Made by a program: the position numbers and the translations under genes
Assembly: GCA_945883815.1 (NCBI GenBank)
Contig: CAMCYJ010000003.1
Location: 1-64,000 of the forward strand
Direction: 5' to 3'
Length of the DNA: 64,000 nt
DNA from: Akkermansia muciniphila
GTDB taxonomy: Bacteria; Verrucomicrobiota; Verrucomicrobiia; Limisphaerales; UBA9464
In this document: piece after piece, positions 1 through 64,000 of the stretch
Layout of the letters: each line of letters starts with the position of its first letter
Position numbering within the stretch: position 1 is the stretch's first letter
The notes under the pieces: model-generated
Told to the model about the DNA's origin: nothing
What the model saw: only the letters and a program-made list of their open reading frames with translations
Database searches by the model: none

Positions 1-2
1 GG

Positions 3-401
3 CGTTCGTCGCTTTGGACCAGCACCCCAGTGGACTGTCCGCCGGGATCACCGACCTTCACCAATGCAGTGGCGATACTGTCCCCCAAGGACGGAGAAAC
101 ACCAGAGTCGCTGCTGACCTTCCTTCAGTCTGTGGAGGTCGAGGCCGGACGACGTCCGAAGGTGGTCCACAACGAATCCCGGCCTCTCGATCTGGACCTC
201 ATCGCGTGGGACGGTGAAATCCGCCAGACACCCTGGCTGGTGTTACCGCACCCTCGGGCCCAGGTCCGCCGGTTCGTGTTGCAACCCTTGGCGGAATTGG
301 ATCCGAGCTACCGTTTCCCCGGCGAGGAGACTTCGATTACGGAGTCCCTCCAACGCCTTCCGCCGGACGATTTGTTGCGAGTGTGTTCGGATGCCCGGTG
401 A
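3..401 (+). CDS. folK: 2-amino-4-hydroxy-6-hydroxymethyldihydropteridine diphosphokinase (HPPK), 5' truncated by window edge
   Basis: Frame 3 is open from the window edge (RSSLWTSTPVDCPPGSPTFTNAVA...); HPPK-like 'RPLDLDLIAWDGE...LVLPHPRAQVRRFVLQPLAEL'. Confidence 0.9.
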   Translation, partial: RSSLWTSTPVDCPPGSPTFTNAVAILSPKDGETPESLLTFLQSVEVEAGRRPKVVHNESRPLDLDLIAWDGEIRQTPWLVLPHPRAQVRRFVLQPLAELDPSYRFPGEETSITESLQRLPPDDLLRVCSDAR

Positions 402-479
402 ACCAGAGCCCGGGAGCGGGTATGCTGAAGGGAACATCGGAGGGTTGACGGGGCCGCGCGCCTGGAGAATCTCGAGAGC

Positions 480-1769
480 GTGAGACACGCTCCGATTCCG
501 TCCGCCCTGTTTGCCCAGAACCGAAAGCGACTTCGCGCGCTGCTCCCGCCTGGGGCCATGGTCATTCTCAATGCGAATGACGTTCTCCCCACCAATGCCG
601 ACGGAACCCTGAGGATGGTGCCCAACACCGACCTCTTCTATCTCAGCGGCATCGAGCAGGAAGAATCCATCTTGGTGCTGTTCCCCGACGCCGAGGACGA
701 ACGCATGCGGGAGATGCTGTTCTTGCGCGAGACCAGCGAGCTCATCGCCATTTGGGAGGGTCACAAGTTGACGAAGCCCCAGGCCACGGAGGTCTCCGGC
801 ATTCGCTCCGTGCATTGGACGGCGGACTTTCCGCGGACCCTGCACCGGTTGATGTGCGAGGCGCAGTCGGTTTGGCTCAACACCAACGAGCACAAACGGG
901 CCGTGGTGGAAGTGGAGTCGCGGGATGTGCGTTTCATCCGCGACCTGCGATCCCGATATCCGCTGCACGATTTCCGTCGGGTGGCACCGCTGCTCCACAC
1001 GCTCCGGGTGGTGAAGGATCCTCTGGAGGTCGACCTGATCCGACGTGCCTGCTCCATCACGAAGGCGGGGTTCGAGCGGGTGTGCCGGTTCGTGGAACCG
1101 GGCGTCAACGAGTGCGACGTGGAGGCGGAGTTCGCCCATGAATTCATCCGCCGTCGAGGTGGTTTCGCCTACAATCCGATCATTGGCGCCGGCAGAAACT
1201 CCTGCGTGCTGCACTACCTCGACAACGATCAGGTTTGTCGGAGTGGGGATGTGCTGTTGCTCGACGTGGCAGCCAGTTACGCCAATTACAATTCGGACCT
1301 GACGCGCACCATTCCTGTCAGCGGTCGGTTCACGCGGCGCCAACGGCAGGTCTATGATGCTGTGCTCCGGGTGCTGCGGGCCTCCATCGCAGGTCTGACC
1401 CCGGGCAAGATCTGGAGCCAGTGGCAGGCGGAGGCGGAGGACCTTGTAGCCCAGGAATGCGTCGGTCTGGGCTTGTTGAAGCCCAAGGATCTGAAGGTCA
1501 AAGTCACGGACCCGTCAAAGAAGCCGGTCAAGAAGTGGTTCATGCACGGCAATGGGCATCCCATCGGTTTGGATGTCCACGATCTGGGGCATATGAATCA
1601 ACCGTTCGCCCCCGGTTGGGTGATGACGGTGGAGCCGGCCATCTACATCCCGGAAGAAGATCTCGCGGTGCGCCTCGAGAACGATGTCCTCATCACGGAA
1701 AACGGCCCGGTGGATCTGATGGCGGACATCCCTATCGAGGCCGAGGCAATCGAGGCGATGATGAAGTGA
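480..1769 (+). CDS. pepP: Xaa-Pro aminopeptidase (M24B)
   Basis: N-terminal AMP_N-like 'NTDLFYLSGIEQEESILVL' and M24 metal site 'VLLLDVAASYANYNSDLTRTIPVSG...HGNGHPIGLDVHDLG...TVEPAIYIP'; GTG start. Confidence 0.9.
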   Translation: MRHAPIPSALFAQNRKRLRALLPPGAMVILNANDVLPTNADGTLRMVPNTDLFYLSGIEQEESILVLFPDAEDERMREMLFLRETSELIAIWEGHKLTKPQATEVSGIRSVHWTADFPRTLHRLMCEAQSVWLNTNEHKRAVVEVESRDVRFIRDLRSRYPLHDFRRVAPLLHTLRVVKDPLEVDLIRRACSITKAGFERVCRFVEPGVNECDVEAEFAHEFIRRRGGFAYNPIIGAGRNSCVLHYLDNDQVCRSGDVLLLDVAASYANYNSDLTRTIPVSGRFTRRQRQVYDAVLRVLRASIAGLTPGKIWSQWQAEAEDLVAQECVGLGLLKPKDLKVKVTDPSKKPVKKWFMHGNGHPIGLDVHDLGHMNQPFAPGWVMTVEPAIYIPEEDLAVRLENDVLITENGPVDLMADIPIEAEAIEAMMK

Positions 1770-1823
1770 GCGTGTGGCCGGCGATGAGTGTGGCCAGCGA
1801 TTGAGCCAGTCTCTCTGCGAATT

Positions 1824-4800
1824 TCAGTGGGAACGTTGACTTTCCAATTCTGGAATCAGCACTTGGAGTTCGGTGTTTGCTGCCCGGAGGAGTTCGTCGA
1901 TCAGGTCCCATCGGCACGTGGATGCCTGGTTTTCCAGGCGTCCAGCCGCAGATCCCAATCGGCGGGCCCCCAGATTATTCGCGCTGCCCTTCAGGGTGTG
2001 TGCGGCCGCCTGAACCCCGACGGTGTCCCGGCGTTTGAAGGCGGCCGTCGCCTCCTCCAAGCGGGAGGGCGTGTCGCGCAAGAACAGGTCGATGATCTCG
2101 GTGACTGGGTCCGGTTCTCCGTCGAATCGAAGGGTTCGCAAGGAATCCAACAGGGCGGGATCGAGAACGGGCATCGAGTCGGAGGGTGATGCTTCCGAGG
2201 TTTGTGGGATCGGTTTCGAGGCAGCCGAGGGCGATGCAAGAACCTCTGGTAGAAAGGGCGGAGTAGCCCCGACCGCCCGATTCAACATGTTCGGCAGTTG
2301 ATCGAGATCCAGCGGCTTGGTGAGGAATTCATCCATTCCGGCAGCCAGGCATTTTTCCCGGTCACCCGCCATTGCATTGGCCGTCAGGGCGATCAAGAAG
2401 GCGGGCGGACGGTTGCCCAACTTCCGGTCCGCCTCCAGGCGGCGGATCTCGCGGGCCGTTTCGTAGCCGTCGAGTTCGGGCATCTGACAGTCCAAGAAGA
2501 CGGCGTCGAACGGTTCCCGTTGCAAGGCCTGCAGCGTCTCTCGCCCATTGGAAGCGACGGCGACGCTGTGTCCTAGGCGTCGGAGTTGGGTGACTGCCAG
2601 TTTCTGGTTCACGAGATTGTCTTCGGCCAACAACAGTCTCAGCGAACGGCCGGTCGGAGTGTTCGTCTGCGGAGTGGAATCCGTGGGGACAGGTCCGCTC
2701 AGGAGGCTTTCTCCCGCCGCCAGCGCCCGGAGCGCCTCCCGCAGTCGGGATTGCTTGAAGGGTTTGACCAGGTGTCCGGCGATACCCACCGTCCGCAACA
2801 AATTGGGATCCGGGCGCTGGGAGACCGCCGCTACCAGGATGATTCGCACGGACGCGATGGCCGCGATGCAGTGCACTTCATGAGCCACGGTCAAGCCGTC
2901 CATATCTGGAAACTGCAAGGCGATGAACGCGGCATCGAACGGATGCCCCGTCTCGGCCGCCTGTCGCAGGGCATCGATGGCGGCGGCGGCTGTGGTCTCC
3001 CGGGTGACCCGGGCTCCACACCGGTTCATCTCATGCTCGAAGGACGCGCAGGTGGCCGCATGGGCATCGGCGATGAGCAGCTTCAGGGGGCAGGGAAGCG
3101 GCGCAGCCGGTGCGGGACTGACGATGTCGAAGACCGCCGTCATGGTGAAGGTCGAGCCATGGCCCGGCTCACTGGTCACCTCGATGTCGCCGCCCATCCG
3201 ACGTGCCAGTTCGCGGGAGATCGACAAACCCAAGCCGGTGCCGCCGAAGCGGCGAGTGGTTGAACCGTCGGCCTGGGTGAACTCCTGAAAGATCCGGCCG
3301 AGGGCGGTCGGTTCGATGCCGATACCGGTGTCTTTTACCCGGCAGGCGATCCGACAGCGGTCCCCCTGGATTTCCAGAACCTCGATGCCGACAAGGACTT
3401 CTCCCTTCTGGGTGAACTTGATGGCGTTGCCGAGGAGGTTGGTCAGCACCTGCCGGATGCGTCCCGGGTCTCCACGGAGCATCGCGGGCAGGTCATGATC
3501 GATCTTGGTAGCCACCTCGACCCCCTTGGCCTGGGCGATTTCGGCCAAGAGTTCAACGGTGTCCTCAACGATGGGCCGAAGGTCGAACTCAATGCTCTCG
3601 AAGGCCAGCTTACCGCTCTCGATCTTGGAGAAATCGAGGATGTCATTGAGCACCTTGAGCAGGTTTTGGGCGCTGTGGAGGACGGTGCCCGCGTACTCGC
3701 GCTGCTCCAGGTTGAGAGGCGTGTCCAACAGCAAGCGGGCGAATCCGATGATGCCATTCATCGGAGTGCGAATCTCGTGAGAGGTGTTCGCCAGGAACTG
3801 GGATTTGGCACGAGCCGATTCGATGGCGACGTCGCGCGCGGCAGCCAACGCGGCATTGGCCTCGTTCAGATCCTTCTCGGCCTGCTTCCGAGCCGTGATG
3901 TCTTCGACCGTGCCCTCGTAGTACAGGAGCTTTCCGGTAGCAGGATCCCGCACGGCGCGAGCGTTCTCGCTGATCCAGATCTTCCGGCCATCCTTGCGAT
4001 ACACCTCGCTGTCGAAGTGGTCGATCTTGTCATTTCGATTGAGCAGTTCCTCGAAGCGATCGCGCTGTTTCGGATCGACGTAGAGTTGGTGTTCGATGTC
4101 GGTCCGACTGGCCAGGAGTTCATCGACGGTGTCGAAGCCGTACATCTTGGCCAGCGCGAGATTGGCGTTGAGATAACGTCCGTCCGGCGAGGTTTGGAAA
4201 ATGCCGTCGACTGCATTTTGGACCAGGCCTCGGTAATTGGCCTCGGTGCGTTCCAGTTGTTCGCGCGCTGTCTGCAGTTCGGTGATGTCCCGCGACAGCC
4301 CAAAGGTGCCCACGATCTGTCCGTCCGGCGACCGCAGGGGCATCTTGCTGGTCAGCGCCCAACATACCCGGCCATCCGGTTGGCTTTCCTTCTCCAAGCG
4401 GCCCAGGGTGGGTTGGCCCGTCTGGATGATCGCCAGTTCGTCCGACCGGGCGGCATCGGCGTACTGGCGGTCGAAGAAGTCGTGGTCGGTCTTCCCGATT
4501 AGTCCGTTCGGGTCTGCGACGCCCACTCGGTATGCGAGCGCACGGCTGGCTCGGGTGATCCGGGAATCGAGGTCTTTGAAGTAAATGGCATCCGGTGCGT
4601 GCTCGAGCAGTGCATGAAGCAGATCCCGTTCATGGGCCAACTGCTCCTCGACCCGCTTTTCTTGGGTGACTTCCCAGAAGCTGCCTTGGAGGCCCACGGG
4701 TTGGCCGCTGGCATCGAGCAGCAGGGTCTTGATGACATGGAACCAATGACGCTGACCATCGGGGGTCACGTTGACCTCGGTCTTCTCCAGCGAGTTGCCG

Positions 4801-5474
4801 GTGCTGATCACCTGACGGTCATCTTCGACGTAGCGGCGAGCCAATTCCTCCGGGAAGAGGTCGAAGTCGGTGACGCCGATGAGTTGGCTCTTTTGGCGTT
4901 TGACTGTTTTACAGAAGGCCCCGTTCACGAAGGTGAAGCGGCCGTTGAGATCTTTGCGGAAGATGTTCTGGGGCAGGGATTCCACCAACGCCTGGAAGTA
5001 GGCTTCGTTGTCGCGCAGGCGTGTCTCCGTTTGGCGTTGCTGTTCGGTGGTGGCCGCCAGATCAGTGGCCTGTCGCCGAAGCTCCAGATGAACCATCACC
5101 TGCCGGGCGACGGTCTGAAGACCCGCCCGTTGGCCGGGGTTCAGTCGCCGCGGAGATCGATCCAGCACGGCGATCACGCCGGCCACGCTACCGGAGGGGA
5201 TGCGCACCGGGAGGCAAGAAAGCCAGCGCCATCCGTCCGGCAACTGGGTCTGGGCATCGCGCAGTTCGATCCAGTCGTGGATGCTGACTGCGACCCGAGA
5301 GATCACCGGCAACACTGCATCGATGAACTCCGGAGAGCATCCGGTATGTCCAGCTGGAACCCAGTCAGGGCATTCTTCCAGCACCACTATGGCCGCTGGT
5401 GCAAAGCTGACTTGAGCCGCCAGATTGGCCAGTTCATTCAGCGTGCCACCGGGTCTGGGGGCGGCGTTCATCAT
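1824..5474 (-). CDS. Hybrid sensor histidine kinase (GAF-like, PAS x3, HisKA, HATPase, two REC, Hpt)
   Basis: 'FLANTSHEIRTPMNGIIGFARLLL' H-box, 'GTGLGLSISRELARRMGG' G-box, REC 'DAVFLDCQMPELDG', Hpt 'AAHTLKGSANNLG'. Confidence 0.93.
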   Translation of the reverse strand: MMNAAPRPGGTLNELANLAAQVSFAPAAIVVLEECPDWVPAGHTGCSPEFIDAVLPVISRVAVSIHDWIELRDAQTQLPDGWRWLSCLPVRIPSGSVAGVIAVLDRSPRRLNPGQRAGLQTVARQVMVHLELRRQATDLAATTEQQRQTETRLRDNEAYFQALVESLPQNIFRKDLNGRFTFVNGAFCKTVKRQKSQLIGVTDFDLFPEELARRYVEDDRQVISTGNSLEKTEVNVTPDGQRHWFHVIKTLLLDASGQPVGLQGSFWEVTQEKRVEEQLAHERDLLHALLEHAPDAIYFKDLDSRITRASRALAYRVGVADPNGLIGKTDHDFFDRQYADAARSDELAIIQTGQPTLGRLEKESQPDGRVCWALTSKMPLRSPDGQIVGTFGLSRDITELQTAREQLERTEANYRGLVQNAVDGIFQTSPDGRYLNANLALAKMYGFDTVDELLASRTDIEHQLYVDPKQRDRFEELLNRNDKIDHFDSEVYRKDGRKIWISENARAVRDPATGKLLYYEGTVEDITARKQAEKDLNEANAALAAARDVAIESARAKSQFLANTSHEIRTPMNGIIGFARLLLDTPLNLEQREYAGTVLHSAQNLLKVLNDILDFSKIESGKLAFESIEFDLRPIVEDTVELLAEIAQAKGVEVATKIDHDLPAMLRGDPGRIRQVLTNLLGNAIKFTQKGEVLVGIEVLEIQGDRCRIACRVKDTGIGIEPTALGRIFQEFTQADGSTTRRFGGTGLGLSISRELARRMGGDIEVTSEPGHGSTFTMTAVFDIVSPAPAAPLPCPLKLLIADAHAATCASFEHEMNRCGARVTRETTAAAAIDALRQAAETGHPFDAAFIALQFPDMDGLTVAHEVHCIAAIASVRIILVAAVSQRPDPNLLRTVGIAGHLVKPFKQSRLREALRALAAGESLLSGPVPTDSTPQTNTPTGRSLRLLLAEDNLVNQKLAVTQLRRLGHSVAVASNGRETLQALQREPFDAVFLDCQMPELDGYETAREIRRLEADRKLGNRPPAFLIALTANAMAGDREKCLAAGMDEFLTKPLDLDQLPNMLNRAVGATPPFLPEVLASPSAASKPIPQTSEASPSDSMPVLDPALLDSLRTLRFDGEPDPVTEIIDLFLRDTPSRLEEATAAFKRRDTVGVQAAAHTLKGSANNLGARRLGSAAGRLENQASTCRWDLIDELLRAANTELQVLIPELESQRSH

Positions 5475-5564
5475 GGCCTGTAGTCTAACCTCAGCTCCAT
5501 GGGTTGGTCACCCGGAAAGGTCTGGTCAGAACTGCTCGGGGTCTCCCCCCAGATTACCCGCGTT

Positions 5565-7706
5565 TCAATAGGGCAGTGGGAAACGGGCCGTCAGCGCCTT
5601 CACACGATCCCGCACCTTTGTCGCCGTCGCCGGATTGGCGATGTCCAGAAGCACCTCGCTGATCATGTCAGCGACGGCCAGCATTTCCGGTTCGCGCATG
5701 CCACGGGTCGTGACCGCTGGGGTTCCCAATCGAACACCGCTGCCCTCGAAGGGGGATCGGGTCTCGAAGGGAATGGTGTTCTTGTTGGTCGTGATCCCGG
5801 CGGTGTCCAGGGCCAGTTGGCACTGCTTGCCCGTCAATCCACGGGCCCCGACATCGACGAGCATCAGGTGGTTTTCGGTTCCGCCGCTGACGATGCGGAA
5901 GCCGTTGCGCTTCATGCCCTCGCACAGGGCCGCTGCGTTGCGCACGATTTGCTCTTGATAGGCCACGAAACTGGGTTGCAGTGCCTCGTGGAAGCACACG
6001 GCTTTGGCCGCGATGACATGCATCAGGGGGCCGCCCTGGATGCCGGGGAAAACCTGCGAGTCGATGGCCTTCGCGTACTGGGCCTTGCACAGGATGAGTC
6101 CGCCGCGCGGGCCTCGCAGGGTCTTGTGGGTGGTCGTGGTGACAAAGTCGGCGTGCGGCACCGGGCTCGGATGAACCCCAGCAGCCACGAGGCCGGCGAT
6201 GTGGGCGATGTCGGCCAAGAGCATCGCGCCGACCTCACGGGCGATTTCACCCATGCGCTGGAAATCAATACGGCGCGAGTAAGCGGAAGCTCCGACGGTG
6301 ATCATCTTGGGCCGGTGCTCGCGCGCCATGCTGGCGAGTTGGTCGTAGTCGATGAGTTCATTGTCCTTGCCGACGCCGTAGTGGACGATTTCGAAGAACT
6401 TGCCGGAGAAGTTGGCCTTGTTGCCGTGGGTCAGGTGGCCGCCGTGGCTCAGGTCCATGGTGAGGAGCTTGTCCCCGGGCTTCAGCATGCTGAAATACAC
6501 GGCCATGTTGGCCCCGGAACCGGAGTGAGGCTGCACGTTGGCATGTTCGGCACCGAAGAGTTGCTTGGCGCGGTTGATGGCCAGCGTCTCCGCTTCGTCC
6601 ACGTACTCGCAGCCCCCGTACCATCGCTTGCCCGGGTAGCCCTCCGCATACTTGTTGGTGAGCACGCTGCCCTGGACCTCCATGACAGCCGGGCTGGTGA
6701 AGTTTTCGCTGGCGATGAGCTCGATGTTCTCGAGCTGGCGCGACCGTTCGTGGCGGATGATGTCGGCGATCAGCGGGTCAACGGATGCGAGTGATGTGGA
6801 CATGTCTGGTTCGATCTTGTTCACGCGGCGCTCGTGGCGACCGCCTTCAAAAGGGGTTTGGATGAAATTTTCGACGATCTCAAGGGCCTGCTGTGGCGAA
6901 ACGAATCGCGCGCCCAGGCAAAGGACGTTCGCATCGTTGTGCTTTCGGGCAAGTGACGCTCCCTCGATGTTGTGCACCAGTGCGGCGCGAATTCCGGAAA
7001 CCTTGTTGGCGGCAATGCTGATGCCCACACCGGTCGAGCAGATGAGGATGCCGAAGTCGACTTCTCCAGATGCCACCTTGCGGGCCACCGCCTGAGCGTG
7101 GTCGGGGTAATCGGTGGATTCAGGGCCGTAGGTTCCCTCGTCAAGCACCTGAAGCCCCATCCTGGAAAGCACTGGGACCAGGGTGTGCTTCAGGGCAAAT
7201 CCGGCGTGGTCCGAGCCGATGGCCACGGTGAGTGTCGGCCGGGTCGTGCCGCCCTCCCGGATGAATCGGACGGCTGCATCGACCGCATGGCGGATCTGGT
7301 CCCGGCAATCCAGGTAGCCTTCGAGGGGTCCCCCAATGGGGTCATGGATATCGAGGTCCAGGTCGCTGACGTTTTCCTCGAACTCGCGGAGGACGAATAG
7401 TTTTTCAGCCGCCTCTGGGTACAGCGAGACAATGCCCTCCACATGGCCCCGGGTGAGACCGAAGATGTAGTCTGCTTCACGGACCAGTCGTCCGGTCAGC
7501 ATTTGGGCGCGGTGTTGCGAGATGTCCATCCCCATCTGACGGACCGCGGTCACCGAATGCGGGCTCACCGCCTGACCATTCAGGGCGTTGATACCGGCTG
7601 AAATCGCCTGCCATTCCGACGAATCACCCAGGGCTTTTCGGGCCAACGCGGCAGCCATGGGGCTGCGGCATGTATTGCCGGTGCAGACGAACAGCAGGGT
7701 CTTCAT
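5565..7706 (-). CDS. Trifunctional fusion: low-MW phosphatase (YwlE-like) - ribose-5-phosphate isomerase B - serine hydroxymethyltransferase
   Basis: Single uninterrupted 713-aa ORF: '[15 protein letters not shown]' (CX5R P-loop), '[13 protein letters not shown]...[23 protein letters not shown]' (RpiB), '[37 protein letters not shown]...[10 protein letters not shown]' (GlyA). Confidence 0.92.
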
Positions 7707-7826
7707 GCGCGAAAAAAATCAGACATCAAATGGTGTTGCTTCCAGGAGTCCGGTCAACGCTGATGTCGGTGATGGGAACTTCCCGACTCAATCGGTGACC
7801 TGCGTTGCTTCGGTTAGAGAGGAGGC

Positions 7827-9230
7827 TTAATGCTGGCTCCAACCCCAGCGACGGCTCAGGGGCCAGAAGACCCAGCCGGATTTGCCGACGATGCGCTCCT
7901 GGGGGAAATCCGGCACCGGCCACATCCGGGAGTCGGAGCTGTTCATGGTGTTGTCACCCAAACAAAAAACATGGCCGGGCCGGACCGTCACCTCGTCCTG
8001 GGAATTCCGGAAATTGGAGGTGCTCTGCGTCATCGCCTCCAGGCGGGATTTTTGCTGGGCCCAGCGCCCGTTTTGGGAACCGTCGGTTGGCGCCCATGCG
8101 GCATTGGTGAATTCGCGCCACACTTTGACCTTTTCCTCTGCGATGGCGCTGAGCTGCTGCGCCGCCGAGGCGTCGCGGCTGTGCAGGAGTTCGTACTCCG
8201 CCTCGTGGGTCGAGAACCAACTGCCTTCAGCGAATCCAATCCCATTCACGTGGCCGGAATAGCTGCTGGAAACCGGATGCTTGGTCGGGTCGAAACTGTA
8301 AACGTCTGCGAAACCGGGAGTGGTGGTGTCCAAGCGCTGTCCGTTGATCACGACATGACGGTCGTCGCCGATCCGGACTTTTTCTCCTCCGAGGCCCACC
8401 AGCCGCTTGATGTAGTGGGTATTGGCCGTCATTCCCGGATGCTGCATCGACTTGAACACCACGGTGTCTCCACGACGCGGGTTCCGGAAATTGTAGGTGA
8501 GTCGGTCGACCATGAGCCGGTCGCCCGATTTGACCCGGCAACGGATGACCGGTTCTCCCTTCTTGAAATAACGCTGGGGTAGGGTGCCTTGGTCGTTGGC
8601 CAGACCCATGTGGCGCATGAAGTCGTTGGGTCCCTCGCTCATGGAGGTGTTCACGGCGTACATGACCCGCCCGACCTGGACATCGAAGGACTTCCAGAAA
8701 GTGCTGGTGATTCCACCAGAACCCGCCGAAGGGCCTACTCCGCCCAATTCGCCATCCTGCTCGGCGATCACCTCGTAGTAGTGATAACCAAAGAGTGCCC
8801 ATTCCACAGCCTGGACCGCCAGGTTCGGGACGGACTGTCCCGTGTAGCGGAGGTCTTCGCAGGTGATGCCATTGAACGTGGGTTGAGCCGAGCCCGTGGG
8901 AATGGCCATGGGCTGGAAAAAGAATTGGCGGAAGGCGAACAGCACGATCCCCATGGTGAGCAGGCCTTCGACATTCTCGCGCATCGAGGCGTGCGCATAG
9001 GGCATCAGCGAGGTCTGTGCAGTGGCCTCCAATCGGGTCATCGCCGCGGCGATGTCGTCTCGGGTCCCGCTGCTCCGCATGTTCTCGAGGTGGCTGATGG
9101 CCGCTTCCAACTCGGTGATGCGCGCCGGCGTCAGGAGATCGCGCTGATGGTCCAGGATCTTCTGGGCCTGTTCGGCCAGATGGCCCGCTTCTCGATAGCT
9201 TTTCCAGAATACGTGGCGAAATGGTGACAT
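7827..9230 (-). CDS. lepB: Signal peptidase I with an enlarged periplasmic domain
   Basis: 'FRQFFFQPMAIPTGSAQPTFNG' (Ser box), 'RRGDTVVFKSMQHPG..THYIKRLVGLGGEKVRI' (Lys box), C-terminal 'VFCLGDNTMNSSDSRMWPVPDFPQERIVGKSGWVFWPLSR'. Start placed at MSPFRHVFWKS; ORF is open to 9275. Confidence 0.88.
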   Translation of the reverse strand: MSPFRHVFWKSYREAGHLAEQAQKILDHQRDLLTPARITELEAAISHLENMRSSGTRDDIAAAMTRLEATAQTSLMPYAHASMRENVEGLLTMGIVLFAFRQFFFQPMAIPTGSAQPTFNGITCEDLRYTGQSVPNLAVQAVEWALFGYHYYEVIAEQDGELGGVGPSAGSGGITSTFWKSFDVQVGRVMYAVNTSMSEGPNDFMRHMGLANDQGTLPQRYFKKGEPVIRCRVKSGDRLMVDRLTYNFRNPRRGDTVVFKSMQHPGMTANTHYIKRLVGLGGEKVRIGDDRHVVINGQRLDTTTPGFADVYSFDPTKHPVSSSYSGHVNGIGFAEGSWFSTHEAEYELLHSRDASAAQQLSAIAEEKVKVWREFTNAAWAPTDGSQNGRWAQQKSRLEAMTQSTSNFRNSQDEVTVRPGHVFCLGDNTMNSSDSRMWPVPDFPQERIVGKSGWVFWPLSRRWGWSQH

Positions 9231-9368
9231 GCGGCAACGGGAAGGTCTGGCAATTCGGCGCGGGGATCTAGTCAAAATCCAAGCCGGGCCTCCAGCAGGA
9301 TTTCTGAGACCTCACCCGCAGCACAGTTTGCTTCCTAGGCGTCGCGGAATCCGACAGGGTGACCCCGA

Positions 9369-10151
9369 GTGAAGCTCTTGTTTTTAGGGGATATCGTTGG
9401 CGAACCCGGTCGGCGCGCAGTCCGAATGCTCCTGGAAGACTTGGTGCACCGGGAGAGTATCGATTTTGTCGTCGCCAATGGCGAGAACAGTGCGGGAGGG
9501 AACGGCATCACCGCGGGCATCGCCGCCGAATTATTCGGCTATGGGGTGGATGTCATCACGACCGGGGACCATGTCTGGGACCAGAAGGAGACGGCCTCGT
9601 TCCTCACGACCGAATCCCGGGTGTTGCGACCGGCCAACTATCCGCCGGGAGTGCCGGGCAATGGGTCGATCGTCTGGAACAAACCCGGTCTTCCCCCGGT
9701 GGCCGTGCTCAATCTTCAAGCGCGGACCTTCATGCCGCCGATGGAAAACCCGTTTCTGCTCGCCCAGTCTGAGGTGGCTCGGTTGCGGACTGCCACCAAG
9801 GTCATTCTGGTTGATTTCCACGGCGAAGCGACCTCAGAGAAGATCGCCATGGGCCGCATGCTGGATGGCTCGGTTTCTGCGGTGATCGGAACCCATACCC
9901 ACGTGCAAACCGCCGACGACCAGGTCTTTCCGGGAGGCACAGCCTACCTCACGGATGCTGGTTTCACCGGGCCGCATGATTCGGTTCTCGGGCGACAAGT
10001 CGAACCGGTCCTGAAGCGGTTCCTGACCGGTTTGCCGCAACGCTTCGACGTGGCCAACGGACAAGTGCGTCTGCAGGGGGCTTTGGTGGAAATTGATGCT
10101 GCGACCGGACGCGCCCAGTCGATCGTCCGCATCTCGGAATTGCTGGACTGA
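9369..10151 (+). CDS. YmdB-family metallophosphoesterase (TIGR00282-like)
   Basis: 'MKLLFLGDIVGEPGRRAV...VVANGENSAGGNGIT...TTGDHVWDQKE...VIGTHTHVQTADDQVFPGGTAYLTDAGFTGPHDSVLG'. Confidence 0.92.
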   Translation: MKLLFLGDIVGEPGRRAVRMLLEDLVHRESIDFVVANGENSAGGNGITAGIAAELFGYGVDVITTGDHVWDQKETASFLTTESRVLRPANYPPGVPGNGSIVWNKPGLPPVAVLNLQARTFMPPMENPFLLAQSEVARLRTATKVILVDFHGEATSEKIAMGRMLDGSVSAVIGTHTHVQTADDQVFPGGTAYLTDAGFTGPHDSVLGRQVEPVLKRFLTGLPQRFDVANGQVRLQGALVEIDAATGRAQSIVRISELLD

Positions 10152-10179
10152 TCGAACTCCTGAGCGAATCACATCCGTC

Positions 10180-11619
10180 ATGTCCCGAGTTTCTAAAACC
10201 CAATGGAGCTTCGCAGGTGACCTGTTCCAGGAAGCAGTCCAGAAGACGCCCGAGTCGGTGTCCGAGTTGACCCAGAAGCTCAAGAAGCAGTTGGAGGGCG
10301 GATTTGCGGATCGGAGGGTGGCCGGCGAGGTCTCCAACCTCCGGCTTCAAAGTTCAGGGCACGCGTACTTTGTCCTCAAAGATGCCGGAGCCCAGTTGGC
10401 CTGCGTGATGTTCCGGGGTCAGGGTGGGGCGGGGCGAGCTGCCCTCCGCGACGGGGCTCAGGTGATTTTGGGGGGCGACATCACGGTTTATGAGCCCCGC
10501 GGCAATTACCAACTGCGGGTCAACACGGTGGAAGTTCAGGGGGTGGGGGCGCTGCAGGCTGCCTTTGAGCGGTTGAAGGAAAAGTTGGCCGCGGAGGGAC
10601 TCTTTGATTCGTCAAGAAAGCGTCCCCTTGTCCGATATCCTGCCCGGATCGGGCTGGTAACCTCGGCGAGCGGCGCGGCCATCCAGGACGTGTTGCATGT
10701 GCTCGCCCGACGGTTCTGTCCCGAGGTGATCCTCGATCCGGTGCGCGTTCAGGGGGCCGGAGCCGCGCAGGAAATCGCCAGAGCCATCGCGCGGCTGAAC
10801 CGCTTTTCGAAATCGGGGCAGCCGCTGGATGTGATCCTGGTCACCCGGGGCGGTGGGTCTCTGGAAGACCTCTGGTGTTTCAACGAGGAGGTGGTGGCCC
10901 GAGCCATTGCTGCCTCGGAGGTTCCGGTGGTTTCCGCGGTCGGCCACGAGATCGATTTCACCATCGCGGATTTCGTCGCCGACTTCCGTGCTGCCACGCC
11001 CAGTGCCGCCGCCGAGATCCTGACTCAAGATTGGGTGGACAGTCGCGAATTCGTGGATGCCGCCGGTATGCGTCTCGCGCAGCTGGCTCGGCGGAGGCTG
11101 GTCCGCTCCCGGAATGGCTTGGAGGGATGGGTTCGACGCTGGGGCCGTCTGCATCCGAGACGACGACTGGAGGCCCGGTCCCAACGGGTGGACGATTCCG
11201 CCGAATCGCTGCGACGTGCAGCGGTCCGGATGGTCCGCTCCGTCGGGAGGCTTCTCGACGGATACCGCCAGCGGATGCTTGCCCTGCGGCCGCAGAATCG
11301 GGTGAAGGCGGGGCGTCACGAGTGGGCGCGGTTGCGGTCCGCGTTGTCGATGGCTCCGGCCCGTCAGCTGCACCGAAGGCGTCAAAGGTTGGAGGCGTTG
11401 GTTTCGCGCCTGAGATTGCTCTCTCCTCAGAACGTCTTGGATCGGGGGTATTCCCTGACGTTCGATGCCGATACCGGAACGCTGGTCCGTCAGGCCCAGG
11501 GGCTCGTCCCCGGAAGACGGCTCCAGACCCGGCTGCAATCCGGTGAGGTTTCCAGTGTTGTCACCCGTGTGGTCGAGGAGGGCTGCGTCGCAGAGGCTTT
11601 GCGCCCATCTCCTCCTTGA
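10180..11619 (+). CDS. xseA: Exodeoxyribonuclease VII large subunit
   Basis: OB-fold 'VAGEVSNLRLQSSGHAYFVLKDAGAQLACVMFRG', 'RIGLVTSASGAAIQDVLHVLARRF', 'RGGGSLEDLWCFNEE...SAVGHEIDFTIADFVADFRAATPSAAAEI'. ATG at 10180 preferred; longer ORF overlaps the preceding gene. Confidence 0.93.
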   Translation: MSRVSKTQWSFAGDLFQEAVQKTPESVSELTQKLKKQLEGGFADRRVAGEVSNLRLQSSGHAYFVLKDAGAQLACVMFRGQGGAGRAALRDGAQVILGGDITVYEPRGNYQLRVNTVEVQGVGALQAAFERLKEKLAAEGLFDSSRKRPLVRYPARIGLVTSASGAAIQDVLHVLARRFCPEVILDPVRVQGAGAAQEIARAIARLNRFSKSGQPLDVILVTRGGGSLEDLWCFNEEVVARAIAASEVPVVSAVGHEIDFTIADFVADFRAATPSAAAEILTQDWVDSREFVDAAGMRLAQLARRRLVRSRNGLEGWVRRWGRLHPRRRLEARSQRVDDSAESLRRAAVRMVRSVGRLLDGYRQRMLALRPQNRVKAGRHEWARLRSALSMAPARQLHRRRQRLEALVSRLRLLSPQNVLDRGYSLTFDADTGTLVRQAQGLVPGRRLQTRLQSGEVSSVVTRVVEEGCVAEALRPSPP

Positions 11620-11669
11620 ACTCGAGGGGGCTCTTGGGATATCATAGGTCTCGAGTTTTTGATATACCC

Positions 11670-12050
11670 GTGAAAAGCCTGACCTCTTCCCATGTCGCAC
11701 TGGCCGCCGCGCTGATCGCCGCCGTGTCCGGTTGCACTTCCACCTCCCATCCCAAGGCCTCGCTATCCATCGAGCAGATCATGGAAGACGGATTCAAGGG
11801 AAAGGAGTCCTTGAGCGCCCGCATTTCCAAGGGGCAGGGCAACGAGGCCGACTTCAAGAAGATGGCGATGCTCACCAAGGAGTTGGCGCTCAACAAACCC
11901 GGCAAGGGCGATCTGGCCAGCTGGACCGAGAAGACCCGGGCCCTTCAGGCGGCGGCCGAGTCGTTGGTCGCTGGCACGCCCGGTGCGCTGGATGGCTTCA
12001 AGTCGGCGGCGAACTGCAAGGCCTGCCATTCCGTTCACAAGGGGGACTAA
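11670..12050 (+). CDS. Small predicted lipoprotein with C-terminal CXXCH heme site (class II cytochrome c-like)
   Basis: GTG start, lipobox-like 'LIAAVSGCTSTS', helical body, C-terminal 'SAANCKACHSVHKGD'. Confidence 0.65.
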   Translation: MKSLTSSHVALAAALIAAVSGCTSTSHPKASLSIEQIMEDGFKGKESLSARISKGQGNEADFKKMAMLTKELALNKPGKGDLASWTEKTRALQAAAESLVAGTPGALDGFKSAANCKACHSVHKGD

Positions 12051-12072
12051 CCCATTGGACGATTGCTTTCGA

Positions 12073-12101
12073 GGCCACCTCCATCGGGGTGGCCTTTTTA
12101 T
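12073..12101 (+). terminator. Rho-independent terminator downstream of the small cytochrome-like gene
   Basis: GGCCACC(12073-12079)-loop-GGTGGCC(12088-12094) followed by TTTTTA. Confidence 0.8.
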
Positions 12102-12145
12102 TCAAGCGAACCCGGCGGGAAAGACACCCAGCGGGGGGATGGTCT

Positions 12146-13852
12146 TCAGAGTTGTTTCAGGACAAAGGCGTCGGCATCGAACTCTGCGGTGCCGCTCTCT
12201 GCACGCAGTTCGGCATGCAGGAGGATTTCGCGGGGCGATTCACCATTGCCTCCTCGGGGTCCACCAGCCCAACGACGCCCCCCTTCGGCCCCTCGGGAAA
12301 CGATCGTGATTTCACGTTGCAACAGAGTCCACTCTGTGGTGCCGGTGATGCCATTGGACGGAGTGGCACCGTCCTCGAATCGTTGGCCTCGCCGAGCCCA
12401 TTCGGCATCCAGGCAGGCTCCGAATCCGCTCACCGATCGGGTTCGCACCCGGCCTTCGAGTTGGTAGCGACCCGGGGCCAGCAGGACTCGTTTCTGGAAG
12501 GATGCCGTACCCTGGCCGGAATCGGCGTGGATGCGCAGCAAACGAGATCCGTCCTCCGCTGGAACGGTCGCTGCCGGAGTGGGGTCTCCCTCGGCTGAGG
12601 CAATGAGCCAACCCGTGAGGCGCATACGACCGTCGCTGTCGAACTCCCCGGGTTGAGGAGGTTGGTAGCGTTGGCCGGCAAAGGCAGCCATCCGTTGCCG
12701 GATCCTCTGGCGGGTGGAGTCGACAGCGTTTTGAACGGGCGGCATCTCGGCCTCGCGCCCCTCCACGACGAGTCGCTCTTGCAGTCGGATCTGGGCATTG
12801 GTGAAGACTCCATCGACAAACTGGGCCGTGAATACGGTGTTGGTAAGGTCCCGCATGCGCTGGCTCAGTTGGTCCGCTATTGACGGTATGGAAAAGAGCC
12901 GTTGGCCGAGGAGGCTGCTCAGGGGCGGGGTGAATGAGCCGCGCGGACTCCGCCACAATTGATCCATCCCATGAGGCATCAGCACCAGACGATCGGACTT
13001 GGGCGCGTGATAAACCCGATAATTGTTGCGGTTGCGCAGGTATCCGTCCCAGTCGTCCAACTGGATTTGGAGGGCTCCCAACGTGACCATGCGCGCGATA
13101 TCCAATCGTTGGGAAACCTGCTCCAGCCGCTCCGTGGGATCCTGCACCTGCAAGGCTTTGCGCAACGCGGCGAGGTCGGCCCAATCAGCGACGCCTTCGC
13201 CGGAGTCCCGTTCGAGATCGGCATCCAAGTCCTTCAAGAATCCGGGGTCATAAAAGTTTCCCTTGGATGATCCGAAGTGCTGCTTCAAGAAGGCCTTGTC
13301 CCAGCCCCCTTTGAGAACATAGATGCCCAGATAGCGACCATTGAGCGACACCAAAGCCCTTGTGGCTCTGGGAGTCGGCACCCCGGACCGGATGTACATT
13401 TCCGAGGCCAGGATCTCGTCGAGTCGCGAGTCGTCCTGGACTGAGTTGTTGAGATGCAGCTTCCGGTGGCCGAAACACGTCTGGCCGTCCTGGAATTTGC
13501 CGAAGTTCAGCGTCAGGGCGGGTACGTCGTCCACCGGTCGAAAACTTCCGGCCGCTCCCTTGAGATGGATGGCGACGTTGGTCCATACCTGCCCGCCCGC
13601 TCGAATGGTCGCCGAGGCATCTTCGTCCTTATTGCGGTTCCTGGGGCCATCCGATTTCCGGAGCCTGGCCAGATCGGCTCGACGCAGTTGAACCTCCCAG
13701 TGCAGTACCGGCCCATCGAACAGGGGTTCGCGCAGGATTTCCGCTTGCGACGCAGCGGCTTGGACCAAGAGAGCCGCCCGGCTGAGGAGCAGTCCGACCC
13801 CAAGGAGCGTTTGGAGGAGGCAGCGCATTGCTGGGATTCGTTGGATGGGCAT
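12146..13852 (-). CDS. CotH-family (spore-coat kinase-like) secreted protein with C-terminal beta-rich domain
   Basis: Signal peptide; 'IHLKGAAGSFRPVDDVPALTLNF...RKLHLNNSVQDDSRLDEILASEMY...ALVSLNGRYLGIYVLKGGWDK...LMPHGMDQLW'. Confidence 0.85.
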   Translation of the reverse strand: MPIQRIPAMRCLLQTLLGVGLLLSRAALLVQAAASQAEILREPLFDGPVLHWEVQLRRADLARLRKSDGPRNRNKDEDASATIRAGGQVWTNVAIHLKGAAGSFRPVDDVPALTLNFGKFQDGQTCFGHRKLHLNNSVQDDSRLDEILASEMYIRSGVPTPRATRALVSLNGRYLGIYVLKGGWDKAFLKQHFGSSKGNFYDPGFLKDLDADLERDSGEGVADWADLAALRKALQVQDPTERLEQVSQRLDIARMVTLGALQIQLDDWDGYLRNRNNYRVYHAPKSDRLVLMPHGMDQLWRSPRGSFTPPLSSLLGQRLFSIPSIADQLSQRMRDLTNTVFTAQFVDGVFTNAQIRLQERLVVEGREAEMPPVQNAVDSTRQRIRQRMAAFAGQRYQPPQPGEFDSDGRMRLTGWLIASAEGDPTPAATVPAEDGSRLLRIHADSGQGTASFQKRVLLAPGRYQLEGRVRTRSVSGFGACLDAEWARRGQRFEDGATPSNGITGTTEWTLLQREITIVSRGAEGGRRWAGGPRGGNGESPREILLHAELRAESGTAEFDADAFVLKQL

Positions 13853-13878
13853 CTTGGGATCAGGGCGGGTAGTTCAAA

Positions 13879-13904
13879 CAAAAACCCCGCCAAGTGGGCG
13901 GGGC
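13879..13904 (-). terminator. Rho-independent terminator after rpoD
   Basis: Plus strand CAAAAA-CCCCGCC(13885-13891)-AAGTG-GGCGGGG(13897-13903); on the minus strand a GC stem followed by a T-run. Confidence 0.75.
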
Positions 13905-13918
13905 TTTGTGGTCCGACT

Positions 13919-16078
<2,160 letters not shown>

Positions 16079-16157
16079 AGTAGCGAGGCTGCGCGATGCG
16101 CGAAGCCGATTAAGCAAGCCAAGGTGGGGAAGGCCCCCCCCCAAGTCAAGCGATGGG

Positions 16158-16829
16158 TCACAACCAAAGTGATACAACCGGTAAGTCGGCAGGAACAGTG
16201 ACCTTTGGATTGGGGTCGGGGCAGTCCACCAATTGGACCGGAACACCGATCAGTTCGCAGGCACCGGTGTCGTCCGTAATGCTCAGTCCGCGGGCCCGAA
16301 CCTCAGCGAGGGCGTTCCGAATGACCGTTAGGCGGAAGCATTGGGGGGTCTGGACGGCCCACAGGCTTGATCGGTCGAGGTGGCGTGCAACACGCTGCTG
16401 GGAGTCGGCCTCTTTGAAGGTGTCTACGGCTCGTTGGGCTGCCACCGCAGCACCTGTCTGTTCAGCGGCCAGGAGGCAGCGCGAAATGGTGTCAAGACTG
16501 GTGCAGGGCCGAGCACCGTCCTGGATGGCGACGAGCTGGGTTTCCCAGGGGACACTGGACAGCCCGTTCCAGACCGAGTCCTGTCGCTCGGCCCCACCCG
16601 GGACCAGGGTGAAGGGGCGTCGCACGGCCAACTTCCGGGCCAACTCTTCGAAATCAGATTCGAGTCCGGGTCGGATAACCAGGCAGAGATGATGGATGTC
16701 GGGGTGCTGGTCAAAGCGCCGCCAAGTGTGTGCGACGACGGGTAACCCGGCGACCTCCAGGAACAACTTGTCGATGCCCGGACCCATCCGGGTTCCTCGT
16801 CCGGCAGCGACAATGATGGCAGTGTTCAT
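16158..16829 (-). CDS. ispD: 2-C-methyl-D-erythritol 4-phosphate cytidylyltransferase
   Basis: '[35 protein letters not shown]...[15 protein letters not shown]...AIQDGARPC...[10 protein letters not shown]...ITDDTGACE'. Confidence 0.92.
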
Positions 16830-16834
16830 GCAAA

Positions 16835-16862
16835 AGAGGCGCAGCCATGGGGCCGCGCCTCT
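16835..16862 (-). terminator. Rho-independent terminator after the OmpH/Skp gene
   Basis: Plus strand AAAAGAGGCGCAGCCATGGGGCCGCGCCTC; on the minus strand a GAGGCGC/GCGCCTC stem followed by TTTTG. Confidence 0.7.
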
Positions 16863-16885
16863 GGGGGCCGAGTCTCAGTCCGGGG

Positions 16886-17548
16886 TTACTTCTTGTCGGA
16901 CTTGTTCTCGACTGCCTTCTTGTCGTCCTTCGGATCTGCCTTGGAAGCGTCGTTCTTGGCGGAGTCCGGCGGGGCGGTGGCAGCGAGGGTCTTGGCTACC
17001 GACTCGCTCAGGTCGTTCTCGCCTCCGGCCAATGTGGTGAAGATGACCACCGGAGTGCCATTGGCCGACATGGCTGAGAGATCCATGACCGTGGCATAAC
17101 CACCGGCCTTGGCCTTCTCTTCGAGGACGCCCCGAACGTCTCGGAGGATGGACTCGCGCACACGACCCCGCTGCTCCATTAGGGCGCGTTGGCTGTTGCT
17201 CTGGAACTGCTTGATGTTGTTCTCCATCTCCAGGATGTCCTTGCGCTTTTTGTCGAGATCCTTGCGGCGTTTCTCGGTTTCCTCCTTGGAGAGTGCGGGA
17301 TCGTTGGCCGCCTCGATTTGCTTGCCGAATTCTTCGTTGGCCTTCTTATAGTCGTCGTACATCGACTGGCCCATTTTTTCGAATTCAGCCAAGCGATCCT
17401 TGATCTGTCCGTCGGCCTGCTTGGTTCTCCAGAAATCGTCAAATACCTTGGTCAGGTTGATCACCCCGACCTTGCCTTGGGCGAGTGCGGTGGTGCTCAG
17501 CAAGGAGGCAGTGATTGCTGCGGCGAGGGTGAGTGCAGTTCGATTCAT
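16886..17548 (-). CDS. OmpH/Skp-family periplasmic chaperone
   Basis: Signal peptide, 'KVGVINLTKVFDDFWRTKQAD', long coiled-coil; directly downstream of bamA. Confidence 0.88.
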   Translation of the reverse strand: MNRTALTLAAAITASLLSTTALAQGKVGVINLTKVFDDFWRTKQADGQIKDRLAEFEKMGQSMYDDYKKANEEFGKQIEAANDPALSKEETEKRRKDLDKKRKDILEMENNIKQFQSNSQRALMEQRGRVRESILRDVRGVLEEKAKAGGYATVMDLSAMSANGTPVVIFTTLAGGENDLSESVAKTLAATAPPDSAKNDASKADPKDDKKAVENKSDKK

Positions 17549-17581
17549 GCGTTCTAGGATAGATCCAACGTGGGCAACGTT

Positions 17582-20065
17582 TCAAAAGTCTCGGGTCCAG
17601 CCAACGCCAAACTGAAACTTGCCACCGCTACCGGTGTCAGGTCCGCGGGTGATGGGGATACCGTAGTCGAGACGCAGAGGACCAATGGGGAGATTCAGGC
17701 GGATGCCAATACCCCAGTTGTCATTGTAGAGACCGGTGTTGCCGCGCACCAACGGATTGCCAATGGCATCCGTCGCTGCGGACTCTGGCGCGAAGCTGTA
17801 GGCACCGGGATAAACCATACCGATGTCATAGAACATAGCGAAGCGCAGTCGTTCAATAATCGGGATGCTGTACTCCGTGGAACTGAACCAGTAAGTGCTG
17901 CCGCCGATCGGTTCGGCCGAGTAGTACTCGCGGGGGCCGACGGATCGGAACTTGTATCCGCGCAGGTTGTAGAGGCCGCCCAGGAACCAACGGTCAAAGA
18001 GCGGCACCCGAGTGGAATCGCCGTAGTGATCCACCACGCCAATGCGGCCGGTGAACTCCACGATGTGCCCTTCGAAGATGTCCTTGGCAACGCCGGCCTC
18101 GTCGAGCAGGCGATCTGGACTCCAGTATTGCGAAATCCGGGCTTCGAGCTTGTAGAAATCGCTGTCGCCGCCGAACGGGCCACCGACCAGTTCACCCAAC
18201 AACTCGGCGCGGTGACCGCGCGTGGGCATCTGGAAGTTGTTCCGGGTGTCGTGGGCCAGAGAGGTCCCGAATCGGGAAACCAGGCGGCTGCCTTCTTCGG
18301 CCAGGATCGCGCTTCCGAAACGCTGCTGCTGGAGCCGGTAGCTGTCCGAGAACCGGATCTGGATGTTCTCCAGCGTGTAGCTGATGTTGCCGATGAAGTT
18401 GCGCGGCAACTGACGGGTGAGTCCGATTCGGGAACCGGTCTGACGCTGGTTGTAGTTGTCGGAAAGGAAGTTCAGGTCGCGGTGGTACAGGTCGACACTG
18501 AGGGAGAGCCGTTTGCCCAAGAACCAGGGCTCGACAAAGGTCGCGACGTAGTCTTGGCGACGGGAACCCATCTGGGCCCGCAAGCGGGCCTTCTGACCCG
18601 CACCGGTGAAATAGGGCGGATTCGAAATGTCAAAATTTCCCTGACTGACTTCGACGAAGCCGATCACCGAATCCACTGAGCTGAAACCGGCGCCGAGAGC
18701 GACGTTGCCGGTGTTCTTTTCCTCGACAGAGATGACGAGGTTTTTTCGGTTGGGAACGTCGGTCGGTTCCGGCTTGGCCTCCACTTTGTCGAAAAACTGC
18801 ATCTGCTCGAGGCGGCTCTTGGACACCTTGGCCCGCACCATGTCAAAGGTCTCTCCCGGCGTGATGGCCAATTCACGACGGATGACCTTGTCCTTGGTCT
18901 TGGCGTTGCCTTGGATCTCGATCTTCTCGACGTAGAACTTGTCGCCCTCTTGGATGCTGTACTTCAGGTCGAGGGTGCCTTTCTCGACATTGGCGATCTG
19001 CTCGGGTCTGGCGCGGGATTCGATGTAGCCCCGGGCCCCGTAGAAGTTCTCGATGGCCTCCGAGTCCTTGTAGAGCCGTTTCGGCGAGAAGACCTCGCCC
19101 TCCTTCAGTTGAAGGCCCCGCTTGGTCTTTTCCCCATCCTTGGAAGTGAGGTTTTGGACGATCTGCTGCTGGGTGAACAGCTCGTTGCCATCGAATGTGA
19201 CGGCTCCGACCTTGTACTGAGGTCCTTCCGAGATCGGGAGGTGCAGAATGAGGTTGTTGGTCTTGGGATATTCGAAGCGGGGCTCCTTGAGCTCCATGTC
19301 GATGTAGCCCTTGTCGGCATAAAACTCGTGGAGCTTGTCCTTGTCTTCCTCGAAGACGTCGTCCTTGAAGCGTCCGGACCCGGTGATCCAGGAGAACATC
19401 CACCAACGGCGGGTCTTGATGACCTTGCGCAGCTTGCGCTGCTTGAACGAAGGAGCGTCTTCGAAGAGCACGTCCTTGATTTTGACCTTTGGAGATTCCT
19501 GTACCTCGAAGGTGACGATGCCGCGACCCAGGGACTCGGTGATGCTCGGCTTGTAGTCGACGGTGGTCCGCTGAAGACCGGCCTTCTGGTACATCTTGAG
19601 AATGGCCTGGGCATCATTGAAGAGCTTCCGCTCATCCATGGGCTCACCACTCTTGGAGGTCAGTTTCTTGCGGAGCTTCGAGGCGGAGTACTTCTTGTTG
19701 CCCGAGAAACGGATCTCGGTGATCAGGGGCCGACCCTGCACCACGTAGGTGAGGGTGTATTCCTTGGGCACTCGCGTGCCATTGGGAGCCAGTTCTGTGG
19801 CTGTGATGTCTTCGGTGACCCGGATGTTGAAGAAGTAGGACGTGCCGTAGAGGTTCTTGATGTCGTCATCGACGGCGAACCGGCTGTAGGCCTCACCCTC
19901 CTTCACCCGGATGTTGGCCCGGATGAGCTCTTCGCTGACGGCGGCCGGCCCGACGTGCTTGATGATGATCTTTCGGACGACGGGCGTTTCCTCGGCGGCC
20001 GCCAATTGGAGGCAGGCCACGAGAACGGCACACAGCCGCAGGCTGCGGTTCTTGGTGAGTTTCAT
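17582..20065 (-). CDS. bamA: Outer membrane protein assembly factor BamA
   Basis: POTRA repeats ('GRPLITEIRFSGNKKYSASKLRKKL', 'VEKIEIQGNAKTKDKVIRRELAITPGETF') and C-terminal barrel ending '...GGKFQFGVGWTRDF'. Confidence 0.93.
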   Translation of the reverse strand: MKLTKNRSLRLCAVLVACLQLAAAEETPVVRKIIIKHVGPAAVSEELIRANIRVKEGEAYSRFAVDDDIKNLYGTSYFFNIRVTEDITATELAPNGTRVPKEYTLTYVVQGRPLITEIRFSGNKKYSASKLRKKLTSKSGEPMDERKLFNDAQAILKMYQKAGLQRTTVDYKPSITESLGRGIVTFEVQESPKVKIKDVLFEDAPSFKQRKLRKVIKTRRWWMFSWITGSGRFKDDVFEEDKDKLHEFYADKGYIDMELKEPRFEYPKTNNLILHLPISEGPQYKVGAVTFDGNELFTQQQIVQNLTSKDGEKTKRGLQLKEGEVFSPKRLYKDSEAIENFYGARGYIESRARPEQIANVEKGTLDLKYSIQEGDKFYVEKIEIQGNAKTKDKVIRRELAITPGETFDMVRAKVSKSRLEQMQFFDKVEAKPEPTDVPNRKNLVISVEEKNTGNVALGAGFSSVDSVIGFVEVSQGNFDISNPPYFTGAGQKARLRAQMGSRRQDYVATFVEPWFLGKRLSLSVDLYHRDLNFLSDNYNQRQTGSRIGLTRQLPRNFIGNISYTLENIQIRFSDSYRLQQQRFGSAILAEEGSRLVSRFGTSLAHDTRNNFQMPTRGHRAELLGELVGGPFGGDSDFYKLEARISQYWSPDRLLDEAGVAKDIFEGHIVEFTGRIGVVDHYGDSTRVPLFDRWFLGGLYNLRGYKFRSVGPREYYSAEPIGGSTYWFSSTEYSIPIIERLRFAMFYDIGMVYPGAYSFAPESAATDAIGNPLVRGNTGLYNDNWGIGIRLNLPIGPLRLDYGIPITRGPDTGSGGKFQFGVGWTRDF

Positions 20066-20071
20066 CAGCGG

Positions 20072-21535
20072 TTAGTCTTCGGCGTCGATCTTCGCCGCAC
20101 TCTCGAACCGTGTGAAGCTCTTAAAGAAGGTCAATCGGACGTCCCCAGTGGGGCCATTGCGCTGCTTGGCGATGAGGAGATTGACGGGATGGGACTCCAC
20201 CGGTTGCCGGGTATCGGAAATTTCCTCTTCCTCTTCTGCTGGTTTGTAGAGCAGCCCGACGACATCGGCATCCTGCTCGATGGCTCCGGATTCGCGAAGA
20301 TCCGACAGACGGGGTTTGCGGTTCTTGTCCTTCTCGAGTTCGCGGTTCAGCTGGGACAGGACGATGACCGGCACGTTCAACTCCTTGGCCAGAGCCTTCA
20401 CACCGTTGGAAATGTCCGAGATTTCCTGTTGGCGGTTGTCCTGGGCTTTCTTGGAGTCCGAATGCATCAACTGAAGGTAGTCGATGATGATGAGCTTGAT
20501 CTTGTGCTGTTGCCACATCCGTCGGGCCCGGGCCCGAAGCTGGAGGATGGAGAGACCTGGAGTGTCATCGATGTGGAGGGGGCTCTTGGCCATCTTGGCC
20601 GCCGCTCCGGTGAGTTTCTTGAAATCCTGTTCGGCCATGAATCCCTCGCGGATCGACCGGGCATTGACCCGAGCCAGGGAGCACAGCATACGCATGACCA
20701 ACGACTCGGAGGTCATTTCCAGGCTGAACACTCCAACGGGCTGCCGTTCATTGATGACGACGTGCTCAGCGATGTTCATGACCATCGAGGTTTTGCCCAT
20801 CGAGGGACGTGCCGCGATGACGATCATTTCTCCACCATTCATGCCGCCAGTCATTTTGTCGTAGTCGGCAAAACCAGTGGGCAGTCCGGTGAGCCCTCCG
20901 GCCCGCTGGTGGAACTCCTGGATCATGTCGATGGCCCCGCGAACCAAGTCCTTCATCGGCTTGATGGTGGTGGTTTCGCGATCTTCGCTGATGCGGAGGA
21001 TGTCGCGTTCGACCTCGTCCAGCAGGGCATCCACCTCGCCTTGATGCTCATAGACCCGCGCAACGACCGAGGTGCAGGCCGTGAGCATCCGGCGCAAGAC
21101 GAGCTTTTCGCGGATGATCTCGAGGTAGTAGGAGAGATTGGCCGCGCTGGGCACGGCATCCTGAAGGCTGCTCAGGTAGGCCAGTCCACCGACCGACTCG
21201 AGTTGGTTGGAATCCTTCAGCTTCTGCTGAACCGTGATGAGATCGATGGGGTTCTTGCTGTCGTACATTTCCGCCAGCGTCTGGTAGATCAACTGATGCC
21301 GCTGGTCGTAGAATGTTTCCGCACCGGCCTTGAGCGTTTCGATGCACCCGCCCATGGCTTCGTTGGGAGAAAGCAGTACGCAGCCAAGCACGCCCTGTTC
21401 GCCTTCGATGGAGTGCGGGGGCAGGCGATCCAGGGAGGAGATGTCCAATTTCGGGCGAACCCGACGTGAACGCTTGAAATCGGGCCGTGGTTCTTCCGAG
21501 GCAGCTCCGCCGCGCTCGTCAGGAAGATCTTGCAT
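20072..21535 (-). CDS. dnaB: Replicative DNA helicase DnaB
   Basis: 'PPHSIEGEQGVLGCVLL', 'GLPTGFADYDKMTGGMNGGEMIVIAARPSMGKTSMVMNIAEHV', 'LIIIDYLQLMHSDSKKAQDNRQQEISDISNGVKALAKELNVPVIVLSQLNRELE'. Start placed at MQDLPDE; ORF is open to 21649. Confidence 0.95.
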   Translation of the reverse strand: MQDLPDERGGAASEEPRPDFKRSRRVRPKLDISSLDRLPPHSIEGEQGVLGCVLLSPNEAMGGCIETLKAGAETFYDQRHQLIYQTLAEMYDSKNPIDLITVQQKLKDSNQLESVGGLAYLSSLQDAVPSAANLSYYLEIIREKLVLRRMLTACTSVVARVYEHQGEVDALLDEVERDILRISEDRETTTIKPMKDLVRGAIDMIQEFHQRAGGLTGLPTGFADYDKMTGGMNGGEMIVIAARPSMGKTSMVMNIAEHVVINERQPVGVFSLEMTSESLVMRMLCSLARVNARSIREGFMAEQDFKKLTGAAAKMAKSPLHIDDTPGLSILQLRARARRMWQQHKIKLIIIDYLQLMHSDSKKAQDNRQQEISDISNGVKALAKELNVPVIVLSQLNRELEKDKNRKPRLSDLRESGAIEQDADVVGLLYKPAEEEEEISDTRQPVESHPVNLLIAKQRNGPTGDVRLTFFKSFTRFESAAKIDAED

Positions 21536-21715
21536 GGGGTGGATTGAGAGTCCCGGAGGCTTCGGGCGGAAGCAAAGATTGTGCGCAACGGGTGGCGAAT
21601 AACTCGTGCCTCTCAGTGCTTGCTTCTGCCGGTTGTGCTGGTTCGGCATTTCGCCGCCAGGATCGGCCGGAAAACGGTGGCAAAGATCGCTTTCGGGAAG
21701 GGCCTGAAGCCCAGC

Positions 21716-22522
21716 TCACACCCCCTTGAGGAGTTGCTTGATCCGCTGCCAAGCGGCTTCCCGGGCCTTTTTATTCTCAGGGCTTCCGGCCGGATCTTCA
21801 CCCGCACGCATGAAGCCATGGCCCGCGCCTTCGTAAAGGACCGGTTCGAAGACCTTGCCCGCTTTTTTCATCAACAGTTCGGACTTCGGCAAGGTGGCGT
21901 TGACCCGTGCATCGTTCCCGCCATAAAACCCGTAGACGGGGGCATGGATCTTGGCCAATTCCCGTTCGTCGTCGCTGCCCGAGCCGTAGAACACGAAGCC
22001 GGCCTTCACTCCGGTGTGCTGGCTCACGAAGCGAAAGGTCTGGGTGCCACCCCAGCAGAAGCCCCCGACTGCCACCTTGCCATTGCAGGCGGGGAGTTTC
22101 TGGACGTAGTCACAGGCCGCCTTCAAGTCGGCGGTGACCTGGTCTGGAGGTAGTGATCCGATCTTGGAACGGGCTCCATCCGGACCGCCCAGAGAGTCGG
22201 TGCCTCCGCCATTGGGGCCTGTTCCTGAAAGGAGATCCGGCGCTATGGCGATGTAACCGGCCTCAGCCAATTGGTCAGCCACACCCCGGACCCAGTCCGT
22301 TAGCCCGAAGATCTCATGGATCACCACCACTGCGGTGGCCTTTGCTTTGACTTCCGGATAAGCCACCCAGCACCGCACCTCTCGGTTCCCGTGGCGGATG
22401 GTGACCCATTCCAGATGGCGCGGAGATTTTTCAAGGCGCGGCTTGGCCCAATCCTGGCCAAGGGCGATGCCACTCAGGCAGCACAGCAGGGCCAGGGAAC
22501 GGAGAAGAAGGTTTGTCGACAT
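21716..22522 (-). CDS. Dienelactone hydrolase family protein (secreted)
   Basis: Signal peptide; 'AVVVIHEIFGLTDWVRGVADQLAEAGYIAIAPDLL', 'VAVGGFCWGGTQTF', 'EGAGHGFM'. Confidence 0.88.
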   Translation of the reverse strand: MSTNLLLRSLALLCCLSGIALGQDWAKPRLEKSPRHLEWVTIRHGNREVRCWVAYPEVKAKATAVVVIHEIFGLTDWVRGVADQLAEAGYIAIAPDLLSGTGPNGGGTDSLGGPDGARSKIGSLPPDQVTADLKAACDYVQKLPACNGKVAVGGFCWGGTQTFRFVSQHTGVKAGFVFYGSGSDDERELAKIHAPVYGFYGGNDARVNATLPKSELLMKKAGKVFEPVLYEGAGHGFMRAGEDPAGSPENKKAREAAWQRIKQLLKGV

Positions 22523-22568
22523 GAGGTGATGGGGTGCGATTGTGGGTTTTGACAGGAGTTCAGGGCGA

Positions 22569-23870
22569 TTAGCGGAGGTGCCGATCGGCGAACTTCAAAT
22601 AGAATTCCCAATCGACCTCCGTCAATGCATGAGGGCCCGAACGGACATGGTAGCCGACCGATTCGCCCACGGACAGGTTCACGGCCGGGAGGTCGGGGCC
22701 GGGAAGTCCGTCCTTGCCGAGAAGTCGATACACCTCGCTGGCATGCCATCCGCCAAGGTATTCGCCCTTGGGATCAGCCCAGCGATCCTGCTCTGCACTG
22801 GCGATGTACACGGGCCTGGGAGCGACGAGGGCCACCAATTCATGCTGGTCCACCGGCAGATCGGCGATGCGATGATTGTAGTCTTTGAAACGTCCATTGA
22901 ACCAGTGGGGGAAACTGGTGTTGATGCGCAAGGTGGTTTCTCCGAAGAAGCGTCGGGCCAGAGCCGCCCCGCCTTCGCCGGATTCGTTGGCGATCACCAG
23001 GGCGAAGCGGGGATCGCGTGCACCCGCCCACAGGGCCGTCTTGCCGAGGCGTGAGTGCCCCAGTAGTGCTACTTTCTGGGCATCGACGGCCGGATCGAGG
23101 CTCAATTGGTCCAGGGCCCGGGACAGGGCCCATGACCATGTGGCAATGGCTCCCCAGTCACCGGGTTCAAAGCGGTGCTCCGATCCTTGGGGAGCCACCG
23201 CGCCTCGGAGTCCGTGTTTCCACCCGCCGACGAAATCGGCCTCGGCGTCGCCATAATAGGCTGTGGCCAGTCCGTACCCCCGTTCGAGGATTCGAGCAAT
23301 CGGCCAAGCCGCCGCGTCGCTGCCGCGGCTCGCCTCGTTGGCCACGTTGTTGGTGACACCGCTACGCGGACGATTGGCCACCCAGCCCCGTGCCAGTGGC
23401 ACATCGATTTCAGGGGTGACCGTGTGGTTTCCATCGAAATTCAGTCCTAGAAAAACCGGCACCGGTTGGGTGGCCTGGGATGGTCGATACACCAGAAGAT
23501 CCAGGAGGATCGGGCGCGGACCTCGGGTGAGGGAGATTTGGATGCGCTGTCGGATCGCCTTTCCACCGAGGGCGTCTCGGCGCGTTTCCACCACCCAACC
23601 CGGTTGTCGCGGCAGTCCATCCGGGATTCGTCCGTACACGTGTTCTTCAAACAGGCGGACCAATTCTGCGCGTCGCCGCGGCCAGTCTTGGGGCGAGGTT
23701 ACCCGCTTGCCATTCCGGAAGGTCAGCGCTTCGGGGAGCGAGTACGGGGGAACGGCCTCTTCCACGTCGTTGATGGGTACTGTCTGAGGGATTTGGGCAG
23801 CCCAGGCTCCCAGACAGAAACAGCCCAGCCATCCGGTCCAAATACGCAGACGGGCACTCCGGGAAATCAT
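22569..23870 (-). CDS. CE15-like (glucuronoyl methylesterase) / acetylxylan-esterase-like secreted hydrolase
   Basis: 'VALLGHSRLGKTALWAGARDPRFALVIANESGEGGAAL', 'INTSFPHWFNGRFKDYN', 'DQHELVALVAPRPVYIASAEQDRWADPKGEYL'. ORF is open to 23906. Confidence 0.82.
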   Translation of the reverse strand: MISRSARLRIWTGWLGCFCLGAWAAQIPQTVPINDVEEAVPPYSLPEALTFRNGKRVTSPQDWPRRRAELVRLFEEHVYGRIPDGLPRQPGWVVETRRDALGGKAIRQRIQISLTRGPRPILLDLLVYRPSQATQPVPVFLGLNFDGNHTVTPEIDVPLARGWVANRPRSGVTNNVANEASRGSDAAAWPIARILERGYGLATAYYGDAEADFVGGWKHGLRGAVAPQGSEHRFEPGDWGAIATWSWALSRALDQLSLDPAVDAQKVALLGHSRLGKTALWAGARDPRFALVIANESGEGGAALARRFFGETTLRINTSFPHWFNGRFKDYNHRIADLPVDQHELVALVAPRPVYIASAEQDRWADPKGEYLGGWHASEVYRLLGKDGLPGPDLPAVNLSVGESVGYHVRSGPHALTEVDWEFYLKFADRHLR

Positions 23871-23917
23871 GGGCCACAGCCTCTTCAGTCGGGGCGTCCA
23901 CCGCAAGGCCAGAGGGG

Positions 23918-24043
23918 GTGGCGCTTTCGGAGAAATCGCCCTACCCCCGGAGGGGACCGGGTGAGGCTGAGTTTGTAGCGGGAATCCGGCCTGTAGCCGG
24001 AAGACCTCCGAGGTAGGGACCGATCTCCGAGCGGTCCGTCGGG
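23918..24043. repeat. Copy 1 of a ~125-bp intergenic direct repeat
   Basis: gtggcgctttcggagaaatcgccctaccc...gatctccgagcggtccgtcggg; ~6 substitutions plus 1 indel versus copy 2. Confidence 0.95.
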
Positions 24044-24087
24044 AGTGCTGGTGACTTGGAATGCTGCAACACGGGCAGGTGCACGGA

Positions 24088-24212
24088 GTGGCGTTTTCGG
24101 AGAAATCGCCCTACCCCAGAGGGGACCGGGTGAAGCTGAGTTTTTAGCGGGAATCCGGCCTGTAGCTCGAAGACCTCCGAGGTAGGGACCGATCTCCGAG
24201 CGGTCCGTCGGG
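24088..24212. repeat. Copy 2 of the ~125-bp intergenic direct repeat
   Basis: Aligned by eye to 23918-24043; same orientation, 170-bp period. Confidence 0.95.
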
Positions 24213-24284
24213 CGGTCCGGCACCGCAGAGGAACACGAGGGGCCGGATATCATTGGCTGACCCAACCTCGGCAGGGCCGCCCCT

Positions 24285-26603
24285 TCAGGCCCCGCCCACG
24301 ATGGAGATATCGATCGTGGAGTCCCGGTTGGGCAGGTCGATCACCAAGAGTTCAGTCTCCGGAGAACCCGTGGACTTGCGCTGGGCACCGTCGATTCGGA
24401 TCCGGGCTTTCGGAGACGTGTCCCACAGGACGATTTTCCAATTTCGGATGCGGCTCGAAAACTTTCCCTCCGCTGCTCCGAAGTGCAAATGCGTGGTGCG
24501 ACCGTGCCGGCGCAGGGTGATGAGCCGTTGGTGGAAGACTCCCGATTCGTGTTCTCGGGAGATTCCGTCGTCTTCGTACCAATGAAGACACCCTTCCGGG
24601 CCCGGCCATACATGCAGCGAGAGGGTTTCACCTGGAGGCTCCTGTGTGGAATTGCGGACTGGGGCCAGGGGCAGAATGCCGCCGGCGCGGACATAGACCG
24701 GAATCCGATCCAGCGGCGTTTCAGCGAGCACGGATTTTCCTCCCACTTGGCGTTCGCCCGTCCAGAAATCGTACCAGACATCGTTGGGCAGATACACGCT
24801 GCGGTCTGGGCAGCCGGGTTCTAGCACCGGTGCGATCAGGAGATCTCTTCCGAGCAGGAACTGGGAGTTGCAGGCCACGGCAACCGGATCGTTGGTGTAC
24901 TGGTAGAGCAGGGGGCGAATCAAAGGCTCACCCTCCGAGGTCGCTCGCTGACTCAGACAGTAAAGGAGCGGAAGGAATTGATAGCGCAGGCGAAGCGTCT
25001 CCCGGGCGATGGCTTCCACCTCCGGACCGAAGGCCCAGGGTTCTTGATCCCGGGTACCCAGATTGCTGTGGTTGCGGAAGAAGGGGGTGAAGGCTGCGAA
25101 CTGAAGCCAACGGACGAAGAGTTCTGGCGTTGCGTTGCCCAGGAATCCCCCGACATCGCCGCCGCAGAACGGGACTCCGCTCAGCGAGAGATTCAGCAGC
25201 ATGGGCACCGCGTCTCGAAGGTGCTCCCAGTGGGAGGAGGTGTCTCCGGTCCAGACGATGGCATGCCGCTGGATGCCCGCATAGCCCGCCCGGGTGACCA
25301 CGAAGGGGCGCTCATCGGGGCGATGCCGCAGGAGGCCTTCCCGGGAAGCCTGAGCCATGGCCTGCCCGTAGAGGTTGTGAACGGCGGCATGGGGTTGGGG
25401 CCCGGTGTCGGTCCGGTGCAGCGCATCCGGCGGTAGAGTCTTGTCGGGCCGGGCGAAGTTGGCCGGCTCGTTCATGTCGTTCCAGATGCCCGCGACACCC
25501 TGTTCGAGCAGCGTGCGTTGCTCATCTCCCCACCACGTCCGGACTTCCGATTTTAGAAAGTCGGGAAACCGCGCGATGCCCGGCCAGACTTCGCCCCGAT
25601 AGTCCGTTTTTCCGTCGGCTTCCCTCACAAAGGCCTCGTGTTGGATTCCGCGTTGGAGCACTGGAAAGCCGGGGTCGTCCTTCACCGCAGGATCCACGAT
25701 GGCCACGGTGCGGATGCCCTGACGGCGGAGCTTGCGGGTCATCGAAGGCAACCGGGAGAACCCCGGCCCCGTGGTGAACACGCGGTAGGCGTCCATGTGG
25801 TGGATGTCCAGGTAGAGGGCATCACAGGGCAGGTCCCGCTGTCGGAACTCCCGGGCCACGGCCTCGACCCGTGCCTGGGTCTCGTAACTGTAGCGGGACT
25901 GGTGATAGCCTAGGGCCCACTCTGGGGGCATGGGCATGGTGCCCGTCCGTTGCGCATAGCGGCGGAGTACCGACTCCACGGTGGGCCCCAGGAAAAGATG
26001 GAGATCGATGTCTCCGGAATCGGCCCGCAGACGCCATCGATCTGGATGCGATGACCCTAGATCCCAATGCTGACGGCTGGGATTGTCCCAGAATAGACCG
26101 GCCACCCGCCCGTGCCGCAGTGACAGGGCGAAGGGTACGGACACATACAACGAAGGCAGGGCCGGGTGGATCGCAGGAGCATGCCCCAAAACGTCGATGT
26201 TCCAGAACTCGCGCACGGACCCGCGGCGATCGAGGGTGCCCGTGACTTCTCCGAGACCGTAGAGCGACTCGTGCTCAATGAGGTCCAGTGTCAGTTCAGG
26301 GGCTCCGTCGGCGGAGAATCCGGTTGAACTGGGCCCGGCTGAGAAAACTTCAAACCCCTGTGCATCGCTCAATTGCCAAGCGCCCCGGCGATCCCAAGAA
26401 AAAACGCCGCACTCCGTCGCCAGACAGGATCGGTTGCCGATGCGCTGGGCGGCCGTTTCCGGGATTTCCCAGTTGGGATCGATGAGGGCTGCTGAGGCCG
26501 GGACAGGAGGGGCATCAACCCTTTCCAGACGCAGGCGGAAGACGTCCGGAGCCGGCGCCTCGATGCGGGCGTGGATGCCTGCGGGGGTGGGCAGGATCAT
26601 CAT
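24285..26603 (-). CDS. GH31 alpha-glucosidase family protein
   Basis: 'MPMPPEWALGYHQSRYSYETQARVEAVAREFRQRDLPCDALYLDIHHMD', catalytic 'GIWNDMNEPANF', 'RPFVVTRAGYAGIQRHAIVWTGDTSSHWEHLRDAVPMLLNLSLSGVPFCGGDVGGF'. Confidence 0.93.
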   Translation of the reverse strand: MMILPTPAGIHARIEAPAPDVFRLRLERVDAPPVPASAALIDPNWEIPETAAQRIGNRSCLATECGVFSWDRRGAWQLSDAQGFEVFSAGPSSTGFSADGAPELTLDLIEHESLYGLGEVTGTLDRRGSVREFWNIDVLGHAPAIHPALPSLYVSVPFALSLRHGRVAGLFWDNPSRQHWDLGSSHPDRWRLRADSGDIDLHLFLGPTVESVLRRYAQRTGTMPMPPEWALGYHQSRYSYETQARVEAVAREFRQRDLPCDALYLDIHHMDAYRVFTTGPGFSRLPSMTRKLRRQGIRTVAIVDPAVKDDPGFPVLQRGIQHEAFVREADGKTDYRGEVWPGIARFPDFLKSEVRTWWGDEQRTLLEQGVAGIWNDMNEPANFARPDKTLPPDALHRTDTGPQPHAAVHNLYGQAMAQASREGLLRHRPDERPFVVTRAGYAGIQRHAIVWTGDTSSHWEHLRDAVPMLLNLSLSGVPFCGGDVGGFLGNATPELFVRWLQFAAFTPFFRNHSNLGTRDQEPWAFGPEVEAIARETLRLRYQFLPLLYCLSQRATSEGEPLIRPLLYQYTNDPVAVACNSQFLLGRDLLIAPVLEPGCPDRSVYLPNDVWYDFWTGERQVGGKSVLAETPLDRIPVYVRAGGILPLAPVRNSTQEPPGETLSLHVWPGPEGCLHWYEDDGISREHESGVFHQRLITLRRHGRTTHLHFGAAEGKFSSRIRNWKIVLWDTSPKARIRIDGAQRKSTGSPETELLVIDLPNRDSTIDISIVGGA

Positions 26604-26605
26604 GC

Positions 26606-28195
26606 TCAGGCCTTGTCGCCAGAGCCGCTGGAGGTCTTGACCTCGATCACGTCATGCGGTGAGGCCTCTTTCTGGCCGGCGGGGCTGACCCGAATGTACC
26701 GGGCTCGTTGCCTCAGGTTCGCCAGATGGCTGGCTCCCAGATACCCCATGCCGGACTGGATGCCTCCGATGAGTTGGCCGACCACAGAATCCAGCGAGGC
26801 GGCGACTTCCTTCAGCGCTTCGATGCCTTCGGCGGCGGCCTTGCGGGTGTTGTCGGTCGTGTGGCCGTAGCGCGCGGCCGACCCGGCTTTCATGGCGGCA
26901 TGGCTGCCCATGCCACGGTACTGCTTGTAGAGCTTTCCGTTGATTTCGACGATTTGACCGGGTGCCTCCGGGCAGCCGGCAAACATGCCTCCGCAGATGA
27001 CCCCGTGGGCGAGGGTGAGTGCCTTGACGACATCGCCGGATTTGGTGATTCCACCATCGGCCAACAAGGTCACACCGCAGGTCGCAGCAGCACGGGAGGT
27101 GACGTAGAGAGCCGTAAGTTGAGGGATTCCGACCCCTGCCACGACCCGTGTGGTGCAAATGGAACCGGGCCCCTGACCCACCTTGATGACATTGGCTCCG
27201 TTGGAGGCCAGGAATTCGACGCCCGCAGCGCTGGTGACGTTGCCCGCGATGATGGGCAGGTGCGCGAAGGCGTCTCGCACCATCTTCACCACCTCGCCGA
27301 CTCCCCGACTGTGGCCGTGAGCCGTGGAGACGGCTACGCAGTCCACACCGCGATCAATCAGCCCTCCGACATGCCCGATGACCCGGTCGCGGTCGATGCT
27401 ACCATCCTTGTGGCGGACCGTGGAGATGGCAGCACCGCAGAGCAGTCGGAATTTCGAGTCGCGGGCCGGCTTGAGTGCCGCACCGGTTTCCTGAGTGATT
27501 CGCTCGATATCACTGAGTGTGAACAACCCTTGGAGTCGATCCTGATTGTCCACGACCAGCAGCTTGTGAATTCCCAGATTTTCGGTGAAGAAGCGATCGG
27601 CGCGTGCAATCGGATCCGATCCGAGTTCGCCCTCGGAAATGGTGCGCACCTGGGCCCGTGGCGTGAGCGCCTCGGAGACCTTGCGTTGGGCGTAGCGTGG
27701 CTTGACCACATGCCCCGGGAGGAGTCCCAGTAGGGTTCCGGCGGCGTCGACGACCGGGAACGTGCTGAAGCTGAAGCGCTTCTTGTCGATGAGCTCCAGA
27801 ACATCGCCGATGTACTGTTCGGGGTGGACGCGGATGGGGTCCTGGATGAGTCCATGGACGTGGTTCTTTACCCGCGACACTTCTGAGAGCTGTTCCTTCT
27901 CAGCCATGTTGTAGTGGATGAGCCCGAGTCCGCCGTTCAACGCCATGGCGATGGCCATGCGCGCCTCGGTGACGGTGTCCATGTCGGCAGACACCAGAGG
28001 GATGTTCAGGTGAAGTCCCTCGGCCAGTCGGGTGTCGATCTGGCTCTCCTTGGGGAGGATTTCCGTGTAGAGGGTGGCTAGCGTGACGTCGTCGTAAGTG
28101 AGGGCCGTCTTGCCGTGGGACGGGAAGAACCGGGAAGCCGGTTGGTAGAACTCGGAATCAACCTCGTGGTCTGGGGTCGCATCTGCCATGAGCAA
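26606..28195 (-). CDS. guaB: Inosine-5'-monophosphate dehydrogenase
   Basis: '[25 protein letters not shown]', CBS domains, '[27 protein letters not shown]', '[10 protein letters not shown]'. Confidence 0.94.
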
Positions 28196-28290
28196 CGATG
28201 GAAGGCCCCGGGCTGAGAGGCAAGGAAACTGAAGTTGCCGGCGCCGATTGGCATCGGTTCGGACTCTCTGGCCGCCAGGGGCGAAACGAA

Positions 28291-28572
28291 CTATTCGACC
28301 ACCTTGGGGACGACAAACAAACCACCCGCCTGAGCGGGGGCATTGCGGAGGGCTTCGTCATGCGGCAGCGAGCCGGTCACGACATCCGCCCGCATCACGT
28401 TGACCAACGGGAAGGCATGGGCCGTCGGTTCCACCTGCGACACATCCACTTCCTTGAGCTTTTCGATGTATCCCAGGATGTTGTTCAACTGGCCGCTCAG
28501 GCGTTGCTCCTCATCGGGAGTCAGGGCCACCCGGGCCAGATTTGCGACGTATTGGATGTTGAAGTCGGACAT
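28291..28572 (-). CDS. gatC: Asp-tRNA(Asn)/Glu-tRNA(Gln) amidotransferase subunit C
   Basis: '[54 protein letters not shown]...ADVV'. Confidence 0.9.
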
Positions 28573-28609
28573 GGGTGAAGAGTACGGGTCGGGTCTCTTG
28601 GGAAAGGGA

Positions 28610-28909
28610 TCAGTCTTCTCCGAACTTGGCATCCACTAGTGCGCACAGCTCGGTCAGTGCGGTATGGCAATCGGTTCCGGTGCAGACGATCCGCAGCTTG
28701 CTTCCGGGTCCGGCGGCCAGCATGAGCAGGCCCATGATGCTCTTTCCGTTGATGGTCTCTCCATCCTTCTCGATGAACACATCGCAGGTGAATTGGCTCG
28801 CCAGCTTCACGAATGAAGCCGATGGACGGGCATGGATTCCCTGCCGGTTCTGGACCGTGACATCGCGGTGGAGGGTGTTTTTTTCGCCAGTCTTGGCGGC
28901 CGAACTCAT
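28610..28909 (-). CDS. HPr family phosphocarrier protein
   Basis: 'VQNRQGIHARPSASFVKLASQF' (His site) and 'INGKSIMGLLMLAAGPGSKLRI' (Ser site). Confidence 0.92.
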   Translation of the reverse strand: MSSAAKTGEKNTLHRDVTVQNRQGIHARPSASFVKLASQFTCDVFIEKDGETINGKSIMGLLMLAAGPGSKLRIVCTGTDCHTALTELCALVDAKFGED

Positions 28910-28983
28910 TGCCCAAGCGTGTTTCGTCGATGCACCGATGCCAATCCGGAAATCAGGAATGCTCGGGTATCGTTGGTGATGAT

Positions 28984-30858
28984 TCAGGGGGTCGCTGATT
29001 TGAGGCGCTGGGCATAGGACCGCGCTTCCCAATTGTCCCAGGGATTCAGCGCCAACGACTGTTCGACCAGGAGGCGGGCCCGGTTCAAATCGCCGCGGAC
29101 GATGAGGTTCCAGCTCAGGGCATTGAGTACCTGAACATCATTGGGGCCCAGTCGGAGTGCTGCTTCGAAGGATTCCGAGGCCGACTTGAGATCGCCCAGC
29201 CATTGGTGACACAGCCCGATGGCGACATGGGTTCGAGCGTTATAGGGGTCCAAACGGGCCGAGGCCTCCAACCAGCGGAGTGCCTCTTGGGCCTGTTTTT
29301 CCCAACCGGGCAAGCCTTGCCAACTCAGGCGACGTTTTTCCTCACCATACCAGTAGGGCGTCATGGGGTTCCCCGGAGCAAGGGCTGCCGCCTTGGCCAG
29401 TTCTTGGAAGAACATCTCATCGACACTGGGGCGTCGCTCGGCGCGCTTGAGGTGCGCGTCTTCTCCGGCCGCCGTGACTCCGAGCGGGATCATCCAGTAC
29501 AGGAGGCCGGCCATGACAGCGGTGGCAACCAACCGGAGGGGTAGGTAGGACTTGATCCAGAAGCGTTCCGTGGCGAACCGGGTGTTGGAGATCAAGATGC
29601 CCGCCAGGATCGAAGCTGTCACCGCGATGGCAGGGATGTGCAGGTTGAAGTCAAAGAGGCAATGGACTCCCAGTCCGCTCAGCCCTGCCACGCTCCCGGC
29701 GAAGAACGCCGTGCGGTTGCTTTGCTTGACTCCCAAGTCCGACGAGCCCCGTTCGACATGTCGGGACGTGCGGTAAAGGCCGTATCCGAAGGCGGCGAGC
29801 CCCAAACCAACGATGCCGGCACCCGCGACACCGTACTCCACCAGAAGCTCGAGGTATTCATTGTGGACATGCTGGGGGCTGAGCGGTGTCGTCGGTGTTC
29901 GGTAGGCTGGGAAGCGAGTATCGAATTGCCCTGGGCCGACTCCTTGCCAGCGATGGTCGGACCACATCTGCACGGCAGGTTTCCAAATCCAGGCACGGAA
30001 GAGTCCGCTGTCTTTCTTGCCGGAGGCGGTCAGCGCATCGATTCGGGCGCGGGCTTTTTCGGACTTCAGGAGAAAGGTGATCGAACCGACGCAGAGCACC
30101 GCCATGAGTGCCGCCGTTGGGATCCGATACTGGGGACGGCGGAGCAGCCAGAGCGAGAAAGTGGCGATGGCGGCTGCCGCTCCGAGCCAGCCACCCCGAG
30201 ACATGGTGACCGCGATGCCTCCGAGCATCATCAAGGCCGCATATCCGGCGATGATCCGTTGCACGACACCTCCCCGGCCCAAGAAGGCGTGGGACAATGC
30301 CAGCGGCATGAGCATCAGCAGGAAGGCTGCGAGATGGTTCGGGTTCACGAACGTGCCACCGAATCGCTTGTAGTAGACTAGGGGTTGAGTCTCCCAAAGG
30401 ACCTTCTGCGAATTCTGGGTGAATTGGACGATGGCGTAGGCCGAGGAAAGGAGTCCGATGAGCAACAGGCCGTTCACCACCCACCCTGAAGTCTCCTGGC
30501 GATGGAGATTGTGCAGGCTGGTGAAGAATGCCACGGCGCAGACTGCGATCAGAAACACCTCTTGAAGTGCCCAATACGGCACGCTCGCGGAGTGGCAACT
30601 CCAGGCGGCATAGCCGAAGAAGATCGCCACCGCCCAGGTGACCGGCGGCAGCAGGAAGCGATGGGTCGGTTCGACCCACATCCGAAGAGTCCAGACGATC
30701 CAGGCCATGCCGATGGCCGCGAAGCCGACACCCGACTCCCGGGGATTCACCCCGGCGAACCAGAAGGTGAGCCACGCCACCGAGAAAAGCAGCAGGCCCC
30801 CCACTAACCGCTCCAAAAGTTTGTCGAATGCCGAGCTCGATCGCATGTGCTGGGTCAA
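28984..30858 (-). CDS. O-antigen ligase/polymerase-like multi-TM protein with C-terminal TPR
   Basis: Many TM segments, 'RFGGTFVNPNHLAAFLLMLMPLALS', 'GVGPGQFDTRFPAYRTPTTPLSPQHVHNEYLELLVEYGVAG'; TPR-like tail. Confidence 0.82.
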   Translation of the reverse strand: MTQHMRSSSAFDKLLERLVGGLLLFSVAWLTFWFAGVNPRESGVGFAAIGMAWIVWTLRMWVEPTHRFLLPPVTWAVAIFFGYAAWSCHSASVPYWALQEVFLIAVCAVAFFTSLHNLHRQETSGWVVNGLLLIGLLSSAYAIVQFTQNSQKVLWETQPLVYYKRFGGTFVNPNHLAAFLLMLMPLALSHAFLGRGGVVQRIIAGYAALMMLGGIAVTMSRGGWLGAAAAIATFSLWLLRRPQYRIPTAALMAVLCVGSITFLLKSEKARARIDALTASGKKDSGLFRAWIWKPAVQMWSDHRWQGVGPGQFDTRFPAYRTPTTPLSPQHVHNEYLELLVEYGVAGAGIVGLGLAAFGYGLYRTSRHVERGSSDLGVKQSNRTAFFAGSVAGLSGLGVHCLFDFNLHIPAIAVTASILAGILISNTRFATERFWIKSYLPLRLVATAVMAGLLYWMIPLGVTAAGEDAHLKRAERRPSVDEMFFQELAKAAALAPGNPMTPYWYGEEKRRLSWQGLPGWEKQAQEALRWLEASARLDPYNARTHVAIGLCHQWLGDLKSASESFEAALRLGPNDVQVLNALSWNLIVRGDLNRARLLVEQSLALNPWDNWEARSYAQRLKSATP

Positions 30859-30987
30859 GCCTAGGAGACCGTCAAGGGCCTCGGGAAGGATTTAGCCCGG
30901 ATATTTCGCACTTCAGCTCGCCTGGGATGTCGAAGATCCCGGCGCGCTTTCGTTCCGTACCCGAGCGCGGATCGCCGGGTTTCCATG

Positions 30988-33900
30988 TCAGTCCCGAATG
31001 GCTGGAGTCAGACGTTTGAGCCAGCTCCACACCCGAAGCACTTCGGTGACACTCCAAGCCTGGGCATCACAGCCACGGGGCAGGTGAGGTGCATCGCCAT
31101 CGAGGATCTCGGGCAACTGGCCCACGCAACCGTGCTGCAAATAGGCTTCCACGCTTGTCAGGTAGGCGCGAGACGCCTCAATGGACACGGGGCTCTTGCC
31201 ATAAGCTTTCACCACTGCCTCACAGAAACAGGGGAACGTCCAAACCCAAGCGGTGCCATTGTGGTACGCAGGCTTGCGACGCGTGTCTTCATCCCCTTCG
31301 TAGGAGCCCCAATAGGGTTCGTCGGGGTGGTTCAGGAGGCGTCCGTGATGCCAGACCGGCAATGGCGGATGGACCGGCAACGGGGCCAGAGACCGAAGCG
31401 CCCCGGGGACAACCAAGTAGCGCTGCGCAGCCAGCACGGTGCTCCGGGCCTTGGGCCCATCGACCAGATCCAGTGCTACGGCCAGGAGTGCGTTGCTTCG
31501 CAGGGCGTTGTCACGCACCGCTTTGGCGGCAGGGTGATCTTGGTGCGCGTGGAGGCAATCGGAGAACCACCCCAATTCTTCGATCCAGAAAAACTGGTGG
31601 AATGAAACCTCGGCCCGCTTTGCCAAGGTTCCCCACGCCTCGTGGGACATGGCCGGAGGGCAGCCCAAGCGATCGAGCAAGCGGAGAAGGCGGATCCAGA
31701 GCACCTGGATCTCGACCGGATATCCCTGACGCGGCGTTCCGGCCGGATGGTTGGTATCCATCCAGGTGAAGTGGCTGGGGCTCCAGACCAACGCACTGTC
31801 CGGGTCGACACGGATACCCTGCGGGGTTCCCGCAAGGTAGCCGGAAGCAATGGAACAAAGGACGTCCCGTACCGTGCGTCCTTGTCGGTCGCCGGTGCTC
31901 AGCCCGAAAACCGATTCGGCCCCCAAGGGGTCAGCCTCGGCCAATTCTTCAGCAACGATGCCATACCACAGCGACGCATCGCTGGTTTCCCGGTTGGAAG
32001 CGTTCTCGCCATGGATGGAATTGGGGAGGGTGCCGCCCTCTTCGAAACGGCCAAAGGTGACTAGCAACTGACGCACTTCAGTGAAGCGTTCGGCCGTGAT
32101 GAGTCCGCGGGCGGCGATCAGTGAATCCCGGCCCCAATCCAGGAACCACGGATACCCCGCGATGACGGTCACCGAATCGGAACGTCGGACCACGAAACTA
32201 CCGATGGCCCGTCGAAGGAGGAGTTCCCATGGACAAGCGGTCGCGCTGTCGGACAGGACCTGACGTCGCTGGATGAAACCTGAAACTTCTTCGTCGGAAA
32301 TCTCGTCCGTTTCGGCCGACACGGTGATGGTGGATGAGTCGCCAGAACTCAGGGGAATCTCGAACCATCCTGGGCTGTAGGCATCCCCGGAACCATTCAT
32401 GCCCCGGCTGGCTTCCACCGGATGCGGGATGTCCCGGCACCATTCTACCGCAGGATGAAAATGTCCGCGGCTCACGGCCACTCTCAGACTTCGGGAGGGG
32501 TCTGGTTCAAAGAAAAAACCTTCCATTGCTCTGGCCGGTTTCGCCTCACCCGGGGTCTGATGCACGACCCGGGTCGCCCGGATGAAGTGGGATTCACTGT
32601 CGGGATTGAGACGGGTCTCCCAGTGGAAATTTCGGTCCTCCACATCCACTCGGACCACCAGGCGGACATCAAAGGATGCAGGCAGGGGTTTTCCGAACCG
32701 CGAATCGTGGCTCGCCGCGGCCGGTCGGCTGAACTGGAAGACCGTGATGTTTTTTCCCTCCAGCATGTCGGCCACGACCCGGATCTCAACACTGCGTCCG
32801 TCGCCCGCATTGGCGATGAAGCGCCAATGAGTGGGGGCGACGGTCTCTACATTCACCAGATTCGAGGCGTCCAGGGGCGAGATGAATCCATCGGCATTGA
32901 CCCAGACGCGGATGCGCTTGGCGAATACGTGCCGATCGACCGGTACCTCCGGGTGGAGGTTGGCACCGAGCAGGCAGTCGTACTTGGAGTGGATTCGTCC
33001 CAGGTCGAGGCAGAGCCGGGCCATGCCGCCTCGGCCATTGGTCAACAAAACGTGGGTGTTTTTTGGGTCCGGGGGCACCGACGGCAATGCTGGCGGAACG
33101 GTGTCCAAATACCTCAGGGTGGCTCGGATCCGAGGATCGGTGGGTGCGTAACGCTCCAATTCGAGGACGACATCTCCACGGTGTTTCAGGGGAGGAATTG
33201 CGGAGATGTGCCCCGCTTCAACGGGAATGGATTCCTCGTTGTATTCGAGGCCATTGGGTTGCGGGCAAACTCGGATGCGGAACCGGTGGGTGTCGCGGAT
33301 GAGCAACCAATGCCCAGGAGGAACGAGTGTGACGCGTTTGCGATCTTGAGCCTGCCAGACGATGACGGGACGGTAGGTCTCTGAGGTGTCGATCAGGCAG
33401 GATTCATCGTGGGCTGCAGCGGTCAGGAATCCCACAGGATCCCGCGATACCCATGCGGCCTCCTGTTTCCAATGGGCTGAACAACCCAGGATCCCCCGGC
33501 TGACTCGGCCCCGGCACATAGCGGCCCAGTCGGCGCGCCGACGGGTTTCCCGATAGACATCTCCAGAAAGACCCAGCGGAGTGATCGAGGGGGACAGGCA
33601 ATGTGTGGCTCCCGGTGCAAGGGTGATCCGGATCCGGCGAATCAGTTGCCCGGGCGACGGTGCCAACTCCTGCCACCGCGGGGCGGGCAGGTGGCCCACC
33701 AGGTCGAGAGTCGGTTTCCCAAGCTCTTCCCAGACGGACCAATCAAGTTCGATGGAACGCTCCTCCTCGAACTCCGTGTTGGCCAGCACGAGGACGTGAT
33801 CGAGCCCCTCGGCCGAATCGCGACGCAGGGCATAAACCATGGAGTGAGGATCGCTCACTCGCCGCAACGAGGTGCCATCGAAGAAGCAAGGGTGGTTGCT

Positions 33901-35397
33901 GATCAGTCGATTCAGCGCCGACAGTTCGGGTATCAGCGAATTGGGCGATCCCCAAGCCAAGCCCCGGCTGCTGTGGACGTTGATTTGCTCGGTCGCACAC
34001 CACTCGACCCCGGCAGTGAATCCGAAGCCGCCCTGAATGGATGTGAGGGCCGCAAGTCTGTTGCGGAAAAGCGACCATCTCCGCCCTACCGGGGTGGCGG
34101 GTTGGCCAGGGACACCGCCATTGGCCGCTAGTCGGGAATTGTCATGGGTCTCGCTGTAGTGAACCAGGATTCCGGAACGGGCACTGGCTTGAAGGTGATG
34201 ATCCAGATAACCACTGATCCCTAGTGAGCCATGGTTCTGGAAAAGTTCGCTGTAGGCCCATTGCATCCCACCCTCGGCCAAGCAGGCCTCGGTGGCTTCC
34301 CACGGACCGCCGAGTCCTTCCAACAGGAATACGGTGTCTGGAAATTCCCGGCGGACCTTCGCAGTGATGAACTGCCAGACGTGCGGAGGTATTTTGTAGC
34401 CGGCGTCGCAGCGGAATCCATCCACACCTCGACGGCACCAGATGAGGAAGGCGTCGGCCAAATAATCCCAGAGTGCCACGTGACGCTGGTCCATTTCGAC
34501 CAGGTCTTCCCAGACCACGTTCCAAGCCCCCGGACTTTCAAATTCGCCATCGTGATTGCGGAGGAACCACTCCGGGTGTTCCTCCCACTCGGCGCTGCCC
34601 CAACCGGTGTGGTTGATGACCAAGTCGAGCATCAGTCGTGCTCCCCGTGAATGGATCTCCACTGCCAGTTCCCGGAATTGGTCCACGCCGGTGGTGCGTC
34701 GATCAAACTCGACCAGCGCCGGATCAATCTGGGTCAGGTGCTGCAGCGCATAGGGCGATCCGTAGCGCCCGAATCGAGCGAACGTGGTGGGTGTCGGGCT
34801 GACCGGCAGCAGGTGCAGGATCCGGCACCCGAGGCGGTCGATGATGTGTGGTAGTTCCGTGATGAGCGACCTCAGTGTCCCGCTGGGTGGGATCACGGTG
34901 AATCCCTCCTGGTCCAGCGCTTTGAGGATGGGCGTGTTGTGGTCTTCGGCGGTGGAGAGCCGGTGCTTCGACCACTCCCCGAACATGCGCGGGAACGCGC
35001 AATAGACCGTGTTGGCAGTGCGGGTCCAAGACGGGTGGATGCTGATGCCGACGTCCGGGCCCTCCGTCCAGTGCTGGAAGCCCTTCGAATCGATCGCGTA
35101 GGCCTTGGCCTTGAAATAGCCCACCTCGGTCAATGGCAGGGTGATCGACCATTGACCCTCGGGCGTGAGTTGCAGCGGCAGGTCCCGCCACGCGGCACCG
35201 GCCAGGGGCAGTTTTTCAAAGTGGGATTGGAGGATCTCCTCACGGACTCGTTCGGCCCGTCCCAAATTGGTGCGCAGTCGGGCTTGCCAGCCTTCGCCGA
35301 GTTGCCCGTTGGGTGCCGTGAGAGTGAACGTCAGCAAATCTCCGGCGTGTCGGACGACACGGGTTCCCGGCAAGGGTGACATGGAAAGTCCAGCCAT
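30988..35397 (-). CDS. Large bifunctional glycogen-debranching-like enzyme (GH13 amylase-type N-terminus plus GDE_C amylo-1,6-glucosidase C-terminus)
   Basis: N-half: 'DRLGCRILHLLPVSPTPTTFARFGRYGSPYALQHLTQIDP', 'RLMLDLVINHTGWGSAEWEEHPEWFLRN', 'GVDGFRCDAGYKIPPHVWQFI'. C-half: 'VIAGYPWFLDWGRDSLIAARGLI...GTLPNSIHGENASNRETSDASLWYGIV...AYHNGTAWVWTFPCFCEA'. Confidence 0.88.
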   Translation of the reverse strand: MAGLSMSPLPGTRVVRHAGDLLTFTLTAPNGQLGEGWQARLRTNLGRAERVREEILQSHFEKLPLAGAAWRDLPLQLTPEGQWSITLPLTEVGYFKAKAYAIDSKGFQHWTEGPDVGISIHPSWTRTANTVYCAFPRMFGEWSKHRLSTAEDHNTPILKALDQEGFTVIPPSGTLRSLITELPHIIDRLGCRILHLLPVSPTPTTFARFGRYGSPYALQHLTQIDPALVEFDRRTTGVDQFRELAVEIHSRGARLMLDLVINHTGWGSAEWEEHPEWFLRNHDGEFESPGAWNVVWEDLVEMDQRHVALWDYLADAFLIWCRRGVDGFRCDAGYKIPPHVWQFITAKVRREFPDTVFLLEGLGGPWEATEACLAEGGMQWAYSELFQNHGSLGISGYLDHHLQASARSGILVHYSETHDNSRLAANGGVPGQPATPVGRRWSLFRNRLAALTSIQGGFGFTAGVEWCATEQINVHSSRGLAWGSPNSLIPELSALNRLISNHPCFFDGTSLRRVSDPHSMVYALRRDSAEGLDHVLVLANTEFEEERSIELDWSVWEELGKPTLDLVGHLPAPRWQELAPSPGQLIRRIRITLAPGATHCLSPSITPLGLSGDVYRETRRRADWAAMCRGRVSRGILGCSAHWKQEAAWVSRDPVGFLTAAAHDESCLIDTSETYRPVIVWQAQDRKRVTLVPPGHWLLIRDTHRFRIRVCPQPNGLEYNEESIPVEAGHISAIPPLKHRGDVVLELERYAPTDPRIRATLRYLDTVPPALPSVPPDPKNTHVLLTNGRGGMARLCLDLGRIHSKYDCLLGANLHPEVPVDRHVFAKRIRVWVNADGFISPLDASNLVNVETVAPTHWRFIANAGDGRSVEIRVVADMLEGKNITVFQFSRPAAASHDSRFGKPLPASFDVRLVVRVDVEDRNFHWETRLNPDSESHFIRATRVVHQTPGEAKPARAMEGFFFEPDPSRSLRVAVSRGHFHPAVEWCRDIPHPVEASRGMNGSGDAYSPGWFEIPLSSGDSSTITVSAETDEISDEEVSGFIQRRQVLSDSATACPWELLLRRAIGSFVVRRSDSVTVIAGYPWFLDWGRDSLIAARGLITAERFTEVRQLLVTFGRFEEGGTLPNSIHGENASNRETSDASLWYGIVAEELAEADPLGAESVFGLSTGDRQGRTVRDVLCSIASGYLAGTPQGIRVDPDSALVWSPSHFTWMDTNHPAGTPRQGYPVEIQVLWIRLLRLLDRLGCPPAMSHEAWGTLAKRAEVSFHQFFWIEELGWFSDCLHAHQDHPAAKAVRDNALRSNALLAVALDLVDGPKARSTVLAAQRYLVVPGALRSLAPLPVHPPLPVWHHGRLLNHPDEPYWGSYEGDEDTRRKPAYHNGTAWVWTFPCFCEAVVKAYGKSPVSIEASRAYLTSVEAYLQHGCVGQLPEILDGDAPHLPRGCDAQAWSVTEVLRVWSWLKRLTPAIRD

Positions 35398-35556
35398 GGG
35401 TTTGGGTTGCCATGCACTGGACCGATTCAGTGATCACGGCGCAAACAGCATGGCGGACACGGCGGCCGAGGATCAACTTTAAGATCCTGCCGCCCCCGCG
35501 GTGTTGTCTGGCTCACTGGACCCGTCGAGGAAGGCCGAGGGACCTGCGGCGGCGGA

Positions 35557-37353
35557 TTATTGTCGGATCCGCAGTTTTCCGATGCATGAGGGCAGGAAGG
35601 CCGCACAGACCAGCGTCACCGCCAAGGCTCCGCCCGCTTGGCCCCAGCGTCCGTAAATGGCCCAACCGCCGGCGAAGATGAGCGCCCAAATGCCGACCGA
35701 GGCGAGGATCGAACACACGATGCCGATGCCGAGGTCGGAACCTTTGCCCAGCTTGGGGTCCTGGATTTGGATGCGCTCATGCTCCGCGCGCTCCAGAATG
35801 GGCAACCATCCCGCCCCTCCGGGCTGCACCCGTGAATAGAACTCACGGAGTTTTTTGGTTTCGGTCGGGCCGGTCAGTAGAGCAACCAGCAGCGACCCCA
35901 CAGTGGTGACCGCCACACCAATCACCATCTGCTCCCAGGCGGGGACGTCGTGCCCGACGCTCGAATAGTGCCAGAAGATCGCCATGCCAAAGGAAAGCGT
36001 CATCGCCGCGATCTCCGCAGCGGCATTGATGCGCCACCAGAACCACCGGAGGATCAGGACCAGACCGGTTCCCGCACCGACTTGCATCATGAGATTGAAA
36101 TTCGAGATGGCGTCCTTCATCTGGAGCGCCAGCCAGCAGGAAGCGAACATGAGTACCACCGTCACGATCCGTCCCAACCAGACTTGCTGCGAGTCGCTGG
36201 CCTTGGGGTTGATGAACCGTAGGTAGAGATCGCTGACCACGATGGATGACCCGTAGTTCACCTGGGTGGACATGGTGCTCATGTAGGCGGCGGCCAGCGA
36301 GGCAACCATGATGCCCATCAGACCCTGGGGCAGGAAAGTGAGCATGGCCGGGTAGGCCAGATCGTCTTGAACGATCTTGGGATCGAGATGCGGAAAGCGG
36401 GTCTGAAGCGAAGCCACATCCGGGAAAACCACCAGCGAGGCCAGAGCCACCAGGATCCACGGCCAGGGGCGGAGGGCGTAGTGCATTACGTTGAAGAACA
36501 GACAGGCGCCCAATGCGTGCTTTTCGTTCTTGGCAGCCAGAAGTCGCTGAGCCACGTAGCCGCCGCCGCCTGGCTCTGCTCCCGGGTAATAACTGCTCCA
36601 CCAAGTGACCATGAGCGGGATGAGGAACACCGCCATGACCAAATCGTGGGGTGTTGTCGCCATATTGGGGACGATGTCCATCTTCGCTTGGACGCGAGGA
36701 TCGGCCAGGAGCTTGCCCAAGCCGCCCACCTGAGGAAGCCCCACGACATGCACCGCCGCCCAGACGGCACCCACCATCGCGATGATGAACTGGACCAAGT
36801 CGGTGAGCAGCACCCCGGTGAGTCCGCCCACCATGCTGTAGGCCACAGTGACCACCGAGGCCACGGCGATGGTCTGGACCGGATCGAGGCCAAACATCAC
36901 CCCGCCGATCTTGATGGCGGCTAGCGATACGTTGGCCATCACCAAGATGTTGAAGAAGATTCCCAGGTACACGGCTCTGAAACCCCGCAGAAAAGCCGCT
37001 GGGCGACCCGAGTAACGGAGTTCATAGAATTCGATGTCCGTCATCATGCCGCTCCGTCGCCACAGCTTGGCAAAGAGGAACACCGTGGTGGTTCCGGTCA
37101 GCAGCAGGGCCCACCAGATCCAATTCCCGAAAACACCATCCCGGCGTACAATGCCGGCGACGAGATTCGGGGTGTCGGTGGCGAACGTCGTTGCCACCAT
37201 TGAAGTGCCCAACAGCCACCACGGCATTGTACGTCCGCTCAAGAAGTAGCTCTCGTAGTCCTTGCCCGCCGATTTTCCGACAAATAGCCCGATGGCCAGA
37301 TACAAAACGAACGTGGCGGCGATGATGATCCAGTCGAGGGTCGCTAGGTGCAT
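35557..37353 (-). CDS. Sodium:solute symporter (SSS/SLC5) family transporter
   Basis: 'LDWIIIAATFVLYLAIGLFVGKSAGKDYESYFLSGRTMPWWLLGTSMVATTFATDTPNLVAGIV', 'MGIMVASLAAAYMSTMSTQVNYGSSIVVSDLY'. Confidence 0.93.
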   Translation of the reverse strand: MHLATLDWIIIAATFVLYLAIGLFVGKSAGKDYESYFLSGRTMPWWLLGTSMVATTFATDTPNLVAGIVRRDGVFGNWIWWALLLTGTTTVFLFAKLWRRSGMMTDIEFYELRYSGRPAAFLRGFRAVYLGIFFNILVMANVSLAAIKIGGVMFGLDPVQTIAVASVVTVAYSMVGGLTGVLLTDLVQFIIAMVGAVWAAVHVVGLPQVGGLGKLLADPRVQAKMDIVPNMATTPHDLVMAVFLIPLMVTWWSSYYPGAEPGGGGYVAQRLLAAKNEKHALGACLFFNVMHYALRPWPWILVALASLVVFPDVASLQTRFPHLDPKIVQDDLAYPAMLTFLPQGLMGIMVASLAAAYMSTMSTQVNYGSSIVVSDLYLRFINPKASDSQQVWLGRIVTVVLMFASCWLALQMKDAISNFNLMMQVGAGTGLVLILRWFWWRINAAAEIAAMTLSFGMAIFWHYSSVGHDVPAWEQMVIGVAVTTVGSLLVALLTGPTETKKLREFYSRVQPGGAGWLPILERAEHERIQIQDPKLGKGSDLGIGIVCSILASVGIWALIFAGGWAIYGRWGQAGGALAVTLVCAAFLPSCIGKLRIRQ

Positions 37354-37459
37354 GTCGTCGAGGTTTTATCGGTGGACGTAGTTGAGGAGTCTTGTTGGGA
37401 ACCCAATAATGGCAAGCCTCGTCGAGCCAGTTCCTTGAAACGCCCAGAGGGTATCGAGC

Positions 37460-37555
37460 CTGTGGAGTCCCCGGTGAGGTTACCGCACCCACAGAGCGCC
37501 CGGTTAGGGCACCGGGCCTGCAGGCTGCCGCCGAACCTACGAGGTCTCCTGTAGG
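37460..37555. repeat. Intergenic run of short inverted repeats (REP-like or structured element)
   Basis: CTGTGG(37460-65)/CCACAG(37489-94); CCCGGT(37499-504)/ACCGGG(37511-16); palindrome GCCTGCAGGC(37516-25); CCTAC(37536-40)/GTAGG(37551-55). Confidence 0.5.
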
Positions 37556-37651
37556 CCGTGTCTCCCGACCCGGCGTCCCGCGCTCGACTCGCAACAGGTA
37601 TCCGGTCTCAGAAACCCGGGTTCTGCCCACACTCAACGGGCGTTGTTGGCC

Positions 37652-39580
37652 TTATCGTGAGAGCCGATAGTACCGTGTGGTGGCTGCTTCCACGATGCGC
37701 ACGGGGGGAATCGGTAGCGGACCCGCCAGAGAAGCCCATGGACCGGAGGGAGTGTCCGCTTGTTGGAGAAAGAATCCCGTGCCGACCCAGTCGAGGGTGA
37801 TGAGGCCGTTATCCCGATGGATGATAATGGCTGGAGGCCGCGAGGCGGGAACTTCCAGAGTGACCGTGGCTCCCAAGGTGATGTCCGAGCTGCGGGCACT
37901 GGAATTGTGGACCTCGACGGCCAGCACGTTGTCGCCAGCCCGGAGGATGCCATCGACAGGGACAATGAAGTCATCGGTGCAGTCGGCATTGCCTCTGCAG
38001 GGAAGGCCGGTTGCAAAGGTGGAGTTCACGATTTCGGCGGGTGCGGCGGGCATCCGGATTCGATGGATCTCTCGCCCGTTGAGGTGAAAAACTGCGCCGT
38101 CGTCAATGTAGGCCGACACCGAGAGGGTTGCTCCGGCCGATACGTCGGTGGCTTTGAAATAGGTTCGAAAGGAGTAGGTGGTGTAGGGGAAACCGGTCGA
38201 TGGATTGTTGGGCATGCGTTCGCCCAAGAGATTCGGATCGAGTGTGGAACCGGCCGCACTGGCATTGGCCCAGAGCAGCGCAGCTCCAGGTCCTTTCCAA
38301 CCGGTGTCGACATAGTCGGTGGTTGTCCAAGCCGTGTCGTTGAGGTTGGCGGTGGTGTACCGCCATTCCGCGTTGAGGGGGACCACTTCGGTGGATATTA
38401 CGGTTCGCGTGGTCCGGAAGAATTTGATGGGAGATTCGTGTCGGGTGCCATCGGCAATGCAAACCGCCTTAAAATAGTAGCCGATGCCGGGTGTCAGTCC
38501 GGTGAGTTGGACCGTATGTGTCGTGCCTGAGCTTCCTGTGAAACGGGTCACGGGATCGGGTGGGTTGGAGGTGCCCAGCTCCACCGACGCAGTGGCTTCC
38601 GTTGGAGTGGTCCACGAAAGGGTGGCTCCGTTGTCGGAGGGAACCACCTTCAGGTCGTTGATGAAACCCGGGATGGGTTTGGCGAAGATGCCGAGATGGC
38701 TGCCGATGGTGCGTTCCTTTCCGGAATCGGCGACGGCACTGGAGGCATTGAGTCGCAGGGGTTCGCCGATGCTGTCTTCCATCACCAAGGTGGTGGAGCC
38801 ACCACCGTCCATGTTGACGGCGTTGTAGGCCCCGGCCAACAGCATCCAGGCAGCCGTCTCATAATCGAAGGCGCCCACGCTGTGGTCCTGACGGCCGTCA
38901 ATGCAGACGATGTAGAAGGTCTTGCCATCTTTGGAGACTCCGAAAGCGGTTCGGGGTTGCTGTTCGTGGACCGAGCCAGCGGTATTGAGATAGCGCCGGG
39001 AAATATTGACCCCGTTGACGACTAACGAGTATCCGCCGGCAAGAGCGTGGAGCACGCCGTTGGTGGGGCCGGCCGGCCAGTTGTCTTCGATGATGCGAGC
39101 TGTTCGATTCACATCAAACAGAACGCAGGCCGGATAGGTTGCGCTGGGCATTGAAACCAGTGTCCCGTCACTGATGGCCAACCCATTGAGCTGCATGGGT
39201 GTTCCCTCGGGCATGTAGTAGTCGGTGGGGGAAAAGAAGCTCGCATTCACGCCCAACTGCAGGCCGTGCTTTTTGACAAATCGGCTCACTGTCTGGCCGG
39301 AAGTTTCTCTGGAATTTGCCAGATAATTGGTGATTCGGGGTGTCGGAAGCAACGCGATGTCGGGATCCGTGAGATCCACTCGAATCAAATGGGCGACCAT
39401 CAGGCTGGTGAAGTCGCCCGACGACTGGGTGTTGGTGCCCACCATGTATTCGACCCCTTTGAAAAGCGGGATCCAGCCTGTGGTGACCGGTGCTGCGGAT
39501 ACCCACGGTATGAGGCAAATGAGGACGGAAAAAATCAGGGGTCCTAAGCGGAAGAACCAATGGTAGGGGTTCGGAATCAT
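37652..39580 (-). CDS. Phosphodiester glycosidase (NAGPA)-family secreted protein with FN3-like and beta-sandwich modules
   Basis: Signal peptide; 'TAFGVSKDGKTFYIVCIDGRQDHSVGAFDYETAAWMLLAGAYNAVNMDGGGSTTLVMED'; 'AYIDDGAVFHLNGREIHRIRMPA...LAVEVHNSSARSSDITLGATV'. Confidence 0.85.
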   Translation of the reverse strand: MIPNPYHWFFRLGPLIFSVLICLIPWVSAAPVTTGWIPLFKGVEYMVGTNTQSSGDFTSLMVAHLIRVDLTDPDIALLPTPRITNYLANSRETSGQTVSRFVKKHGLQLGVNASFFSPTDYYMPEGTPMQLNGLAISDGTLVSMPSATYPACVLFDVNRTARIIEDNWPAGPTNGVLHALAGGYSLVVNGVNISRRYLNTAGSVHEQQPRTAFGVSKDGKTFYIVCIDGRQDHSVGAFDYETAAWMLLAGAYNAVNMDGGGSTTLVMEDSIGEPLRLNASSAVADSGKERTIGSHLGIFAKPIPGFINDLKVVPSDNGATLSWTTPTEATASVELGTSNPPDPVTRFTGSSGTTHTVQLTGLTPGIGYYFKAVCIADGTRHESPIKFFRTTRTVISTEVVPLNAEWRYTTANLNDTAWTTTDYVDTGWKGPGAALLWANASAAGSTLDPNLLGERMPNNPSTGFPYTTYSFRTYFKATDVSAGATLSVSAYIDDGAVFHLNGREIHRIRMPAAPAEIVNSTFATGLPCRGNADCTDDFIVPVDGILRAGDNVLAVEVHNSSARSSDITLGATVTLEVPASRPPAIIIHRDNGLITLDWVGTGFFLQQADTPSGPWASLAGPLPIPPVRIVEAATTRYYRLSR

Positions 39581-39598
39581 GGAGTGAGAATCGAAGGG

Positions 39599-40288
39599 TC
39601 AACGACCACTGTAGCGGTATCGGTAGCCGGGGATGGGATCCCGCGTGTAGGCGGCGTTGTAGCCGTCGTGATAGATCTTCACCAAGTCCACATGGCCATC
39701 GACGAAACCGACGACACTCTCAGCGTCATTGTAAAATGGGGCGTTTCGTTTGCCGGTGCGGCTGCGGTGCCAGGACAGCGGTCCATGCGCCGTCCATTCC
39801 ATCACCAGAAGCGTCCGGTCGGGCTGGCGAATCTCCGGCAGGCGCCAGCCGGCGATATTGGGTGCGCCGAGCAAGAGGACACCATTGAACGGGTAGCTGG
39901 AGAAATCGAAACGCTCGGATTGGTGGAAGGGTTTGGGGTCTGTATAACCGCGGTCGTCGGGGCAGGCGAAAGTTGAGTCGGTGGCGGCCGAGGCTCCTTG
40001 GAGTCCGAGGTAGGATTTCACCTGCTCCTTGTACCACCATTGAAATTCCCCGGGAGCCTCCACGGGGCCCGGCAGCGTTTGGCCGTGATCGGCGGCAAAT
40101 TGAAGGCAGGCGCGGCTGACGCTGTTCAGGTTGGCCCGGCACCGTTCGAGACGTGCCCGTGAACGCGACACGGTGATCGGCGTCCAGACCAGCGGGAGGA
40201 GCAGGCTCGCCAGAGCGATGCCGACGAGCAAATCGGTCCGGGTGAATCCCCTGTGATTCATGGAAATCGAACAAAGCCGAACCCTCAT
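39599..40288 (-). CDS. Pseudopilin-like protein (prepilin-type N-terminus, H-X9-DG class)
   Basis: 'MNHRGFTRTDLLVGIALASLLLPLVW...RLERCRANLNSVSRACLQFAADHGQTLPG', C-terminal 'VVGFVDGHVDLVKIYHDGYN'. ATGA overlap with upstream gene. Confidence 0.75.
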   Translation of the reverse strand: MRVRLCSISMNHRGFTRTDLLVGIALASLLLPLVWTPITVSRSRARLERCRANLNSVSRACLQFAADHGQTLPGPVEAPGEFQWWYKEQVKSYLGLQGASAATDSTFACPDDRGYTDPKPFHQSERFDFSSYPFNGVLLLGAPNIAGWRLPEIRQPDRTLLVMEWTAHGPLSWHRSRTGKRNAPFYNDAESVVGFVDGHVDLVKIYHDGYNAAYTRDPIPGYRYRYSGR

Positions 40289-40947
40289 GGGCGCCCCTTG
40301 GGTTTGGGTTTTTGGAGGAGGGCTTTGGAATCCATCCGGCGATAAAGTGCTTCGAAGCGGTCTGGAGTTTTTTTGGGTTGCTTCGGGTCGCTGCTGGGTG
40401 GCAGGGCCAGTACGCCGCCATGGAGCAAGCCCATCGAGGCCAGTTGAGCGGGATCCAGGACCTCCGCGGATGAGCCCGGGCAAAAAGCGATGACTGAGGC
40501 TTTTGGAGTTCCCAAGGCCAGTCGCTGATCTTCAGCCAGCAGCACCGGCCCCATGAGCGAGACCACGACGTCGCCTTTGCTGGATTTTCGAAGGACATCG
40601 AACAAGTCGCCTTCTGGGACGTGAATGGGGCGAAGGGGGTCTTCTGCCACGAGCCGCAAGTCGGTGACAGGGTGTCCGGACTTTTGCATCTCGGCGGTGA
40701 AACTCCTGAGCGCCAAATCCATCGCGGGTTGCTCGAACTCCGAAGTGTCACGGGCGAAGACCACCACCCGACCGCCTGATCCAGCATGGGCCAAAGCCTC
40801 TTGGGCGAGCGCCTGTCCGATTTTTTGGTGCAGCGTCCCACTCGGTCGCGGAGCGACGTCGATCCAACCCAGGGCCCACGACGCAATCACGACACTGATG
40901 GCACAGGTGCCGATGGCGATGGCTTGGATGCCGCGATGATCGCGCAT
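40285..40947 (-). CDS. Hypothetical membrane-anchored/exported protein
   Basis: N-terminal TM 'AIAIGTCAISVVIASWALGWI'; alpha/beta-looking body; ATGA overlap with downstream pseudopilin. Start placed at MRDHRGIQ; ORF is open to 41157. Confidence 0.65.
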   Translation of the reverse strand: MRDHRGIQAIAIGTCAISVVIASWALGWIDVAPRPSGTLHQKIGQALAQEALAHAGSGGRVVVFARDTSEFEQPAMDLALRSFTAEMQKSGHPVTDLRLVAEDPLRPIHVPEGDLFDVLRKSSKGDVVVSLMGPVLLAEDQRLALGTPKASVIAFCPGSSAEVLDPAQLASMGLLHGGVLALPPSSDPKQPKKTPDRFEALYRRMDSKALLQKPKPKGRP

Positions 40948-40964
40948 GGCTCGTGGGAGGAGCG

Positions 40965-41627
40965 TCAGAGAACGCCGCGAGGTTTGGAAAACACCACGTT
41001 GGTGAGACCGCTGGCGAGGGCTTGATTGATGGCCGAGCGGAGCGCAGCCGTCTTCGTCAAGAGAACACTGCCATCGGTCATCGCCAGATTGCCGGCTCGG
41101 ACATGCAGTGTCTTGTCCCATGCGGCGTCGATCGAAGCTCCAAGGAACCGGCTCCATCGAGGATCAAAACCTCCCCCACCCCCGGTGACGTTGGCGTCAC
41201 CGGAAATCATGGTCTGGGGTTTGAGTTCCTCGGCTTTCAGACCGACGAAGTAGCTCACATTGGCGAAACCATCGAGATTCACCCAGTTGGTCCCCGGCCT
41301 CGGTATTTTTTCGGCCGGACACACCAGAACGCTCGGGTTGGAGAGTTCATTGGAGCAGGCCCGGAAATGATCGGCCCAGTCTTCAGAACCGGCCGTTCCA
41401 CCATTGGTCACTCCCAACTGCCATGGGTACCGATCTTGATTGTCGTTGGCCCACAATCTCAAACCGAGGCCGACGGTCTTGAGATTGTTCAGGCAGGCGA
41501 TGTTCTTGGCCCGCGCCTTCGCCATGCCCAGCGCTGGAAGCAGCATCGAAGCAAGGATTGCGATGATGGCGATCACCACCAGCAATTCGATGAGCGTGAA
41601 GGCACGTTGTCCCCGGGGAGGTTTCAT
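40965..41627 (-). CDS. Type II secretion-type pseudopilin (H-X9-DG class)
   Basis: '[63 protein letters not shown]', C-terminal '[10 protein letters not shown]'. Confidence 0.9.
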
Positions 41628-41744
41628 TGTTTCAGCCAGGAGATTAATCGACACAATTACAGGTGTAACTAGCAGACATCTCGGGTCTCAGCAAATTGGA
41701 GTTGGTGAGTGCGGATGATTGAAGATTCAGATGCCTTTCGGCAA

Positions 41745-43322
41745 TCACCCAATCCGATGGATCCGGAGGGCTTTCGTATCCAAATCGACGATGCCACGGC
41801 GCCCGCGGAAGGCGATGCGAAGCCGGGTGGTTGTCGACGCGGATTCGACGTTGAATTCGAGGCGGAGCGGTTGTCCCGTCCGGGATTCAGAATGAAGCCA
41901 TTCCTTGGAAGCTTGGCCGATCTTTTGCACAAAAACACCTCCGGGCTCGCCAAAGGGCAGGGGTTCAAAATGGTCCAGTCGGACCCAGGCTTCGAGCCGG
42001 TAGCGTCCCGGAGGCAAGGTGCCCGTCCAGGTCCATCCGGCCAGGGTTGCCTCTTGGGCGCGGATCCGGAGCTGGGAGCCTCCCTCTGGAGTTTTCACCT
42101 CCGACAACTCGGCGTTTATCGGAGTGGGATCGGGTCTCCAGCCGGACAAAAGGGTTTCAGAGCCACGGAGTACGGACACGGGTTCTGCAGATTGTTTTTG
42201 GAGGTCTAGAACCTCCCATCGTCGACTCCATTCATCCATCAGCTGGTCGGCGCCAACTCGTATCTCCTGCCATTCGTTCCGACTCAGATGCGGGCGCAGT
42301 TGTTCCATGCGCTCAGCAAGATGACCTTTCACCGCGGATGGGGCGGACAATCGCCCGCGGAAAGCCTGAATTTTTTGGAAAACCAGCTTCGCCCCGTCCG
42401 GGCGGGCCATGACTGCTTCTGCCATCGGTCCGGCCATCGCGGGAGGCCACGGAAGTTCGGGGGCCGTGAACAGTCGATCGAGTCCGTGAGGAATCCATTG
42501 CAGGCCGCTGCCATCTGATGGAACCCAGATGCGGTAGTTGTTGTGAGCCAGACTGTATCCATCGGCATGCGCCAGCAGCACTTCCGCTGCGATGAAGCCG
42601 ATGAGCGATGATTCGTTGATGCAAACTGCAGTGGAGTTCCAGCGGTTCGTCACTGGCAGGGATGGCGCTGCGAGAAATGGTCGAGGCAATCGGGAGGCGG
42701 ATTCTTGCCCGTAAGACGTGACTCGTCGGAAGTCGGGTGGACCGTTGGTTTTGGCAACGGATTCGAAGAGGGCCCCTCCTTTCCCAGCAAAGGATCGCTC
42801 GATCCAATCGGGGGTGAATCCTTCGATGAGCACATAAAGGCCGAGATCCCGGCCATTGAGCAACACCCGGGCATGGGTGGCTGAGGTCGTTGGAATCCCG
42901 AGTGCGCTCAACATCTCGCGGCCGAGGATTTCCCGCCACCGGCTGGAGTCCTCCACGCCATTGTTGAGATGCAGTTTGGTGGTCCCCAGAATGCGCTCGG
43001 ATTCGGAACGTTTCGAGGTGGAGAGCGTGAAGGAAGGGCGGTCGTCGATCGGGCGGAAACTGCCGGTGGCTCCCTTGAGATGAAGTCTTAGTTCCACCAT
43101 GGGATGGCCGTCGATCTGAGCCCGGGCTAGGACATCGGTTCGAGGGGCCGTGCGAAGCGCGGCCACCGGGTTTTCGTCGAGCTGGATTTCAATGCGGTGC
43201 AACGGAGTCGCGGGGTCGAAGAGTTCGGAACCTTCGACCTCCGAGGCCGCCAGAAACAAAGAGACGAGGGTGCCGTGCGCGAACAGTTGGCCAAAGAGCC
43301 GTATGTTCCGATGCGGACTCAC
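41745..43322 (-). CDS. CotH-family secreted protein (second copy) with C-terminal beta-rich domain
   Basis: 'LHLKGATGSFRPIDDRPSFTLS...KLHLNNGVEDSSRWREILGREML...ARVLLNGRDLGLYVLIEGFTPD...WIPHGLDRLF'; GTG start overlapping upstream stop. Confidence 0.85.
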   Translation of the reverse strand: MSPHRNIRLFGQLFAHGTLVSLFLAASEVEGSELFDPATPLHRIEIQLDENPVAALRTAPRTDVLARAQIDGHPMVELRLHLKGATGSFRPIDDRPSFTLSTSKRSESERILGTTKLHLNNGVEDSSRWREILGREMLSALGIPTTSATHARVLLNGRDLGLYVLIEGFTPDWIERSFAGKGGALFESVAKTNGPPDFRRVTSYGQESASRLPRPFLAAPSLPVTNRWNSTAVCINESSLIGFIAAEVLLAHADGYSLAHNNYRIWVPSDGSGLQWIPHGLDRLFTAPELPWPPAMAGPMAEAVMARPDGAKLVFQKIQAFRGRLSAPSAVKGHLAERMEQLRPHLSRNEWQEIRVGADQLMDEWSRRWEVLDLQKQSAEPVSVLRGSETLLSGWRPDPTPINAELSEVKTPEGGSQLRIRAQEATLAGWTWTGTLPPGRYRLEAWVRLDHFEPLPFGEPGGVFVQKIGQASKEWLHSESRTGQPLRLEFNVESASTTTRLRIAFRGRRGIVDLDTKALRIHRIG

Positions 43323-44536
43323 GGTGCCGGGTTTTCGGGTCGAACTATCACCAGCGCGTTGGCGATCGGGCGCTCACCGCCATCGCTGGGGTGATTGCGA
43401 ATTCGACCGTCGGCCCACAAGGTCGCAGACCCGCCGCCATCCAGATTCATGGCCTCGCTGCAGCCGATGGCGGCCAGATGCTTTCCGAGTTCCTCGAGGG
43501 TCATTCCGACGGATTCCTTTTGCCGGCCGTCGACCGAGACAAAAAAGTAATGTTCTCGGTTCCACCCAACGGCCGAGCGGGGGTGTCGCTCCTTCATGGA
43601 CTTGAATTGATAGGCGTCGTCATCCGGGATCTCGATTCGGACGGCACGGTGGTTTCGCACCAACATGGGCCCGCCACCAATCCCGCTCACGGCATCATTC
43701 ATGGGCACGCTCGTGGATAAATCGACCTCAAGAACTTGTTGAGTGTTGACAGTGGGGAGGCGACGGACGAGGGCCGGGCCAGCTGAGAGGACGAAACCAT
43801 GGGTGGGAATGGGGCTATTGCCTCCATCACGGATTTCTGTGACCCGGAGCTTCATGCGGGCACCGATTGGAAGGCCAGAAGTCGTCCCGGACGCCTCGGG
43901 AGCGAGAATCCACTCTCGACCTCCCCGGGTGCGGGTCGAAGGCCCGGTAGTCGGGGTGAAGAGGACCAAGCGATTGGGAGCCGATTCTTCGTTGAACCCC
44001 ATGGCGGCCTTGGACCCATCCGGCCAGGTGACTTGGAATCGCGACTCGACGTCGTCCATGTGAGGTTCTCCGGCACGATCGATCCAAAGACTAACCCCCA
44101 GGGGAGCGCTGACCAGGACCCCGTCGATCAATTGAAGGCCACGGGGATCTCCAGCGTAAGTGCCTTCGCGCTGATAAAAGTCGCCATTGATGGCGGCAAC
44201 CGGTCGCCCGACCGCCTTGGGCAAGCCACGGAGATGATCTGAAATATTGGCCAAACCAAACGCCCCGTTGCCTGCATGAACCGATCGGAGTTGGGAAGCG
44301 GGCCTCGATCGATCTACGCGAATCACATGAACCGAAACCGGTCCTGAAGACAGGACCTGATTGGTGTAGGCCAGGCCGGGTTGCAGCTCCGGCATCGCCG
44401 TCTCTAAAGGTTTGCCACATCCGGTGAGGAGCCAGATGCCGTGCAGGATGGCGACTGTTGTCGCCAAGGTTTGCACGATCCTGTTTTGGAACATGGAGAA
44501 CATCAGTATTTCGCTGGTGCAAGGGGCTTTTCGCAT
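43319..44536 (-). CDS. Phosphodiester glycosidase (NAGPA)-family secreted protein (second copy)
   Basis: 'RSAVGWNREHYFFVSVDGRQKESVGMTLEELGKHLAAIGCSEAMNLDGGGSATLWADGRIRNHPSDGGERPIANALVI'. Confidence 0.87.
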   Translation of the reverse strand: MRKAPCTSEILMFSMFQNRIVQTLATTVAILHGIWLLTGCGKPLETAMPELQPGLAYTNQVLSSGPVSVHVIRVDRSRPASQLRSVHAGNGAFGLANISDHLRGLPKAVGRPVAAINGDFYQREGTYAGDPRGLQLIDGVLVSAPLGVSLWIDRAGEPHMDDVESRFQVTWPDGSKAAMGFNEESAPNRLVLFTPTTGPSTRTRGGREWILAPEASGTTSGLPIGARMKLRVTEIRDGGNSPIPTHGFVLSAGPALVRRLPTVNTQQVLEVDLSTSVPMNDAVSGIGGGPMLVRNHRAVRIEIPDDDAYQFKSMKERHPRSAVGWNREHYFFVSVDGRQKESVGMTLEELGKHLAAIGCSEAMNLDGGGSATLWADGRIRNHPSDGGERPIANALVIVRPENPAP

Positions 44537-44581
44537 TTGCTGGCGCGCAGGACAAGCATGCCCCCAGCCCTTCGGAGGAAA

Positions 44582-45397
44582 TCAGCGGACGGGTACCGTG
44601 GCCCGCTCCTGAAGCCATTGGACATCGGTTGGGATGCGGGCGGGAGTGCCATGGCGGTTGTCTCTGGTGTTGTTCGGGCGGAGCGAAGGGTCGCGCCAAC
44701 GCCGCGATTCGACATGTCCATCTGCCATTCCCAGCACGCCGCTCCGGTTGTGGTAGGAAGCCGGGCGATGAAAGTAGGTGGATCGTCCCATTTCGAAGCG
44801 AAACTCCGGCATGCAGAGGCTGGGCCAATCGACATCCAGAAATGTCAGGAGACTGGAGGGACTGGAGCGTTGTAAATCGGCCATGGTCGAAAATCGGACA
44901 TGGGCCGCACTAAGGGGGCCGGAAGGTGCAATATTGTTGAGGTAACTGTTCAGGGCATAGCTCCGGACGAACTGGTGGCGTCCAACTGCGATGCCGCGGT
45001 CGCTGGGGCACTTGTAAATGGCCGCGTCAGAAATGATGGAGGAAAAAGCAGAATATCGACGATCCAACAACATGACCCGGTTGGTGAAAGCCATCAGGCC
45101 GCCTTGATGGGTATTGCCCGCCACCCAAAGAGGGGTGGCTCGAACGGCAACGTCCGTCCCGTTCGGAACCATCCGATCCCCGTTGTCCTGGGCGTACAAC
45201 TGCCAGGCGAGGTTCAATTGCTTCACATTGCCGGTGCACTGGATGCGTCGTGCGCTCTCTTTGGCCTGGCCGAGGGTGGGCAGGAGCAATCCGGCCAGGA
45301 TGGCGATGATGGCCACGACCACCAACAGTTCGATGAGCGTAAACCCGCCTGAAGGGTGCAGCTCGCGACGCGGGCCAATTCCAGCGATCGGGGTCAT
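44582..45397 (-). CDS. Type II secretion-type pseudopilin (H-X9-DG class)
   Basis: '[60 protein letters not shown]', C-terminal '[14 protein letters not shown]'. Confidence 0.9.
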
Positions 45398-45461
45398 GTC
45401 TCAATCATGACCGATCGACAGTCTCTGCCAAGAACAGCCATGCCGTTCTGGGTGTTGGTTC

Positions 45462-45992
45462 TCAAAAGTAGGATTCCTTGTCTTTGAAGAGCAGGTTGAA
45501 GGTGGTCATCGAGCCGTAGCAGCGGGTGATGTATTGCTGCCAGTCGAACTTTTCAGCCGAGCTGAGGGTCTCGCTGGAGTTCACCTTTTGTTCCAGCACC
45601 CGCAGTTGATTGCGCATCAGCACCAGCTTGTGGAAGAAGGCCTCCAGTTCAACCTCCTTGGGTTGAAGGGAAGGGTCGGCGGGTTGCAACGTCATTTTGC
45701 CGGCCTTCCAGCGAGGGGCCAGTTCGTGAACCGTTCCATCCGGACGCTCAATGCCCAACCGGTTGACGGCCCCGTCCACGACTTGAGCGATCAAGGATGC
45801 CAGCGGCACGGGCAAACCCGACAAGGTGGCTTGTGCTTCGGCAGGCACGAGGCCACTGGCTTCCGGATCGACCGGTTTGCGGCCTTCGAGGAAGAGGATT
45901 TCGGCGGCGAATTCGTTGATGGCTTTGACCACCCCCTCACCGAGTTGGGGATGGATGACGCGCTGGCCCAAGTGCAGTTCCGACAGTTTCAC
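45462..45992 (-). CDS. Conserved-looking hypothetical protein with N-terminal CarD/Tudor-like motif
   Basis: 'LGQRVIHPQLGEGVVKAINEFAAEILFLEG'; no other family recognised. Confidence 0.6.
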   Translation of the reverse strand: MKLSELHLGQRVIHPQLGEGVVKAINEFAAEILFLEGRKPVDPEASGLVPAEAQATLSGLPVPLASLIAQVVDGAVNRLGIERPDGTVHELAPRWKAGKMTLQPADPSLQPKEVELEAFFHKLVLMRNQLRVLEQKVNSSETLSSAEKFDWQQYITRCYGSMTTFNLLFKDKESYF

Positions 45993-46159
45993 AAGACGAG
46001 TTCAGCAGTTTTTTTAGGGAATGCCGAGAACGGGATGACTATGAGTGACGAGAAAAGATGCCTCTTCGCTGTGGCCTCCCTCGTTGAAAAATTTCTACGC
46101 AGAGCCTTGGAACGGGCGCTTGCCAAGATTCTGGCCCTCCGTAGTCTCCCGGCTTCACT

Positions 46160-46513
46160 TTGCAACACATGTTGTCCAATTCATACGTCGCCATGCTGGC
46201 CCTGGGCGGTCCGCCTGCGGGCGCCCCACCGGAAGATCAAAAGAAAGCCATGTTCATGCAGGTCGGCATGATGGTGTTCTTCGGAATCATCTTTTATGTC
46301 ATGCTCATTCGCCCGCAGCAAAAGCGGGCCAAGGAGCAGGCCAAGATGCTCGGTGAATTGAAGGCCGGCGACAAAGTGACCACCAGTTCCGGCATTGTCG
46401 GTATCGTGGTGGGTATCAAGGACAACTCCGTCACCATTCGCTCCGGCGAATCCAAGCTCGAGATCACCAAGGCCGCTGTCGGCGAGGTGGTTCCCGGCAC
46501 TTCAGCCGCTTAA
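46160..46513 (+). CDS. yajC: Preprotein translocase subunit YajC
   Basis: 'VGMMVFFGIIFYVMLIRPQQKRAKEQAKMLGELKAGDKVTTSSGIVGIVVGIKDNSVTI'; directly upstream of secDF. Confidence 0.92.
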   Translation: MQHMLSNSYVAMLALGGPPAGAPPEDQKKAMFMQVGMMVFFGIIFYVMLIRPQQKRAKEQAKMLGELKAGDKVTTSSGIVGIVVGIKDNSVTIRSGESKLEITKAAVGEVVPGTSAA

Positions 46514-46525
46514 TTTGTTTTCCCC

Positions 46526-49081
46526 ATGAACCGCAGTCACTTCTGGAAACTCGTCCTGATCTTGCTGGTCGTAGCTTGGTCGGTCAGCGAGATCTACCCG
46601 CCAACATCGAAGAACCTCATCGAGGCCTTCGAGCAACAGTCCTCCACTCCCAACAAGACGTTCGACGAGATCGTCAAGAAGGCCCAGCAGTTGGATTTGT
46701 CCAATTCGGACCGTATTCCGGGGATCACCTACTCGAACCTTCTGGTGGCCATCAGCACCAATGACATCCGTCCGTTCTTTCCGAGCAATTACGTCAACGC
46801 TGCCGTGGAGCGTGATGTGACCCGCGGGATCTTGAACCGGGTGCAGCGTTCGGCAGCTGGAAAGTTCCGTTTGGGCCTTGATTTGCAGGGTGGTACTCAG
46901 TTCCTCCTCGAGATGGACATGAGCCGCGCCCAGACCAATGCCGGTGCCATGATGAACGCCGACTTCATCGCCGAGCAGGCGGTCGAAGTGTTGCGTCGTC
47001 GTGTCGATCGCTTTGGTGTTGCGGAACCGGTGATCGCCCCGGCCGGTGGTGGTCGGATCCTCGTGCAGCTTCCGGGCTTGAGCGAGGCCGACAAGTTGCA
47101 GGCCAAGGCGCAGATCCAGAAGGCAGCCTTCCTCGAGTTCCGCATGGTTCACCCGGACAGCGAAGGTCAATTGTCTCGCGGCGTGGTTCCTCCGGGGTAT
47201 GTCCGGATGTATGAAATGGTGCCCAGCGGCACGCCAGGTCAGCGCATTCCGCAGGCCATCTTGGTCAAGCGCACCTCGGAGCGCGGTCTTTCTGGCAAGC
47301 ACGTCGAGGGCGCGGGTGTCGGACACGATCCGGCCACGGGTTCACCGTATGTCAGCTTCAGTCTCAAGCCCGATGGTGCCCAACTCTTCGGTGAGATCAC
47401 CCAGGCAGCCATCGGTGAGCGCTTGGCGATCATCCTCGACGGCGAGGTGATTTCGGCCCCTCGCATCAATGGAGCCATCCTGGGTGGCAACGGACAGATC
47501 ACCGGATCCTTCACGGACAAGGAAGCCTTCGAGTTGTCCACTTCACTCGAGAATCCGTTGGCTGCCCCGCTGGAAGTCAAGGAAGAGCGGGGCGTGGATC
47601 CTTCGCTGGGTGCTGACGCCATTGCCTCGGGCAAGATGGCAACTCTGCTGGGCGTGGGCGGTGTGGCGGTGTTCATGATCGTCTACTACCTCACGGCGGG
47701 TCTCGTCGCCAATGTGGCCTTGGTGCTCAATATCCTCATGATGCTGGGAGTCATGTGCTCCTTGGATGTCACCTTCACCCTGCCGGGTATCGCCGGCATC
47801 GTGCTGACCATCGGTATGGCGGTGGATGCCAACGTGCTCATCTACGAGCGCATGCGTGAAGAGTTGGCGGCCGGTAAGTCGGTCCGCGGAGCGGTTGCCT
47901 CGGGTTACGACAAGGCCTTCGGCACCATCTTCGACTCCAACCTCACGACCCTGATCTCCTCGGTTCTCTTGATCATCATGGGCACCGGTCCCATCAAGGG
48001 CTTTGGTGTGGCACTGACCGTCGGTTTGTGTGTGTCGATGTTCACGGCCTTGGTCGTCACCCGCTTGATCTTCGATTTCTTGCTCGCCAAGAACATCATC
48101 AAGTCGCTGCCCATGCTGCACATCATCAAGGGCACCAACATCCGTTTCTTGAACTATGCCAAGCCGGCGTTCGCCGCCTCGTGGTTGCTAATCGTGGTGG
48201 GCATCGGTTACGGCATCTTCGTCCGCGGCAACAACATGCTCGGTATCGAATTCGCGGGTGGCGATGAGCTGCAACTGCGTTTCTCTCAGCGGGTGGAAAC
48301 CGAGAAGGTCCGCGAAACTCTCACCAAGGGCGGTATCGGCGAGACCCGAATCCAGTACCAGACTGAAGGTGCCGGATCGGCCAAACGCGATTATTTGTCG
48401 ATCACGGCCGCTAAGGATGCTGGTTTGAAGGCCGAGGAAGTGCTCAAGAAGGCGTTTCCGGAGTCCAAGTTCGAGCGGGTCCGCATGGACTCGGTCGGAG
48501 CCACCATCGGTAAGGAGATTCAAAAATCGGGCGTCATCGCCTCGTTCTTGTCGCTCTTCGGCATCTTGGTCTACGTGGCCTTCCGCTATGAGTTCAGCTT
48601 TGCCGTCGCGGCGGTGGTTGCGGTGGCGCACGACGTACTCATGACCATCGGTTGGTACTGCCTGACCGGGACCGTGGGCGAGGGACGTCAGTTCAATGCC
48701 ACCTTCGTGGCCGCCTTGTTGACCATCATCGGTTTCTCGATCAACGACACCATCGTCATCTTCGATCGTATCCGTGAAGATCTGAAGATGGGAGCCGCCG
48801 GTACCTTCAACCAGATTATCGATCGGGCGCTGAACCAAACCCTCAGCCGCACGATCATCACCTCCGGTACGGTTTTCCTGGCAACGATCTCCCTGTACGT
48901 CTTCGGTGGCGGCGCCATCAATGACTTCGCCTTTACCTTCCTGGTGGGCATCATCACCGGTACCTATTCTTCCATCTACATTGCCAGTGCACTGGTGGTC
49001 TGGTGGCACAAGGGCAAGCGACCGGCGATGGGGGCTGTGGCTCCGGGCGGAGGCGTTTCGGTCGCAGGCGCTCAGGCCTGA
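46526..49081 (+). CDS. secDF: Protein translocase SecDF (fused SecD-SecF)
   Basis: 'FRLGLDLQGGTQFLLEMD', 'GMAVDANVLIYERMREEL' (SecD) and 'GIEFAGGDELQLRFSQ', 'GFSINDTIVIFDRIREDLKMG' (SecF) in one ORF. Confidence 0.95.
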   Translation: MNRSHFWKLVLILLVVAWSVSEIYPPTSKNLIEAFEQQSSTPNKTFDEIVKKAQQLDLSNSDRIPGITYSNLLVAISTNDIRPFFPSNYVNAAVERDVTRGILNRVQRSAAGKFRLGLDLQGGTQFLLEMDMSRAQTNAGAMMNADFIAEQAVEVLRRRVDRFGVAEPVIAPAGGGRILVQLPGLSEADKLQAKAQIQKAAFLEFRMVHPDSEGQLSRGVVPPGYVRMYEMVPSGTPGQRIPQAILVKRTSERGLSGKHVEGAGVGHDPATGSPYVSFSLKPDGAQLFGEITQAAIGERLAIILDGEVISAPRINGAILGGNGQITGSFTDKEAFELSTSLENPLAAPLEVKEERGVDPSLGADAIASGKMATLLGVGGVAVFMIVYYLTAGLVANVALVLNILMMLGVMCSLDVTFTLPGIAGIVLTIGMAVDANVLIYERMREELAAGKSVRGAVASGYDKAFGTIFDSNLTTLISSVLLIIMGTGPIKGFGVALTVGLCVSMFTALVVTRLIFDFLLAKNIIKSLPMLHIIKGTNIRFLNYAKPAFAASWLLIVVGIGYGIFVRGNNMLGIEFAGGDELQLRFSQRVETEKVRETLTKGGIGETRIQYQTEGAGSAKRDYLSITAAKDAGLKAEEVLKKAFPESKFERVRMDSVGATIGKEIQKSGVIASFLSLFGILVYVAFRYEFSFAVAAVVAVAHDVLMTIGWYCLTGTVGEGRQFNATFVAALLTIIGFSINDTIVIFDRIREDLKMGAAGTFNQIIDRALNQTLSRTIITSGTVFLATISLYVFGGGAINDFAFTFLVGIITGTYSSIYIASALVVWWHKGKRPAMGAVAPGGGVSVAGAQA

Positions 49082-49106
49082 AAACCCGAGAGTTTTGATT
49101 CAGGCG

Positions 49107-49148
49107 GGCGGGAGTCTTGTTCTAGAGACTCCCGCCTGTTTTGTTTTT
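49107..49148 (+). terminator. Rho-independent terminator after secDF
   Basis: GGCGGGAGTCT(49107-49117)-loop-AGACTCCCGCC(49126-49136) followed by TGTTTTGTTTTT. Confidence 0.9.
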
Positions 49149-49299
49149 GGGCGGTCGTTCTTTTGGGAGGGCTTTGGGAAAACGACCGCACGTCCGAGAG
49201 GCCCGATTAATGAAATCAGGCCAAGGAGGTGGGGCTATCGATCTGGGTTTTTGACCCGAACTGCGGATCGCGCCGGGACGAACAATCGCCCCGGGATCA

Positions 49300-50400
49300 T
49301 CAAATGCCTCCGAGGGACAGACCGAGACTGCCGGCGCGTCCCGAGGTCTGCAACCCGAAGCGCTCCGGAACGCCGTCGAAAGTGATACGACCGTCTAAAT
49401 TGCGGACTCCCTCGAAGGGGTCGTTGGTGATGAGAACGTTGCCGTCGAGGTCAAGCCAATCGGTGAGCGAGGCCAAGTGCGCCGCGGCGCTGATGAGCAC
49501 CGAAGACTCGATCATGCAGCCGAGCATCGTCTTGAGGCCCCGCATTCGGGCCGCCTCGAGGGCCTCCTTGGCCGCGGTCACCCCGCCGGTCTTGACCAGT
49601 TTCACATTCACGCCGTGGAAGCACCGGGCGCAATGCTCGGCATCCCGGGCATCCTGGTAGGATTCGTCACCCACCAAGGGCAGCGGGGAACGTTCTTTCA
49701 GCCAGAGAGCATCGGCTTCGGGAGCATCGGGGGGCATGGGTTGCTCCACGAACTCGATGTTGCCGTCATCGGCCAGAGCCAGAATCCGTTCCAGGGCCTC
49801 CTCACGGGTCTTCCACGCCGCATTGGCGTCCACCCGGATGAGCTTGCCCGGGGCCGCCCGTCGCACGGCGGCCAAGTTGGCGTCGTCGGTGGGTGCCCCC
49901 AGCTTCATCTTCAAGATTGGATACCGGGCTGCTTCCCGCGCCTTGGCCTCCATCCGGTCCGGGGTATCGAGTCCGATAGTGAACGATGAAAGAGCCCCGG
50001 CCGCCGGGTACTCGAGCCCGAGAAACCGGTGCAGGGGTTGACCAGCGGCTCGGGCGGCTCCGTCGAGCAGGGCGATGTCGACGGCGCATCGGGCCGGCAT
50101 GCTCGGATGGGGCAACGACTCGAGGTAGGCCCGCGATGCCGACAAGTCATCGAAGGAGAGTCGGGAGGCATCGATTTGTCGCAGGAATTGGAGAACCGTT
50201 TCCCAAGTCTCCCCATACTGGCTCGACGGAGACGCCTCACCCAGGCCGGACCGTCCCAGGGCATCCTTCAAAACCACGAACACCACCGGATATTCCGACT
50301 TGCCTGCCACCCGACCGGATTGCACGTCGGTCGCGATGGCCCAGGAGTGTGTGAGGGCTAGATTGAACCGGGTACCGGTCAGTGAGTCGATGGGAGACAT
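49300..50400 (-). CDS. Dipeptide epimerase (enolase superfamily, L-Ala-D/L-Glu epimerase-like)
   Basis: 'YPILKMKLGAPTDDANLAAVRRAAPGKLIRVDANAAWKTREEAL', 'IEFVEQPMPPD', 'VGDESYQ', 'VNVKLVKTGGVTAAKEALEAARMRGLKTMLGCMIESSVLISAAAHLASL'. Confidence 0.88.
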   Translation of the reverse strand: MSPIDSLTGTRFNLALTHSWAIATDVQSGRVAGKSEYPVVFVVLKDALGRSGLGEASPSSQYGETWETVLQFLRQIDASRLSFDDLSASRAYLESLPHPSMPARCAVDIALLDGAARAAGQPLHRFLGLEYPAAGALSSFTIGLDTPDRMEAKAREAARYPILKMKLGAPTDDANLAAVRRAAPGKLIRVDANAAWKTREEALERILALADDGNIEFVEQPMPPDAPEADALWLKERSPLPLVGDESYQDARDAEHCARCFHGVNVKLVKTGGVTAAKEALEAARMRGLKTMLGCMIESSVLISAAAHLASLTDWLDLDGNVLITNDPFEGVRNLDGRITFDGVPERFGLQTSGRAGSLGLSLGGI

Positions 50401-50423
50401 GGTGGGTGACCCGGGGCTGCTTC

Positions 50424-52109
50424 TCAGGAGGCGCGCCGGGACACGGGAGGAGCCAAGAGCTCCTGGGCATGCCGCAGCGCCGCTGGCCCACCTCCGAGCA
50501 TCCGGCCCAGTTCGGCGATGCGTTCAGCTCGATCCAGGGTCTGGATATGGGATTCAGTGCGACCATCGCGCACTTCCTTGATCACCTGATAGTGCGTGGA
50601 AGCCGCTGCGGCGACCGGGGCCAAATGCGTGATGCACAGCACCTGATGCTTGGAGGCGATGGCCGCCATCTTCTGCCCGACCGCATGGGCGGTCTCACCT
50701 CCGACATTCGCATCGACCTCATCAAAGACCAGCACCGGTACCGCATCTTGATCGGCCAAGACGGTCTTGAGGGCCAACATGACCCGGGCAAGTTCGCCAC
50801 TGGAGGCGATGGCTCTCAGGGGGCGCGCGGGCTCGCCGGGATTGGGACCGAATTGGAATTCCATCCGGTCCATCCCGGTCTCCGTGGCTTGGGCCGGGTC
50901 GGGATCGTGGGTCAGTGTGGCTTCGAAACGGCTCTGGCGGAAACCCAGACTCGAGAGTTCGGCCTCGGCCGCACGATTCAATCCGGACAAGACCGACTGG
51001 CGCTGTTCCGAGAGGGACTTGCCGAGTTGGCGGAGCTCAGAATCCAAGGACTGGAGTTCCTGGCGGATGCGTTCCAATTCGGCGTCTCGACCCTCGAGGG
51101 ATTCAAGTTTCTGACGAGCCTCGGCGCCGAATGTCAGGACTTCTTCGATGGAACCACCGTACTTGCGTTGGAGCGATTGGAGCATGTTCAGTCGCTCTTC
51201 CAGCTCCGCCAACCGTTGAGGATCCAGGTCGATTCGGTCGGCATAGCGGGAGAGTTCGCTCTGAAGATCCCGCAGGAGTCCCGCGGCCTGCGTCTGAAGA
51301 TCCACCAGCGGTTGTGCGCCGGCGTCGATTCGGGCCAAGTCCTGAAGGGATCGGCCCACCGTTCCCAGGCTGGTGAGGGCTGCGTCATCGGCTTCGCTCA
51401 GGGTGGCCAGGGCGGTTTGCGAGAGTTCCAGCAGTCGGGCCGCATTGGCCGCGCGGGTGTGCTCGGCCTCCAGTTCGGCGTCTTCACCGGGTTTTAGCCG
51501 GGCTTCGGAAATCTCCCGGACTTGATGACGAAGCAGGTCGATTTGTTGCGCGTAGGTGCGCTCATCGACGATCAATGCCGCCTTGGCCCTCTGCAATTCT
51601 GAACGGCGGCGCAGCCGCTCGGCGAAGCACTCCCGTTGCGAATCCAATACTCCGTAGGCGTCCACCAAGCTCAATTGAAGCCGGGGTTGGAGAAGGGACT
51701 GATGGTCATGCGGGCCATGGAGATCGATGAGCCATCCCCCCATCTCCTCCAGGGTGGCCAGCGAGGTGGGACTGCCGTTGACGAATTGGCGGTTGGTGCC
51801 CGCCGCTGTGAAAGTCCGCTTAAGAACCAGTTGCCCGGATTCGCACGGCTCCAAGCCACGCTCTTCGAGGAAGCGAGGTAGTGGGGCTCGCAAGTTCTGC
51901 ACATCGAAGACCGCCTCCACCGTGCACGACTCGGTTCCGGATCTCAGCGCACCCCGATCGGCGCGGCGTCCGAGCACCAGGTTCAGCGCCCCGAGGATGA
52001 CCGACTTGCCGGTCCCGGTTTCTCCGGTGATGGCGCAGAAGCCTGGTTGCAGCTCGAGGGTGAGGTCCGCTACCAGCGCCAAATTCTTGATCCGTAGCGT
52101 GCTCAGCAC
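50424..52109 (-). CDS. recN: DNA repair protein RecN
   Basis: 'LSTLRIKNLALVADLTLELQPGFCAITGETGTGKSVILGALNLVLGRRAD', 'IASSGELARVMLALKTVLADQDAVPVLVFDEVDANVGGETAHAVGQKMA'. GTG start at 52109 preferred; ORF is open to 52151. Confidence 0.93.
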   Translation of the reverse strand: MLSTLRIKNLALVADLTLELQPGFCAITGETGTGKSVILGALNLVLGRRADRGALRSGTESCTVEAVFDVQNLRAPLPRFLEERGLEPCESGQLVLKRTFTAAGTNRQFVNGSPTSLATLEEMGGWLIDLHGPHDHQSLLQPRLQLSLVDAYGVLDSQRECFAERLRRRSELQRAKAALIVDERTYAQQIDLLRHQVREISEARLKPGEDAELEAEHTRAANAARLLELSQTALATLSEADDAALTSLGTVGRSLQDLARIDAGAQPLVDLQTQAAGLLRDLQSELSRYADRIDLDPQRLAELEERLNMLQSLQRKYGGSIEEVLTFGAEARQKLESLEGRDAELERIRQELQSLDSELRQLGKSLSEQRQSVLSGLNRAAEAELSSLGFRQSRFEATLTHDPDPAQATETGMDRMEFQFGPNPGEPARPLRAIASSGELARVMLALKTVLADQDAVPVLVFDEVDANVGGETAHAVGQKMAAIASKHQVLCITHLAPVAAAASTHYQVIKEVRDGRTESHIQTLDRAERIAELGRMLGGGPAALRHAQELLAPPVSRRAS

Positions 52110-52268
52110 GGAGTTATTCAAACGCCTTATGCCCTCAAAGGGGAACACCAAAGAACCGGTCCGATCACTCCTTGGAGCTTTGTGGCGAGGGGTGTCTGGG
52201 AGCCCCGTTGGAAGCCAATCTCAAATTACCGCTAGGCAAAGCCAGGCATTTCGACGCAGTTTCCGCCT

Positions 52269-52541
52269 GTGTCAAAGGCCGTCAAGTCCGCTCCCACGGC
52301 GGAGAATGCCTCTTCATTCGAAGAGTCATTGAAGAAGCTGGAGTCCATCGTTGAGGCGATGGAGTCCGACGATCTGCCTTTGGATCAGCTCATCCAGCGC
52401 TTCGAGGAAGGTGCTGCGCTGGCCAAGCTGTGTCAGGACCGGCTCAGTGAAGCCGAAGTCAAGGTGCGCAAGTTGGAGGAAAGCCTCGAGGGCGTACTGT
52501 CGACTCAATCGCTTTCGGAAGACTCCTTGGGTGCCGCCTGA
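52269..52541 (+). CDS. xseB: Exodeoxyribonuclease VII small subunit
   Basis: 'SFEESLKKLESIVEAMESDDLPLDQLIQRFEEGAALAKLCQDRLSEAEVKVRKL'. Confidence 0.92.
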   Translation: MSKAVKSAPTAENASSFEESLKKLESIVEAMESDDLPLDQLIQRFEEGAALAKLCQDRLSEAEVKVRKLEESLEGVLSTQSLSEDSLGAA

Positions 52542-52572
52542 GGAATGTATTTTTGTCCGTAGTCCCAACAAC

Positions 52573-54564
52573 ATGAGCCGATATCTCGAAATGGTGGATC
52601 ATCCGTCGCACGTCAAGAAGTTGACCCCTGAGCAACTGACCGAACTGGCCGTAGACATACGGCAGGAGTTGATTCAGGGGTTGGCCAAGAGTGGCGGGCA
52701 CCTCGGCCCCAATCTCGGGGTCGTTGAACTCTCCATCGCCCTGCACCGGGTCTTCGAGACACCCAAGGACAAGTTTGTCTGGGATGTCAGTCACCAGGTG
52801 TATGTCCACAAGATCCTGACCGGCCGAAAAGACCGGTTTCGGACCATCCGGACCACCGATGGGCTCAATGGTTTCGCTCTTCGGACGGAGAGCGAGCACG
52901 ATTGCTACGGTGCTGGTCATGCCGGAACGGCGTTGTCCGCCGCCCTGGGCATGTGTGCCGCGCGCGACCAGAAGAAGACCGACGAAAACGTCGTCTGCAT
53001 CTTCGGTGATGCGGCCCTGACCAATGGCATCAGCTTCGAGGCACTCAACAACATCAAGTGCACGACCAAGAAGTTCATTGGAATCCTCAATGACAATGAG
53101 TGGTCCATCGCCAAGAACGTCGGCGCCATCGCCGAATACCTGGGCAAGTTGACCGCGAGCCCGGGCTACAACCGGCTGGCCCGTGATTTCACCAGTTGGC
53201 TCAGGAAGCTTCCCCGTGGTGAACAAGTGGCCATGCTGGGTGCCAAGGCCGAGGAGGCCCTCAAGGGGATCGTCGGCTCGCTGGCCTTGGAACCGGCCAA
53301 CAATCCACTCGATGTGGACGGCCGCGGCGGCCACGGCAGCGCGTTGCTCTTCGAGGAATTCGGCCTGCGGTATCTGGGTCCCATCGACGGGCACAACATT
53401 CCATTGTTGGTCAGCACCTTGGAGTTCGCCAAGACGTGCAACGAACCCGTCGTCATCCACGTGCTCACGCAGAAGGGCAAGGGTTACGAAGCGGCGCTGA
53501 AGCACCCCGAGAAGTTCCATGGGCTGGGGTCCTACGATGCTGCCACCGGACAGACACCGCAGCCCAAGGTCGGGTCTGCCCCCATGTGGCAGGAAGTGTT
53601 CGGCCGGACGATGGTGAAGCTTTGCCAGAAGGACAAATCCGTCGTCGGAATCACCGCGGCCATGCCCAGCGGAACCAGCCTCAAGATCCTGGAGCAGGCT
53701 GTGCCCGGCCAGTATTACGACGTGGGGATCGCCGAGGAGCACGCGGTGATCTTCGCCGCAGGCATGGCAACCATGGGTTTCCATCCGGTGGTGGCCATCT
53801 ACAGCACCTTCCTCCAGCGGGCCTACGACTGCATCCATCACGATGTCTGTCTCCAAGACCTGCCGGTGATCTTCTGCATGGACCGCGCCGGCCTGAGCGC
53901 CAACGACGGTCCGACCCACCACGGGTTGTTCGACATCTCCTACTTGCGCTGCCTGCCGCTGATCATTGGCATGGCCCCGGCCGACGAAGATGAGCTTCAG
54001 GACATGATGTTCACGGCGACCTTGCAGTCGCATCCCGTAGCCATCCGCTACCCGCGCGGAAACGCCGAGGGCGTGCCCATCAAGGACCAACCCGCCGTGA
54101 TCGAAATCGGCAAGGCCAAGGTGGACTCGCAGTTCGAGAACAAGCCCGGTGCGGTGAAGGTGGCCCTGTTCGGGCTCGGCCCCATGCTGACGTTGGCCCG
54201 TCAGGCCGCTGAAAAACTGCGCGCCGACGGCTTCGATGTGGCGGTCATCAATCCCCGCTACTTCAAGCCGCTCGACACCGAGGTGCACCGCTTCTTCGGT
54301 TCGGCCGCCGACATCGTCGCCACGCTCGAAGATCACGTGGCCATGGGCGGCTACGGCAGTGCTGTGCTCGAGTGCTTCAGCGAAGCGGGTATTCAGACGC
54401 CGGTGTATCGCTTGGCCTGGCCTGACCAGTTCATCGAGCACGCCTCCAGCGTTGATTACCTCCGACAGAAGCATGGGCTCTCCGTGGAGCGGCTCATCGA
54501 AGAGGTAAAAGCGCGTGTGCCCGCGGCCCGGGCGGCTTCCGGATCCCAGCGCGCCATTGGTTGA
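52573..54564 (+). CDS. dxs: 1-deoxy-D-xylulose-5-phosphate synthase
   Basis: 'GHLGPNLGVVELSIALHRVFETPKDKFVWDVSHQVYVHKILTGR', 'DVGIAEEHAVIFAAGMATMGFHPVVAIYSTFLQRAYDCIHHDVCLQDLPVIFCMDRAGL..NDGPTHHG'. Start at MSRYLEMV. Confidence 0.95.
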   Translation: MSRYLEMVDHPSHVKKLTPEQLTELAVDIRQELIQGLAKSGGHLGPNLGVVELSIALHRVFETPKDKFVWDVSHQVYVHKILTGRKDRFRTIRTTDGLNGFALRTESEHDCYGAGHAGTALSAALGMCAARDQKKTDENVVCIFGDAALTNGISFEALNNIKCTTKKFIGILNDNEWSIAKNVGAIAEYLGKLTASPGYNRLARDFTSWLRKLPRGEQVAMLGAKAEEALKGIVGSLALEPANNPLDVDGRGGHGSALLFEEFGLRYLGPIDGHNIPLLVSTLEFAKTCNEPVVIHVLTQKGKGYEAALKHPEKFHGLGSYDAATGQTPQPKVGSAPMWQEVFGRTMVKLCQKDKSVVGITAAMPSGTSLKILEQAVPGQYYDVGIAEEHAVIFAAGMATMGFHPVVAIYSTFLQRAYDCIHHDVCLQDLPVIFCMDRAGLSANDGPTHHGLFDISYLRCLPLIIGMAPADEDELQDMMFTATLQSHPVAIRYPRGNAEGVPIKDQPAVIEIGKAKVDSQFENKPGAVKVALFGLGPMLTLARQAAEKLRADGFDVAVINPRYFKPLDTEVHRFFGSAADIVATLEDHVAMGGYGSAVLECFSEAGIQTPVYRLAWPDQFIEHASSVDYLRQKHGLSVERLIEEVKARVPAARAASGSQRAIG

Positions 54565-54641
54565 AGGGCAATGTGCCGGAGTTCTGAGGGGCTCGCTATA
54601 CGACTCCGGCACGCCTACCCATCCGGGTTTGCGGCATGGCA

Positions 54642-54759
54642 GACTGAACAACGCCAAACCAGCGAGCTTAGTTTGCACTGGCATTGAGATTCCATTGTCC
54701 GACGAACCCACTTCCGAGACCGAGCATCGGTTCCAGAATCTCGGAGGGGGCTTTTATCG
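54642..54759. repeat. Copy A of a diverged 118-bp dispersed repeat
   Basis: Ungapped alignment by eye to 56806-56923: 90/118 identical; conserved core 'CCCACTTCSGAGACCGMRCATCGGTTCCAGAATYTCGGAG'. Confidence 0.85.
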
Positions 54760-55068
54760 TCCACTCGGCGACTCGGATTCGACGGTGTGGGACGCAAAAA
54801 CAGGATCCCGGGCTTATTGCGTCCGACAATCCTGGATGCCGGCGGGTAAGACCCGATGGGCTGGAAGCAACCGAGTCTCCGACCTCTCCTGTTGCCACCG
54901 GCATTCTTGGTGAGTCGTCGGATCGAGGCGGAATCGGCCACTCCCACCTGGCCGTGGCGGAGCGCAGGCCGACCTTTGATGTTCCTCCGCGCCTCACGCG
55001 TTAGAGCCCTCCATTCCTCGGTTATTGAAGATTGATCCAGGGGGGATGGGCCCTCGACCCTATGACCT

Positions 55069-55959
55069 GTGATCGGGATCCTGTTCAACCCCACCGCGCA
55101 GGGAGAAAAGGCAGTCCGGTTTCGGGACCAGCTCTCGGAACTGGGGTCCGAAGTCCGCGTCCTCCCCACCCGCGGACCGGGAGACGCGCGTGTGCTCGCA
55201 TCGGATTTGGCGCGGGAAGGCTGTGAGACGGTCGTCGCCGCAGGCGGGGACGGCACGATCAACGAAGTGCTGAACGGCTTGGCCGATGTGCCCGGGGCCC
55301 TCGACAGGACCCGCCTGGCCGTAATTCCGCTGGGCACGGTCAATGTCCTGGCCAAGGAACTTGGGATCTCCTCCGACTTTGCCGCTGCGTGGAAGGTCAT
55401 CCGGCAAGGACGCGAACGGCGCATCGACCTGCCCCAGGCGACCTTCACCGGTATAGACGGCCGTCCCGAGACCCGCTGCTTCGCCCTCCTCGCCGGCACC
55501 GGGCTCTCCGCCCGAGCCATCGCAGGAGTGGACTGGTCGGAGAAGAAGCGGTTCGGACAATTGGCCTACATGGTGGCCGGGATCCGCGCGATGCGTCCTC
55601 CCCATCCGATGGTCACCGTGACTTCTCCCTCCCACTCCACCGTGGGTGCCCTCGTGGAGATCGGATCTGGCCACTACTTTGGCGGCCGATTGGAACTCTT
55701 CCCCGGAACCCGACTCGATGATGGCCGAGTCGGAGTCACGGTCGTCACCCGCCTCAACTGGGCTACCCTGGTCGCGAATGTGATCCGGATGACCCTGGGG
55801 AGAATCCGGTCCACTCCCGTCTGCCAAGTCTTCCAGACCGACCAACTCCAGCTCACTTGCGCCGAGCCGATGGGACTCCACCTCGACGGCGACGTGGTCG
55901 GAACCCTCCCGGCCTCCATCACGGTGCGCCCGCGGGCCCTGCGCATCGTGGTGCCCTGA
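55069..55959 (+). CDS. Diacylglycerol/lipid kinase family protein (YegS/BmrU-like)
   Basis: 'ILFNPTAQGEKA', 'VVAAGGDGTINEVLNGLADV', 'LAVIPLGTVNVLAKELGI'; GTG start. Confidence 0.9.
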   Translation: MIGILFNPTAQGEKAVRFRDQLSELGSEVRVLPTRGPGDARVLASDLAREGCETVVAAGGDGTINEVLNGLADVPGALDRTRLAVIPLGTVNVLAKELGISSDFAAAWKVIRQGRERRIDLPQATFTGIDGRPETRCFALLAGTGLSARAIAGVDWSEKKRFGQLAYMVAGIRAMRPPHPMVTVTSPSHSTVGALVEIGSGHYFGGRLELFPGTRLDDGRVGVTVVTRLNWATLVANVIRMTLGRIRSTPVCQVFQTDQLQLTCAEPMGLHLDGDVVGTLPASITVRPRALRIVVP

Positions 55960-56029
55960 GCAAAAGATCCACATCGCGCGACAGGCAGGACTGCGTCATC
56001 GTCAGCCTCCACATTGACGGCATCGAGTG

Positions 56030-56050
56030 ATGCCATCAAACTGATGGCAT
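56030..56050. promoter_or_regulatory. Perfect 9-bp inverted repeat overlapping the antitoxin start codon (putative operator)
   Basis: ATGCCATCA-aac-TGATGGCAT; antitoxin ATG starts at 56049. Confidence 0.6.
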
Positions 56051-56318
56051 GATACGCACGCAGATACAGCTGCCCGACGAGGTCTATGCCCGGGCCAAGA
56101 GGGTCTGCGAGGCGAGAGAGATCCCGCTGGCCGAACTCGCCCGGCGGGGAATCGAATACATCCTCAGTGTGTATGCCACCGATTCAGACACCGATCGGGA
56201 ATGGCATCCGCCGATGCCGCGCAAGCTCGGTTGGAAGGGGCTCTCGGATGCGGAGATCAAGGCCGAGGCTCAACGGACTCACTTGGATGGAACGCTGAGC
56301 CGCAAGAGGAAGGGATAG
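56049..56318 (+). CDS. Ribbon-helix-helix-like antitoxin (VapB-type role)
   Basis: 'MIRTQIQLPDEVYARAKRVCEAREIPLAELARRGIEYIL'; 89 aa, 4 bp upstream of a PIN gene. Confidence 0.75.
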   Translation: MIRTQIQLPDEVYARAKRVCEAREIPLAELARRGIEYILSVYATDSDTDREWHPPMPRKLGWKGLSDAEIKAEAQRTHLDGTLSRKRKG

Positions 56319-56322
56319 AGAC

Positions 56323-56778
56323 ATGCTGTCCATCGACACCAACATCCTCTTGCATGGCTTCAACGAGGATTCGCCCCAGCAGGTGGCGGCCCTTCGGTGG
56401 TTGCAATCCATTGCCAAGGTAGAGGCCGTCGCCATCTCCGAATTCATTCTCGCGGAGTTCTATGGCTTGCTCCGCAATCCGGCGGTTCTCAAATACCCGC
56501 TGTCGGCCGAGGAGGCTGTGGAGGTAATTCAGGTCTACCGCAGCCATCCGCGCTGGCGTCTCATCGGATTCCCAACGGAAAGCCGATCCCTGCATGACAC
56601 CCTCTGGCAGAAGGCAAGGGCCAAGGACTTCGCCTTCCGGAGGCTTTACGATGCCCGCACCGCCCTGACATTGATTCACCATGGAGTCACCGAATTCGCA
56701 ACGGTCAACGTGAAGGACTTTACCGGTCTAGGCTTCCATCGAGTATGGAATCCGCTGGAGGTTTCGCGGAAGGTCTGA
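56323..56778 (+). CDS. PIN-domain ribonuclease toxin (VapC family)
   Basis: 'MLSIDTNILLHGFNED' N-terminal Asp, 'AISEFILAEFYGLLRNPAVL', 'RLYDARTALTLIHHGVTEFATVNVKDFTGLGFHRVWNP'. Confidence 0.85.
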   Translation: MLSIDTNILLHGFNEDSPQQVAALRWLQSIAKVEAVAISEFILAEFYGLLRNPAVLKYPLSAEEAVEVIQVYRSHPRWRLIGFPTESRSLHDTLWQKARAKDFAFRRLYDARTALTLIHHGVTEFATVNVKDFTGLGFHRVWNPLEVSRKV

Positions 56779-56805
56779 CCATCGCGGATGGATGGTTGAA
56801 GGTCG

Positions 56806-56923
56806 GCCTGAACAGCGTCAAACCATCGAGCTTCATCAGCGCGATCATCGAAATTCGAATATCCGCCGAGCCCACTTCGGAGACCGCACATCGGTTCCAG
56901 AATTTCGGAGAGGATGTCTATCG
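56806..56923. repeat. Copy B of the diverged 118-bp dispersed repeat
   Basis: Same length and orientation as 54642-54759; ~76% identity counted by eye. Confidence 0.85.
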
Positions 56924-57191
56924 GGCTCTTTGTGACACCTGGTCGATGAGCATCGAACAGATCGACCGCGCCACCACGGGTTTCGTGATCCGCGATACTC
57001 GACGCCGTTACCTCGGCGAGGTGACCCAGACCCCGGAACGTTAATTGAAGCGGTATCACTTCGACCAAACAGCAACTCTGACTCGACGGTGACAGACGCA
57101 CCGTGCGGGTGTTGAAGCGGATCCCGATCGGGCTACCCGGGGCCTGCGACTGTTTTATCTTTTGCGCGGCATCTGTAATGGACACATCCGG

Positions 57192-57338
57192 CTCAGCCAA
57201 AACGTCCACGACTACCTGAAGGAAAAGCAGGTGCCGCACCTCTGGCACGTGGACGAATTGGCGTACGACTTCCAGCGCTGGTAGCAGGGCCTGTATCACT
57301 TCGCTCGGCGTATCTTCCAGCCTGCCTACATTCCGTGA
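57192..57338 (+). pseudogene. C-terminal remnant of an esterase-family alpha/beta hydrolase (in-frame TAG)
   Basis: Translation: LSQNVHDYLKEKQVPHLWHVDELAYDFQRW*QGLYHFARRIFQPAYIP*, resembling the '..LK.K.VPH.WHVD..aHdF.hW...LYHF.q.iF' end of esterase-family proteins; stop TAG at 57282. Confidence 0.65.
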
Positions 57339-57530
57339 GGCGGAATCCAGCGGCAGATTCTTGTGCGCGGGACACGGCCTCTGCAGCCATTTCCAAACAG
57401 AACACCGGGACGATTACCGACGGCGAGGCATTTGTTGGAGAACCCTCGTTTGTGCTTGTCCGGAGCGCGCTTTTAGCCAGCCTCAAGAAAGGTCAGTCGA
57501 CTCCTCTGAAGTTATAACAATTTGATTTTT

Positions 57531-57875
57531 ATGACACCAGAATGGTTATTTATAGCTACTGCGCTGTCGATTTGGACAGGTTTGATGCTGGCCGGTGGCA
57601 CGGCGTTCGCTTTGGCCTGGAAATCGGTGGACCGGTTCTTCTGGTGGTCGATCCTGATCGGAGGTCTGGCCATGGTCATCAGTGTTCGGGCTCCACACCA
57701 TCTCCAGTATTCCGCGTCCAAAACCGTTAATGGTGAGGTAATCTGGAGCATCGATTCGAAATGGTGTTTCTTGGCTGCATTGGTTTTAGCCACCTTCGCC
57801 GTGGTTTTTGCGGTCTTCAGACGGGTGAAGTCGGCAAAAGGTCTGAAGATTGGGAATGGCATCACTCAGCCATGA
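57531..57875 (+). CDS. Small hypothetical membrane protein
   Basis: 'MTPEWLFIATALSIWTGLMLAGGTAFALAWKSVDRFFWWSILIGGLAMVISV...CFLAALVLATFAVVFAVF'; overlaps the next gene by ATGA. Confidence 0.6.
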   Translation: MTPEWLFIATALSIWTGLMLAGGTAFALAWKSVDRFFWWSILIGGLAMVISVRAPHHLQYSASKTVNGEVIWSIDSKWCFLAALVLATFAVVFAVFRRVKSAKGLKIGNGITQP

Positions 57876-58360
57876 GACCGGCTCTCGTTCTTGCGTTGGC
57901 TTTGGTGAGCGGCTGCTCGCACCCAAATCTGACCACCTTCGATACATCCGTGGTCGAAATGCCCTCCGCCGACCCCAATCACCGCGAGACTCAAGTCCGA
58001 TTCAGGATCCCGCCCGAATCCGAGATCCGGGTGGTGGCTGGTTCAGGTTCCGAATCGCACTACACTGACCGGCTCAATTCGGACGGCACCTTCGCCGTGA
58101 GAATGGTGGTGACCCGCCACAAGCCTTCAAGTGATGGTTCCAGAAGATTCACAACCTTCGTCAACGTGGGTCGTCCGGAAGGCAAGGTGTCTGGCAGTCA
58201 CAAGATCTTCACCTTCGATGAGGATCGATCATTCGACGATGTGCTTCAGGTGACGGTGGCTTCGGGCTCCGTCCCGTTGGGAGTGCCGCACCGCTTGGGA
58301 ACTCTCAACGGACAACCAATAACCCTTCTGGTGCAACCGCGCATCGGCCTACCCCGATAG
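57872..58360 (+). CDS. Hypothetical lipoprotein
   Basis: 'MRPALVLALALVSGCSHPNL' lipobox; ATGA coupling to upstream gene. Confidence 0.6.
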   Translation: MRPALVLALALVSGCSHPNLTTFDTSVVEMPSADPNHRETQVRFRIPPESEIRVVAGSGSESHYTDRLNSDGTFAVRMVVTRHKPSSDGSRRFTTFVNVGRPEGKVSGSHKIFTFDEDRSFDDVLQVTVASGSVPLGVPHRLGTLNGQPITLLVQPRIGLPR

Positions 58361-58478
58361 GGTGCGAATGGCAGGCTTGAAGTCGCGAATCCATCGATGG
58401 GTTCCGCCTCATCCTGGGAACATCTAACGGATGACCGTCAATGAACTATTGAATGGGATCCTAAGCATCAACAGCAAG

Positions 58479-58571
58479 GTCGTACTCCATCACTGCAGTG
58501 CAGACGACTCGGCGCACGAATTCCTGCACTGGAGGCAGGGACTCCAGTGCTTTGCTCGGCTGGGCTTTCAG
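58479..58571 (+). pseudogene. Second remnant resembling the same esterase C-terminus
   Basis: Translation VVLHHCSADDSAHEFLHWRQGLQCFARLGFQ aligns with VPHLWHVDELAYDFQRW*QGLYHFARRIFQ at 57231-57320. Confidence 0.5.
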
Positions 58572-58649
58572 TCGGCCGGCACTTCATGGTGGCGGGGTTT
58601 CGGGCTGGCGGGCGAGCGGGGTTTGGTCGATAGAGACGGCATTCCCGAC

Positions 58650-60440
58650 ATGAATCCTTTGAGAATCTGCGCGAGGCTTCGTTGGCTGTTGTGGTTGTGG
58701 TCGCTGGTCTGGATCAGCGCGGTGGTCGCAGAACCGCAGGCCTCGACCGTGCGGCCTCCGCAGGGGACGGCCGATCAGGCCGAGTGGCTGGAGAACATGA
58801 TTCGTTTCCACCGGTTCACGGCCGCCGAGATTCGTGACGCCACCGGGCTTGGCGATGAAGTGATCGCGGCGGCCCTGAAGCAGTGGGGCCCGACCTCGGA
58901 GGCATCTTCGGGCGGAGCAGGCTCAACGGGTTTCACCCATGCCGACAGAACCATCCGCCTTCTTCCCTATCCCGGCGGCCGGCATCCGCGGCTGGGATTT
59001 TTTGAGGGCGCGATCGATCCGCAGCGCGACACCAAGGTGAGCTTGTTCACCCCGTGGGAAGGCGGTGGCTACGTGGTGGTCGATGTGCCGGAGGCGATCT
59101 GGTCCCACCTGGGGTTGAATTACCTCGCCCACCGGCACATTCCAACGATCTGGGAGAAGACGGGTCAGCGCCTAGAACCCGTGGAATGGAGCCAGCGCGC
59201 CGATGGATCGCTGGCCATGACTCGGACGCTACCCGACGGCGTTGCCTTCGGGGTGCGGGTCAAATCGGGGGTTCGCCACGCGGAGTTCCAATGGTGGGTG
59301 CGCAATGGCGGGACGCAGGCGTTGCAGCAACTCAGCGCCCAAGTTTGTGTGATGCTGGGTCAGGCCAGCGGGTTCACCAACGTGGCGGCGGGTCGGCGGA
59401 TCCTCGAAGCCCCGTTCGCAGCCGCGTCGGATGCGAGCGGCCGCCGTTGGGTCATCACCGCCTGGGACGGTCTGAACCGTGTTTGGCAGAACCCTCCGGT
59501 GCCGTGCATCCACGCCGATCCGCGGTTGACGGATTGCCCACCCGGCGAGACGCGTGAGGCTCGCGGTTGGGTGTGGTTTTACGAAGGTGAGGATCCCACC
59601 ACCGAACTGCAGCGGCTCCGTCGGGAGTTCCTGGCACGGCCGTTGCCCGAGATCCGTCGCCGACAGCCCATCCCCGACAAGCTCGTGGTGCTAACCTTCG
59701 ATGACTCGGTGGCCTCGCTGCACGCCAATGTGCGTCCGTTGCTCAAGGAATTGGGTTTCGGGGCGAGCTTCTTCATCACCGAGGGCTTCAGCTTCCTGAC
59801 CAACAAGGCCGACTACATGACCTGGGCGCAAATCGCCGAGTTGCACCGGGATGGCTTCGAGGTGGGCAACCACACCCGCAGCCATGTGGGCATCGGCCCC
59901 GACATGCTTGGCCGCCTGCGGGAGGAACTGACCCACATCGACGAGCTCTGCCTGCAGCACGGCATTCCCAAGCCGATCAGCTTCGCCTACCCGGGTAACG
60001 CGATCCATCCCCGGGCGATTCCGTTGCTTCAGGAGATGGGTTTCCGCTGGGCTCGCCGGGGTGCCCAACCGGAGTACGCCTATGAAACTGGCCGTGGCGT
60101 GGCCTACGAACCGGAAGGGGATCATCCGCTGCTCATCCCCACGACCGGCGATGCTCGGCCAACCTGGACGCTGGAGAACTTCCGTCGGGCGGCGGAGCAG
60201 GGGCGGGGTGGTCGCATCGCCATCCTCCAGTTCCACGGCGTTCCCGACCGCGAGCACCCTTGGGTGAACACACCGCTCGAGCGCTTCCGCGAATACATGC
60301 ACTGGCTCAAGGACAACGGCTACCGCGCCATTGCCCTGCGCGACCTGGACCGGTACGTCGATCCGATGGACCAGCCCCAAAATCCCTGGGCGGTCATCCG
60401 CCGCCGGCAGCACGCCGCGTCGGTGGAGGTCCCCAAGTAG
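58650..60440 (+). CDS. Polysaccharide deacetylase (NodB-homology, CE4) family secreted protein
   Basis: 'KLVVLTFDDSVASLHANVRPLLKELGFGASFFITEGF', 'GFEVGNHTRSHVGI', 'SFAYPGNAIHPRAIPLLQEMGFRWARRG'. Start at MNPLRICARL with signal peptide; ORF is open from 58431. Confidence 0.88.
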   Translation: MNPLRICARLRWLLWLWSLVWISAVVAEPQASTVRPPQGTADQAEWLENMIRFHRFTAAEIRDATGLGDEVIAAALKQWGPTSEASSGGAGSTGFTHADRTIRLLPYPGGRHPRLGFFEGAIDPQRDTKVSLFTPWEGGGYVVVDVPEAIWSHLGLNYLAHRHIPTIWEKTGQRLEPVEWSQRADGSLAMTRTLPDGVAFGVRVKSGVRHAEFQWWVRNGGTQALQQLSAQVCVMLGQASGFTNVAAGRRILEAPFAAASDASGRRWVITAWDGLNRVWQNPPVPCIHADPRLTDCPPGETREARGWVWFYEGEDPTTELQRLRREFLARPLPEIRRRQPIPDKLVVLTFDDSVASLHANVRPLLKELGFGASFFITEGFSFLTNKADYMTWAQIAELHRDGFEVGNHTRSHVGIGPDMLGRLREELTHIDELCLQHGIPKPISFAYPGNAIHPRAIPLLQEMGFRWARRGAQPEYAYETGRGVAYEPEGDHPLLIPTTGDARPTWTLENFRRAAEQGRGGRIAILQFHGVPDREHPWVNTPLERFREYMHWLKDNGYRAIALRDLDRYVDPMDQPQNPWAVIRRRQHAASVEVPK

Positions 60441-60478
60441 AAGCTCGGTTGCTACTTCTTCAGCGTATTTCGATTCGT

Positions 60479-63400
60479 TCAGCGCTTTTCGGGCGGGGGG
60501 ATGCACCAGCGGGCCCGGGCTTCGGGCGGAGTGGTGCTGTCGGCGTGCAAGATGGCCCCGTACCTGAGGGTGAATGCTTCACCACGGGCCACGGTCACAC
60601 GACTCTTGGTGCCTTGCTTCATGGCTTCACGGCCGAACGGATTGGCCACGAACACCCCGTAGTCGCGATTGTGCCACCAACTGGGCCGAAAGTTGGACGC
60701 ATCGGCCACGAGTTGGATGCCCAATCGATGCCCGTCCACGGTGCCGGAGTAGTCGCACCAGGCTGCCGCCCGTCCCCAGGTGGCCGATGCCGAGGTCCGA
60801 CCTTCGCTGCTCGTGAGCAGTCCTCCATTCTTCTCTGTCAGCGGCGTGGCCACGCGGGCGGCGAAGCCCATCTCCTCTTGATCGCCGAACACGAGTTCAC
60901 CCGCATCGCTTCGGAAGGTGGCCTCCCAGAGGAGCACCGTGGCTCCGGGCTGGGCGATGCAGGTGATGCGGTGCCGCAAATCGCCCAGCACCGTGCCTTG
61001 CGCATCGACCAACTGGTTGTCGGTGGCGAAGGTGAGCCGCCCGTCGCGGACCTCCGGCCGTCGGGCGAATCCACGATGCACGATGCGTCCGCGATTGCGC
61101 CAGAAATCCACACCGTTGATGTCGCCAAAGGCCAGCCATAGACCGGGGTGCATGGTGTCGTGGTCCACGGCATCGAGAGGCGGGCGCGGCGGGTGGTTGC
61201 GGCTCACGCGAAGGCCTCCGGGGGCGTGGAGGTTGGCGAAGTGTGGTCGCAGGATCCGCTCATCCTGGTGGACATAGTCCCCCACGGGCTGTCCGCCCCG
61301 GGTGAGCTGCAGTCGGTCTGGGCTCTCGGAGAAGCCCAGCGTATCGGCCGTTTCCGCGGCTCCGGGGATGCCTGCCTGGTCCTTTTGCCCTTGGCGGGCG
61401 AGGTAGGCGGCGACGTCCGCCACCGCGCGCGCGGGCAGGACGGTATCATAGGCCGGCATGGCCGATTGTGCTGAGGACCCTCGGGTGGTGATTTTAGACT
61501 TCGGAATCGTCTCGCGACGGCCGTTGGCCAATCCCAGCGTCACGCTGAGGCCGCTCTCTTCGATCAGGATGCCCGAAAGTTCGGTGTCGGCGGTTTCAAT
61601 TCGATGGAGACTGAATCCCTCAGTGATGACGGCGTTGGGTTCGAGAATCGACTGCACGAGGTGCTGCACGGGGGCGCGTGCCCCGACCACCGACAGGTCC
61701 GGGCCAAAGCTTTGGCCGTGGCCGTCGAGCCGGTGGCACTGGAAGCACCCGGCACCTTGCGAGTGGTGGAAGAGCCAGGCCCCGCGACGAGGATCGCCAT
61801 CCTGGAAGCGCTCGAGCGCCAGAGCCACCGAGGTCTCCCGGTTGGGCGGTGCCGGCATGGACATCTTCGTCGGATAAAGGTGCTTCGGCTCGGTGCCGAG
61901 ATCGGAGGTGCCATTCATGTCGCCCGACGCACCGCCCAGCGGACGGCCTCGGACCATCAGGGAGAGGCCTTGGCCGGTCGCCTTCTCGATCCAGCGGGCT
62001 GCGATGCCCTGGACGGCGGGATCGCTGTCCGCCGAGAGGCGGCGCACATCAGCCTCAGGCAGGGCGTGGTCTTCGAGCAGGGCCAGCAGGGTTGCCCGAC
62101 GGACTCCCGGCCGCGCATCGGCCAGCAACGGGCGCAGCGCTCCGGGATCCTGCAGCACCCGCAAAGTCTGCCATCCCCCATAGAACACCGTGGGATCGGT
62201 CTCGCGAGCCAGGGCTTCGAGCAGGGCGGGAACGGCCGATCGGGCCGAGGCCGTGGGCACGCGACCCAGCGCTTGGACCGCTTCGAAGCGCAGACGGGGT
62301 TCGCGATCGGTCAGCAGCGACACGATGGCAACGGGCAGGGAATTGGACGCCTGACGGGCTGCGTGTCGATGGGCCACGATCCGCACCGACTGGAGGCGGA
62401 GGTTCAAGGGCGCCTTGCGGTCGGCGGCCTGACGTTCGAACCAAGCGTCGCCCTCCGCATCCTGCTCGGCGATGCGGCCCAGGGTCCAGGCCGCCCAGGT
62501 CTGCCGCCCTTCGGATAGCGTGCTCTTGGAGAGGGCCTTGCGCAGGGCTGGGGCCACCGTCGGGCCCCGGCGCAGCAATTCTTCCTGTGCCTCGACCCGC
62601 CGGACGGGCAGCGGGGAGTCGAAGGCTTCCAATAATCGTTCCAGCGAGCGATGGGCGGGCGGCGTGTTGGGACTGGCTGGAAGCGCTTTCGCCCCACCGG
62701 AGCGAACGGCGGTGATCCGGAAGACGCGGCCCTCGCTGACGAATTGGCCATCGCGGTATTCCGCGCCGTAACCGCGGCCCCAACCCAGCATCCACAACGC
62801 GCCGTCAGGGCCAAACTCGAGGTCCGTCGGTCGGAAGAGCGCGCGGCCGCCCTCGATGAACGGTTTCCAGTCGCCGCCGTCGGGTCGCATGAGGGCCCCA
62901 TCCCAACGGGGACGCCACACAAAGGTGGTCTTGCGCAGCCAGTCGTTGATGAAGAAGACACCCCGATGGGACGCCGGGAACGCCGCCGAATCGCCGAAGA
63001 CGATGCCTGTGCCCGAACCCTCGAAGAGCGGACCGCTGACCGGTGCGGAAGGGGCGTGAGGTTCGGTGCCCCAATGGGCGCTCCACGGATGGTTCCAGCC
63101 AAAGTGCGCCCTCGGGAAGGGCATGAAAACCCGGTCGCCGGTGGTCTGGTCGTTGTCGGTGCCGAGCCAATGGAACCCGGTGTCGAAGGTGATGTCCCAG
63201 GGATTGCGAGAACCCCGTGAGACGATCTCTAGGTTCAGGCCATCGGGATCGCAGCGCAGCACGCCGCCTTCACGCCCCCAGTCGTCCTCCGGGTCGTGGT
63301 AGTTCTTCTCGTAGCGCCCCTTGGCGAAGGTCCGCGCGGCCGGATGGTCGGGCGAACCCGGCGGAGCGGTGACGCCCCAGAGATCCCGGAAGGCCTTCGG

Positions 63401-63982
63401 GGCGATCCGTCCCGGCTGGGACAATCCCTTGGAGTTGCCCTTGCTCATGTAGAGCTTGCCGTCCGGAGCCCAATTGAGGCCATGCAAGCCGTGCTCGAGG
63501 TTCCCGAGATCGGTGTAGAGGCGCACGTACTCGTCGGCCTCGTCGTCTCCGTCGAGGTCCCGGACAAGGGTCAAGTCAGGCGCATTGGCCACCCAGAGGT
63601 CGCGACCACGCCAGGCGAGGCCCTGGATGGCGTTGAACCCGGTGGCGAAGACTTTGGTCTGGTCGGCCTTGCCGTCGCCGTCGGTGTCCAGCACCCAGAC
63701 CACGCTGTCGCCGGGTGTCTTGGGTGTGGGATTGCGGTACTGCGGACCCATGCCTACGCACAGCCGGCCCCGCAGGTCGAAGGCCATGGAGCAGGGCTGA
63801 CGGACCAGCGGTTCACGGGCGAAGATCGTGATCTCGAAGCCCGGCGGCACCGTGGGTATCGCTTCTCGGTCGGCGTTGGGGTCCTCAAAGTCGACTCCCA
63901 TCAGCGGCAGAGCCACCAGTGCCCAGATCATGAATCCAACGGCGTTTTTTCGGGCTTGTACCTGCAAAACCGGCAACGCCAA
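60479..63982 (-). CDS. PVC-type membrane-bound dehydrogenase/cytochrome c multidomain protein with C-terminal PmoA-like domain
   Basis: 'VPPGFEITIFAREPLVRQPCSMAFDLRGRLCVGMGPQYRN', HEAT-like region, heme site 'GAWLFHHSQGAGCFQCHRLDGHGQSFGPDLSVVG', C-terminal 'HPGLWLAFGDINGVDFWRNRGRIVHRGFARRPEV...GVFVANPFGREAM'. Confidence 0.87.
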   Translation of the reverse strand: MALPVLQVQARKNAVGFMIWALVALPLMGVDFEDPNADREAIPTVPPGFEITIFAREPLVRQPCSMAFDLRGRLCVGMGPQYRNPTPKTPGDSVVWVLDTDGDGKADQTKVFATGFNAIQGLAWRGRDLWVANAPDLTLVRDLDGDDEADEYVRLYTDLGNLEHGLHGLNWAPDGKLYMSKGNSKGLSQPGRIAPKAFRDLWGVTAPPGSPDHPAARTFAKGRYEKNYHDPEDDWGREGGVLRCDPDGLNLEIVSRGSRNPWDITFDTGFHWLGTDNDQTTGDRVFMPFPRAHFGWNHPWSAHWGTEPHAPSAPVSGPLFEGSGTGIVFGDSAAFPASHRGVFFINDWLRKTTFVWRPRWDGALMRPDGGDWKPFIEGGRALFRPTDLEFGPDGALWMLGWGRGYGAEYRDGQFVSEGRVFRITAVRSGGAKALPASPNTPPAHRSLERLLEAFDSPLPVRRVEAQEELLRRGPTVAPALRKALSKSTLSEGRQTWAAWTLGRIAEQDAEGDAWFERQAADRKAPLNLRLQSVRIVAHRHAARQASNSLPVAIVSLLTDREPRLRFEAVQALGRVPTASARSAVPALLEALARETDPTVFYGGWQTLRVLQDPGALRPLLADARPGVRRATLLALLEDHALPEADVRRLSADSDPAVQGIAARWIEKATGQGLSLMVRGRPLGGASGDMNGTSDLGTEPKHLYPTKMSMPAPPNRETSVALALERFQDGDPRRGAWLFHHSQGAGCFQCHRLDGHGQSFGPDLSVVGARAPVQHLVQSILEPNAVITEGFSLHRIETADTELSGILIEESGLSVTLGLANGRRETIPKSKITTRGSSAQSAMPAYDTVLPARAVADVAAYLARQGQKDQAGIPGAAETADTLGFSESPDRLQLTRGGQPVGDYVHQDERILRPHFANLHAPGGLRVSRNHPPRPPLDAVDHDTMHPGLWLAFGDINGVDFWRNRGRIVHRGFARRPEVRDGRLTFATDNQLVDAQGTVLGDLRHRITCIAQPGATVLLWEATFRSDAGELVFGDQEEMGFAARVATPLTEKNGGLLTSSEGRTSASATWGRAAAWCDYSGTVDGHRLGIQLVADASNFRPSWWHNRDYGVFVANPFGREAMKQGTKSRVTVARGEAFTLRYGAILHADSTTPPEARARWCIPPPEKR

Positions 63983-64000
63983 TGGCTCGGCTCTTTCGAG

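Follow-up and report, generated by a model that had tools for sequence, protein, structure and literature searches.

Arginine phosphorylation has been studied mainly in Gram-positive bacteria. In Bacillus subtilis, ywlE, ywlF (rpiB) and glyA are neighbors, in an order identical to that of the three enzyme domains described here, and encode separate proteins. YwlE and PtpB of Bacillus and Staphylococcus (PDB 4pic and 1zgg) share with the first of these domains the LMW-PTP fold, a CTGNTCRS P-loop, a DP acid loop, and coexistence with McsA-McsB. A Thr at the P-loop position directs YwlE/PtpB to phosphoarginine (pArg), while T11I shifts the enzyme toward pTyr and pNPP by raising its activity on them (PMC8001253). 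Unlike its counterparts, the phosphatase we describe is fused to RpiB-GlyA, and it has an Ile where YwlE has a Phe after the catalytic Asp-Pro. One further deposited chain, 4egs, carries the name "Ribose 5-phosphate isomerase RpiB," but its 180 residues align with the phosphatase domain, with no GlyA part indicated. This name suggests that a phosphatase-RpiB fusion has already been seen elsewhere.

We examined a window of 64,000 nucleotides (the whole stretch of DNA that was analyzed) from a fragmented, 91% complete genome of the Verrucomicrobiota. Positions 5565–7706, on the minus strand, hold a single intact open reading frame of 713 amino acids, with its ATG at 7706 and its stop at 5567–5565. 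Since the stop-to-stop frame, at 717 codons, exceeds the ORF by only four codons, ATG 7706 is the natural start. The phosphatase domain (residues 1–152; 7251–7706) matches Pfam LMWPc (PF01451) over residues 5–142 with 95.5 bits (cutoff 23.2). The RpiB domain (residues 160–298; 6813–7229) matches LacAB_rpiB over residues 161–298 with 192.2 bits (cutoff 24.7) and exceeds the cutoff of the NCBIfam equivalog TIGR01120 (171.7 versus 138.65 bits). The GlyA, or serine hydroxymethyltransferase (SHMT), domain (residues 307–713; 5568–6788) matches SHMT over residues 307–682 with 549.4 bits (cutoff 27) and NF000586 with 633.4 bits (cutoff 335). Signature residues of all three enzymes are present: C8, R14, S15, and D122; D166, H167, C223, H256, and R290; and K528. 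Thus, the first-pass annotation, which had described one 713-residue ORF with three complete enzyme signatures and no stop or frameshift, was confirmed by Pfam, NCBIfam, and the signature residues alike, the strand being minus. Its reading of the P-loop as C-T-G-N-T-C-R-S also holds (C8 to S15; 7662–7685), with Thr12 at position 5 (PX5) of the CX5R loop.

Comparison of 87 distinct full fusions revealed strong conservation of these residues. Phosphatase residues C8, R14, S15, D122, and P123 are kept in all 87, as is C13, and so are the SHMT residues E334, D499, H502, and K528, the PLP lysine of the THK motif (6123–6125). RpiB residues D166, H167, C223, H256, N257, R290, and R294 are conserved in 81–85 of the 87.

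Structure prediction of the fusion with AlphaFold, supplied with 42 fusion homologues, gave three confidently folded domains separated by low-confidence linkers (mean pLDDT 83.6, pTM 0.58). Confidence was low at residues 153–157 of linker 1 (residues 153–159; 7230–7250) and 299–303 of linker 2 (residues 299–306; 6789–6812). The domains are thus strung like beads, and the model does not place them confidently in any fixed relative position. SHMT structures dominated when the model was compared with the PDB using Foldseek. The GlyA structures 3pgy, 1kkj, and 4n0w share the whole enzyme with the fusion, at about 60% identity in the structural hits, while the RpiB structures 1o1x, 3he8, and E. coli 2vvr share all catalytic motifs at 140–150 bits. 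In contrast to these free enzymes, the fused RpiB lacks free ends, having the phosphatase on one side and GlyA on the other, and RpiB takes the place of the free start of GlyA.

The flanking genes, identified by eye, lie on the same strand. A signal peptidase I-like ORF (7827–9275) lies upstream, terminating roughly 120 bases before the fusion start, and a large PAS/histidine kinase/receiver/Hpt hybrid kinase of 1216 amino acids (1824–5474) begins 91 bases downstream of the fusion stop. A promoter scan found nothing, and terminators were at chance level.

Because the window derives from a fragmented genome, the fusion could in principle be an assembly or frameshift artefact. However, it recurs in dozens of independent metagenome-assembled genomes (MAGs) of Verrucomicrobia, Pedosphaera, and Limisphaerales, in a single-cell genome (L067), and in single-contig genomes from other families of the class (G130, G136, and G324), leaving an artefact a negligible prospect that we rejected. 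Within the window's order, 55 of 59 sampled genomes, including the window's own, contain an uninterrupted one-frame match that spans the whole protein or almost all of it (in two of the 55 it ends early, at positions 670 and 630), and all but two of the 24 families carry the fusion. The four exceptions are a match in two pieces on different contigs (G002), a match that begins at residue 130 inside an open 2586-codon frame (G027), and matches to residues 160–713 and 1–408 interrupted by one TAA (G044) and one TAG (G058), respectively. The RpiB-GlyA part of the G027 frame (C370:12959-14719) may belong to a larger fusion or to a long chance frame. No stop occurs at the junction homologous to linker 1 in any of the 87 fusions. 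These data speak against an indel or stop between the domains, and the fusion protein is almost certainly made.

Across a phylum sample of 388 genomes and the loci we fetched, five layouts occur: phosphatase, RpiB, and GlyA all fused; a separate phosphatase adjoining fused RpiB-GlyA; fused RpiB-GlyA with no phosphatase beside it; phosphatase fused to GlyA without RpiB (L096–L098, L101–L103, and L186–L193, including the two 0.9-Mb single-contig genomes G094 and G115); and separate genes (L109, Nitrospirae, and some others). At L109, as in B. subtilis, the genes stand in the order of the fusion but are unfused. In a GlyA tree built quickly from 147 rows, the RpiB-GlyA fusion needs three changes, while phosphatase attachment needs 16, and the triple state needs at least 10 on well-supported branches. 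With few changes in the one and many in the other, RpiB and GlyA became fused early in the phylum, and the neighboring phosphatase was joined or released repeatedly and is fixed in the window's order. The first-pass annotation was right in that the three enzymes are genuinely fused. At some loci (L114-116 and others), the phosphatase and RpiB-GlyA genes share one frame with a single stop between them; since our sampling favored same-frame cases, we discarded these as ordinary tight operons.

We asked if the fused metabolic domains are decayed or redundant copies. In the window's own genome, which is 91% complete so that only-copy status is provisional, the fusion provides the single RpiB match (195.9 bits) and the only GlyA detected. 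We found no standalone GlyA or RpiB and no second SHMT there, and RpiA was absent from this genome and from all 59 sampled genomes of the order, although control genomes do give a match. We rejected decay or redundancy for this genome.

Some relatives do possess a second RpiB-like match. In genomes with a standalone RpiB (175–189 bits), the fused RpiB has fallen to 33–122 bits, as in families f28 and f33, or is missing. Catalytic residues of the fused RpiB are broken in L137, L138, L139, and L130, from genomes that also encode a standalone RpiB (G130, G112, G100, and G136), and the G210 frame (L194) is itself broken within RpiB. Genomes with phosphatase-GlyA fusions carry RpiB as a free gene or, in G316, RpiA in its stead. 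Constraint on the fused RpiB thus seems to hold where no other Rpi exists and to be lifted where one does. Since it decays or vanishes where a free RpiB exists, the fused RpiB of the window is very probably a working enzyme, and we have high confidence that both its RpiB and GlyA domains are active.

The first-pass annotation had also raised the possibility that translation starts internally, at [10 protein letters not shown] / [11 protein letters not shown], and yields separate GlyA. As no stop separates the domains, phosphatase and RpiB could be made only as attached to GlyA, and an internal start could only add free GlyA. The candidate is Met301 (6804–6806), after which the sequence looks like a normal GlyA N terminus. 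Within the window's family, 31 of the 33 fusions retain it, amid variable neighbors and through a two-codon insertion. Production of both full-length fusion and free GlyA, which would make GlyA partly independent of the fusion, is consistent with this conservation. Against it, Met301 is missing from two members of the family (L050 and L088), and 8 of the 87 fusions have no ATG, GTG, or TTG at the RpiB-GlyA junction. No Shine-Dalgarno-like motif precedes Met301; since none precedes the gene's own ATG either, this absence says little. Synonymous-site conservation upstream of Met301 was set aside as a sign of a ribosome-binding site, because only three codons were usable. Overall, we consider dual products unlikely, though worth keeping in mind.

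To which family does the phosphatase belong? Its nearest sequence in the PDB is the YwlE arginine phosphatase 4pic (95.1 bits), nearly tied with 4egs (94.9 bits), and arsenate reductase (51 bits) and Wzb (47.6 bits) are more distant. A YwlE-like identity, as originally proposed, is thus upheld. The accompanying argument that the P-loop Thr marks pArg specificity fared less well: Thr12 is present in the window, but among the 87 fusions position 12 is Thr in 38, Ile in 27, Val in 20, and Ser in 2. Because many fused relatives (47 of 87) have Ile or Val instead, the residue argument fails for the fused family as a whole, and we rejected it as decisive evidence. A second, distant LMW-phosphatase-like stretch lies elsewhere in the same genome (L145:1297-1701, contig C18); it scores 55 bits, has a CTGNSCRS P-loop, and may resemble arsenate reductase.

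A search of the genome for an McsB kinase was positive. The putative McsB (L144:4225-5337) passes NF002194 (387.5 bits, cutoff 385) and falls below the cutoff of 500 for the separate Bacillus-type model NF053707 (375.8 bits). Directly upstream of it is an McsA-like gene, which matches NF053706 over 161 residues with 131.6 bits (cutoff 210). PF00217 matches occur in 58 of 59 genomes of the order and 367 of 388 in the phylum sample, and an mcsB homologue has been named in a Methylacidiphilum transcriptome (PMC8024496).

Phosphatase and kinase tend to be lost together. A strong phosphatase match (E of 1e-12 or better) is missing in 75 of the 88 genomes that lack a kinase match or have only a weak one (E above 1e-40), versus 24 of 300 with an intact kinase. 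Over all 388 genomes, the odds ratio is 66 (p 9e-45), calculated with genomes treated as independent, score thresholds set after the data were seen, and tables transcribed by hand. Much of this loss falls in lineages whose phosphatase is unfused. We also built a profile from 38 phosphatase sequences and ran it on 80 chosen genomes, counting by hand. The profile separated a YwlE-type orthologue (126–189 bits) from a paralogue (mostly 55–107 bits). The orthologue, scored at over 120 bits, was present in 28 of 32 kinase-intact genomes but only 1 of 48 with a degraded kinase; this one exception is G323, and the reverse exceptions are G307, G283, G423, and G159. In genus g35, which belongs to the same class, the orthologue occurs in 11 of 12 kinase-intact genomes and none of 11 kinase-degraded ones, and the three free phosphatases that we fetched from this genus (L206–L208) carry CTGNTCRS. 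Such contrasts within a genus or family (g35, f34, f51, and f60) are the more robust part of the co-loss evidence. Since the phosphatase disappears across the phylum when McsB decays, a role in removing pArg is indicated. The proposal of a pArg substrate gains support from the encoded McsB with its adjoining McsA-like gene and from the shared losses, which are stronger evidence than the weakened Thr argument, and we think it likely that the phosphatase works against McsB marks.

Alternatively, the phosphatase could be an ordinary protein-tyrosine phosphatase of the Wzb/PtpA kind that partners BY-kinases, its link to McsB being incidental. BY-kinases (TIGR01007) score over cutoff in 57 of 59 genomes of the order, so tyrosine substrates are possible, and the Ile/Val P-loops of many fused homologues are typical of pTyr enzymes. 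However, phosphatase presence is independent of BY-kinase across the phylum (71 lost; odds ratio 1.08, p 0.77), whereas it tracks McsB even among BY-kinase-positive genomes (odds ratio 88). BY-kinase is not supported as the deciding partner for phosphatase presence. The nearest solved relative is YwlE, with Wzb far off, and the separate, more distant LMW-PTP paralogue (about 55–107 bits) persists in genomes where the YwlE-type enzyme and McsB are lost or degraded. A BY-kinase partnership is thus improbable as the main function, and we favor McsB marks as the target.

Taken together, we consider it fairly probable that the gene encodes one trifunctional polypeptide uniting housekeeping RpiB and SHMT with a YwlE-type eraser of McsB marks. 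From homology and co-occurrence, we infer the activities, the pArg specificity, and any benefit of fusion. The C-terminal domains would be the cell's housekeeping ribose-5-phosphate isomerase and serine hydroxymethyltransferase, joined since early in the phylum. Ribose-5-phosphate and glycine/one-carbon units are inputs of purine synthesis, and RpiB and GlyA would jointly supply them. The N-terminal phosphatase most probably strips phosphate from arginines marked by McsA-McsB; its gene would have adjoined rpiB-glyA before being joined, or re-separated, several times. Fusion may fix co-expression and stoichiometry and tether the phosphatase to an oligomeric carrier, and no chemical coupling among the three reactions would be required. 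The first-pass annotation had gone further, suggesting a possible link among the three activities, but we found no evidence for channeling or cross-regulation.

The fusion might instead be selectively neutral, adjacent operon genes having lost their stop codons with nothing depending on the joint. The same gene order occurs unfused at L109 and half-fused in 46 rows of the GlyA tree, and the roughly 16 changes in phosphatase attachment would fit this reading. Retention of the RpiB-GlyA joint over most of the phylum, and of the triple fusion in nearly every genome sampled from one order, at 63–100% identity, argues otherwise. Neutrality is a possibility we take seriously while leaning somewhat against it.

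We found no paper on the fusion in the open-access literature searched. Novelty is limited, as the three domain families and the gene neighborhood are known and a partial fusion possibly so. What is unusual is the order-wide union of a signaling eraser with two essential metabolic enzymes, together with genomic evidence for arginine phosphorylation in Verrucomicrobiota. More tentatively, the phylum may possess a Firmicutes-like pArg system whose eraser is, in whole orders, built into a polypeptide with the only RpiB and only SHMT, which would tie protein quality control to nucleotide-precursor supply. The phylum also offers natural controls, in the form of separate genes, half fusions, decayed fused RpiB, and fusions from which RpiB is deleted, and within genus g35, where McsB and YwlE have been lost together, species with and without the pair could be compared directly. 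In this genus, family f53, and others, PF00217 matches are very weak (E 1e-5 to 1e-35), and these McsB-like kinases look degenerated, possibly into non-kinase relatives.
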